A stretch of 41,517 bases of DNA from NCBI GenBank assembly GCA_946544235.1, contig CAMNMC010000115.1, positions 1 to 41,517 on the forward strand. The letters run 5' to 3'. The position numbers were made by a program, and so were the translations under genes. Source of the DNA: an uncultured Lachnospiraceae bacterium (GTDB lineage: Bacteria; Bacillota; Clostridia; Lachnospirales; Lachnospiraceae). The stretch's first letter is position 1. Each line of letters begins with the position of its first letter. Shown piece after piece: positions 1-41,517 of the stretch. Under the pieces are notes generated by a model, which did no database searches, was not told the origin of the DNA, and saw only the letters and a program-made list of their open reading frames with translations.

Positions 1-3000
1 TTCCCGGAGGAAGTTTGATTATTACGACATCATCATGACCAATAGTGAAACTCTGTCCACTCTTTAGTGAGGTGGTCATCTCCACACCATTTTTGATCCA
101 ATCATATCCCGCAGGATCAGCGTCTTCCTCAACTACGAAGAAGAAGGTGAACTTCTCCTTCTTATTGCCCTGGTTTCCGGCAACTTTCTTGGTAATGGTA
201 AGGAAAACCCTGTCATCATCTCTCTTGGTATTCGGAACACTGAGAGTATAAATATAACTGTCGTTTGTCTCAACCAGCTGTCCGTGGTATGAGTCGCTGA
301 TAAGTGACGGAACACCAAGCGGTGATATTCTGAAGATGATATCATCTTCAAGTGTATTATAACCGGAAGGAGCTCTCGTCTCTGTAAGGAAATACACCGA
401 TCCATTTGCGCCAGGGTTTATTACTCTGTTACTGTTGCCTCCGCAGATATCAACCTCACCATTCACAGTAGCCATATCTTCAAATCCGGTCATCGGATAC
501 TTATACTTAACATAGCCGCTTACACTGGTATTTGACTGCTTATAAAGTGCAAAATGTGCATTTCCAAGTTTTAAGCTATCATCTTCGCTGTCCATTTTCA
601 TTATCTTGAAATTGAACGGCTTATTATAAACATCAACAAAGGCCGTAATTCCCTTCTCTCCGTTTTTCCAATCAGCCCATTTATTATCAGTACTGTCTAT
701 GGTTCCCCATTCGGTTGTACCGTCCTCATAATACAGGCTTACTGTCTCGTCAGCATTAACCTTGAATACAAGCGTTTTCTGAAGTCCAACATATCCCGGA
801 GGAGCAGAATTCTGAACAAGGGTATATAATTCACCCGTTACATAATCATAAAACAGATTTATTAAGCCTTCAGAATCAGATGTAAATTCTCCCAGCTTAT
901 TATCGGAACTATCCTTAAGTGTAAATTTACCACCGGCGAGTGGATCAGAGCTGTCCCACTTGAAAAGCCTTAGGGCAATTCCACCCTCACGGGTATTGGT
1001 TATCGTATCTGTTCTTGTCGATCCGTCAAATACACCCTGCTTATATGAAACGACATAATCATAATGCGTATCACTTTCTTCACCTTCAGGTGTAGCCTCT
1101 TCTGTTCTTGTTACCAGAAGGTTAATCTTATTGTCCACGAGAGGACTGACTGTATAGTCTCCGGTTACGGTTCCATCCTCAGCTATAGTCGGCGTACCAC
1201 TTACAGTAACCTCCTTCACCACGTAACCATCAAGAGTGGTTCTCTCTGATTCATCTGCATTAGGTTTTAAGGTTTCCCAGAAATAATACGCTGTTGTAGC
1301 AGGTGAAGCAATCTGCCTAACCGATCCCGGAAGCAGTTCTCCGTCAACATATACTGCCACATATACCGGATCATGGTAGGTGGTAAGACTCAGGTCACTC
1401 CACTTCTTCTTAACATTCAGGCCGTATCCCCTCTTGTTAACCACCGTCATCTGAGGGTTCGCATCACGAGTGACCTGACCTACATTATCAGGATTATTCT
1501 CATATGTACCATAAGACGGCACCTGAACAACCGTTTCATCATCTAAAATCTTATATCCTTTTTCCTTCTGATAATGATCAAGCCCATAACCCGGCTTTAT
1601 ATCCTCAGTAACCTTAAATACAGTACCTACAGGAAGACCCGGAACAACAATTTCATATCCGGAAGGGATATTCGAAATCGCACCAAATCCCGATGTCTGG
1701 AAGGTAATATCATCTACCGTAAGCCCCTCTACATTTCCATCCTTGACTGCTTTGACATTCGAAGGACTATACTCCAAAGATGTCTCTGCAAAGCCTTTTG
1801 ATACCGGATCATATCGACAGATCTTATTATTCGGAGATACTACGTAATAATTATACATATTTGCCCGAGGTATATCCTCAGTAGGCACTTCAACAGATGA
1901 AATATACAGTCTGAAGCTGAAGGTTGCCGGATCGTCTGTGATAAGTTGATCATTCTCATCCCTCAGTTCCTTTTTGATATGAAGTTCCTTTATAACGTTA
2001 TCATTGATATAATTATCAAAAGATATGGTCGGTTTTACTTCTGCCGAACTGGTCTCTGAAGAATAGCTTCTCAGATCCCCTCTGTACTCAATTTGCGATT
2101 CAGGAACCGGATTACCGTTTATAAGAACACTTGGATAAACCGTACTGTCAACAGCGCATTCCACAATTCTGTAGGTGATAGTATTATCCGGGAAGGATAT
2201 CTCAGCATTTCTTGTAGGATTTATAAGATATATATTCTCATATGCCTGCGCCTCAGAAAATCCCGGTGGTCGGTATCTACGTAAATACGTTGCCGATTGG
2301 TTAGAATTCTGATAAGTGACTCTTATATGCTCATCATCATTTCCGAGAAGATGTTCCTCACCCGGCTCACCATTAGGTCCTTCAGGAAGTGTATAATATA
2401 TCTGGAAAGGATATTCAAGGAAGTCCGTATCAAGATTTGTAATATCATTTCCTTCCGTATCCTTCAGCGTTTTTGAAACAACAACCTTACCCGGTGTAAC
2501 TGATGCAAGATTAAAACGCATGTGGAGATTTGATGCACCGGCACCACGCTCCATGTAAAAGATTCTCATTGTATGATTGCTGTAATCAGCAAAGATATCT
2601 TCATAACCATACGATGCACCCGGGGCAGGCTGGAAATATTCCCCGAGATAATCCATGATTTCCTGTTTCGAAGGTGAAGCACCATTATTCTCAGCCTTAT
2701 AACGCGTTGTAAAATTATCAATAAAAATCTGCTTCAGAGTTGTTGTCCTGCCATTAACATAGACCTCTCCGGTCTTAAAGTTTACCCAGCCTTCAAGTGC
2801 CGAATGAATACCACCCAGATCAATGACCAGTTCACCATCAACATATAACCAGAAATCATCATCACCTGTGAACTCAAAGATCATATCATGTCCCCAGGAA
2901 TCAAGACCACTGGCAGTCTGAACAAACGATGCCTCAAGTTCCATACCGTTGTAATAATTAGGCTTCGAGTTTGAATTTGAATTATTGCCAACATTATATA

Positions 3001-5794
3001 ATTTTTCATATTTACGTGGATCCGTTTCAGGAAGTTCACCTTTTGTTCCCCTGACGTCTGTCAGCGCGCTATATGTATTTTTATGAAATGAAATATCTTT
3101 TCCGACGATATTATCAAACGGAAAGAACTGTCCATGCTTACGGGTATATGATTCATTTCCTTTATTATTATCAGTTGTCCCAAGTTCTCTGTATACCGTA
3201 AAATCCCTTACCTGGTATGTATTTCCGGTGGCATCCGTATATGTCACCAGATCCTTCAGAGTTATTCCGTCATCCTTAAGAAGGGTAGCAAAATTCTGAC
3301 AGCTGTCAAATTCAAAATATCCGCTGGCTTCATGTATACTCTTGATAAACAAATGATTAACAATCGTCGTATTATTATATAATCCAGCCAGCGATGTATT
3401 TCTAGCAGTGACCACCGGATATCCATCAGAACCAAGCTTTGTGGACAGAAGATTTGGCTGTGTTAATTCTGTTGCTCCACCAGCATTACTGCCCAAAAAG
3501 TTACTCATTGTATTTCTGTCTTTGAAATCCTGCATCTTGATGGTGATACCATACGAAATATTATCAAGTGTTTCAACTTCATGCAGTCTATCATCCAGAT
3601 TAAGCTCTTCCAGTGTAGCAAAATAGAACGGCGCACAGTTCGAACGTGAACAAGGAACCAGTTTTTTATTAGTCTCATTCGGTTTCATTCCGACATACGC
3701 ATAATGATCGTCATCCCAGCAAATGATCTCGCTGTAAAACTCACCATTACGACGTCCCTGCATATTTATACCCTTCTTACTGTCAGCAAGGATCTGATCA
3801 GTAAGCTGTGGAGCAAGGTATTTTTCAGAATACGGATTATATAATTCATAGTAGTAATTTGGAAGCTTTGTAACCTCATCAAGATACTCGGTAAATTCCC
3901 ACTCAAGCGAACAGGTACCATCACCAAGCCAGAGAATCTTACCGCCGCTGGCATAGCATAAATAAAGTGAGCCGTCATGATCTACGGCATATATATCGTA
4001 TTTTTTCTCATCTTCATTCCAGACACGAGTATATACAATAACCTTATCCCCGGTATGTACATCTGAAACACTGACTCTGTCGGCAGAATAAGTAATAAGA
4101 TCCTTGTTATCCATGGCTGCGGTATCGACAAAATTAAGCCATGTGTTGGCTGACGAAGCAGCAGCAAGAGAAACCGTTGTTACGGAAGTCTTACCATCAT
4201 CGACTGTCGTAAAGGTTACGTATTTACCATCAGTGACAAGCTGTATCCTGCGATCACTTCCGGCATTGATGGTAAACTCCGATGCCTCACCCACAGTGCT
4301 GACCATCTTTAGTTTGCTACCGTCAGCAGCAAGGTATCCTGTACCATTCTCCGTAGGTGCTGAAAGGATGAATTTACCACCCTCTGTCGCGGTAAATGTC
4401 CACTTAGTTATTTCGCTTCCTTCATCAACATACAAAGTAACTCTATTGTTTGATTTTTCAAGCTGTCTGGTAACTATCTCAATCAGTGAATGCACACCAC
4501 CGTTAGCCATAAGTGCGTAACCATGCGTTCCGCCTGAATAATGCATAAGACCGTAGGTTTTACCATTCAGAGTACTGACATCAGTGCTACTGAGCACGTT
4601 AACAATCTCATAAACACTGAATCCGGTTGCATCAAAAGAAATCTTACCATCTTCAATCGTGATGTCAGTAATCTCCTCCTTCTCTCCGCTGTCCTTGATA
4701 TGGTATAGTATTATATTCTTATCAATTGTAATTCTTGAATCTGTGATCTCAACTCTGATCGGACGTTCTTCAGTCGGCTGATATTCCTTCTTACCAACTT
4801 TGATAGTAATATCATAAGCAGCAAGTGTTTCATAACTTGGTCCATCGTTCTCATCCTGCTGCTCGTCATCAGTCTGTTCGTTTTCGTCCGGATCTTCCTT
4901 CTCAGAATCCTGTGGAGTTGCCGATCCATCATCTGTTTCCGGCTTATCATCATCCTGTGATTCATCGACAGTTTCATCATCAGCTGGTTCTCCATCGGTT
5001 GTTTCATCACCGACAGTTTCATCGTCAACTGTTTCGCCATCTACGGTTTCATCACCGCTAACTGCCGTATTGTCATCAGTTGTTTTTTCGTCGTTATTAT
5101 CAGCGTCAGTACCTGTTGCTGTTTCGTAGCTGCCGCCGTTATTTTCTTCATTATTCTCATTACTGATCTCTGCAGCCGAATCTGCATCTCCGGCAGAAGC
5201 CGTTTCGTCATCTGCATCATCCGAAGCATTATTATAAGATCTATTCTTTGTGATGCTCTTATCTGCTTTTACACTGTCATTTTTACCGGCATCATCGATC
5301 TTGTTCTCAGCATTCTCACGGTCAACATCTTCACTTTTATTATCGCCGGTTTTGTCACTGTCAGTTATTGCACTATCGTTCTTATCGTTTGCATCATCTT
5401 CGCTGTCATTGTTTTCAACGTCATTCTTACCGCCGTCAATTATTGTGTTGTCGGCATTTTCGTTTTCAGCATTTTTCACGTTGGTATCTTCACTGTCAGC
5501 ATCATCTCTGCTGCTGTCAGCAGGTGTAGCATCTTCAGTGTCATTCACATAATCATCCGTAACATCAAGAACCTCGGCTGAGGCATTTTTCGGCATAACT
5601 CCTTCCAGGGTTACTGTCTTATCCGGATCCTCATCATCAGGATGCAGTTCGAAGCTTAGATGCTTATATCCGCTGTCCTTAGCAAATATATTCATACCAG
5701 CAGGGACCAGTAAAGCAAGCACAAAAAAGACAGCCATAAGCATGCATACTATTCTTCTTTTTGCGTTTCCGCTATTACTGAAATCATATATCAT
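1..5794 (-). CDS. Giant fibro-slime / Cna-B / SpaA surface adhesin, C-terminus beyond window
   Basis: The frame is open from ATG at 5794 to the left edge, at least 1931 codons. It starts with a membrane/signal segment (about residues 12-35). A very acidic D/E/N/T-rich stretch follows (about 65-315), with imperfect DDETV/GDETT repeats. A large fibro-slime-type region (about 740-1095) carries the hallmark GDDDFWLYVDG...DLGGIH around residues 975-995. Next come FctA/Spy0128-like domains (about 1100-1245 and 1270-1435), a Cna-B domain (LNVKKKWSD, about 1456-1580), two SpaA-like prealbumin domains ending in APPGY and APSGY (about 1602-1680 and 1725-1835), and a further FctA domain with KKVAGNQG at the edge. 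It is the last gene of the pilus operon, so it is probably the pilus tip or a wall-linked adhesin. The sorting signal lies outside the window. The ligand is unknown. AGGAGGAAGCGC precedes the start. Confidence 0.9.
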   Translation of the reverse strand, partial: MIYDFSNSGNAKRRIVCMLMAVFFVLALLVPAGMNIFAKDSGYKHLSFELHPDDEDPDKTVTLEGVMPKNASAEVLDVTDDYVNDTEDATPADSSRDDADSEDTNVKNAENENADNTIIDGGKNDVENNDSEDDANDKNDSAITDSDKTGDNKSEDVDRENAENKIDDAGKNDSVKADKSITKNRSYNNASDDADDETASAGDADSAAEISNENNEENNGGSYETATGTDADNNDEKTTDDNTAVSGDETVDGETVDDETVGDETTDGEPADDETVDESQDDDKPETDDGSATPQDSEKEDPDENEQTDDEQQDENDGPSYETLAAYDITIKVGKKEYQPTEERPIRVEITDSRITIDKNIILYHIKDSGEKEEITDITIEDGKISFDATGFSVYEIVNVLSSTDVSTLNGKTYGLMHYSGGTHGYALMANGGVHSLIEIVTRQLEKSNNRVTLYVDEGSEITKWTFTATEGGKFILSAPTENGTGYLAADGSKLKMVSTVGEASEFTINAGSDRRIQLVTDGKYVTFTTVDDGKTSVTTVSLAAASSANTWLNFVDTAAMDNKDLITYSADRVSVSDVHTGDKVIVYTRVWNEDEKKYDIYAVDHDGSLYLCYASGGKILWLGDGTCSLEWEFTEYLDEVTKLPNYYYELYNPYSEKYLAPQLTDQILADSKKGINMQGRRNGEFYSEIICWDDDHYAYVGMKPNETNKKLVPCSRSNCAPFYFATLEELNLDDRLHEVETLDNISYGITIKMQDFKDRNTMSNFLGSNAGGATELTQPNLLSTKLGSDGYPVVTARNTSLAGLYNNTTIVNHLFIKSIHEASGYFEFDSCQNFATLLKDDGITLKDLVTYTDATGNTYQVRDFTVYRELGTTDNNKGNESYTRKHGQFFPFDNIVGKDISFHKNTYSALTDVRGTKGELPETDPRKYEKLYNVGNNSNSNSKPNYYNGMELEASFVQTASGLDSWGHDMIFEFTGDDDFWLYVDGELVIDLGGIHSALEGWVNFKTGEVYVNGRTTTLKQIFIDNFTTRYKAENNGASPSKQEIMDYLGEYFQPAPGASYGYEDIFADYSNHTMRIFYMERGAGASNLHMRFNLASVTPGKVVVSKTLKDTEGNDITNLDTDFLEYPFQIYYTLPEGPNGEPGEEHLLGNDDEHIRVTYQNSNQSATYLRRYRPPGFSEAQAYENIYLINPTRNAEISFPDNTITYRIVECAVDSTVYPSVLINGNPVPESQIEYRGDLRSYSSETSSAEVKPTISFDNYINDNVIKELHIKKELRDENDQLITDDPATFSFRLYISSVEVPTEDIPRANMYNYYVVSPNNKICRYDPVSKGFAETSLEYSPSNVKAVKDGNVEGLTVDDITFQTSGFGAISNIPSGYEIVVPGLPVGTVFKVTEDIKPGYGLDHYQKEKGYKILDDETVVQVPSYGTYENNPDNVGQVTRDANPQMTVVNKRGYGLNVKKKWSDLSLTTYHDPVYVAVYVDGELLPGSVRQIASPATTAYYFWETLKPNADESERTTLDGYVVKEVTVSGTPTIAEDGTVTGDYTVSPLVDNKINLLVTRTEEATPEGEESDTHYDYVVSYKQGVFDGSTRTDTITNTREGGIALRLFKWDSSDPLAGGKFTLKDSSDNKLGEFTSDSEGLINLFYDYVTGELYTLVQNSAPPGYVGLQKTLVFKVNADETVSLYYEDGTTEWGTIDSTDNKWADWKNGEKGITAFVDVYNKPFNFKIMKMDSEDDSLKLGNAHFALYKQSNTSVSGYVKYKYPMTGFEDMATVNGEVDICGGNSNRVINPGANGSVYFLTETRAPSGYNTLEDDIIFRISPLGVPSLISDSYHGQLVETNDSYIYTLSVPNTKRDDDRVFLTITKKVAGNQGNKKEKFTFFFVVEEDADPAGYDWIKNGVEMTTSLKSGQSFTIGHDDVVIIKLPPG

Positions 5795-5902
5795 TTCTGC
5801 GCTTCCTCCTTTCCCTGTATTTCATCTGATTACTATGTTTTATTATATGTTCATCGGCACTCCCGGCATTGTCATCATCACCGGAATCACCGTCACTTTC
5901 AT

Positions 5903-5999
5903 CTTTATCTTGTGCCCTTATCTTCAACGGAACTATCATTATCGCGCTCCGTCATCTTCTCAGCACAGTAGCTTTATCTTGTGCCCTCATCTTCATCGG
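5903..5999 (-). repeat. Duplicated 3' end of the minor pilin gene
   Basis: A 28-bp segment containing the last codons and the stop of the upstream minor pilin gene (5972-5999) recurs at 5903-5930 with 26 of 28 bases identical. The offset is 69 bp, or 23 codons, so the second copy is in frame and repeats GTR followed by TAA. The sequence after the second stop still reads as an acidic D/S/G-rich tail in another frame. This suggests remnants of a longer coding tail. Confidence 0.75.
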
Positions 6000-6849
6000 C
6001 ATCGTCGTCGTTTTCTTCCTCTTCGCGACGCTTATCCGCTCTCTTCTTCAGAACAATCAGGATTATTATCAATCCTGCGGACACTCCCATTATGGCAAAC
6101 AGAAGTCCGATATTTGTTTTATCCTCGGTCTTTACTCCATCACCAGGCTCTGTAGTAGCCTCAGTGGTTCCTTCTGTAGTCTCTTCTGTCTCTGTCTTTT
6201 CTGTTGTTTTTTTATTTTCTGTTGACTCTGTTGTTACGGTTATTTCTGTCGTTTCAGTTGTGTCAGTTGTATCAGTTGTATCGTTACCGGCAGATTCATT
6301 TATAAACTCTATCATCTCCGGCTTTTGGTCAGTATTCGCATAATTAACTGACATATAATATATCAGTTCACCCTGTCCATCCTCCGAAGTCTGTATTTCA
6401 CCTTCGGAATCTGCATACTTATTCATTACACTTATATGAATCTCATAGACAGTATCATCGTAAATAATATTTTCGTCATTACCACGTTTCTGAAAAACAA
6501 GGTATGTATAATCGCCCGGCTCTGTAACCGTAAGACGAAAGCTTCCCTTACCATCCTTGACCTCTACGGTATCATTTTCCGGAAGAGGTGAATTCTCATC
6601 CTCAGCACTGATACTGATCGTGTAGCTTCCGTCCGGCAACCTTAGATTCTCTATACATTCGAAGGCTATCTCCACATCCAGCGGCTTATACGCATTTGCT
6701 GCATAGACCATCGATCCATCCGATGTGCCGGCAAAACCGCCAAGAAAACAACAAAAGACACATACCAGCATGACTATAAAAGTCACGCCGGCTGTGCTCT
6801 TTTTCGCGAAATGAAGTTTTGATATATGCAAACCCTTGTTATATATCAT
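5974..6849 (-). CDS. Minor pilin / pilus base protein with FctA-like domain
   Basis: The 291-residue protein has an N-terminal signal segment (about 20-50, ending near VYAANAYK). One Spy0128/FctA-like beta domain follows (about 52-175; EPGDYTYLVFQKRG and YDDTVYEIHISV resemble the core strands). A Thr/Glu-rich stalk of TTE repeats (about 188-235) leads to a membrane helix (about 243-268) and a basic-then-acidic tail. KTEDKTN before the helix may be a divergent sorting signal, but it is not a clear LPxTG. It lies between sortase and adhesin in the operon, as minor pilins or anchors do in FCT-type loci. The tail ends at the duplicated 3' segment. Function as linker or base subunit is inferred. 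Confidence 0.8.
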   Translation of the reverse strand: MIYNKGLHISKLHFAKKSTAGVTFIVMLVCVFCCFLGGFAGTSDGSMVYAANAYKPLDVEIAFECIENLRLPDGSYTISISAEDENSPLPENDTVEVKDGKGSFRLTVTEPGDYTYLVFQKRGNDENIIYDDTVYEIHISVMNKYADSEGEIQTSEDGQGELIYYMSVNYANTDQKPEMIEFINESAGNDTTDTTDTTETTEITVTTESTENKKTTEKTETEETTEGTTEATTEPGDGVKTEDKTNIGLLFAIMGVSAGLIIILIVLKKRADKRREEEENDDDADEDEGTR

Positions 6850-6868
6850 ATTAGCCCTCTTTAATCTG

Positions 6869-7588
6869 CTATTCCGTTTCGTCGTAAATATAGCAGAAAA
6901 CTATCAGCCGGTTTTGGGATACCGGCTCCGTACAGGTTGACAGTGCAAGTATGCGTCCGGTTTTCGGGACCGATTCGTCATACACACCGGCATGCTCCCG
7001 TATAAGCTTGTCTATATCCTGCACCTCCGGATTGAAGAAATCCTCATCCTCAAATACATTTACCTTCGAGCAGGCAAACGCCCTGAGCTTCTCTGAACGC
7101 ACATTATCTCTGCCTACCAGCAGAATGCCACTGCTGTGTGAGGCAAGGTAAGAGCTGTCCAGATATTCATCAAGCGCTCCAAACATGACACCATATTCCA
7201 TATGATGTCCGTAAACTATCGAATATGCGTCCGAAAAATCAGCCTTATTCCTGCTGTCCAGGAAGATGCTGCCCGACAGAGCGTATTCGCCGTAGGGATT
7301 TATATTCAGATATTTCGAATTATCTTCACCCTGCATTACAGGATAATCAATATTTGTATCATCGAGAGTTATCCATGCAACCATATCGTCCGTGATCGGA
7401 ATGTCTTCAGGGATACCCTCACCAACAGTCGGCTTGTATTTCAGATAACTTGTGTCATTCGCATTATGAAATACGTACCAGCTGTCATATAATCCGTAGA
7501 TTACAATAAGCAGAACTGCAACAAACATAAGAAGCATGAGTTTTTCATACAGGATATTCATTTTTATCCAGAATTTTCTCATGTTCAT
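6869..7588 (-). CDS. srtB: Class B sortase (pilus-associated)
   Basis: This is a 239-residue membrane-anchored transpeptidase with one N-terminal transmembrane helix (about 14-35). The catalytic triad is visible: His in VYGHHMEYG (about residue 128), Cys in LALSTCTEP (about 216), and Arg in QNRLIVF. VMFGALDEYLD after the His and the short LSTCT box are class B features. It should polymerise the FctA-type major pilin or attach the pilus to peptidoglycan. It is 19 bp from the minor pilin and 19 bp from the major pilin, so co-transcription is clear. The same class of sortase (SrtC2) builds streptococcal FCT-3 pili. Confidence 0.93.
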   Translation of the reverse strand: MNMRKFWIKMNILYEKLMLLMFVAVLLIVIYGLYDSWYVFHNANDTSYLKYKPTVGEGIPEDIPITDDMVAWITLDDTNIDYPVMQGEDNSKYLNINPYGEYALSGSIFLDSRNKADFSDAYSIVYGHHMEYGVMFGALDEYLDSSYLASHSSGILLVGRDNVRSEKLRAFACSKVNVFEDEDFFNPEVQDIDKLIREHAGVYDESVPKTGRILALSTCTEPVSQNRLIVFCYIYDETE

Positions 7589-7607
7589 CTATTGTCTCCA
7601 ATACAGC

Positions 7608-8930
7608 CTACTCTTCGTCATACTTCTTCTTTGAACGGATTGCGAAGAATACGATGCCTGCAACAACGATAATTCCTGCAATTATCCAAGGTGTAGCTGA
7701 AAGAAGAATACCTGTAGGAATGATACCGTCACGTGTATTTGTGAAACCTGTGTAAACATCTGCGTTGCTTATAGTTCCTGAAAGTCTATCAGCAGGCAGA
7801 GCATCATTTCCCTCTTCACCATCTAAATTGAAAGGAGAAAGACCGGCTGCGATACCCTGTGTTGACTTATAATCCTCTGCAACCTCAGTGATTGTATATT
7901 TGAATCCTGCAGGCAGTCCTTTAATGGTTACATACTGTCCATCCTTAAGGTAAAATTCCTTACCGTTAGTGGAAAGAAGCTGTTCACCTGTTATTTCTGC
8001 AACGTTTGCAGCAGCCATAGTTTCGGCATCATATGATGTAGCGGCATTTGCAAGAGGTGCAGTCTCTGCCATAGAAAGATCAACTGTAAATTTATCTGCA
8101 GTCTGAACTGTACCCGCTGTCGCCTTTATTGAAATCTTAAAGTACTTATCCTTTGATCCCTGGTTACCTGTAACTTCCTTACCAAAGGTTATATTCTGTG
8201 TTGCGTAGGTATTTGTAAAACCGGTACTCTTATTATTTAATTTTGCACCGGCTGTGGTTACATCAGCTGAGCCATAGTCATCTCCGGCTGTAACTGTCTC
8301 AGTTCCATCACCTGCATGGAAAACATATGATGATACTGAAAGATCTCCATTAACATCAGTAACATACACATCAAGAACACGTGTTAATTCAGGATCATCT
8401 GTAACGCCCTGCTGTGTAGATGCTGTCTCTGTTATAACCCAGCGATAGATACCAGGCTCAGTAAAGCTGACATTGGAAAGATCAACCGTAAGTGACTTTG
8501 CAGCGTACTTTTCATCGCTGTTTAAAGCTTTGGTAGGATCCGTCACATCCTCTGAATCCTTTGTCATAAAAGCGATTGTTTCGCCATCCGGCATAGCCTC
8601 TTCATACGTTGTTCCATCGTTAGGCGTAAATGTAACTGTTGTTGTTGCTGATGTAGTTCCCTTGAAAACAGCTCCGGTAGGTCCTGCATAGATTGCCATA
8701 GTTCTGTTTGCTGCATTCTGAGCCGTCCCTGAAGTAATTTTAAACTCAAACGTTGCATTCGGAATCTGTGCATCCTTCTTAACAACGAGATACTTCTTAA
8801 ATGTAGCAGAAGTATCGTTACCCTTTACCGCTGTATAATTAGCGGCACATACCGGCACTGCCATCAGTGCCACAAGGAGCACTGTAGCGATCATTGAGGC
8901 TATCCTGCCTCTAATCCTTTTTTTCTTCAT
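7608..8930 (-). CDS. Major pilin with two FctA (Spy0128-like) isopeptide domains
   Basis: The 440-residue precursor has a Sec signal ending near VCAANYTAVK (about residue 30). Domain 1 (about 36-245) has KKYLVVKKDAQIPNATFEF, YRWVITETA and GFTNTY. Domain 2 (about 247-398) has ITFGKEVTGNQG, YTITEVAEDY and GFTNTRDG. These are the typical Lys, Glu and Asn strands of intramolecular isopeptide pilin domains. The C-terminus is a sorting signal: IPTG (about residue 402), a hydrophobic helix and a KKKYDEE tail. It lies between the SipA-like protein and the class B sortase, as fctA does in streptococci. It is the probable shaft subunit of the pilus. Confidence 0.92.
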   Translation of the reverse strand: MKKKRIRGRIASMIATVLLVALMAVPVCAANYTAVKGNDTSATFKKYLVVKKDAQIPNATFEFKITSGTAQNAANRTMAIYAGPTGAVFKGTTSATTTVTFTPNDGTTYEEAMPDGETIAFMTKDSEDVTDPTKALNSDEKYAAKSLTVDLSNVSFTEPGIYRWVITETASTQQGVTDDPELTRVLDVYVTDVNGDLSVSSYVFHAGDGTETVTAGDDYGSADVTTAGAKLNNKSTGFTNTYATQNITFGKEVTGNQGSKDKYFKISIKATAGTVQTADKFTVDLSMAETAPLANAATSYDAETMAAANVAEITGEQLLSTNGKEFYLKDGQYVTIKGLPAGFKYTITEVAEDYKSTQGIAAGLSPFNLDGEEGNDALPADRLSGTISNADVYTGFTNTRDGIIPTGILLSATPWIIAGIIVVAGIVFFAIRSKKKYDEE

Positions 8931-9089
8931 TTTTCTTCCCTCCGCGAAAAAATTTTTATAAATGTTTACGGGTTACATATATCTAAACAGCCTGTCTCAG
9001 AAACCTTCTCCGGCCGTAAAGAACAAATTACGATTTTCAGTATAGAGCTGATATTCACTTTTACTCAAAATGGGAAAAACTAAAAAAGA

Positions 9090-9707
9090 TCAGATCCCCC
9101 TTCTTCTCATTATAAAAATAACCTTACCTTTGATATTCTTTTTTGAAACAGCACCTTCACATCTGCTGTCATGAATATCCGACCTGTAGTCATTTAAAAT
9201 AAAATACGAGCCTTCCGGCACCATATAAGGAAAGCTTATCTGTGCGCCTTCGGCTGTTGTAGGATATACTGTGTCCTCAAATACTCCATAGCCATTAACT
9301 GTCAGAACATCCTCATTGATATCTACCGTATCACCCGGCATGGCAACTATCCTTCCGAAAACAACCTTGTCACCATCCGAATATGCTACCGCATCTCCCG
9401 AATGCAGTTCTCCAAGTCTGTAGACCAGACAGAGATCACCATCCTTCAGCATTGGGTATCCGGAATTGCTGTGGACTATATAAATCCCTATGACAAATGT
9501 GCATAGCGCCCATATTGCAAGTACTGTTACAGCAATCTTTATAAAGAAATCCCTCGCATATTTACCTGCAGATTTTTTCTTCTTTTTCTTTCCGGTTGCT
9601 GTCTTATCGCTATTATTCTTTGCAGCATCTACAGTTTTCTTATCAACATCGCCGGTCACTTTTGCGGCGTCAACCAACCCTGCGTCTGTTTTCTTCTCTT
9701 CTTCCAT
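9090..9707 (-). CDS. SipA-like signal peptidase I homologue lacking the catalytic lysine
   Basis: The 205-residue S26-family protein has a Lys-rich cytoplasmic N-terminus (about 1-50), one membrane helix (about 53-77) and an extracellular peptidase fold. Conserved boxes are visible: NSGYPMLKDGD (Ser82 at the nucleophile position), GRIVAMPGDTV, and NDYRSDIHDSR. In active enzymes the third box begins Lys-Arg; here it is Gly118-Arg119, so the general base is missing. Streptococcal SipA, a pilus assembly factor, has the same Lys-to-Gly change but also lacks the Ser. As first gene of the pilus operon it is more likely an assembly chaperone than a housekeeping peptidase. The inactivity is inferred from alignment by eye. 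Confidence 0.85.
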   Translation of the reverse strand: MEEEKKTDAGLVDAAKVTGDVDKKTVDAAKNNSDKTATGKKKKKKSAGKYARDFFIKIAVTVLAIWALCTFVIGIYIVHSNSGYPMLKDGDLCLVYRLGELHSGDAVAYSDGDKVVFGRIVAMPGDTVDINEDVLTVNGYGVFEDTVYPTTAEGAQISFPYMVPEGSYFILNDYRSDIHDSRCEGAVSKKNIKGKVIFIMRRRGI

Positions 9708-9734
9708 AACTCTCTGTATTCTATAGAAAAAATA

Positions 9735-9758
9735 ATGGTCATATCTGTATCAGACCAT
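9735..9758 (-). promoter_or_regulatory. Leader hairpin with downstream T-run, possible attenuator
   Basis: Six-base arms ATGGTC/GACCAT with a 12-nt loop are followed on the minus strand by TATTTTTT. This lies between the pilus promoter and the SipA-like start codon, which has only a weak GAGAG ribosome site. It resembles a weak intrinsic terminator in the leader. Confidence 0.35.
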
Positions 9759-9780
9759 AGTATCCCGCTTTTATAACAGC

Positions 9781-9809
9781 GTTATACTACAAAACGTGAT
9801 ATTTGTCAA
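9781..9809 (-). promoter_or_regulatory. Sigma-A type promoter of the pilus operon
   Basis: On the minus strand, a perfect TTGACA (9804-9809) and TATAAC (9781-9786) are separated by exactly 17 bp. The start codon of the SipA-like gene lies 74 bp beyond the -10 box. The inverted repeat TATAAC-AGC-GTTATA (9772-9786) overlaps the -10 box and could be an operator. Confidence 0.8.
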
Positions 9810-9830
9810 AAACAATAGAACTTTCGCCAG

Positions 9831-9856
9831 CCATCACTATCCATCACCGGCCATCA
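9831..9856 (-). repeat. Three CCATCA repeats phased at 10 bp upstream of the pilus promoter
   Basis: CCATCA begins at 9831, 9841 and 9851, that is, once per helical turn. The array starts 22 bp upstream of the -35 box (TGATGG on the transcribed strand). The spacing fits cooperative binding of an activator on one DNA face. The regulator is not identifiable. Confidence 0.55.
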
Positions 9857-10012
9857 TAAGACCGAAATCCGGTATGTCTACAATAATTTTACAAATAAAA
9901 AACGCCCGAACAAAATAACCTGATATCCCGGTTACCTTATTCATACCGCTATGCCTGCTATACGTCTTAAACACGCAAACTCATTCTGTACTGTTCTAAA
10001 ACAGTTTTTTAT

Positions 10013-10043
10013 ACCGGAGCTGCTGAATCTCAGCAACTCCGGT
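10013..10043. repeat. Orphan 14-position hairpin with ATC triloop
   Basis: In the 470-bp gap between the pilus operon and the AIM24 gene, ACCGGAG-C-TGCTGA pairs with TCAGCA-A-CTCCGGT around a 3-nt loop, with a single C-A mismatch. No T-run follows on either strand at the expected distance, so it is not a typical terminator. A weaker hairpin (TAACC/GGTTA) and a T-run on the minus strand near 9900 might end the AIM24 transcript. The rest of the gap holds no convincing gene. Confidence 0.6.
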
Positions 10044-10107
10044 CCCAATACTTAAATACGAATCAAAGCAAGAATAAAGCAACACCCACATTATTCTTAG
10101 CATATTC

Positions 10108-10128
10108 TGTCCAACAAATGTCCAACAA
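10108..10128. repeat. Two direct repeats TGTCCAACAA at 11-bp spacing
   Basis: Exact 10-mers at 10108-10117 and 10119-10128, just downstream of the AIM24 stop codon. The function is unknown; they could be a protein-binding site or the trace of a small duplication. Confidence 0.5.
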
Positions 10129-10180
10129 CGAAGGAATATCCTAAGTCCCAAATAAGTACAGATATCCTGAATTCTTATGA

Positions 10181-10852
10181 TTATCTTGTCGGAATGAACG
10201 GCAGGATGCTTCCTGCAAGTGTTGAAACAGGCATAGACTGAATCCAAACCTTTCCCGGCCCGGTAAGAAGAGTATTGAAGAAGCCTTCACCACCGAAAAG
10301 CTTATTCTTGATACCTGCAACTGATCTTATATCGAGAGTTACTGTGTTCTCCATAGCAGCGAGATAACCTGTATCTATAACAAGCTGCTGACCAGACATA
10401 AGCTCATATTCCTTGATATAACCGTCAAGCTCAATGAAAGCTATACCATTTCCTGAAAGCTTCTGCATGATGAAGCCTTCACCACCGAAGAAGCCTGCAC
10501 CGGCCTTCTTGTTGAAATGAACAGAAAGTGTAACTCCCTCTGTAGAAGCAAGAAAAGCTGACTTCTGGGCGATAATCTCACGACCCGGTGCAATCTCAAA
10601 GGCTCTGATCTGACCAGGCAGACTTGAAGCAAATGCGATCATTCCCTGACCATGGGCTGTGTAACGGTTCTGGAACATTCCTTCACCCGAGAATGCACGT
10701 CCAAACATCTTACCTACTCCACCACCTACGGTTTCCATTGTCATATTTGGAGACATCCAGGCCATACCGCCCTTCTCAGTTATCATTGTCTCCCCACTTT
10801 CAAGCTGACAGATTACAACCGGCATCGGTGTTCCTTCAATCGAATACTGCAT
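10181..10852 (-). CDS. AIM24 / TIGR00266 family protein
   Basis: The 223-residue cytoplasmic protein starts with MQYSIEGTPMPVVICQL and carries the family pattern of Gly-rich beta repeats: AFSGEGMFQNRY, AGFFGGEGFIMQKLSG and KLFGGEGFFNTLLTGPG. These form a pseudo-threefold beta prism in known members. The family is widespread and its biochemical role is not settled; the mitochondrial AIM24 homologue affects membrane organisation. AAGGAGGT lies just ahead of the start. It is transcribed alone, with about 140 bp to ktrA. Confidence 0.9.
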   Translation of the reverse strand: MQYSIEGTPMPVVICQLESGETMITEKGGMAWMSPNMTMETVGGGVGKMFGRAFSGEGMFQNRYTAHGQGMIAFASSLPGQIRAFEIAPGREIIAQKSAFLASTEGVTLSVHFNKKAGAGFFGGEGFIMQKLSGNGIAFIELDGYIKEYELMSGQQLVIDTGYLAAMENTVTLDIRSVAGIKNKLFGGEGFFNTLLTGPGKVWIQSMPVSTLAGSILPFIPTR

Positions 10853-10995
10853 ACTAAAATACCTCCTTATGTTATATAATCGTCGATTTTAATGCATGAT
10901 ATAACCCTGCATTTTCATACTATAATCAAATAATACTATTATTCCTCAGATTATTATAATATCCCTCAGATTACTTATCAATACGATTCATTTCA

Positions 10996-11640
10996 TTATT
11001 TTATGTACTTCAGGTCGTCCTTCTCTATAATTACCAGAAGCTCGGTATCATACTCAAGCGGACGCTTAGGATCGATGAACGAACGCATCTCGCTGTGATC
11101 CTTTACTGCAACGACGTTCATTCTGTATTTGTCTCTGAGCTGAAGCTCAATAAGGTTCTTCCCTATCCACTCAGGCTTTGGCTTGATCTCAACCAGGCAG
11201 AGGTTATCATCAATATCAAAGAAATCAAGGAACGAGTCTGAGGAAAGCTTTCTCGCTATTCTGAGGCCCGTATCCTCCTCCGGAAAAATAATCCTGTCTG
11301 CTCCGACTTTCTTTAATATCTCTCCCATTCTTTCATCAGCTGCCTTGGCGATAACATGAGGAACTCCCTGTTCCTTCGAAACCATTACTGCCATTATACT
11401 TGCAGTAAGGTCTGAGCCCATTGCAACTATAACTGTATCTATCTCACCGATATTTACGCCCTTCAGGGCGTCTGCGTTTGATACATCCGCCTCAATAGCA
11501 TATGTAACGCTGCCTGATACCGCTTCCACAAGCTCAGGGTTTCTGTCTATCGCCATAACCTCTTCGCCCATATCATATAAACTCACTGCAAGCTTTTTTC
11601 CGAAGCGGCCAAGCCCAAGGACCGCAAATGTTCTTCCCAT
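10996..11640 (-). CDS. ktrA: KtrA-type RCK subunit of potassium uptake system
   Basis: This 214-residue cytoplasmic gating protein has a Rossmann nucleotide site (FAVLGLGRFGKKLA, with acidic AIDRN at strand 2) and an RCK_N domain (about 1-130). A TrkA_C domain follows (about 135-214; IGKNLIELQLRDKYRMNVVAVK). It forms the octameric ring that gates KtrB in response to ATP/ADP or NADH; in relatives the RCK_C domain binds c-di-AMP. It lies 85 bp downstream of ktrB with its own AGAGG site, so it is in the same transcription unit. Confidence 0.93.
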   Translation of the reverse strand: MGRTFAVLGLGRFGKKLAVSLYDMGEEVMAIDRNPELVEAVSGSVTYAIEADVSNADALKGVNIGEIDTVIVAMGSDLTASIMAVMVSKEQGVPHVIAKAADERMGEILKKVGADRIIFPEEDTGLRIARKLSSDSFLDFFDIDDNLCLVEIKPKPEWIGKNLIELQLRDKYRMNVVAVKDHSEMRSFIDPKRPLEYDTELLVIIEKDDLKYIK

Positions 11641-11725
11641 TTTTTTAACCTCTCTATATCAATCGTCAAATACTACCCGATGCTCTCTCATCATCTATCA
11701 ATCATATTCAATACGTTCTGATCAG

Positions 11726-13132
11726 TTATCCCACAAAGAAGTTGCCCTTCGCGTAGCTTACCTGATTCTTACCCGTGCTGTCGTAATTAAAGAAAAGCGC
11801 CATGGATATAGGTCCTATTCTTCCCAGATACATCGCCACGACTATCAGCCATTTTCCTGCCAGATTAAGCGTAGGCGTAAGCCCTCTCGAAAGACCTACC
11901 GTAGCCGTTGCACTGAACATTTCATACATTCCGTCGACCAGCGAAACCTGACTTACTGCAATAAGCAGCATAAGGAAAAAGAATGTAACCGCAAAGCTGA
12001 CCGTTATGATCGCTGTTGCCTTATGGATCAGATCAGATGTGAATCTCCTGCCAAATACAGCATTTTCCTTTCTGTTTCTGATAAATGAAACCGTATTCAG
12101 AAGCAGTGCAAAGAAGGTAATGGTCTTAACACCACCGGCTGTACCGACCGGTGAACCACCGATGAACATCAGCAGTGCTCCAAGTGTACAGGTTCCTTCT
12201 GTCAGTCCCTGCTGCGGAACCGCCGCAAAGCCTGCGGTTCTGAAGGTTACCGACTGGAAGATACTGTTCGTGATCTTATCGCCCAGGGACATATTTCCCA
12301 TGGTTTCCGGATTATCGTATTCCATACAGAAAACCATAATAGCTCCGCCAAATATAAGTATTATCGTTATCACGAGAACCAGTTTGGTATGCTCGCTGAG
12401 TCTTCCGAGCATTTTTCTGAAGGAGAAATCCTTCCTTCTCTTCTCTCGTATCGTCCTGTAAAGATCGAACCAGACAACATATCCGAGACCACCCATAATG
12501 ATCAGGAACATACTGTTGTACATCACAAGCGGATCACTCTGATATCCTATCAGGCTGTCCGGGCCGATTATATCGATTCCCGCATTACAGAAGGCTGAGA
12601 TAGCAGTAAATACGGAATACCATGCTCCTCTCACGCCTCCGAATTCAGGAATAAATTTGATCATATATATAAGTGCCCCAAACATCTCAACCGCAAAGGT
12701 ACCGAGGAACACTCCCTTAAGAAACTTCTTCAGACCGGTCAGACTGTTCAGATTAAAGGCATCGTGAAGCATGATCGACTGGAACAGTGAAAACTTTCTG
12801 TGTATCATCAGCATCAGGATTGATGTTACCGCTATGATCCCGAGACCTCCGAGCTGTATCAGACAGAGAATCACGATCTTGCCGAAGAGACTCCAATATG
12901 AAAATGTATCAACCACAACAAGTCCTGTAACGCAGGTAGATGTTGTTGATGTAAAAAATGCAGTTGTAAAGTCAGCACTTCCGCTTCCTGCCTTGGCTAT
13001 CGGCAGCATAAGAAGTATCGTTCCGACTATTATCGCCCCCAGAAAGCTGAGCGGGATCAGCTGCGAAGAGCTGAGTTTTAACCTTGCACGACTGTTCATT
13101 ATATCATTACATTCCTTGTATATTTTCATCAT
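11726..13132 (-). CDS. ktrB: KtrB/TrkH-type potassium translocation subunit
   Basis: The 468-residue membrane protein has four repeated M1-P-M2 units. The pore-loop signatures are visible in order: TSTCVTGLVVVD, SAFCNAGIDI, TFRTAGFAAV and TATVGLSRGL, with the conserved filter glycines. The length suits KtrB rather than the longer TrkH. Several ATG codons are possible: 13132 gives MMKIYKEC, while the ATG 33 bp later gives MNSRARLKL, closer to typical family starts. It takes up K+ with the KtrA ring encoded next. Confidence 0.93.
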   Translation of the reverse strand: MMKIYKECNDIMNSRARLKLSSSQLIPLSFLGAIIVGTILLMLPIAKAGSGSADFTTAFFTSTTSTCVTGLVVVDTFSYWSLFGKIVILCLIQLGGLGIIAVTSILMLMIHRKFSLFQSIMLHDAFNLNSLTGLKKFLKGVFLGTFAVEMFGALIYMIKFIPEFGGVRGAWYSVFTAISAFCNAGIDIIGPDSLIGYQSDPLVMYNSMFLIIMGGLGYVVWFDLYRTIREKRRKDFSFRKMLGRLSEHTKLVLVITIILIFGGAIMVFCMEYDNPETMGNMSLGDKITNSIFQSVTFRTAGFAAVPQQGLTEGTCTLGALLMFIGGSPVGTAGGVKTITFFALLLNTVSFIRNRKENAVFGRRFTSDLIHKATAIITVSFAVTFFFLMLLIAVSQVSLVDGMYEMFSATATVGLSRGLTPTLNLAGKWLIVVAMYLGRIGPISMALFFNYDSTGKNQVSYAKGNFFVG

Positions 13133-13196
13133 TGATGATATCCTGATTCGATCATAATCGTATCATCACCATCAATAAACGTTTTTCTATCTACTT

Positions 13197-14243
13197 TTAT
13201 ATGTTTTGGTATACTATCGTATCCCCTGCTTCGATCTTAACGTTATCTTCAGGAAGCACAAGGATATCATTTCTCAGAATGATCGCAACAGCAACATGCT
13301 GCGATTCTTCAAGCTCTCTGATGGTCATATCGATGTATTCCGAATCTTCCTCTACGATAACATTTTCCGTACTTCTCTTCCTTCCGGAGAGTCCCTTCTT
13401 CTCACTCTCCTTCTGAGCCTTGGTATACTGTTCAACGAAACCGGCAGATATGATACCTGTCGGAATAGCTACAACTCCGACGCCCAGGAAGGTAATTACA
13501 ACAGCCATCAGTCTTCCGATAAAGGTTATCGGATAAATGTCTCCGTAACCGACCGTGAAGATTGTTGCAACCGTCCACCATACGCCTGAAAGCGCATTCT
13601 TAAAGGCCTCCGGCTGAGCAGTCTGCTCCACGCTGTACATGCAGAGTGAAGAAGCAAGTATAAGTACCAGAATTATAAAAATTGATGAAAATATCTGATT
13701 CTTCTTTTCCAGAAGAACCTTCGTGATCACGCTGAACGAATCATCCTTCGCATTGATCCTGAAGAGATGGAAAATCCTGACAACCCTGAGAAGTCTGAAT
13801 ACCGCAAATCCCGACAGAAAGAAGAACGGAAGTATGGTCAGAAAATCGACTACACCATCATATGATACAAGGAATCTGAGCCTTGCCATCTTCTGTGAAA
13901 GCTTCGGATAGAGGTATTCAGCCGTCCAGATCCTGAGAATATATTCTATGCAGAAAATAATAACAGTCACATATTCGATCACCTTGAATATGGTTGAATA
14001 AACCTCAAGCTCGGTAAAGGTCTCCATGATAAGTGTCATGATATTCAGGATTATGACCACAACAATAAAGATATCAAAGATCTTGCTTGCGAAGTCACCC
14101 CTCTCACCGATCTGTATGATATCGAAAACCCTTCTCTTGCTGAGCTTTTTTGCATGCTCAGTCTCGGAAAGTATCAGACCCTTACCGTCCATTCTCTTAT
14201 TCTTATTTTTATTATCCTTACTATGATTTTTATTTCCTGACAT
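13197..14243 (-). CDS. Voltage-gated-type potassium channel with C-terminal RCK_C domain
   Basis: The 348-residue protein has a charged N-terminus (about 1-50) and six transmembrane segments. S4-like FRLLRVVRIFHLFR carries spaced Arg residues (about 147-160). The pore has the canonical filter TVGYGD (about 231-236). The cytoplasmic tail ends in a TrkA_C/RCK_C-like fold (IRELEESQHVAVAIILRNDILVLPEDNVKIEAGD). It resembles KvAP-like channels fused to a ligand-binding module, and may give K+ efflux or membrane-potential control opposite the Ktr uptake pair that follows 64 bp downstream. Confidence 0.92.
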   Translation of the reverse strand: MSGNKNHSKDNKNKNKRMDGKGLILSETEHAKKLSKRRVFDIIQIGERGDFASKIFDIFIVVVIILNIMTLIMETFTELEVYSTIFKVIEYVTVIIFCIEYILRIWTAEYLYPKLSQKMARLRFLVSYDGVVDFLTILPFFFLSGFAVFRLLRVVRIFHLFRINAKDDSFSVITKVLLEKKNQIFSSIFIILVLILASSLCMYSVEQTAQPEAFKNALSGVWWTVATIFTVGYGDIYPITFIGRLMAVVITFLGVGVVAIPTGIISAGFVEQYTKAQKESEKKGLSGRKRSTENVIVEEDSEYIDMTIRELEESQHVAVAIILRNDILVLPEDNVKIEAGDTIVYQNI

Positions 14244-14275
14244 ATTCTTTCAAATTAACAGTAAATACTACATCA

Positions 14276-14293
14276 TTATCCACATTATCCACA
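14276..14293. promoter_or_regulatory. Two contiguous perfect DnaA boxes
   Basis: TTATCCACA occurs at 14276-14284 and again at 14285-14293 with no spacer, both matching the 9-bp DnaA consensus. The pair lies 33 bp upstream of the Kv-channel start, in the AT-rich 171-bp gap after lrgB. It may link the potassium operon to DnaA, or be fortuitous. Confidence 0.5.
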
Positions 14294-14414
14294 TTTCAAT
14301 ACGCACGATTATCTAAATATTTAATACAAATGACATTAAATATATTCAAATATTCAAACCAGGCATCAAATAAGACCGTTTTGCAGGTCCATAAATATTA
14401 AAACCAAATAATTA

Positions 14415-15107
14415 TCATACCAGGTTCGAGAAAACACCCGCTGCCGCAACGGTTATTATACCCGCAACAACTATCGATAGGCTGCTCATCGCGCCCTCAA
14501 GTTCACCCAGCTCCATGGCCTTTGCAGTACCTATCGCATGTGACGAGGTTCCGAGAGCTATACCTCTTGCAATCGGATCCTTGATGCGGAAGATCTTGAA
14601 AACAAGTTCAGCGATCACATTTCCGATAACACCTGTTAGTATTATAACCGAAACCGTAACGGCAGTAAAGCCGCCGAGTTCCTCCGAAACGCCCATTCCT
14701 ATGGCTGTCGTGATTGACTTCGGAATGAAGGTTACGTACTCCTTATGATTGAAATGAAGCATCAGTGAAAAACCAAATATCGTAAAGATGCTTGTGATAA
14801 CTCCCGAACTGATTCCTATGATTATCGCCTTCCAGTTCTTCTTCAGCTTCTCAATCTGAATATAAAGAGGAATTGCCAGGCTGACTGTCGCAGGTGTCAG
14901 CAGGTAGCTTATATATTTAGCCCCATCGTAGTAGATGTCATAATCAATATCTGCCACGATCAGCACTATTATCGTGATTATTATTGAGATCAGCAGAGGG
15001 TTAAATATGCCCATCTTCGTTTTCTTCTTCATAAAAACGCCGACCCCGTAAGCCGCAAGGCTCAGCATAACACCAAAGAATACCGATTCTGTGAGGAAGT
15101 CCTTCAT
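14415..15107 (-). CDS. lrgB: LrgB/CidB family membrane protein
   Basis: The 230-residue integral membrane protein has about seven helices and the family signatures SLAIPLYIQIEKLKKNW, PKSITTAIGMGVSEELGG and GTSSHAIGTAKAMELGE. LrgB proteins act with LrgA in holin-like control of murein hydrolase activity. Members of the family also export metabolites such as pyruvate or glycolate. The ATG overlaps the lrgA stop codon by 4 bp, so the two are translationally coupled. Confidence 0.95.
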   Translation of the reverse strand: MKDFLTESVFFGVMLSLAAYGVGVFMKKKTKMGIFNPLLISIIITIIVLIVADIDYDIYYDGAKYISYLLTPATVSLAIPLYIQIEKLKKNWKAIIIGISSGVITSIFTIFGFSLMLHFNHKEYVTFIPKSITTAIGMGVSEELGGFTAVTVSVIILTGVIGNVIAELVFKIFRIKDPIARGIALGTSSHAIGTAKAMELGELEGAMSSLSIVVAGIITVAAAGVFSNLV

Positions 15108-15628
15108 GAATCCACCTCCTCATTTTTTGCCGCACCGATCATATCTTTGCTGTCAGCAATACCGGTTGTTTTTGATCTCTTGTCCGACGAAACACTGTCA
15201 GTCTCTCCGTTTTCTCCATAAGCTGCATCATCAAGAACGATTCCGTCATCCGTCTGACCTGTTGGTATTATCACCTTACCGCCCTTGGAATGTCTTACGA
15301 CCAGCTGAGTAACCACGCCTGAGATACCCATAACGATACAGGTCGATGCGACCGTAACTATCAGGTACTGAACCCAGACATTTTTGATGACGCTCCAGAC
15401 ATTGATCAGTCCCACTGCCGCCGGAATGAACATTACTGGCATAATCTCAATAAGGAACTTGCCGGTATCCTCAACTGCAGAAAGAGGGACCACCTTCGTA
15501 CAGAGCCCGATAAAAAGAAGTATTATTCCGTAAATACTTGCCGGAACAGGTAAAGGGAGAAGCGCATGCAGCGCCTCTCCCAGAAGTGATATAAATAGAA
15601 TTATTCCGAACTGTCTGAGATATTTCAT
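15104..15628 (-). CDS. lrgA: LrgA/CidA holin-like membrane protein with long cytoplasmic tail
   Basis: Four membrane helices (about 1-115) carry the CidA/LrgA pattern: FISLLGEALHALLPLPVPASIYGIILLF and FLIEIMPVMFIPAAVGL. I chose the ATG at 15628 (MKYLRQFG) because a GGGAG site precedes it; an in-frame ATG at 15652 has none. After the last helix there is an extra hydrophilic tail of about 55 residues (QTDDGIVLDD to NEEVDS), longer than typical LrgA. It is the upstream partner of lrgB. Confidence 0.93.
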   Translation of the reverse strand: MKYLRQFGIILFISLLGEALHALLPLPVPASIYGIILLFIGLCTKVVPLSAVEDTGKFLIEIMPVMFIPAAVGLINVWSVIKNVWVQYLIVTVASTCIVMGISGVVTQLVVRHSKGGKVIIPTGQTDDGIVLDDAAYGENGETDSVSSDKRSKTTGIADSKDMIGAAKNEEVDS

Positions 15629-15729
15629 ATACAGAAACTCTCCCATTCTCATGCATTATTTATTGCTGATCATCTGCCGGTCATCGTTATATATTCATAA
15701 ACCAATTATCCGGCACAGTTGCATTATTT

Positions 15730-16350
15730 TTATTTACCTGCAACTCTCTCATAATTCGCTTCCACAGCGTCCCAGTTGATTATATCAAAAAGCACCTTAA
15801 CATAATCAGCACGGAGATTCTTATATTTCAGATAATAAGCATGCTCCCAGACATCGATGGCAAGGATAGGAATATTTCCTGTTCCCTCGCTGATCGGATT
15901 GTCCTGGTTAGGTGAGTTAGAGATGAAAAGCTCACCGCTTGCATTTGTACTGAGCCATGCCCAGCCTGAACCGAACTGACCTGTTGCAAGTGCAGCTATC
16001 TTCTCCTTAAATGCATCAAAGCTTCCGAAGGTCTCATCGATCTTAGCTGCCAGCTTTCCTACAGGAACTCTGCTGCCTTCAGGACCGATGGTTGAAAAAT
16101 ACAGATTATGGTTGTAATAACCGCCGCCCTGATTCTTAATAGCCTTTCTGAGAGCCTCATCCTCGATCTTGTCAAGCGATGCGAGAAGCTCCTCGATAGG
16201 CATGTCGGCAACGCCGGCCTTCTCTGCCGCAGCATTAAGACCTGCTGTATATGCTGCATGATGCTTTCCGTGATGTGTAGCTACTGTGAGCTCATCGATA
16301 ACCGGCTCAAGTGCATTATTTGCATATGGTAACTGATACTGTGTAAACAT
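15730..16350 (-). CDS. sodA: Iron/manganese superoxide dismutase
   Basis: The 206-residue enzyme dismutates superoxide in the cytoplasm. Family motifs are intact: the metal ligands in ATHHGKHHAAY and YYNHNLYF, GSGWAWLS, and the C-terminal Asp/His ligands in IDVWEHAYYLKYKN. AGGAGGG precedes the ATG at 16350. Metal preference cannot be decided from these motifs. It is probably monocistronic and points to some oxygen exposure for a strictly fermentative host. Confidence 0.96.
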   Translation of the reverse strand: MFTQYQLPYANNALEPVIDELTVATHHGKHHAAYTAGLNAAAEKAGVADMPIEELLASLDKIEDEALRKAIKNQGGGYYNHNLYFSTIGPEGSRVPVGKLAAKIDETFGSFDAFKEKIAALATGQFGSGWAWLSTNASGELFISNSPNQDNPISEGTGNIPILAIDVWEHAYYLKYKNLRADYVKVLFDIINWDAVEANYERVAGK

Positions 16351-16450
16351 AGTGTAACCCTCCTTGTATAAATATTATCCCAAACGTATTTCCCATTAAT
16401 ACGTAAGATGCTCATACCCAAACGGATCAAATACAGATCCATAATTATCC

Positions 16451-16468
16451 GACCGGATGAATCCGGTC
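16451..16468 (-). terminator. Hairpin after purE
   Basis: GACCGGA-TGAA-TCCGGTC, a 7-bp stem starting 25 bp beyond the purE stop. The following bases are AT-rich but lack a clean T-run, so termination is only likely. Confidence 0.5.
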
Positions 16469-16492
16469 ATGTTCTCGGCATTTTATCCGGAA

Positions 16493-16981
16493 TCAACTGA
16501 ACTTTGCAATAACTTCTGCGTTTGCCTTCTCTGCAGCTTCCTCCATGGCCTTTCTGTCAGCCTTAAGTCTCTCGCGAAGCTCAGGATTGGCAACCGCCAT
16601 AATCTGAAGTGCCAGATGAGCTGCATTCTTGCCGCCATTTATTGCTACTGTTGCAACCGGAATTCCCGGTGGCATCTGCACGATGGAAAGAAGTGCGTCC
16701 ATTCCCTCAAGATTTGAGCCTGAAAGAGGTACTCCGATAACCGGAAGAACTGTCTGTGAGGCAACTACTCCCGGAAGAGCCGCTGCCATTCCGGCTGCTG
16801 CTATAACAACCTCTGTTCCGTCGTTATTAACTTCATCCATAAACTCTGACAGAGCCGCATGCGCCCTGTGGGCAGAGAGGCATCTTACCTTAACCTCTAC
16901 GCCATACTGTTTTAATATTTCCACTGCAGGTTCAACCTTCGCAAGATCGCTGGTAGAACCCATGATCACTGCTGCTTTCAT
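16493..16981 (-). CDS. purE: N5-carboxyaminoimidazole ribonucleotide mutase
   Basis: The 162-residue PurE converts N5-CAIR to CAIR in purine synthesis. Visible motifs are MGSTSDLAKVE (phosphate/nucleotide loop), CLSAHRAH (catalytic His), AAALPGVVAS, and SIVQMPPGIPVATVAI. SAHRAH replaces the commoner SAHRTP, as in one PurE subgroup. The C-terminal helix (ERLKADRKAMEEAAEKANAE) is long and charged. The other purine gene in the window, purC, lies 14 kb away, so the pathway is not one operon here. Confidence 0.95.
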   Translation of the reverse strand: MKAAVIMGSTSDLAKVEPAVEILKQYGVEVKVRCLSAHRAHAALSEFMDEVNNDGTEVVIAAAGMAAALPGVVASQTVLPVIGVPLSGSNLEGMDALLSIVQMPPGIPVATVAINGGKNAAHLALQIMAVANPELRERLKADRKAMEEAAEKANAEVIAKFS

Positions 16982-17062
16982 ATGTCTGTTCCCTTCTGTT
17001 TTGTCAATTATACGAATCGAATCATCGTGATCAATACTGATCTTCCATGATGCGGATTCATC

Positions 17063-17118
17063 TTAGAACTCGTCGTCGAAATATAATCCGCCGGAATTTA
17101 GAACTCGTCATCAAAATC
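17063..17118 (-). repeat. Out-of-frame duplication of the PH-protein 3' end
   Basis: The bases covering the last codons and stop of the PH-domain gene (17098-17118) recur at 17063-17082, with 18 of 20 bases matching. The offset is 35 bp, so the second FDDEF-stop is in a different frame from the first (it would read GGLYFDDEF). Confidence 0.75.
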
Positions 17119-17508
17119 GATATCGCCCTCAGAATCGCCGTCAAACGGACTGTCGATCATCTCATTGACACGCATTCTCTTCTTGCTTCTCATATCCTCA
17201 ACCTTATCATGGAGAAGCTCCTTGACCTCCATGGTATTCTTGATATTTTTAAGCTCAAGGTACGGATTAGACTTATCAGAAGAGGTAACGACTATGCTTC
17301 CGACACCGAAAATCTTCTGCCAGAGTGTTCTTCTGAGTGAAAGGTCTCTTACCCTGTAGAGAAGAGTCTCCTCATATCTTGTTGTGAAAAAACCCTGCTG
17401 CAGGAAAAGTCTGTCTTCCTTCAGCTTATAAACTGTAAATGATAACGGAAGTCCCAAGTGTCTCTTACGATCTCTCCAAAGAACGCCTTCTTCCTGTTTC
17501 TTAGCCAT
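17098..17508 (-). CDS. Bacterial PH-domain (bPH2-like) protein
   Basis: The 136-residue soluble protein has a core (about 12-110) resembling the bPH2/YdbS-type fold: FTVYKLKEDRLFLQQGFFTTRYEETLLYRVRDLSLRRTLWQKIFGVGSIVV. A linker and an acidic tail DGDSEGDIDFDDEF follow. It has no membrane segments, unlike YdbS/YdbT. Function is unknown; PH folds in bacteria often mediate protein contacts. AGGAGG sites precede the start. The 3' end is duplicated downstream. Confidence 0.8.
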   Translation of the reverse strand: MAKKQEEGVLWRDRKRHLGLPLSFTVYKLKEDRLFLQQGFFTTRYEETLLYRVRDLSLRRTLWQKIFGVGSIVVTSSDKSNPYLELKNIKNTMEVKELLHDKVEDMRSKKRMRVNEMIDSPFDGDSEGDIDFDDEF

Positions 17509-17698
17509 AGCTTTTCTCCTCCTTTATGTCCCCGGATACTTATAATAATCTTACATTTTATGTTCTAAACATATGCTCTGCTCCAACACTAACAATGTAC
17601 CATATTTTTCCCATAAATACTATCTTTTTTTGCGTATATAGAATACAAGCAATCTTTAAGCATATCAACCGACAAACTATCCCAAAAGCGATGCATTA

Positions 17699-17707
17699 TG
17701 ATATAAT
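17699..17707 (+). promoter_or_regulatory. Extended -10 promoter of the lipoprotein gene
   Basis: TGATATAAT is an exact extended -10 element (TGnTATAAT). No good -35 box is seen at the right distance, as expected for this class. The start codon is 46 bp downstream, with AAGGAGG in between. Confidence 0.65.
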
Positions 17708-17753
17708 GGTTATGCATGATCCCCGTTGATCATAAACAATAAGGAGGCACAAT

Positions 17754-18329
17754 ATGAAACGATTAAAAGCCCTTTCGATAATAACAGCAATGCTCTTTAC
17801 TCTCACAGCCTGCGGTAATGATAAGGATGATGACAGTAAGGGAACAACAGCTGCAAATACAACCGAAAATATAATTGTCAGCGAACCAACCGAGACTGCA
17901 ACCGTTGATAATACAACAACCGAGGCCACATCCGGTGATGATCAGTCCACATCAGACGATACGACAACTCAGTCCACGAATGGTGATTTTGAGGGTGATT
18001 TCGATGTTTCCGATCCGAAATGGAACTGGATCAACTGGGACGCCAACGGCGACGGAACCCTCGATCAGCTGGAATTTGAATATCATGATAATGGTGATGA
18101 AGCAGCAAGCTTTATAGAAGTAACCTTTTATGACGGCAGCAGTAATACTACCGTAAGCGGCATGATCGACCGCGGTTACTCTCTTACCAAGATTTATTCC
18201 AGGGAGACCTCTGAAGGGCCGTATCTCCACATTTACTACGAGCAGGGAGATTATTACGGAACCGGTCCTGCTGAATGCTTTCTGCTTCTGAAGAACGGAC
18301 AAATACAAATAAGATATATAGAAGAATAG
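17754..18329 (+). CDS. Lipoprotein with Thr-rich linker and EF-hand-like loop
   Basis: The 191-residue protein has a lipobox (LFTLTACG, Cys at about 20), giving a membrane-anchored lipoprotein. A low-complexity T/S/D linker follows (about 25-85). The C-terminal domain (about 88-191) begins with the calcium-loop-like DANGDGTLDQLEFE, an EF-hand/dockerin type loop, then GYSLTKIYS and ECFLLLKNGQI. No known enzyme motif is visible. It is the only plus-strand gene in this part and ends at a bidirectional terminator. Extracytoplasmic sensing or calcium binding is a guess. Confidence 0.85.
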   Translation: MKRLKALSIITAMLFTLTACGNDKDDDSKGTTAANTTENIIVSEPTETATVDNTTTEATSGDDQSTSDDTTTQSTNGDFEGDFDVSDPKWNWINWDANGDGTLDQLEFEYHDNGDEAASFIEVTFYDGSSNTTVSGMIDRGYSLTKIYSRETSEGPYLHIYYEQGDYYGTGPAECFLLLKNGQIQIRYIEE

Positions 18330-18380
18330 ATTCCCGAATCTGCTCAATATATAATAGTAACGCAGTTCCCTATTATATAA

Positions 18381-18435
18381 AAAAACGATGCACATAAGGC
18401 GTGTATATCATACACATCAGTTGTGCATCGTTTTT
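18381..18435. terminator. Bidirectional terminator between convergent genes
   Basis: A 14-bp stem (AAAAACGATGCACA at 18381-18394 with its complement at 18422-18435) flanks an inner 6-bp hairpin GTGTAT-ATC-ATACAC (18401-18415). A-runs and T-runs at the base suit termination of both the lipoprotein and the zinc-ribbon gene. Confidence 0.9.
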
Positions 18436-18453
18436 CATTTTGGTTCAGTGTAT

Positions 18454-19212
18454 CTATTTTGATGTACTGTAGTTAAATATCTTCATCTCTCCGTCATACT
18501 TACCGACCATAAAATAAGCCTCGTACGGTTCGGTATGTGTGAAGGTACCGTTCTTATATACCTTTTTACCTTTGAGCTTTACGATTCTGAGATCGGATAT
18601 TTTAACATCTCCGTAATTTTTGGCGATGGCACTCTTCGTTTTTTCGACCTCTTCGTCTGAAGGTTTTCCATCCATCTTATATTCTATCTCAAATGTAAAT
18701 CTTTCTCCTGTTTCCTTCATTTCCTGAAATAGCTCTCTGACCATTTCACTATATGGCATATTGTCGCGGTCTTTGATCTTTTTATCGCGGATCTTAGGGA
18801 TCAGTACATCAAGAAATGTATCCACATCAGCCTCTTCATAGGCTTTAATATATTTTTTCATAAGCTTTATATGTGGTGTATCACGCTTGGACAGATACAG
18901 CCATATACCGCCTCCGATGGCGCAGACAGCAAGGAAGATTGCAGCTATCAGTATTACTTTTTTCTTACTGCCCTTCCGTCTATTTCCTTCTGAAGGATTC
19001 TCAGTAAATGTTCCCTGTTCAGCAGATGAAGGCTGAACCATCGTACCTTCGCCAGCATCTGATGATACAGCATCCTCTGATACAGCTTCCTCAGCTTCTG
19101 TCTTTTTCTCTTCCGGATCTGTCATGCCATAGCTTCTCGGATTCGGAGCACCGCAGTATCCACAAACAATCTGATCAGGATAAACCTCATTACCGCATTC
19201 CGGACATTTCAT
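18454..19212 (-). CDS. Zinc-ribbon single-pass membrane protein
   Basis: The 252-residue protein has an N-terminal zinc ribbon (MKCPECGNEVYPDQIVCGYCG; two CxxC pairs). An acidic linker (about 30-82) leads to a basic patch and one membrane helix (KKVILIAAIFLAVCAIGGGIWLYL, about 84-107). An extracellular alpha/beta domain (about 112-252; KKYIKAYEEADVDTFLDVLIPKIRDK) resembles NTF2-like or lipoprotein-type domains common in Clostridia. The ribbon would face the cytoplasm. The specific role is unknown. GAGGTGG precedes the ATG. Confidence 0.85.
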   Translation of the reverse strand: MKCPECGNEVYPDQIVCGYCGAPNPRSYGMTDPEEKKTEAEEAVSEDAVSSDAGEGTMVQPSSAEQGTFTENPSEGNRRKGSKKKVILIAAIFLAVCAIGGGIWLYLSKRDTPHIKLMKKYIKAYEEADVDTFLDVLIPKIRDKKIKDRDNMPYSEMVRELFQEMKETGERFTFEIEYKMDGKPSDEEVEKTKSAIAKNYGDVKISDLRIVKLKGKKVYKNGTFTHTEPYEAYFMVGKYDGEMKIFNYSTSK

Positions 19213-19431
19213 TTATTTCCACCTCTTTTTTACAGAAAATACGATACCTATTCTATCATATTCTCCCTGTTTCAACAAATTAAATATACTTTGAATAAGC
19301 CGTATCTCCCCGTCATCATTATAAAATACACTATTCATGTTTTCTGCCTGTATATGCACACCCACTTATGGATTTTATTCTCAACAAGTTCAGATTAGCA
19401 TTAAAAGGGTAACAAAAGAGCAACAAATAAG

Positions 19432-19582
19432 TCACGGGATTGCCCGAACGCAGTGAGGATTGTAACGGTCCGAAGGACCGTGAGTCTGTCCACAGGACAG
19501 ATGCGTTCTGCAAAGCAGAACCAAGACTTGCTACGCAAGTCTTGCATATCACGAAGTGATATGGCACCGGAGGGTCCCGTGA
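19432..19582. repeat. Array I of back-to-back triloop hairpins
   Basis: An 8-bp closing stem TCACGGGA (19432-19439) pairs with TCCCGTGA (19575-19582). Between them are five perfect hairpins, each with a 3-nt loop: 19465-19481 (loop GAA), 19485-19501 (ACA), 19505-19521 (AAA), 19522-19544 (TAC, 10-bp stem) and 19545-19563 (GAA). The last three abut with no spacer. A weaker arm at 19444-19458 has the CC-GA-AC-GCA-GT-GA-GG pattern. Open frames here are by-products of the palindromes. Confidence 0.9.
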
Positions 19583-19663
19583 TCCGAGCGAAGCGAGGAC
19601 TCGTCGTGTGAAACACGACCGCAGCTGCGCAGCAGCTGAGCAGCATCATGGAACATGATGCTG
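19583..19663. repeat. Array II of triloop hairpins with a tandem-GA arm
   Basis: Directly continues array I. 19583-19599 is TCC-GA-GC-GAA-GC-GA-GGA, whose stem is interrupted by opposed GA dinucleotides. Then come perfect hairpins at 19603-19619 (loop GAA), 19622-19638 (GCA) and 19641-19663 (GAA, 10-bp stem). This leaves only a few unpaired bases in 80 bp. Confidence 0.9.
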
Positions 19664-19675
19664 GAGCAAAGCAAA

Positions 19676-19822
19676 AATAACAAGCCGTGCACTCACTGGA
19701 CATAATGCGCAGATGGGATGCTTGCATACCACTCTGTGTGTTATGTTCTGTGAGTATACAGCGCCTATGGCGCTGGTTCTTGAGACGCGCAGCGGATCAA
19801 GAACAGAACACGGCTTGTTATT
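19676..19822 (+). repeat. Cloverleaf element A with 14-bp terminal inverted repeats
   Basis: Perfect terminal repeats AATAACAAGCCGTG (19676-19689) and their complement (19809-19822) enclose three arms. These are a long imperfect arm at 19692-19754 tipped by ATGC-TT-GCAT; CAGCGCC-TAT-GGCGCTG at 19759-19775; and GTTCTTGA-GA-CGC-GCA-GCG-GA-TCAAGAAC at 19776-19804. A homologous, inverted copy lies at 32208-32349. No flanking target-site duplication is evident and no gene is inside. Confidence 0.85.
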
Positions 19823-19831
19823 GACGAATTC

Positions 19832-19850
19832 ATGAGTCCTTCGGACTCAT
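19832..19850. repeat. Single triloop hairpin after element A
   Basis: ATGAGTCC-TTC-GGACTCAT, a perfect 8-bp stem with a 3-nt loop, between element A and the ilvC terminator. It has the same style as the neighbouring array. Confidence 0.8.
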
Positions 19851-19864
19851 TTCAGTACGTATAA

Positions 19865-19890
19865 AAAAGGATCCCGCAAGGGATCCTTTT
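19865..19890 (-). terminator. Intrinsic terminator of ilvC
   Basis: AAAAGGATCCC-GCAA-GGGATCCTTTT, an 11-bp stem with a tetraloop, followed on the minus strand by further T residues. It begins 22 bp beyond the ilvC stop codon. Confidence 0.9.
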
Positions 19891-19912
19891 CATAAGTATT
19901 TATCTGTAAAGA

Positions 19913-20941
<1,029 letters not shown>

Positions 20942-20967
20942 TTATTTCCTCCTAAAAAAAATAATTT

Positions 20968-20987
20968 CATGGACTGTCCTATCCATG
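20968..20987 (-). promoter_or_regulatory. ilvC leader hairpin with downstream T-run
   Basis: CATGGA/TCCATG arms (8-nt loop) are followed on the minus strand by AAATTA and then eight T residues ending directly at the AGGAGG site. It looks like a weak terminator or attenuator, but no T-box or leader peptide was recognised. Confidence 0.4.
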
Positions 20988-21055
20988 TTATGTACTTTCT
21001 GTGTGCCGGCTGTCTGTACGAAGTTGTCTGTTAAAATACTGCCGAAACGTTATGC

Positions 21056-21089
21056 GTTGTCTGACAACCCAACTCACATGTCTGACATG
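21056..21089. promoter_or_regulatory. Two palindromic FadR/GntR-type operators at ilvC
   Basis: GTTGTC-T-GACAAC (21056-21068) and CATGTC-T-GACATG (21077-21089) share the core TGTCTGACA, with centres 21 bp (two turns) apart. One lies directly downstream of the -10 box. Further TGTCTG half-sites occur at 21011 and 21025. The core matches operators of FCD-domain GntR regulators, and such a regulator is encoded next door. Confidence 0.75.
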
Positions 21090-21118
21090 ATGATACACCA
21101 GTTACAGTGGCTTGTCAA
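21090..21118 (-). promoter_or_regulatory. Sigma-A type promoter of ilvC
   Basis: On the minus strand, TTGACA (21113-21118) and TATCAT (21090-21095) are separated by 17 bp. The expected start point near 21083 falls inside the CATGTCTGACATG operator, which suits repression by occlusion. Confidence 0.8.
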
Positions 21119-21186
21119 CCGTGATTTATCCGGAAAAATATGTTTTTTCAATGAATTCAGTATATTTTTTATTATTTTAATGATTC

Positions 21187-21271
21187 AAGAGTTCGAGTTT
21201 TAGATTCTTGATAGATTCTACAGCTAGAATTTTAGATTCTAGTTAGATTCTACAGTTCGAGTTTAAGATTC
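21187..21271 (-). repeat. 32-bp tandem repeat spanning the gntR stop codon
   Basis: A composite unit of 21+11 bp occurs 2.6 times (21187-21218, 21219-21250, 21251-21271). The last is the coding 3' end of the GntR gene (NLKLEL). The farthest copy still encodes NLKLEL, then LNH and a stop; the middle copy has an internal stop. The unit length is not a multiple of three, so each copy changes frame. Confidence 0.8.
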
Positions 21272-21954
21272 TCGTTAATAGCCGCATGGTGAAGATGTAT
21301 GGTAACAGCACTTTTAAGAGCCTCTGCATCACGAAGCTTCAGGAAATGCATGATCATGATATGATCCTTATAAGCATCCTCAGCGATTATCTCAAGATTT
21401 TCATCTATCGCAAAGGTCTTCTCGATAGTTTCAGTAAGCACCGGTATAAACTGTGCAAGAAAATCGTTGTGCGCCGACTTCATGATGGCACCGTGGAAAT
21501 CACTCTCCGACTTGATCCTGGCGGAACCTCTCGGATTCTTTTTGATATTTTTCTGAACTATCTCACCCAGGTGAAGTATCTCTTCTATCTCTTCATCGGT
21601 TGCACGCTTTGCTGCCAGATAAGCCGCCTCCGGCTCTATGATGAGACGTGCCTCGTAAAGATCACGAAGCTTAACCTTCATATCTGCCGTATCTATATTT
21701 CCAATCCTGTCGGTTCCCGCAAACTGATCAGCCTTCTCACTGACGAAGGTTCCCTTACCTCTGTAAACCGTGAGAAGTCCGTCATTTACAAGTATCCTGA
21801 TGGCTTCTCTGAGGGTAGCTCTGGAAACGCCCAGTTCATTTGAAAGCTCGTTCTCATTCGGAAGCTTGTCTCCCGGCAGAAGCACCTGCTCGTTTATTAT
21901 CCTGTTTTTAATGATATCTGCCGTTTTCTGGGACAGATTGATGTTCTGTGTCAT
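21250..21954 (-). CDS. FadR-subfamily GntR transcriptional regulator (FCD domain)
   Basis: The 234-residue regulator has an N-terminal winged helix (about 5-75; LPNENELSNELGVSRATLREAIRILVNDGLLTVYRGKGTFVS) and an all-helical FCD ligand domain (about 90-234). ARLIIEPEAAYLAAKRA, FHGAIMKSAHN and HLHHAA include likely metal-binding His residues. I chose ATG 21954 because it follows the yhaM stop by one base and has an AGGA site; a start 87 bp upstream would overlap yhaM. It probably controls ilvC, whose promoter carries two TGTCTGACA palindromes. The effector is unknown. Confidence 0.92.
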   Translation of the reverse strand: MTQNINLSQKTADIIKNRIINEQVLLPGDKLPNENELSNELGVSRATLREAIRILVNDGLLTVYRGKGTFVSEKADQFAGTDRIGNIDTADMKVKLRDLYEARLIIEPEAAYLAAKRATDEEIEEILHLGEIVQKNIKKNPRGSARIKSESDFHGAIMKSAHNDFLAQFIPVLTETIEKTFAIDENLEIIAEDAYKDHIMIMHFLKLRDAEALKSAVTIHLHHAAINENLKLEL

Positions 21955-21955
21955 G

Positions 21956-22903
21956 TTATATTCCTGTTGTCTTCCTGAGGTTTGCCTCAAAGAACTTGTT
22001 GTAGCCCATCCAGTCTTCCTTCTCCTTGGCATATTTATCAAGTGTTTCGGTGAAGGTCTGGAGCTTTGCGTCCATATTGTCAGCCAGCGACAGAGCCTCT
22101 GCCTCGATTATCGCAGGCTTCTTAGGTGAACCGTATTCCAGCTCGCCGTGATGTGCAAGTATGCAGTGCATCACCATCTCTTCAAGCTTCTTAGGGAAGC
22201 CCTCGATCGAAGCTGCCTTCTCATGAACCATCACAGCTCCCATAACGATGTGACCAACAAGCTGACCTTCATCCGTATAATCATTGAGTGGGAACTCCGA
22301 AAGCTCTCTGGTCTTGCCGATATCGTGAAGAAGTGCGCAGGTCACAAGAAGATCCCTGTTCACACTCTCGTAGTTCTTAGCGATATATTCACAGATCTTC
22401 GCAACGGAAAGAGAATGCTGAAGAAGTCCGCCGATAAAGCTGTGGTGAACCGACTTGGCTGCACTGTGCTTTCTGAAGGTTCTGATAAACTCGCCATCTT
22501 CGGCAAAGAAGCTCTTGAGAAGCGCCTTGAGGTATTTATTATCAATACTCTCAACTATTGCAAGGAGCTCGTCATACATCTTGTCACTGTCATTCTTGGT
22601 CACTGGCATGTAGTCGGCCACGTCATATTCGCCCTCCTGTGCACGTCTGATCCTCTTTATGTTCAGCTGAAGCGAACCATTAAAGGAAGTCACCTGTCCA
22701 TCAACCTTGATGTAATCGTTAGTTTCAAAATGCTCTATACCGTTATTGAGATCCCAGACCTTTCCGTCAAGTATTCCTGTTTTATCCTGAAGAAATACCG
22801 AATAGTAGCTCTTTCCTGCCTTTGTCTTCGCATCGACCTTATTCTTGCAGAAATACACTCCCGATATCTGCTCGCCCTCTGTTAACTCTTCTATAAATCT
22901 CAT
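21956..22903 (-). CDS. yhaM: YhaM-type 3'-5' exoribonuclease (OB fold plus HD domain)
   Basis: The 315-residue protein has an N-terminal OB fold (about 10-95; YYSVFLQDKTGILDGKVWD, YIKVDGQVTSFNGSLQL) and an HD phosphohydrolase domain (about 155-280). Metal residues are in HHSFIGGLLQHSLSVA, LLHDIGKTREL and ILAHHGELEYGSPK. This is the architecture of B. subtilis YhaM/Cbf1, which degrades RNA and single-stranded DNA from 3' ends. It is co-transcribed with the downstream gntR (stop and start separated by one base). Confidence 0.93.
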   Translation of the reverse strand: MRFIEELTEGEQISGVYFCKNKVDAKTKAGKSYYSVFLQDKTGILDGKVWDLNNGIEHFETNDYIKVDGQVTSFNGSLQLNIKRIRRAQEGEYDVADYMPVTKNDSDKMYDELLAIVESIDNKYLKALLKSFFAEDGEFIRTFRKHSAAKSVHHSFIGGLLQHSLSVAKICEYIAKNYESVNRDLLVTCALLHDIGKTRELSEFPLNDYTDEGQLVGHIVMGAVMVHEKAASIEGFPKKLEEMVMHCILAHHGELEYGSPKKPAIIEAEALSLADNMDAKLQTFTETLDKYAKEKEDWMGYNKFFEANLRKTTGI

Positions 22904-23321
22904 ATATCCCGGTCCTTCCTGGTGTATTTTAGCTATTTCATGTGTCAGCGGCCTTTCTCAGCCGTGACGCTTTTATATTATAGCAAAATCTTCAGATAAT
23001 GTCACCGATGATTTATCGTAATTGCACCACACATCGATCTACATAAACAAAAGAAAGCGCAGTTTCTGTAAATGAAAAGGGCGTTCTGAATACACCTCGT
23101 GTATCGCAGAACGCCTTTGTTCCCTTCACTGTTATCTATTTTTGATTATAGGGTTGAGCCCCTGAAAAGTCAATAATATTCATGGTGATTTTTTACAAAT
23201 AATAATGTTAAAAATGACGAATATATGTTATTATAGCTGTGTATGTCATGATAGCGGAAAGACTCCTTCGGTTCACCGGTTCAGGCAAACAGACTACTAA
23301 AAGAAATACAGGCATAAACAT
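22904..23321. other. Divergent intergenic region yhaM / mutS2 with one strong hairpin
   Basis: This 418-bp gap holds no credible gene. At 23077-23118 there is a near-perfect hairpin: AAGGGCGTTCTG pairs with CAGAACGCCTT, and inside it ATACAC-CTC-GTGTAT forms a triloop tip. As the flanking genes diverge, no coding transcript needs a terminator here, so it may end an unannotated small RNA or be a solitary repeat. A purine-rich TACAGG weakly precedes the mutS2 start. Confidence 0.6.
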
Positions 23322-25718
23322 ATGAATAAACACAGTTTAAAAATACTTGAATTTGATAAGATACTTACGATGCTCACCGAATACGCGGCTTCACCGATGG
23401 CGAAGAAACGCTGTGAGAGACTGACTCCTTACAGGGATATTGAGAAGATCAGAACCCTTCAGGAGGAGACACGCGACGCTTCTCTCCGCCTCTCGAAATA
23501 CGGCAATGTATCGTTCGCAGGACTGACCGACGTCGGAGTATCCTTTAAGCTCCTGGAAATCGGTTCGCCGCTTTCCGCATCAGAGCTTCTCGGTATAGCC
23601 TCTCTCCTTGAAACAGCAAAGAATGTCAAAGCATACGGCTATTCCAAGACCGACGAAGAGGATATAACGAAGGACTCTCTGGTAAGGCTTTTCGACGAAC
23701 TGATACCTCTTGAGGACGTTTCATCAGAGATCAGAAAATGCATCATTTCCGCTGATGAGATAGCCGATGACGCATCGAGAAAGCTTAAGGAAATAAGGAA
23801 AAATATAGAAATATCATATAATCGTATCAGACAGAAGCTGGACAAGATCATCCATTCGGAAGCGAACAGAGATATGCTTCAGGATGCAATCATCACAACC
23901 AGAAATGGTCGTTACTGCATACCGGTCAAGGCTTCCTACCGTGCAAAGTTCCCGGGAATGATCCACGATCAGTCCCAGACCGGTTCGACAGTCTTCATCG
24001 AGCCGCTCGAGATCGTCAATCTCAACAACGATATCAGAGAGCTTGAAAATGAAGAGCGTCTGGAGATAGAAAGAATACTCATGGACCTTTCGGAGCGCTG
24101 CGGTCAGCATACCGAAGAGCTTACCGAGGATCTGAAGCTTCTGACGGATCTGGATTTTATATTTGCAAGAGCCAAATTCAGCAATTCATATCACGGTTCG
24201 GAGCCGATCCTCAACGAAGAAGGACGCATTGAGCTAAAGGGTGCGATCCATCCTCTGCTTGAAAGAAAAACAGCCGTTCCGATCGACCTGCAGCTTGGAG
24301 GTAACTTCTCTCTCCTTATAATCACAGGTCCAAATACGGGCGGTAAGACGGTTTCACTTAAAACGCTCGGTCTTCTTACACTGATGGCTCAGGCAGGACT
24401 TCACATACCGGCAAGATATGGAACCGTTATCTCGGTTTATAATGATATTTTCGCAGATATCGGTGATGAGCAGAGCATCGAGCAGAATCTCTCGACCTTC
24501 TCATCACATATGAGCAATATAGTATATATCGTCGGACACGCCGACAACCGTTCGCTCTGTCTCTTCGATGAGCCGGGTGGCGGTACGGATCCCGTGGAGG
24601 GTGCCGCACTTGCGACTGCTATCCTCTCACATCTGAAGGATATCGGCGCAACAGTTATGGCTACAACCCACTACAGTGAGCTTAAGAGCTTCGCCATAGC
24701 ATCACCGGGAGTCGAAAATGCATCCTGCGAGTTTGATGTTGCTACTCTCAGACCTACATTTAAGCTTCTCATGGGTGTACCGGGCAAGTCCAACGCCTTT
24801 GCGATCTCTAAGAAGCTCGGACTTCCGGATGATATCATAGAAAGAGCCAGATCCGGCATAGACAGCACCGCCGTCAATGTTGAAGAGCTTATTGCCGATC
24901 TTGACAGAGCAAAGCGTGAGGCTGAGCAGGATAAGGAAGAGATTGCCGCCAGCCGCCGCGAGATAGACGACTTGAAGAAACGCATAAGTGACAAGGAAAA
25001 ATCAGCCGGTGACGAGAAGCGGCGCATCCTCGAGAAAGCCCGCGAAGAGGCCAGAGAGATTATTGAGAACGCCAAGGAAGAAGCTGATCAGGCCATCCGT
25101 GATTACAACAAATGGCTAAAGAATCCATCTTCAGCTGATGCAAAGAAGATGGAGGAACGAAGGAGCAGTCTCAGGAAGAAAGCTGAGTCCCTCGGAAACA
25201 GCCAGAAGAACAAGGCAGCTCCGCTTCAGTCCGGCCAGAAGGCCAAGGACTTCCATATCGGAGATACTGTCAAGGTACTGAGTCTGAATACCGAAGGACA
25301 TATCCTTGAACTGCCCGACAGCAGCGGAACAGCCCTTGTCGGCATGGGAATACTCAGTTCAAGGCTTCCGATCAGCGATCTTCTTATTGTCAAAGATGAT
25401 AATAAATATAACCACGCAGGCCGAAGGGAAGCCGCTCAGCAGAGAGCCGGTACAGGCGGTTATAACAAAGCCTATACCTTTAAGCCTGAAATCAACCTTC
25501 TGGGCAAGACGGTTGACGAAGCCATCGCCGAACTGGATAAATTTCTTGATGACGCGATGCTCTCACATGCCGAGACCGTCAGAGTTGTCCACGGCAAAGG
25601 AACCGGAGCCCTCCGCAAGGGCATCCACGACCACCTAAAGCACCTCTCCTACGTCAAAAAATTCCGCCTCGGCGAATTCGGAGAAGGAGATGCCGGTGTT
25701 ACTATTGTCAGTTTATAA
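23322..25718 (+). CDS. mutS2: MutS2 ATPase/nuclease
   Basis: The 798-residue protein has clamp/lever helices (about 1-320) and a MutS ATPase domain with Walker A GPNTGGKT (about 337-344). Walker B-like LCLFDEPGGGTDPVEGAALA (Pro where DEL is usual) and ATTHYSELKSFA follow. Next are a long coiled coil (about 520-610), a small beta domain (FHIGDTVKVLSLNTEG) and a C-terminal Smr nuclease domain (about 725-798; TVRVVHGKGTGALRKGI). MutS2 suppresses recombination or, as RqcU in B. subtilis, splits collided ribosomes. It lacks the mismatch-recognition domain of MutS. Its stop codon touches the structured element that follows. Confidence 0.96.
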   Translation: MNKHSLKILEFDKILTMLTEYAASPMAKKRCERLTPYRDIEKIRTLQEETRDASLRLSKYGNVSFAGLTDVGVSFKLLEIGSPLSASELLGIASLLETAKNVKAYGYSKTDEEDITKDSLVRLFDELIPLEDVSSEIRKCIISADEIADDASRKLKEIRKNIEISYNRIRQKLDKIIHSEANRDMLQDAIITTRNGRYCIPVKASYRAKFPGMIHDQSQTGSTVFIEPLEIVNLNNDIRELENEERLEIERILMDLSERCGQHTEELTEDLKLLTDLDFIFARAKFSNSYHGSEPILNEEGRIELKGAIHPLLERKTAVPIDLQLGGNFSLLIITGPNTGGKTVSLKTLGLLTLMAQAGLHIPARYGTVISVYNDIFADIGDEQSIEQNLSTFSSHMSNIVYIVGHADNRSLCLFDEPGGGTDPVEGAALATAILSHLKDIGATVMATTHYSELKSFAIASPGVENASCEFDVATLRPTFKLLMGVPGKSNAFAISKKLGLPDDIIERARSGIDSTAVNVEELIADLDRAKREAEQDKEEIAASRREIDDLKKRISDKEKSAGDEKRRILEKAREEAREIIENAKEEADQAIRDYNKWLKNPSSADAKKMEERRSSLRKKAESLGNSQKNKAAPLQSGQKAKDFHIGDTVKVLSLNTEGHILELPDSSGTALVGMGILSSRLPISDLLIVKDDNKYNHAGRREAAQQRAGTGGYNKAYTFKPEINLLGKTVDEAIAELDKFLDDAMLSHAETVRVVHGKGTGALRKGIHDHLKHLSYVKKFRLGEFGEGDAGVTIVSL

Positions 25719-25906
25719 TTGAATAAAAATATGCCTATGAGGGCGTATTCGACAGCTACAACCAGGTAGTAATATGCGAAGCATATTGCTATCATGAACG
25801 TAGTGAATGACACGAACCACGAAGTGGTTCACATGCATCACATGTGATGCATGCATAATTCTGCTTGCAGAATTATGGTGCACGAGGAGGTATATTTTTA
25901 TTCAAT
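25718..25906 (+). repeat. Structured element C: closed multi-hairpin repeat
   Basis: An 18-19 bp closing stem (TTGAATAAAAATATGCCT at 25719-25736 with 25888-25905) surrounds adjacent hairpins. These are 25765-25793 (13-bp stem, loop GAA), 25792-25810 (TCAT-GA-AC-GTA-GT-GA-ATGA, overlapping by two bases), 25814-25830 (loop GAA), 25832-25853 (near-perfect palindrome) and 25854-25877. The left arm begins at the last base of the mutS2 stop codon. The element lies between mutS2 and the two-component genes and could also terminate or attenuate transcription. Confidence 0.88.
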
Positions 25907-25938
25907 ATTGTTGATTTTTGTAAGTCAGGAGAGAAAAA

Positions 25939-26673
25939 ATGAAGAAGCAGCGAATTCTTATAGTAGACGACGATGAAAATATAGCAGAACTGATATCCCT
26001 CTACCTCATGAAGGAATGCTTTGAAACAGAGATAGCCAACGACGGCGAATCAGCTCTGATCAAGGTTAAAACCTTTATGCCGAACCTGATCCTTCTGGAT
26101 CTTATGCTTCCGGGCATTGATGGTTATGAGGTATGCCAGCGTATCAGAAAGACCCAAAACACACCTATTATCATGCTTTCAGCAAAGGGCGAGGTTTTTG
26201 ATAAGGTTCTCGGCCTCAAGATGGGAGCCGATGATTATATCATGAAGCCTTTTGATTCAAACGAGCTTGTTGCAAGAGTAAATGCAGTCCTCCGCCGTGC
26301 TTCCGCAGCACCTTCAGAGGATGAGGTTGAAGATGAAAATGTATCTGTCGGCAAGGTTAATTATGACAGAGACGGTGAGTTTGTTGAATATGACAACCTG
26401 ATCGTCAACATCTCCCACTACACCGTAACTCTTGAGGGTAAGCATGTTGAGATGCCGCCAAAGGAGCTTGAGCTTCTCTATTTCATGGCAAGCCGTCCTA
26501 ATCAGGTATTTACCCGTGAGCAGCTCCTCAATCAGCTCTGGGGCTACGAATTCATGGGCGATACAAGAACCGTCGACGTTCACGTAAAGCGTCTCCGTGA
26601 GAAGCTTTCCGACAAATACAACTGGACCATCGCCACAGTTTGGCGTATCGGCTACAAATTTGAGGTGAGATAA
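25939..26673 (+). CDS. OmpR/PhoB-family response regulator
   Basis: The receiver domain (about 1-120) has acidic pocket VDDDEN, phosphoacceptor Asp54 in LILLDLMLPGIDGYE and Lys103 in DDYIMKPFD. The winged-helix DNA-binding domain (about 145-244) has EMPPKELELLYFMASRPNQVFTREQLL and TRTVDVHVKRLREKL. An unusual acidic linker (SEDEVEDENVSVGKVNYDRDGEF) is longer than normal. CAGGAGAG precedes the ATG. The stop codon is immediately followed by the kinase start, so the two are translationally coupled. Targets are unknown. Confidence 0.95.
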   Translation: MKKQRILIVDDDENIAELISLYLMKECFETEIANDGESALIKVKTFMPNLILLDLMLPGIDGYEVCQRIRKTQNTPIIMLSAKGEVFDKVLGLKMGADDYIMKPFDSNELVARVNAVLRRASAAPSEDEVEDENVSVGKVNYDRDGEFVEYDNLIVNISHYTVTLEGKHVEMPPKELELLYFMASRPNQVFTREQLLNQLWGYEFMGDTRTVDVHVKRLREKLSDKYNWTIATVWRIGYKFEVR

Positions 26674-28158
26674 ATGCAGCATTCCATATTCGACCGAATA
26701 TACCTGACATTCCTTATAGCGCTGATAGCATCCTTTGGTATCATCATCGCATATACCACCTTTGCTTCCAGAAGAGCTCTAACGACCGAAAAAGAGGATA
26801 CTCTTACCAACGAGGCTCAGCTCATTGCTTCGCAGACACTGAATTCTTACATGACCGGTGAGTTTGATGCTGATGAAGTATCCCAGCTTTTCACCTACTA
26901 TGCCGAAATCTTAAATGCGGATATATGGTTCGTAAACAATTCGGGCGCCATCGTTTCACATTCCGAAACGAAGCTCAGGAAAGAGCTTCCTGTTAATATT
27001 TTCGGAATTGACGGAGCCTATTCGATCAACACGAAGCATACCGAGACCGGTAATTTTTATGGTGTATTTGAAAACGAAATGATATCCATTAACATTCCTT
27101 TGACCATAACAAGACTGTCAGAGGATGGAAAAAACATAGAAGAAACCTCTAATATCGGCGCTCTGATAATGCATGCGCCGGCAACCCAGATCAACACTCT
27201 CCTGAAAAATATATTTAGCATCGTTTATCTGCCTTGCCTAGTAATCATCATCATAGCCTTCATCTTCATTCAGATAGTTTCCAAGAAGGTCATGTCTCCT
27301 GTAAAGAAGCTTTCTTCTGTGGCAACAGAATATTCAAAGGGTAATTTCAATGCCAAGACCGAGATCAAATCCCAGGATGAGATAGGCCAGCTGGCCGTAT
27401 CGCTGGAATATATGGCCGATGAGCTGTCCAAGCTGGAGGAATACAGACGTGATTTCATCTCCAACATCTCCCACGACTTCCGCTCTCCGCTCACATCCAT
27501 CAAGGGATATGTTGAAGCCATCAAGGACGGAACCATCCCTGTCGAAAAGCAGGACAGATATCTTGACATTATCCTGAACGAGACCCAGCGTCTGACCAAG
27601 CTCACGACCGGTCTTCTGGATCTCAACAATCTCGAGGAATACGGCCCATACCTCAAGCTGAAGGATTTCGACCTTATAGAGATCATCAAGCCGACACTCA
27701 ACACCTTTGAGATGAAATGTATCGAGAAAAATATAGCTATTTACTTATATAATCATGTTGACAATACGCTGGTAACAGCCGACAAGACCAAGATACAACA
27801 GGTTATCTATAATCTTATAGACAATGCCATCAAGTTCACACCTTCCGGCAAGAAGATTACCGTGACCCTTACAGACAAGAAAGACAAGATCTTTGTATCC
27901 GTCAAAGATGAGGGTATTGGTATGGATGAAGAAACCCAGAAGAGGATCTTCGACAGATTCTACAAGGGTGACCAGTCCCGCGGAAGAGATAAACAGGGCA
28001 CCGGTCTCGGACTTGCGATAGCCAAGGAGATCATCAAGGCTCACCATGAGAATATAGATGTTATCAGTACCGAGGGCGAGGGATCGACCTTTACCTTTAC
28101 ACTGACCAAGATGCATGTCAAAGGAACTACTGAGATGCTGACAGATGAGATAAAATAG
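26674..28158 (+). CDS. Membrane sensor histidine kinase
   Basis: The 494-residue kinase has a first membrane helix (about 8-29), an extracytoplasmic sensor of about 150 residues, a second helix (about 178-200) and a HAMP domain. The H-box is ISNISHDFRSPLTSIKGY (His about 266), followed by the N-box YNLIDNAIKFTP and G-boxes GIGMDE and QGTGLGLAIAKEI. It autophosphorylates and passes phosphate to the regulator encoded directly upstream (no intergenic base). The ligand is not evident. Transcription ends at the long inverted repeat downstream. Confidence 0.95.
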   Translation: MQHSIFDRIYLTFLIALIASFGIIIAYTTFASRRALTTEKEDTLTNEAQLIASQTLNSYMTGEFDADEVSQLFTYYAEILNADIWFVNNSGAIVSHSETKLRKELPVNIFGIDGAYSINTKHTETGNFYGVFENEMISINIPLTITRLSEDGKNIEETSNIGALIMHAPATQINTLLKNIFSIVYLPCLVIIIIAFIFIQIVSKKVMSPVKKLSSVATEYSKGNFNAKTEIKSQDEIGQLAVSLEYMADELSKLEEYRRDFISNISHDFRSPLTSIKGYVEAIKDGTIPVEKQDRYLDIILNETQRLTKLTTGLLDLNNLEEYGPYLKLKDFDLIEIIKPTLNTFEMKCIEKNIAIYLYNHVDNTLVTADKTKIQQVIYNLIDNAIKFTPSGKKITVTLTDKKDKIFVSVKDEGIGMDEETQKRIFDRFYKGDQSRGRDKQGTGLGLAIAKEIIKAHHENIDVISTEGEGSTFTFTLTKMHVKGTTEMLTDEIK

Positions 28159-28181
28159 AACTTTATCAATTAATAACATAC

Positions 28182-28263
28182 GCCGACCATACACACACAC
28201 GCTTCTCTCGACTCTGCTCTCGCATGGTTGGGGTCTCGATAAGCATATGTGTGTATGGTCGGC
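28182..28263. terminator. Bidirectional terminator, 16-bp inverted repeat
   Basis: GCCGACCATACACACA (28182-28197) pairs perfectly with 28248-28263, followed by TATTTTT on the plus strand. It lies between the convergent histidine kinase and ABC permease genes. The 50-nt loop is unusually long and contains TCTCG three times. Confidence 0.8.
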
Positions 28264-28285
28264 TATTTTTCTAAGTAAATTAAGA

Positions 28286-29074
28286 TCATTCAGATAGGTC
28301 TTTATTCATATACCTTATATAAGCCGCGACGATTCCGGCGAGCATGAAGATCATGCCGGGGATAAGGTATTTCATTTCTATGCTGTGAGTACTTATGAGG
28401 TCTGAGCCTTCGGTGTAACCGAATGGAGTGATGTATTTGAGAGCCTTTGCATCGGCTGTCATATTTGCGATTATGTTCAGGAAATAGAACAGCGCCGCCA
28501 GTCCGATACCGATTCCGACTCCTGACCTCTTGATAAAGGCCGAGATTCCGAAGCATATTCCTGCTATCTCAAACTGCAGCAGAAGCTGGGCTATATGGAT
28601 AAGATAAATATCCTTCAGACTATCCATCTCACCTGTTATTACAAGCGAACCAACCGCAAAGATAAATACAACCGCATTCAGCATTATGATAATCGCGAAG
28701 GTGCTGACAAGCTTTTCGGTTATGACTCTCGCCCTTGAGACCGGATGCATGAAGAGGAAACTTGCTGTCCTCTCCTTCTCTTCCTTCATAAGTGCGGATA
28801 TTCCGACTATCGCCGCAAAGAAGGCGCCGCCGATTCCGAGTATATTTCCGCTTTCTACGGAATAAAAGCCGGGCAGAGTTCCGATATCCAGCTTATCCAT
28901 TCCAAAGGCAGCCGAAAAACTACCCATGGAAGAAAACATCTCAGTGAATTTGTCCGACTCCTTCGCCAGATTCGGATATAAGAAAACAATCACTGCAACG
29001 AAGACACCTATCGCTCCGCTCCAGATCAGGAGAGCCATTTTTTGTGATCTTATTTCATTTTTAAATATATGCAT
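28286..29074 (-). CDS. ABC-2 type transporter permease
   Basis: The 262-residue membrane protein has about six helices. The ABC-2 pattern is visible: a first helix after MALLIWSG, an amphipathic coupling segment MKEEKERTASFLFMHPVSRARVITEKL (typical of permeases that pair with drug or bacitracin exporters), and later helices at about 110-240. GGGAGGGG precedes the ATG, 13 bp after the ATPase stop codon. It forms the membrane part of the exporter with the upstream ATPase. The substrate is unknown. Confidence 0.92.
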   Translation of the reverse strand: MHIFKNEIRSQKMALLIWSGAIGVFVAVIVFLYPNLAKESDKFTEMFSSMGSFSAAFGMDKLDIGTLPGFYSVESGNILGIGGAFFAAIVGISALMKEEKERTASFLFMHPVSRARVITEKLVSTFAIIIMLNAVVFIFAVGSLVITGEMDSLKDIYLIHIAQLLLQFEIAGICFGISAFIKRSGVGIGIGLAALFYFLNIIANMTADAKALKYITPFGYTEGSDLISTHSIEMKYLIPGMIFMLAGIVAAYIRYMNKDLSE

Positions 29075-29087
29075 CCTGCTCCCCTCC

Positions 29088-30146
29088 CTAATTCACATCA
29101 TCATGACCGGTATTCTCGCCGTCATCATTGTTATTGACAGCATTCTCGTTATCATCATTATAATGGACAGTCTTTTCGCTGTTATCAATACTATGGACAG
29201 CATCCTGCATTACATTATTTGTATCGTACGTATTATTAATCCCACCGGTCTGTTTCGTATCATAATAATTCATAAATATCTCCTCGAGGCTCGGCTCGGT
29301 AATATTTACATTTCTAATATTCTGGTCAATAAGGAAACCCAGCAGCTTCTTGATATCACCATGATAGAGGAAGCTTGTATGTTTTCCACTGGCTGTCCTC
29401 TCAACATTATCAACCGCTTCCGCAGCCTTGCGAAGCCTCTCAATATCGCTGTCGGTAACTTCGCCCGAAACAGTAACCTTCTTAGCACCGGTTTTCTTCA
29501 GATTACCGACCTTATCCGCAATGATTATCCTTCCGTCCCTGATGAACGCAGCCATTTTGCAGTGTTCCTGAACCTCAGAAAGTACATGAGATGAGAAAAA
29601 TATAGTCGCACCTCTCCTGTTCTCTTCCGTTAATATACTAAAGAATTCTCTCTGCATCAGAGGATCCAGACCGGATGTAGGCTCATCAAGTATCAGAAGC
29701 TCCGGATGATGCTGAACCGCACAGATTATGCCAACCTTCTTCCTGTTTCCGAGAGAAAGCTCTTCTACCCTCTTTTCCGTATCAAGGTCAAGACGCTCGC
29801 ACAGCTTTGCCGCTTCACTGTCACAGTTCATCCCCCGCAGCTTTGCAGAATAACGGATCACTTCCTTAACTCTCATGCCTTTATAGAAGTTGATCTCAGA
29901 AGGGAGATACCCGGTTCTCTTATGTATTTCATCGATACCTTCCGTTATATCGATACCGAGTATCCTTGCACTGCCGCTTGTCGGCTTGATATAGCCGAGT
30001 ATGGTTCTGATTGTTGTCGATTTACCGGCCCCGTTCGGTCCGATAAAGCCGTAAAAATCGCCGGCATCCACCGACATACTAAGTCCGGTTATCCCCCTGC
30101 TGCTTCCGTAGTTCTTCGTTAATTTATCTATTTCTATTGCTTTCAT
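29088..30146 (-). CDS. ABC exporter ATP-binding protein with Asn/Asp-rich repeat tail
   Basis: The 352-residue ATPase has Walker A GPNGAGKST (36-44), a signature-like ELSLGNRKK, Walker B LLILDEPTSGLDP and a switch His in FFSSHVLSEVQ. A C-terminal regulatory domain (about 215-300) ends in PSLEEIFMNYY, the usual end of this family. About 50 extra residues follow, made of imperfect 10-residue repeats V-H/N-x-N-D-D-x-E-N-A/T. I prefer ATG 30146 (GAGG in front) to an in-frame GTG 12 bp upstream. The operon is TetR regulator, ATPase, permease. Confidence 0.93.
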   Translation of the reverse strand: MKAIEIDKLTKNYGSSRGITGLSMSVDAGDFYGFIGPNGAGKSTTIRTILGYIKPTSGSARILGIDITEGIDEIHKRTGYLPSEINFYKGMRVKEVIRYSAKLRGMNCDSEAAKLCERLDLDTEKRVEELSLGNRKKVGIICAVQHHPELLILDEPTSGLDPLMQREFFSILTEENRRGATIFFSSHVLSEVQEHCKMAAFIRDGRIIIADKVGNLKKTGAKKVTVSGEVTDSDIERLRKAAEAVDNVERTASGKHTSFLYHGDIKKLLGFLIDQNIRNVNITEPSLEEIFMNYYDTKQTGGINNTYDTNNVMQDAVHSIDNSEKTVHYNDDNENAVNNNDDGENTGHDDVN

Positions 30147-30251
30147 ATATATCCTCACATACCTGTTACGTCATAACTGCTGCAAACAAATTAATAACGA
30201 TTTATCAATCATGTATTACAGCTGCAATTATCCATCATTTTTCTTCTCACA

Positions 30252-30860
30252 TCACGTCCGACTATACATCTTTCTCCAGAAATCAACCATCTTCCGAAAA
30301 TCCTCAGCCATCTTGTCCACATCAAAATCCTTCTTCTGCATCTCGTGATAGAGGAAGCCCTCCGATGCGAGATACATATCCCTGTACATCATTTCAAGGT
30401 CGATTCCTTCCTTGAACTGCGCAGGATCAAGCTCCGGTATCATTATATTTGTAGAAAGCTGCTGAAACGGTTCAATAACCTTTCTCAGTTCATCACGTAT
30501 CTCTTCGTCATCATCATAATATGCCTTCAACGCAAATTTGCCCATATCAGGATATTTATGCATCATGGCAAGCTTGGTCTCCAGCCCCTTACAGATCATC
30601 TCGAAGATATCAGTTTCCTTATATACATCCGATTTTTGCAGATGCTCTATCGTTATTTTCTTCACACTGTCCCACAGAAAGAGGAAGAATTCCTTCTTGT
30701 TTTTGAAATAAAAAAACAGGAGTGACTTACTGATACCGGCTTCGGCCGCAATCTCATTCATCGGGCTCTTCCTGTAGGAATTCTGTGAAAATACGCGAAA
30801 GCCCGCATTTATTATTCTGTTTCTCTTCTCCTCAGGAAGCGCATAGAATTTGTCGTTCAT
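30252..30860 (-). CDS. TetR-family transcriptional regulator
   Basis: The 202-residue regulator has the N-terminal HTH (about 8-55): RIINAGFRVFSQNSYRKSPMNEIAAEAGISKSLLFFYFKNKKEFF. The rest is an all-helical ligand domain ending in VDFWRKMYSRT. GGAGGAG precedes the ATG. It is the first gene of the exporter operon and likely represses it through the TGACC/GGTCA sites about 125 bp upstream. The inducer is unknown. Confidence 0.93.
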   Translation of the reverse strand: MNDKFYALPEEKRNRIINAGFRVFSQNSYRKSPMNEIAAEAGISKSLLFFYFKNKKEFFLFLWDSVKKITIEHLQKSDVYKETDIFEMICKGLETKLAMMHKYPDMGKFALKAYYDDDEEIRDELRKVIEPFQQLSTNIMIPELDPAQFKEGIDLEMMYRDMYLASEGFLYHEMQKKDFDVDKMAEDFRKMVDFWRKMYSRT

Positions 30861-30984
30861 CCAACTCCTCCTCCATTCAGTTACATGATCATCTTCAACT
30901 GATCAATTCTCTGCTGCCATTTTCTCACGATCATTCCCCAATCAATCCCTTGGTTTATTTATGGTTCTTGTTTATCGTTTTTAT

Positions 30985-31017
30985 TGACCAATTCGGTCAT
31001 TGACCGCTCCGGTTAAT
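30985..31017. promoter_or_regulatory. Probable TetR operator cluster
   Basis: Alternating half-sites TGACC (30985), GGTCA (30995), TGACC (31001) and a near-palindrome ATTGACCG-CTC-CGGTTAAT (30999-31017) form overlapping inverted repeats. Another ATTGACCA half-site lies near 31032. They sit upstream of the tetR gene, in the divergent region shared with purC. Confidence 0.6.
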
Positions 31018-31120
31018 ATGAATATAAGTCCATTGACCATTTTTGAGAAGACCCTATTTTAAAGTTTTTTATAATAATACGAAAGCCTCCAAAAATAATC
31101 ATGTAATAATAAAAAGCCGC

Positions 31121-31149
31121 TTGATTTTTATACGCAAATACACTATTCT
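31121..31149 (+). promoter_or_regulatory. Putative promoter of purC
   Basis: TTGATT (31121-31126), a 17-bp spacer and TATTCT (31144-31149) give a plausible sigma-A promoter with a leader of about 100 nt. The leader shows no riboswitch that I recognise. The rest of the 30861-31259 gap holds only the TetR operators. Confidence 0.5.
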
Positions 31150-31259
31150 ATTTACGTTAATTCAGCAGACACACCGATAAACATGCAGTGAGAGAGGCCT
31201 CGAAGCCATGCATCGCATCGTTCGTCGGAAGTATATTTTATAAAACGGAGGTTTTTACG

Positions 31260-32144
31260 ATGTCAAATGAGATGAAGCCTTTCAAGGAAGGCAAGGTTCG
31301 TGAGATCTACGATAACGGCGACAGCCTTATTATGGTTGCAACTGACAGAATCAGCTGCTATGACGTTATCCTTAAGAATAAGATTGTTAAGAAGGGTACA
31401 GTTCTCACCCAGATGTCTAAGTTCTGGTTCGAGATGACAGAGGACATCCTTCCTAATCATATGATCACAACAGATGTGAATGAGATGCCTGAATTTTTCA
31501 GAAAGCCTGAATTTGACGGCAACAGCATGATGGTTAAGAAGCTTACAATGCTTCCTATCGAGTGTATCGTACGTGGCTATATCACCGGAAGCGGCTGGGC
31601 AAGCTACAAGGAAAATGGTACTGTCTGCGGTATCAAGCTTCCTGAAGGACTTATCGAGTCAGACAAGCTTCCTGAGCCTATCTACACACCTTCTACCAAG
31701 GCTGAGATCGGTGATCATGATGAAAATATTTCTTTCGAGAGAAGTGTTGAAGTACTTGAGAAGGAATTCCCTGGCAAGGGTCAGGAGTATGCTGAGAAGC
31801 TTCGCGACTATACCATCGCTCTGTATAAGAAGTGCGCAGATTACGCACTTACAAAGGGCATCATCATAGCAGATACCAAGTTTGAGTTTGGTCTCGATGA
31901 GGACGGAAATATTGTTCTCGGCGACGAGATGCTCACACCTGACAGCTCACGTTTCTGGCCTGCAGATACATATGAGCCTGGCCATGGTCAGCCATCCTTC
32001 GATAAGCAGTTCGCACGTGACTGGCTGAAGTCTGACGAGAACAAGGAGCAGCCTGAAAACTGGTTTCTTCCTGAAGAGATCGTAGAGAAGACGATCAACA
32101 AATATCTTCAGGCTTATAAAATGCTTACAGGTACAGATCTTTAA
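31260..32144 (+). CDS. purC: SAICAR synthetase
   Basis: The 294-residue enzyme joins CAIR and aspartate with ATP in purine synthesis. Family motifs are KEGKVREIYDNGDSLIMVATDRIS at the N-terminus, PIECIVRGYITGSGWASY and the late IIADTKFEFGLDEDG, which bears the aspartate-site residues. The ATG at 31260 follows ACGGAGG; an in-frame ATG 72 bp upstream has no such site and adds a non-conserved leader. Transcription ends in the cloverleaf element downstream. Confidence 0.97.
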   Translation: MSNEMKPFKEGKVREIYDNGDSLIMVATDRISCYDVILKNKIVKKGTVLTQMSKFWFEMTEDILPNHMITTDVNEMPEFFRKPEFDGNSMMVKKLTMLPIECIVRGYITGSGWASYKENGTVCGIKLPEGLIESDKLPEPIYTPSTKAEIGDHDENISFERSVEVLEKEFPGKGQEYAEKLRDYTIALYKKCADYALTKGIIIADTKFEFGLDEDGNIVLGDEMLTPDSSRFWPADTYEPGHGQPSFDKQFARDWLKSDENKEQPENWFLPEEIVEKTINKYLQAYKMLTGTDL

Positions 32145-32207
32145 AATAAAAATAGAGCCATCTGTATATCCGTATGACGAATTATACTCACAGATGAGTC
32201 GATAAAT

Positions 32208-32349
32208 ATAACAATCCATGCTCTGTTCTTGATGCGCTTCGCTCATCAAGAACAGGCGCCATAGGCGCCGTATATTCCTCAAAAAAGAAACAGATGTGTA
32301 TGCAAGCATCCACATCTGTTTCTTTTTTTCGTCATGCATGGCTTGTTAT
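32208..32349 (-). repeat. Cloverleaf element B, inverted homologue of element A, also a terminator
   Basis: Terminal repeats ATAACAATCCATGC (32208-32221) and 32336-32349 match at 13 of 14 positions. Arms are 32224-32254 (TGTTCTTGATG stem; minus strand tip GA-GC-GAA-GC), 32255-32269 (GGCGCC-ATA-GGCGCC) and 32281-32328 (18-bp A/T-flanked stem tipped by ATGC-AA-GCAT). The last arm has A- and T-runs and would terminate both purC and the aldo/keto reductase gene. The right repeat contains the latter's stop codon. Confidence 0.87.
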
Positions 32350-33554
32350 TTATGCTTGGTTTTCTTAACTTTAGCTTTGCGGAACATGTACTTTCTGGCG
32401 ACAGCCATTCCGATCTTATAATAAAATGGACGCAGCTTTTTGTCCGCCTCCTTTATTTTCTCACGGATTGGTATATTTTGCGGGCAGTGCTGCTCGCATT
32501 TGCCACACTTGATACACTGGCTTGCGAAAACAGGATCCTTCGTGAGTCCGACAGACTGAGCATACTGGAAGCGTCCGTCCTTCTTGCTTTCGATATACAT
32601 CGTATTGTAACAGCTGAAAATTCCCGGGATATCCACTCCCTTAGGGCAAGGCATACAGTATCTGCAACCGGTGCAGCCAACCTTCTCCTTCTCCTTGATG
32701 ATAGCCTTAACCTTTCCGATAAGAGCCATATCATCCTCTGTAAGGTGCCCCGGAGTTGCCGCAGATGCAACCTTGCAGTTTTCCTCAACCATCTCTACCG
32801 TGTTCATTCCCGAAAGAACGCAGGTAACCTCCGGCTGATTCCAGAGCCATCTGAAGGCCCACTCAGCAGGCGAATAACCATTCTTATCATCCGCTATCAG
32901 CTTCTTCGCCTTATCCGGAAGCATATTTACAAGCTTACCGCCACGGAGCGGCTCCATGATGATCACCGGAATACCCTTCGCAGCCGCAGCCTTAAGTCCC
33001 TTAACTCCGGCCTGCGAAACCTCATCCATGTAATTATACTGGATCTGGCAGAAATCCCAGTCATAGTCATCAAGTATCTTCAGGAAATTGTCTGTATTTC
33101 CGTGATAGGAAAAGCCTATATTTATTATCGCTCCGGACTTCTTCTTTCTATCTATCCAGTCAAGTATGCCGACAGCCTTGAGCTTCTCCCACATACCGAT
33201 ATCCGTAAGCATATGCATCAGATAATAATCGATATAATCTGTCTTCAGCCTTGAGAGCTGCTCGTTAAAATATTTATCAACAGCCTTACTGCTGGCGATC
33301 ATATACTGTGGCAGTTTGGTTGCGATTTTGATCTTATCTCTTATATTGTTACGCGCAAATATCTCACCGATGGCAACCTCACTGCCCGGATAGATGTAGG
33401 CTGTGTCATAGTAATTAACGCCTGCGTTATATGCAGCCATGATCTCCTTCTCAGCCTTATCCAGATCAATAGAGTTACCCTTCTTGGTAAATCTCATGCA
33501 GCCGAAGCCGAGCACCGATATATCGTTTCCGTATTTATCTTTTCTATACTGCAT
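32346..33554 (-). CDS. Aldo/keto reductase with C-terminal 2x[4Fe-4S] ferredoxin domain
   Basis: The 402-residue fusion has an AKR barrel (about 1-285) with catalytic Asp and Tyr in NYYDTAYIYPGSE, Lys in IKIATKLP and His in DYYLMHML. A ferredoxin-like domain (about 290-375) has two cluster motifs, CTGCRYCMPCPKGV and CIKCGKCEQHCPQ. A basic tail follows. Such fusions are common in anaerobic Firmicutes and are annotated as general oxidoreductases; the substrate is unknown. GGAG precedes the ATG. The stop codon lies inside the terminal repeat of element B. Confidence 0.95.
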   Translation of the reverse strand: MQYRKDKYGNDISVLGFGCMRFTKKGNSIDLDKAEKEIMAAYNAGVNYYDTAYIYPGSEVAIGEIFARNNIRDKIKIATKLPQYMIASSKAVDKYFNEQLSRLKTDYIDYYLMHMLTDIGMWEKLKAVGILDWIDRKKKSGAIINIGFSYHGNTDNFLKILDDYDWDFCQIQYNYMDEVSQAGVKGLKAAAAKGIPVIIMEPLRGGKLVNMLPDKAKKLIADDKNGYSPAEWAFRWLWNQPEVTCVLSGMNTVEMVEENCKVASAATPGHLTEDDMALIGKVKAIIKEKEKVGCTGCRYCMPCPKGVDIPGIFSCYNTMYIESKKDGRFQYAQSVGLTKDPVFASQCIKCGKCEQHCPQNIPIREKIKEADKKLRPFYYKIGMAVARKYMFRKAKVKKTKHK

Positions 33555-33720
33555 TCATTTCTCCGATCTATAAACACTTACCCAGATGTGATACATGAGA
33601 TAGCTCATGTTAACAATGATACGTATAATATTCCATATTATTCATATTTACGGACATGAATACCATATCAGTCTTGTGTTAAATGTTTTTCTTCAGCATG
33701 AACGTTCATACTGTTTTGTG

Positions 33721-34434
33721 TTACATATTTTTCTGTCCGTAATATGCATTCGGACCATGCTTTCTCATGAAATGCTTGTCCTGCATATACTGCGGAGTTT
33801 CTCCGGCTTCAGGATTGATCTGCCTGGTTAATATCGCCATCCTGGCAACCTCTTCAACAACAACTGCATTGTGAACTGCCTCATATGCATTTCTTCCCCA
33901 GGTGAAAGGTCCGTGATTCTTGCATACACATCCAGGAACATAAAGCGGATTGATATTCTCGTTTCTGAATCTTTCGACTATGGAAACACCTGTATTTTTC
34001 TCGTATCCGGCTTCAATCTCCTCTGCAGTAAGATTTCTGATGCATGGAATAGGTCCGTAGAAATAATCAGCATGAGTCGTTCCGTAGCATGGAATATCCT
34101 TTCCTGCTTGCGCCCATGAAGTTGCGTGAGTTGAATGAGTATGCACCACGCCGCCAATCTCCGGGAATGCCTTATAAAGCTCAAGGTGTGTTGCAGTATC
34201 CGTCGACGGATTGTACATTCCATCCACAATCCTTCCGTCAAGATCAACAATGACTATATCATTCGGCTTCAGCTTGTCGTAATCAACACCGCTTGGTTTG
34301 ATTGCAACAAGTCCGCTGTTTCTGTCAATCTCACTTGCATTTCCCCAGGTAAAAGTAATAAGTCCGTATCTTGGAAGAAGCATATTGGCTTCATAAACTC
34401 TTCTCTTCAATTCATCAAGCATCCAGTTTGCCAT
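33721..34434 (-). CDS. araD: L-ribulose-5-phosphate 4-epimerase
   Basis: The 237-residue class II aldolase-like enzyme converts L-ribulose 5-phosphate to D-xylulose 5-phosphate. Zinc ligands are in [15 protein letters not shown] and KNHGPFTWG, with the phosphate site in [10 protein letters not shown] and IKPSGVDYD. It lies 177 bp downstream of araA on the same strand, so together they form part of an arabinose pathway. No araB kinase or transporter is in the window. Confidence 0.97.
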
Positions 34435-34516
34435 ATTTGTCTACCATCCTGTATTATTTATTTTTATATAACTACCATTATATTCCTGTATGCGTCAAAA
34501 TAGTATCATTATGACA

Positions 34517-34533
34517 CATCTTAGGATAAGATG
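34517..34533. repeat. Triloop hairpin in the araA-araD spacer
   Basis: CATCTTA-GGA-TAAGATG, a perfect 7-bp stem. The half-sites ATTGTACA (near 34537) and ATGTACAG (near 34559) flank the region. They faintly resemble AraR-type sites but do not form one clear palindrome. Confidence 0.5.
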
Positions 34534-34611
34534 CATATTGTACACCTATCATTCATAAATGTACAGTCGTATCATTTTATTTCACATAGCATCTCCGCAG
34601 ATCAGTATATA

Positions 34612-36051
34612 TTATTTCATGAAAAACTTCTGTAGATCAGCCTCTGTCGTATCATCGCCGATCGTGATAAGCTCCGTGCCCGTAAGTCTTGCAAACATAG
34701 CGATGTCAGCCCTTGTAAGTGCAGTAGAAACTACCGAATGATGCGCACCGCCGGCATAACACCATGCAGCAGTACCGATTGAGAAATCCGGCTTATGACG
34801 GTACATGATCCTCGCAACCGGAAGAAGAGGCATAGGCTCGGGCTGTTTAACAAGCTCAATATCCGCACAGATTATTCGGAAACGGTCGCCCATATCAACC
34901 AGAGTAACCTGGATTCCGTCACCGGTAATACCGTCAAATACAAGTCTTGCAGGGTCTTCCTTACCGCCTATTCCAAGCGGATGAACCTGAATCTTCGGCT
35001 TGGTTGCTGCAAAAGCAACCGGAACCTCAAGCATATGTGAAGCAAGTTCAAGCTCTGCTCCCGAAGGAAGATCATAGGTATAATCCTCTATAAAGCCTGT
35101 TGCTCCAACTCTGCCCTCAGCCATCCTCATAAGAACTGCAGAAAGTGCACTGATCTTATAATCACCCTCAGGACCGAATCCGATGCCCTTAGCCATAAGG
35201 TTCTGAGCCGCGATGCCCGGAAGCTGTTTCATATTGTGCAGATCCTGGAAGGTATCGGTGAAGGCACCAATCTTGTTTTTCTCAATAAACTTCTCAAGAG
35301 CAACCTCGTATCTTGCCTGCTCTCTGACTGAATCTATCCTGTCGGTGTCCATATCATATTTCGAAGTGTATTCATCCATCTTAGCATCGATCTCTGCTTC
35401 AGTTACAGCATCAATCAGTTTAACCAGATCTCCGATACCATAGTAATTGGTCTCCCAGCCATAACGGATCTGAGTTTCAACTCGGTCACCGTCAGTTACA
35501 GCAACCTCGCGCATATTATTACCAAAGGTGGCAACCTTAAGCTTCTTCGAATATGCGATAGCTCTTGCAGTGTCGCAGAAAGCGGAGATCTTCTGAATAA
35601 CCTTCTCGTCCTTATAGTAACCCGCAGCGACCTCGTGAGGGATATTCATACGTGCAAGTATGAATCCATACTCTCTGTCGCCGTGAGCGGACTGATTAAG
35701 GTTCATAAAATCCATATCAATCTTGTCATATGGCAGTCTCTCGTTGAACTGGGTATGCAGATGAAGAAGCGGTTTACGGAGCTCCTGAAGTCCCTTGATC
35801 CACATCTTAGCCGGTGAAAATGTATGCATCCATGTGATGACGCCAACGCAGTCATCATCACAGCTCGCCTTACGCATATTTGCGATGCATATGTCACTGT
35901 TCTCAACCGTCGGAAGAAGTACAACCTCTGCTCTTCCGGCAAGCTTCTCTCCGATATACTCTGCCATCTGTCTACTGTCCTCAGCAACCTGCCTGAGGCA
36001 CTCATCGCCATACAGATCCTGGCTGCCTACTACAAAATAAATCTTGTCCAT
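34612..36051 (-). CDS. araA: L-arabinose isomerase
   Basis: The 479-residue enzyme interconverts L-arabinose and L-ribulose with Mn2+. Motifs include FVVGSQDLYG at the start, LNQSAHGDREYG, the metal-site glutamates in FGPEGDYK and GATGFIEDYTYDLPSG, and the late His in YAGGAHHSV. The length is normal. AGGAGA lies 11 bp before the ATG. It is the first ara gene of the window's pair, with two TACATTGTC direct repeats upstream. Confidence 0.97.
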   Translation of the reverse strand: MDKIYFVVGSQDLYGDECLRQVAEDSRQMAEYIGEKLAGRAEVVLLPTVENSDICIANMRKASCDDDCVGVITWMHTFSPAKMWIKGLQELRKPLLHLHTQFNERLPYDKIDMDFMNLNQSAHGDREYGFILARMNIPHEVAAGYYKDEKVIQKISAFCDTARAIAYSKKLKVATFGNNMREVAVTDGDRVETQIRYGWETNYYGIGDLVKLIDAVTEAEIDAKMDEYTSKYDMDTDRIDSVREQARYEVALEKFIEKNKIGAFTDTFQDLHNMKQLPGIAAQNLMAKGIGFGPEGDYKISALSAVLMRMAEGRVGATGFIEDYTYDLPSGAELELASHMLEVPVAFAATKPKIQVHPLGIGGKEDPARLVFDGITGDGIQVTLVDMGDRFRIICADIELVKQPEPMPLLPVARIMYRHKPDFSIGTAAWCYAGGAHHSVVSTALTRADIAMFARLTGTELITIGDDTTEADLQKFFMK

Positions 36052-36126
36052 TTTTATGTCTGTCTCCTATTCTGTTTATTCAAGTATTTTCTAACAGGAA
36101 TTCTTAACAACAAATAATTACGATCA

Positions 36127-36160
36127 TACATTGTCCAATCTCGTAGTATCTTACATTGTC
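36127..36160. repeat. Two TACATTGTC direct repeats upstream of araA
   Basis: Exact 9-mers at 36127-36135 and 36152-36160, 25 bp apart, about 75-110 bp upstream of the araA start. They could be binding sites for a pentose regulator. No such regulator gene lies nearby. Confidence 0.4.
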
Positions 36161-36222
36161 ATTAATCAACTCATGCCCAGATATTCTTTTCTGTATTAAT
36201 TATACTTATTGTTTATGATATA

Positions 36223-36825
36223 TTACTGCTTCTTGTCAGCAAGCTTTCTCACGAAGAGATAAGCACCCCAGTAAACAACTGCTCCGACCAGAACTACAGC
36301 ACCAAGGAGCATATTATCGCCTGTAAATTCATAGAACTTCTCACCCTCGCGAACTGAATTAACGCAGTCTACAAACCACATAAGGTCTGCACCGAGGATT
36401 GCCATGAAAAGAACCGAAAGATGAAGCTTGCCCGGTTTCTTAAAGAGGAAGCCTGTGCCCTTCTTCTCCATGAAGTGAGCAACTATAAGCATTACTATCC
36501 ATACCGAGGTTACAAGAAGAGCCATCGCAACACCGATCGTGCCCATCTCCTTCAACATCTCCTTTGTATCCTCTTTATTCTTCATCGCTGTAAGGAACGG
36601 GAACCACGGCACAACCTCGCCGTGCCATACATGCTCGATCAGAAGGAGAAATGCGCCTCCCCAGAGCATTTTCATGAGCCATCCGAGCTTTCTTGAGAAA
36701 GGAATACGTCCTGAGTTCTCAAGTTCTGCCACTCTCTCCGGATGCTTCTCGTTCTTCTTGTCCTCAACCTTCTTTGCAACCGTTACACCTACTGCCTCAG
36801 CTGCCGATACTAAAAAACACGCCAT
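36223..36825 (-). CDS. Uncharacterised four-helix membrane protein
   Basis: The 200-residue protein starts at the ATG at 36825 (MACFLVSAAEAVGV), chosen because AGGAGG lies just upstream; an ATG 24 bp earlier would bury this site. Helices lie at about 1-18, 50-67, 100-122, 135-155 and 172-192. The first one is short, so the topology is uncertain. Charged loops contain KKVEDKKNEKHPERV and MKNKEDTKEML. I do not recognise the family. It is upstream of araA on the same strand, but the 170-bp gap argues against a fixed operon. Confidence 0.75.
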   Translation of the reverse strand: MACFLVSAAEAVGVTVAKKVEDKKNEKHPERVAELENSGRIPFSRKLGWLMKMLWGGAFLLLIEHVWHGEVVPWFPFLTAMKNKEDTKEMLKEMGTIGVAMALLVTSVWIVMLIVAHFMEKKGTGFLFKKPGKLHLSVLFMAILGADLMWFVDCVNSVREGEKFYEFTGDNMLLGAVVLVGAVVYWGAYLFVRKLADKKQ

Positions 36826-36975
36826 AATAAATACCTCCTGTGTGTTCATTTTTTATTACTCATATATCGGATGTCAGTATTTGAAACCGACGATCCTGAT
36901 ATATAATACGCTGATACTATTCTATCCAAATCATTTCCTGATCATGCCGTAAATGAGCTATATTCCATATCGGCA

Positions 36976-37950
36976 TTATATCTCAGAAAAGAACCTGCAC
37001 TCATCATCATTACATTTCATTCCGTCCTCTGACCTTATATCGCAGTGAAATACATGATAGAGCGGCTTTTCTGCCGAGCCGTAAACCTTCATTGTGAAAG
37101 GCACTTTCTTCTCTGCCAGTCTGCCAGCCAGACGTACTGACTGATCCTTCAGCATATCATCGGAAGCTGTCATAACAAAGCAGGTCGGGAAGTTCTCGTC
37201 AACCGCATAATATACGTTCATGAGTTCCATTTCTGCCGGAACCCCATGGTCCTCAAGAAGGATATCGAGAATCGCTGCGTCGCCGCCCTCTGTGATCCTG
37301 TTATCCTGCTCGAAATTATATTTACCGCAGTTAAGCGCCAGTGCTCGGAATTTAAGCTTCTCCGGAAGTTTAAGGTTATAACGTTCACCGTATTTCATCA
37401 CAAACTTTACGGCATATTCAGGATTCACTGCCATCGCCGCATATATTGAAAGCAGATGAGCGCCCGCCGAATCACCGACTGCATATAATCTGTCCAGATC
37501 AAAACCAAACTTATCGCTGTTCTCGAAGATGTAATGCATTACAAGATTTGTATCCTCGATCATAGACGGAAACTTGAATTCCGACGCCAGCCTGTAGGTA
37601 AAATTCACAACCGCAAAGCCCTTCTGCGCCAGACTCATGCAGTAAAACTGATAGGTCTCCTTGGTACCGTAAACCCATGCACCACCGTGAACATTCAGGA
37701 TCACCGGAAGCTTCTCTCTCTTCTCAATCTCCTGAATCTCCGAATCAAACGTATCTGTCTTCGCATCCTTCTTCACTCTGCTTTCAGCAAAAGCCTTCGG
37801 AAGATATATGTCGAGAACCTGCCAGACGCTATCTGCTCCGTAGCAGATATCATCATATCTTACAATATCATCAGGGGTTATGAGCCCTTCATCTCTCTTA
37901 TCATCATTCGATTTAAAACTCCTCCTGATGATGTCACTAATATCACCCAT
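36976..37950 (-). CDS. Alpha/beta hydrolase (HSL-type esterase)
   Basis: The 324-residue carboxylesterase/lipase-like enzyme has the oxyanion motif NVHGGAWVYGTKE (about 97-109), nucleophile elbow GDSAG (Ser about 165), probable acid in MTASDDMLKDQ and catalytic His in YHVFHCD near the C-terminus. The HGG motif places it in the hormone-sensitive-lipase group. It has no signal peptide, so it is cytoplasmic, perhaps deacetylating plant-derived substrates. That role is inferred only from the neighbouring arabinose genes. GAGGAG precedes the ATG. Confidence 0.92.
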   Translation of the reverse strand: MGDISDIIRRSFKSNDDKRDEGLITPDDIVRYDDICYGADSVWQVLDIYLPKAFAESRVKKDAKTDTFDSEIQEIEKREKLPVILNVHGGAWVYGTKETYQFYCMSLAQKGFAVVNFTYRLASEFKFPSMIEDTNLVMHYIFENSDKFGFDLDRLYAVGDSAGAHLLSIYAAMAVNPEYAVKFVMKYGERYNLKLPEKLKFRALALNCGKYNFEQDNRITEGGDAAILDILLEDHGVPAEMELMNVYYAVDENFPTCFVMTASDDMLKDQSVRLAGRLAEKKVPFTMKVYGSAEKPLYHVFHCDIRSEDGMKCNDDECRFFSEI

Positions 37951-38025
37951 TTTCTTTATCTCCTCTTACTTGTAGAACACGGTATAGTCTAAAAATACAC
38001 CGTATTTCAACTTCTTTAGTCTAAA

Positions 38026-38070
38026 AAACCGGTTCGCAGGTAATCAGATATATACTCAACGAACCGGTTT
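38026..38070 (-). terminator. Terminator of the coiled-coil/AAA+ gene
   Basis: AAACCGGTTCG (38026-38036) pairs perfectly with 38060-38070 around a 23-nt loop. TTTTTTAG follows on the minus strand, 27 bp beyond the stop codon. Confidence 0.85.
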
Positions 38071-38096
38071 AATTATTTCTCCAAATCAGTTTTTAA

Positions 38097-39353
38097 TTAA
38101 AAATCCTCTGTTGTAATAACCTTCTTACCGGTATCACCGTTAGAAGATTCTCTGTCATCGCACTTCTTCATTACATTATCGATGTACTCAAGGAATCTGT
38201 CGATATTTCCGACTTCCATACTGCCGAGAGAAGCCTTAAATCTATCAAGAACAGTCTTGTCAGCCTTGTAGCCCTTCTCCTTAACATAACCTCTTGCGAT
38301 GATAGACATGCCTCTTTCCTTGATCTTGTGAATATCGATGAGGTATACGAATTCATCAACGATCTCCTGATTCTGTTCGAAGAATCTTGCAAGGGAATCA
38401 ATCTCACCTGTAAGAACAACTATATAATCGTTAACGTCTGCAGCAGAGTTCTTGATAACCTCAACAAGCTTCTGAGGTGAAACAAGACCTGAGTTCTCAA
38501 TGATAAGGCATCCGCCCTTAAGATCCTTCAGCTTCTCAAGACCGATCTTGTTAAGCTGTTTAGCCTTGATCTTTGCAATCTTGTCTGACTTGATGAATCC
38601 GAGTTCAAAGTAGCTTCGAGCAAGATCTTCGCCGACTCTGACGGTACCGAATCCATTGTGTCCGAGAATAACAAGGTTCTTTGATGTTTCAGGATGAGCC
38701 TGAATAGAACTAATTGCAACTCTTATGTCATCGCCTGTCTTAGCAAGCTTTAAATACTTATCGAGACATGCCGGAAGCTTTGGGCCTTCATCAACAGCAA
38801 TCTTCTCACCTGTAACAGGATCGATAGATGACTCTTCCTGCTCTTCTTCCTCAGCATCCTGCTCAGCTCTCTTCTTAGCCTGCTCGGCTCTTCTCTTAAC
38901 CTCTTCCTGATACTGTCTGTCTTTCTCCTGATCAGCCTTGGTTCCGACTTCTCCGCTGGCAACCTTTCTTGCAGCTTCAGCCTTCTTGGCAGCAGCCTTC
39001 TTCTTAGCTTCCTTATCCTTGATAGCCTGAAGTCTTGCAGCTTCTTCAGCTTCCTTCTTAGCCTTTGCTTCAGCCTCTCTCTTAGCCTTTGCTTCCTTTG
39101 CTGCCTCTGCTTCAGCCATCAGTCTTGCAACCTCAGCCTGTTCCGCAGCACGTTTCTTGGCCTGTTCCTCGAAAAGCTTCTTCTGTTCTTCCTCAGCAGC
39201 AAGCTTTGCAGCTTCTTCCGCCTGTCTGGCTGCTTCTTCAGCAGCAAGCTTTGCGGCTTCATCCTCAGCTCGCTTCTTCTTAGACATCCTCCTCAGAATA
39301 TTTTTCAGCTTCTGAAAAACATTTGTAAAAGGTTTTTTCTTTTCTTCTTCCAT
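38097..39353 (-). CDS. Ala/Lys/Glu coiled-coil protein with degenerate SpoVK/CbbX-like AAA+ domain
   Basis: The 418-residue protein has an N-terminal half (about 25-185) of almost uninterrupted A/K/E/R heptads, likely a long single alpha-helix or coiled coil. The C-terminal half (about 195-400) follows the CbbX/SpoVK AAA+ fold: NLVILGHNGFGTVRVGEDLARSYFELG where GNPGTGKT is normal, then GGCLIIENSG where a Walker B GGVLFIDEA is normal, then ARFFEQNQEIVDEF like the sensor/arginine region. The Walker Lys and the Walker B acidic pair are lost, so ATP hydrolysis is unlikely. It may be a scaffold. CAGGAGGG precedes the ATG. Confidence 0.85.
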   Translation of the reverse strand: MEEEKKKPFTNVFQKLKNILRRMSKKKRAEDEAAKLAAEEAARQAEEAAKLAAEEEQKKLFEEQAKKRAAEQAEVARLMAEAEAAKEAKAKREAEAKAKKEAEEAARLQAIKDKEAKKKAAAKKAEAARKVASGEVGTKADQEKDRQYQEEVKRRAEQAKKRAEQDAEEEEQEESSIDPVTGEKIAVDEGPKLPACLDKYLKLAKTGDDIRVAISSIQAHPETSKNLVILGHNGFGTVRVGEDLARSYFELGFIKSDKIAKIKAKQLNKIGLEKLKDLKGGCLIIENSGLVSPQKLVEVIKNSAADVNDYIVVLTGEIDSLARFFEQNQEIVDEFVYLIDIHKIKERGMSIIARGYVKEKGYKADKTVLDRFKASLGSMEVGNIDRFLEYIDNVMKKCDDRESSNGDTGKKVITTEDF

Positions 39354-39451
39354 GCAACAGACCCTCCTGAATTATGTAATCTATATTGTGGCTGCAGGCC
39401 CCATTCCCCTGCTTAGCCGAAGTATTCCGGGAAGCTTTTTCCCACTTTATC

Positions 39452-39479
39452 GGTGATATTTTTGAGCGGAAATATCACC
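39452..39479. other. Hairpins in the leader of the AAA+-like gene
   Basis: GGTGATATTT (39452-39461) pairs with AAATATCACC (39470-39479) around an 8-nt loop. Downstream on the minus strand lie GGGAA/TTCCC (near 39430-39444) and a GCAGG/CCTGC stem nested in GGCT/AGCC (near 39395-39420), ending shortly before the ribosome site. A folded leader is likely, but I cannot match it to a known riboswitch. The 291-bp gap holds no other feature. Confidence 0.4.
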
Positions 39480-39644
39480 AATTAATATTTTAATCCAAAA
39501 CGAGAAAAATTTCAAATATAATCTGATATTTTTTCGTCTTTTTCTGCCCTTGTCAGACTCTTATTTACACTTATTTAATAAATACGCAAAAACTGATACG
39601 CAACCGGTTGCTCAAAGCACCTGATCCAGAGCGGTTTTTATTCA

Positions 39645-40583
39645 CTATACACTTATTGTATATGATGCTGCAAACCTCTCTCCCGGACCCAGTTTGTTAC
39701 CATATTCACGCTCTTCAAGCTTCATATTGAAATCAGTCCTGTCCGTTCTGCCAAACCATGGCTCGATGCAGACAAACGGAGCATTTTTTCCTGCCGGCGA
39801 CCATATTCCGAGAACCGGCGCATCGAAGCTCACCTTCAGATAATCCTTTCCTGTAGCGTCCGAAAGTGCAACCACGTTATACGGAAGATCTTCAAGGATC
39901 AGTGCGTCCTCAGCAAACAGTTCTACGGAAGGCTTCAGAAGTCCGTCCTGAGTAATCGCTATCTGCTTGGTTCTGTCAGAAAGCGTTCCATCTTCAAGAA
40001 TGCCTGCAACTATATAGCTTTCGGTGTTTTTTCCGTCATGATTATCGCCATCGGCACCATCGGCACCATCCACGCCTGTGCTCTCATTATCCATAACGTC
40101 CGCTTTCGAGTCCATCTCAAAATGAATGTATGTCTCATCATTTCTCAGATTAAACGCCGGATGTCCTCCGATGGAAAAATACATGGTTTTGTCATTCGTA
40201 TTTTTAACCTCCCACTTAACCATGAGAGAATCCGCCAGTTCATACGATATAATAAGCTCAAAATCAAAAGGATAAACCTCTTTCGTTTTATCACTTGAGA
40301 TAAGTCTGAAGCTGATCGAAGCATCCTTTTGTTCTATAACCTCGAATTCACTGTCTCTTGCAAAGCCATGCTGCGAGAGGTGGTATTCTTTGCCATCATA
40401 AATACTTGTCTTATCCTTATAATTTCCGACTACCGGAAAAAGCACAGGCGAAACCCTTCCCCAGAAGGCCGGATCTCCGCACCACATATATTCTTCTCCG
40501 GTTTCCTTATCTACCAGACTCCTGAGCTCAGCACCATGCGACTCAAAGCCTGCTTTCAACCTGTCATTTTCAATATAATACAT
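39645..40583 (-). CDS. Aldose 1-epimerase-like protein
   Basis: The 312-residue galactose-mutarotase-like beta-sandwich protein has SHGAELRSLVDKETGEEYMWCG at the N-terminus, then FPVVGNYKD, catalytic-type His in SQHGFARDSEF and GGHPAFNLR, and CIEPWFGRTD near the end. I chose ATG 40583 (MYYIENDR) because AAGGAGGGG precedes it; an upstream in-frame start lacks conservation. A Gly/Asp-rich insert (GVDGADGADGDNHDG, about 190-205) is unusual. The sugar is unknown, though arabinose genes lie nearby. Three 22-bp repeats precede it. Confidence 0.9.
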   Translation of the reverse strand: MYYIENDRLKAGFESHGAELRSLVDKETGEEYMWCGDPAFWGRVSPVLFPVVGNYKDKTSIYDGKEYHLSQHGFARDSEFEVIEQKDASISFRLISSDKTKEVYPFDFELIISYELADSLMVKWEVKNTNDKTMYFSIGGHPAFNLRNDETYIHFEMDSKADVMDNESTGVDGADGADGDNHDGKNTESYIVAGILEDGTLSDRTKQIAITQDGLLKPSVELFAEDALILEDLPYNVVALSDATGKDYLKVSFDAPVLGIWSPAGKNAPFVCIEPWFGRTDRTDFNMKLEEREYGNKLGPGERFAASYTISV

Positions 40584-40711
40584 CTCTTTAACCCCTCCTT
40601 TTTCATTCGCTATATGATTATCAATTATCCAAACATACGAGATACGTTCCCCCGATGTCGTTTTTATCACTCAATGATTATCAATTCATACATTATACAT
40701 CACAAAGTTTG

Positions 40712-40776
40712 TCATGCTGAATCAAATCATATTTCATACTGAGTCATATCATAATTCATACTGGTCAATATGAATT
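40712..40776. repeat. Three 21-22 bp direct repeats upstream of the epimerase gene
   Basis: Consecutive units at 40712-40733, 40734-40755 and 40756-40776 all begin TCATGCTG or TCATACTG and end in an A/T-rich TCATATT-like half. The spacing is two helical turns. They lie about 130-190 bp upstream of the epimerase start, in a gap (40584-40947) that holds no gene. Confidence 0.6.
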
Positions 40777-40801
40777 CACACAAAATCAGTATAACATATA
40801 A

Positions 40802-40828
40802 GTATCCGCGTGACCAGCACGCGGATAC
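40802..40828 (-). terminator. Hairpin terminating the right-edge surface-protein gene
   Basis: GTATCCGCGTG-ACCAG-CACGCGGATAC, a perfect 11-bp stem, 120 bp beyond the stop codon of the right-edge gene. The following minus-strand sequence is T/A-rich but not a pure T-run. Confidence 0.6.
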
Positions 40829-40947
40829 CACTTATTATGTGTTAACGGAATCTCACGATAGAGGGGAAATGAGAAAACCTACACATCCATAATAATATTG
40901 TATGATTGGCCAAGAGCTCTGCCCTGCCGTTCATTTTGGAGCATTAC

Positions 40948-41517
40948 TTATCTCTCTTTCTTTCTCTTAAGTCCAAGAATATAAGTAAGTCCTGCTGCCG
41001 AAATAAGAAGTGTGAGCATCATTGCTGCAACCGGTGTTTCATCAGCTGTCTTAGGCTCATTGGTTGTATTTCCTGATGTCGTATTTTCTTCTACGCTTGC
41101 ATCCTGAGCTGCCTTAGCATCATCCTTCGTTGTAGCCTCTGTTGAAACCGTCTCCTCAGATGAAGTTGTAGCTTCTGTTGTAACCTCTTCCGTTGTAATC
41201 TCTTCAGTCGTTGTATCCTCCGAGGTTGTTTCTTCTGTTGATGTTGCTTCGGTTGTTGCTTCAGTTGTATCTTCGGTTGTTGCCTCTGTCGGCTCGTCAT
41301 CAATAGGCTCTATATCTTCCTCAGCCTCGATAGTGAAGGTTGTATCAACATATCCGTCATCAAATTCAGCACGAAGGATATATTCACCCGGTGTAAGAGT
41401 CTTAAGGAATGATTCATAGAGAGTCAGTCTCAGACTTCCTGATTCAGCCTTGTACTGTTCTTTTGTGAGTGTTTTAAATACAGTAGTCTTACCCGGAACC
41501 TTCTTTCCAAGCTTAGC
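40948..41517 (-). CDS. Wall-anchored surface protein, C-terminal fragment
   Basis: The frame enters from the right edge and stops at TAA 40948-40950, giving 189 codons without the N-terminus. The fragment has a beta-type segment (LRLTLYESFLKTLTPGEYILRAEFDDGYVDTTF), a TTE/ATT-rich stalk of about 75 residues, and a sorting signal EPKTADETP followed by a hydrophobic helix and LKRKKER. PKTAD is a variant of the (L/N)PxTG-type motif seen in clostridial wall proteins. The stalk resembles that of the minor pilin at the other end of the window. The upstream domains are outside the window. Confidence 0.85.
   Translation of the reverse strand, partial: AKLGKKVPGKTTVFKTLTKEQYKAESGSLRLTLYESFLKTLTPGEYILRAEFDDGYVDTTFTIEAEEDIEPIDDEPTEATTEDTTEATTEATSTEETTSEDTTTEEITTEEVTTEATTSSEETVSTEATTKDDAKAAQDASVEENTTSGNTTNEPKTADETPVAAMMLTLLISAAGLTYILGLKRKKER

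Follow-up and report, generated by a model that had tools for sequence, protein, structure and literature searches.

The window, by which we mean the whole 41,517-nt stretch of Lachnospiraceae DNA analysed here, carries two copies of a three-armed, cloverleaf-shaped element. They raise the question of whether such a shape is kept as RNA or as DNA, and to which class of repeats the elements belong. The first-pass annotation had described element A as perfect 14-bp terminal inverted repeats (TIRs) enclosing three arms, and had noted that the reverse complement of a second element aligns along it. This geometry is confirmed (Table 1). The terminal repeats of element A are exact reverse complements of each other, and its fold has 59 pairs, 55 of them Watson-Crick, arranged as an outer stem of 14 perfect pairs and three arms. 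Measured against dinucleotide shuffles, the folding z-scores of 19676-19822 and 32208-32349 range from -8.4 to -11.4 on both strands, and none of 200 shuffles is as stable as element A or B. Once reverse-complemented, 32208-32350 matches element A over almost its full length (positions 1-146 of 147), with 77% identity and an E value of 1e-20. Over element A, the open reading frames of at least 100 aa amount to a single 108-aa frame that runs out of the element. Four genes flank elements A and B, namely ilvC, a gene for a 252-aa protein with at most a sub-threshold zinc-ribbon match, and the genes of SAICAR synthetase and an aldo/keto reductase with 4Fe-4S domains. Element B supplies the last of these genes with its stop codon. 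The earlier statement that no transposase is present holds for these four genes, the only ones annotated. Next to element A, 19400-19668 contains a second dispersed repeat of about ten small hairpins, by eye mostly perfect, which have differing stems and three-base loops. Pieces of this array recur beside other elements (L007, L043, L103, L112, and L113) and in the genomes G002, G005, and G015.

Table 1. Positions of elements A and B, their parts, and the neighbouring ilvC hairpin in the window
Feature	Position	Strand	Remark
Cloverleaf element A, whole	19676..19822	+	Plus orientation has the long arm first
Element A, left terminal inverted repeat	19676..19689	+	5' strand of the outer stem
Element A, arm 1	19691..19755	+	Long hairpin with GCTTGC tip (CUUG-type loop on this strand); T-run absent
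Element A, arm 2	19759..19775	+	Short GC-rich hairpin; contains the compensated pair 19760/19774
Element A, arm 3	19776..19804	+	GTTCTTGA...TCAAGAAC, inner stem variable
Element A, right terminal inverted repeat	19809..19822	+	3' strand of the outer stem
Cloverleaf element B, same family	32207..32350	-	Between the convergent SAICAR synthetase and aldo/keto reductase genes
Element B, arm 1	32281..32329	-	A-run and T-run, terminator-like in both directions
Separate terminator-like hairpin of ilvC	19863..19890	-	Beside element A; judged by eye

The host genome (2.87 Mb in 119 contigs, 82% complete) was searched for further copies. The blastn search gives 43 matches. With a covariance model of 21 copies there are 63, and 34 of these cover the model from end to end with scores of at least 76 bits; among the others, many represent fragments or the same copies read on the opposite strand. 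The full-span copies are 127-151 nt long, and four that look truncated or mosaic (C22, C71, C72:9350, and C109) are kept among them. In a sequence-only MAFFT alignment of 21 host copies, which is not fitted to structure but whose structure is its own consensus, 19 of 51 pairs vary on both sides and 95.5% of cells pair. None of 500 shuffles attains any of five covariation measures. As had been read from two copies, the long arm keeps its tip while most of its stem sequence changes in step, and the pair 19760/19774, which is A-T in element A and G-C in element B, occurs as GC in 10, GU in six, and AU in five of the 21 copies. Hence, neither a genome lacking further copies nor stems lacking covariation, the two outcomes named beforehand as speaking against a dispersed family of structured repeats, was found. 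Two larger alignments were fitted to the structure and hence lean towards it. One aligns 60 copies to the first model and has covariation at 47 of the 51 pairs. The other covers 84 copies, drawn from 83 genomes and 79 other genera; covariation is seen at 50 of the 51 pairs, two-sided changes occupy 1331 cells versus 378 in shuffles, one-sided states occupy 95 cells, and the outer stem is paired at 91.5%. These 84 are mostly top-scoring matches and were taken from 90 fetched loci, L199, L200, and L254-L257 being left out. In slid controls, 32-46% of cells pair, whichever of the three alignments is used, and in each of the three the covariation lies outside the range of all 500 shuffles. The base-pair covariation in the cloverleaf family is overwhelming.

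We then determined the distribution of the family using a second covariance model, which was built from 60 copies and applied at an E value of 1e-5 or better with eight candidates scored per genome. The cloverleaf is present in 206 of 397 Lachnospiraceae genomes, representing 183 of 334 genera; two of the positive genomes, the host (G000) and G015, contributed sequences to the model. Five of 398 genomes drawn from the phylum matched, all of them Lachnospiraceae, the draw including that family in an unstated share. Among the matches listed, 28 examples have the order of arms in common, and their inner end usually approximates GCCATGC/GCATGGC. The tip GCTTGC is found in 55 of the 84 elements from 79 other genera. 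An exact 24-mer across arms 2 and 3 has nine matching stretches in sequence records, which come from Eubacterium ruminantium, a Eubacterium sp. from goat omasum, two Lachnospiraceae, and one uncultured Clostridiales. One exact search with this type of query and two blastn searches with element A gave no match in viral contigs, plasmids, and phages. At the gathering threshold, Rfam 15 has no match in the window and only tRNAs in 20 element-bearing loci, and a permissive search gave four matches, all far under gathering scores. Going by titles and the starts of abstracts, we found no paper about the cloverleaf element. The family is real, widespread, and absent from Rfam 15. It occurs in over half of the sampled genomes of a dominant gut and rumen bacterial family; structured repeats have been described from a few bacterial lineages.

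Evidence of mobility comes from related genomes. G452, G425, and G422 have similar copies at different places, with ends of GTAAC[AC]GTTCAGCC or close to it, and copies in copy-rich genomes are 117-181 nt long. Twenty such copies were fetched, 16 of which entered a permutation test, the four of G395 being inspected afterwards. Exact 8-bp target-site duplications flank six of the 16 full copies of G452, G425, and G422, all at the same boundary and flush with GTAAC...GTTAC, versus a mean of 0.00 and a maximum of 0 in 200 permutations of the flank pairs. At least seven of eight positions match in 11 of the 16, versus 1.81 in permuted pairs. As the exact duplications are matched by none in permuted pairs, the family includes transposons. 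A second fetch of 22 TIR pairs from G130, G452, and G425, chosen for paired or lone ends and counted without a permutation control, contains 11 exact duplications, three with seven of eight matches, and eight poorer ones. In G034, direct repeats of at least 6 bp (6-9 bp) flank six of 12 copies, which were picked from longer TIR pairs and earlier loci, versus 0.49 in the null. Two elements of G130 (L286 and L287; 323 and 289 nt) have the same ends and exact 8-bp duplications with one long imperfect hairpin in place of the cloverleaf, so the cloverleaf is dispensable for movement. Short forms of 68-94 nt with one main arm also carry duplications, and may be deletions after insertion. Two solo outer-stem palindromes without arms were seen, L117 (C80:3623) and L116 (C41:21324), the former running into a neighbouring box, a pattern that would result if one arm had served as template for the other.

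None of the 34 host copies has an exact duplication, and one matches at seven positions or more versus 0.42 expected. The 83 testable copies from other genera (one of the 84 has too short a flank) are near the null: two are exact versus 0.23 expected, both also belonging to the copy-rich set, and three match at seven positions or more versus 2.28. The four G395 copies lack target-site duplications, their best match being six of eight. For the elements in the window, mobility is thus inferred from family membership and dispersal. The first-pass annotation could assign the repeats to no known class. This is incomplete, as the target-site duplications and transposon-like ends of cloverleafs in related genomes place the family in MITE-like mobile DNA. 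By its features in the copy-rich genomes, the cloverleaf family is a MITE-like transposon family.

We looked for a transposase that might act as partner. End-pattern searches revealed no autonomous element with the same ends among the matches listed, several of the genomes being incomplete, and the open reading frames of six fetched G034 loci include no autonomous element. Of the fetched TIR pairs longer than 1 kb, one of 2.26 kb in G034 (L148) was rejected as an autonomous element, as it encloses a DUF885 gene. In the same genome (C13), a DDE transposase gene at L165:540-2204 lies near element ends and is enclosed in part, the loose left end being inside the reading frame. Judged from this arrangement, its product is a lead, a candidate partner not cleanly enclosed by good ends. 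Two other candidates were discarded. The Y1/RAYT transposase (PF01797) has no match in the host assembly, at its 82% completeness, with 33 of the 61 genomes searched, a set that includes the host, being positive. The IS66 transposase (PF03050) is encoded in three of 16 element-bearing genomes and in none of G452, G425, and G034; none of eight IS66 loci has cloverleaf-element ends on either strand.

The positions of the elements relative to genes were assessed with a simple longest-ORF gene call, an element being counted when its left end falls from -10 to +20 nt of a co-oriented stop codon. Elements without a called gene on either side were dropped, and expected counts were obtained by random placement within the same gap. 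The left end lies at a stop codon in 29 of 49 elements from other genera (10.0 expected), 15 of 17 from the host (6.5 expected), and 12 of 15 from genus relatives (5.2 expected). Since stop codons lie inside the left end of the element, reading frames that enter it end there, and these counts may be inflated. For the lipoprotein gene and guaA, the small number of cases set against relatives, the gene extends to its usual end. The right end has no stop-codon excess in other genera (5 of 32 versus 6.8) or genus relatives (2 of 9 versus 4.0); the excess seen in the host (10 of 21 versus 7.0, P 0.07) is not significant.

Several gene ends were compared between genomes. The stop codon of guaA, whose identity was confirmed by Pfam, is occupied by an element in five genomes (G015, G002, G046, G373, and Tb.RUG.144) of at least two genera. 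The arm 1 sequences of these elements have diverged, yet fold in the four complete ones, and in two genomes, G002 and G046, the right end has eroded. At the gene of a SurA-like lipoprotein (Pfam match above the cut-off), other hairpins follow the stop codon in G015, G005, G002, and G001, three of them with T-runs. Soon after this stop codon, G002 has a long, nearly perfect palindrome (L145, C26), apparently another kind of gene-end hairpin. In G015, a lipoprotein gene is followed by hairpin-rich units of about 60 nt in tandem (L143, C28, at about 12.1-12.5 kb), which by eye are unlike the cloverleaf. At the site of element B, G001 and G002 have plain hairpins with T-runs, and in G015 and G005 several kb of other genes separate the two flanking genes. 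In the 420 nt after ilvC, no element was seen by eye in six relatives; G015, G005, G002, and G001 have a hairpin with a T-run, G004 has one without a T-run, and G003 has none. As the relatives lack the element and four of the six have the T-run hairpin, element A was probably added beside the native hairpin of ilvC.

Many elements are accompanied by pieces of themselves. A 5'-truncated element copy lies within 220 nt on the right of 31 of 84 elements from other genera and 20 of 56 from the host and its genus, the score having used 82 and 53 of them, and in 22 of the 31 and 14 of the 20 it reaches to within five bases of the right end. No partial repeat was found on the left side of the 84 and 56 elements. 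The spacer recurs after the partial copy in 10 of the 31 and two of the 20, which points to local tandem duplication. Two further observations concern the flanks. Many elements adjoin a promoter-like motif, in which a pair of TTTGTTGC-type boxes spaced by about 11 nt precedes a TANNNT hexamer at a distance that, counted by eye, is about 12 nt (left flanks of several host copies, such as L002-L004, L006, and L010; L133, L143, and L147). The motif, which looks like a response-regulator site, is also present without elements in G015 and G002. Two cloverleaf elements in the same orientation stand on either side of a 922-aa gene at L096:2409-5177, whose product has a calpain-type protease domain. 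The gene is absent at that place in G015 and G005, and G002 has a 91% identical stretch elsewhere; a transfer flanked by cloverleaf elements is possible.

To distinguish RNA-like from DNA-like pairing, each copy was folded treating G-T and A-C alike. The 84 elements from other genera have 191 G-T and 87 A-C pairs; 57 elements have more G-T and 11 have more A-C. The G-T:A-C counts are 113:37 in arm 1, 47:25 in arms 2-3, and 29:24 in the outer stem, and those of the host and genus copies are 56:28, 37:16, and 13:21, respectively. Unsplit, the 56 host and genus copies give 106:69, which is too weak to decide, and since copies are related, none of these counts represents independent events. The G-T excess in the arms and not in the outer stem indicates that the arms tolerate plus-strand wobble like sense RNA; had the model search favoured plus-strand G-T, the outer stem would show an excess too. 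Selection on shape, as claimed in the annotation, is not uniform, the arms having a sense-strand bias that the outer stem lacks. What is maintained appears to be an RNA hairpin of the sense strand in the long arm and the ends of the DNA in the outer stem, and the wobble pattern fits a transcript that would end at arm 1, with the closing stem mattering as DNA. These two kinds of stem allow both constraints to be separated in one molecule. The family also cautions against taking covariation alone as proof of an RNA gene.

Other features of arm 1 were examined with respect to termination. A T-run of at least five is present on its 3' side in 55 of 84 elements from other genera and 37 of 56 from the host and genus, element A being among those without. 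Copies from the host and genus that adjoin a gene end have T-runs more often than those that do not (28 of 36 versus 9 of 20, p=0.019); in other genera the difference is not significant (25 of 33 versus 30 of 51, p=0.16). A consensus terminator scan did not pick out arm 1, and it also passed over the ilvC hairpin, in which the U-tracts are paired as part of the stem. Judging from place, sequence, and wobble polarity, arm 1 probably serves as a putative terminator.

We consider it fairly probable that element A is a copy of a Lachnospiraceae-wide, non-autonomous MITE-like family that brings its own putative terminator and is sometimes kept as the 3' end of a gene. A transposase supplied in trans would move the elements. 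Arm 1, a long hairpin with an A-/U-rich lower stem, CUUG-type tip, and tolerance of G-U, would be an intrinsic terminator in the sense transcript. If it acts in this way, insertion after a stop codon would do little harm and could replace the native terminator, and some copies would stay as the 3' end of the gene while their outer stem decays. A bolder form of this account, which we put forward tentatively, is that the element is a portable 3'-end module of the whole bacterial family, a structured RNA class missing from Rfam 15 that would spread by its DNA ends, settle directly behind stop codons, replace native terminators, and be kept at guaA and other genes by selection for the sense hairpin as its ends decay. 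Transposition would then supply working terminators.

It is unlikely, in our estimation, that the whole cloverleaf is instead a functional RNA of the 3' untranslated region, kept by selection for termination or for the stability or processing of mRNA, with mobility a side issue or an old one. The near-complete covariation across 79 genera, the stop-codon anchoring, the element at guaA in five genomes, and the confinement of matches to one bacterial family would all suit such an RNA, as would the RNAfold energy, for which the plus strand has the lower value in 79 of 84 elements; the search model may favour plus-strand G-U matches, however. The whole-element reading is weakened because the outer stem has no G-T excess. 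Moreover, a transcript that terminated at arm 1 could not form the closing stem, and the fresh target-site duplications reflect a transposon life in some genomes.

The coordinated changes in both arms of a stem could also arise without any selection on shape. Template switching within hairpins, of the sort that underlies quasipalindrome correction, would keep inverted repeats perfect at the DNA level with both arms changing together. The rarity of one-sided relative to two-sided states is what this mechanism would leave behind, and the solo palindrome L117, whose arms extend into the flank, the right-side partial repeats, and the abundance of small perfect hairpins around element A point the same way. 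It predicts equal numbers of G-T and A-C on the plus strand, however, which is not the proportion seen in arm 1 or in arms 2-3, and it leaves the conserved tip and the 8-bp duplications unexplained. As the full explanation we regard it as improbable; it may act additionally, above all on the outer stem. That the members are separate look-alike terminators, the model catching any long terminator hairpin with neighbours, is already disfavoured and very improbable. Arm sequences that are almost wholly different between genera would suit it, but the few matches among genomes drawn from the phylum all fall in one family, the arm order is shared by the 28 examples among the matches listed, and the tip, the inner end, and the right-side-only partial repeats recur.

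Our preferred reading, a non-autonomous MITE-like family with a putative terminator, can be compared with known mobile and repeated elements. IS66 insertion sequences have ends beginning with GTAA and 8-bp duplications. The copies of G452, G425, G422, and G130, and not those of the host, resemble them in both respects, and differ in that the IS66 transposase is missing from most of the element-bearing genomes searched, G452 and G425 included, and that the inspected IS66 loci have other ends. REP elements, which are associated with RAYT (Y1) transposases, are palindromic, intergenic, and often near gene ends, and so is the cloverleaf family. REP movement is not known to give a target-site duplication, whereas the cloverleaf family has such duplications and its host has no Y1 transposase. 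The BOX elements of Streptococcus pneumoniae are modular and hairpin-forming, with one module in variable tandem number. The cloverleaf family is likewise modular and hairpin-forming, a likeness of description, but what recurs in it is the right-hand portion, with 5' truncations that vary in position. Integron attC sites were considered for the place after the stop codon; the element ends do not fit the GTTRRRY core of attC.

With respect to MITEs, the family is short and multicopy, encodes no protein of its own, and has TIRs, and a fixed-length duplication is found in G452, G425, G422, and G130. Correia/NEMIS, RUP, and ERIC are bacterial MITEs, and stem-loops in NEMIS transcripts have been proposed as RNase III substrates, according to the portion of the source consulted (PMC2229807). 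By the same portion, the cloverleaf family is like them in being short and often intergenic, and in having TIRs, a target-site duplication, and possible RNA hairpins (PMC2229807). Correia, ERIC, and RUP have TA termini there, in contrast to the GTAAC ends and 8-bp duplication of the cloverleaf family (PMC2229807). Compared with Correia/NEMIS, RUP, and ERIC as that portion describes them, the cloverleaf family is distinguished by its three-armed shape, its presence in 183 of 334 genera, its conservation by covariation despite changes of stem sequence, its anchoring at stop codons, and its partial repeats on the right side only (PMC2229807).
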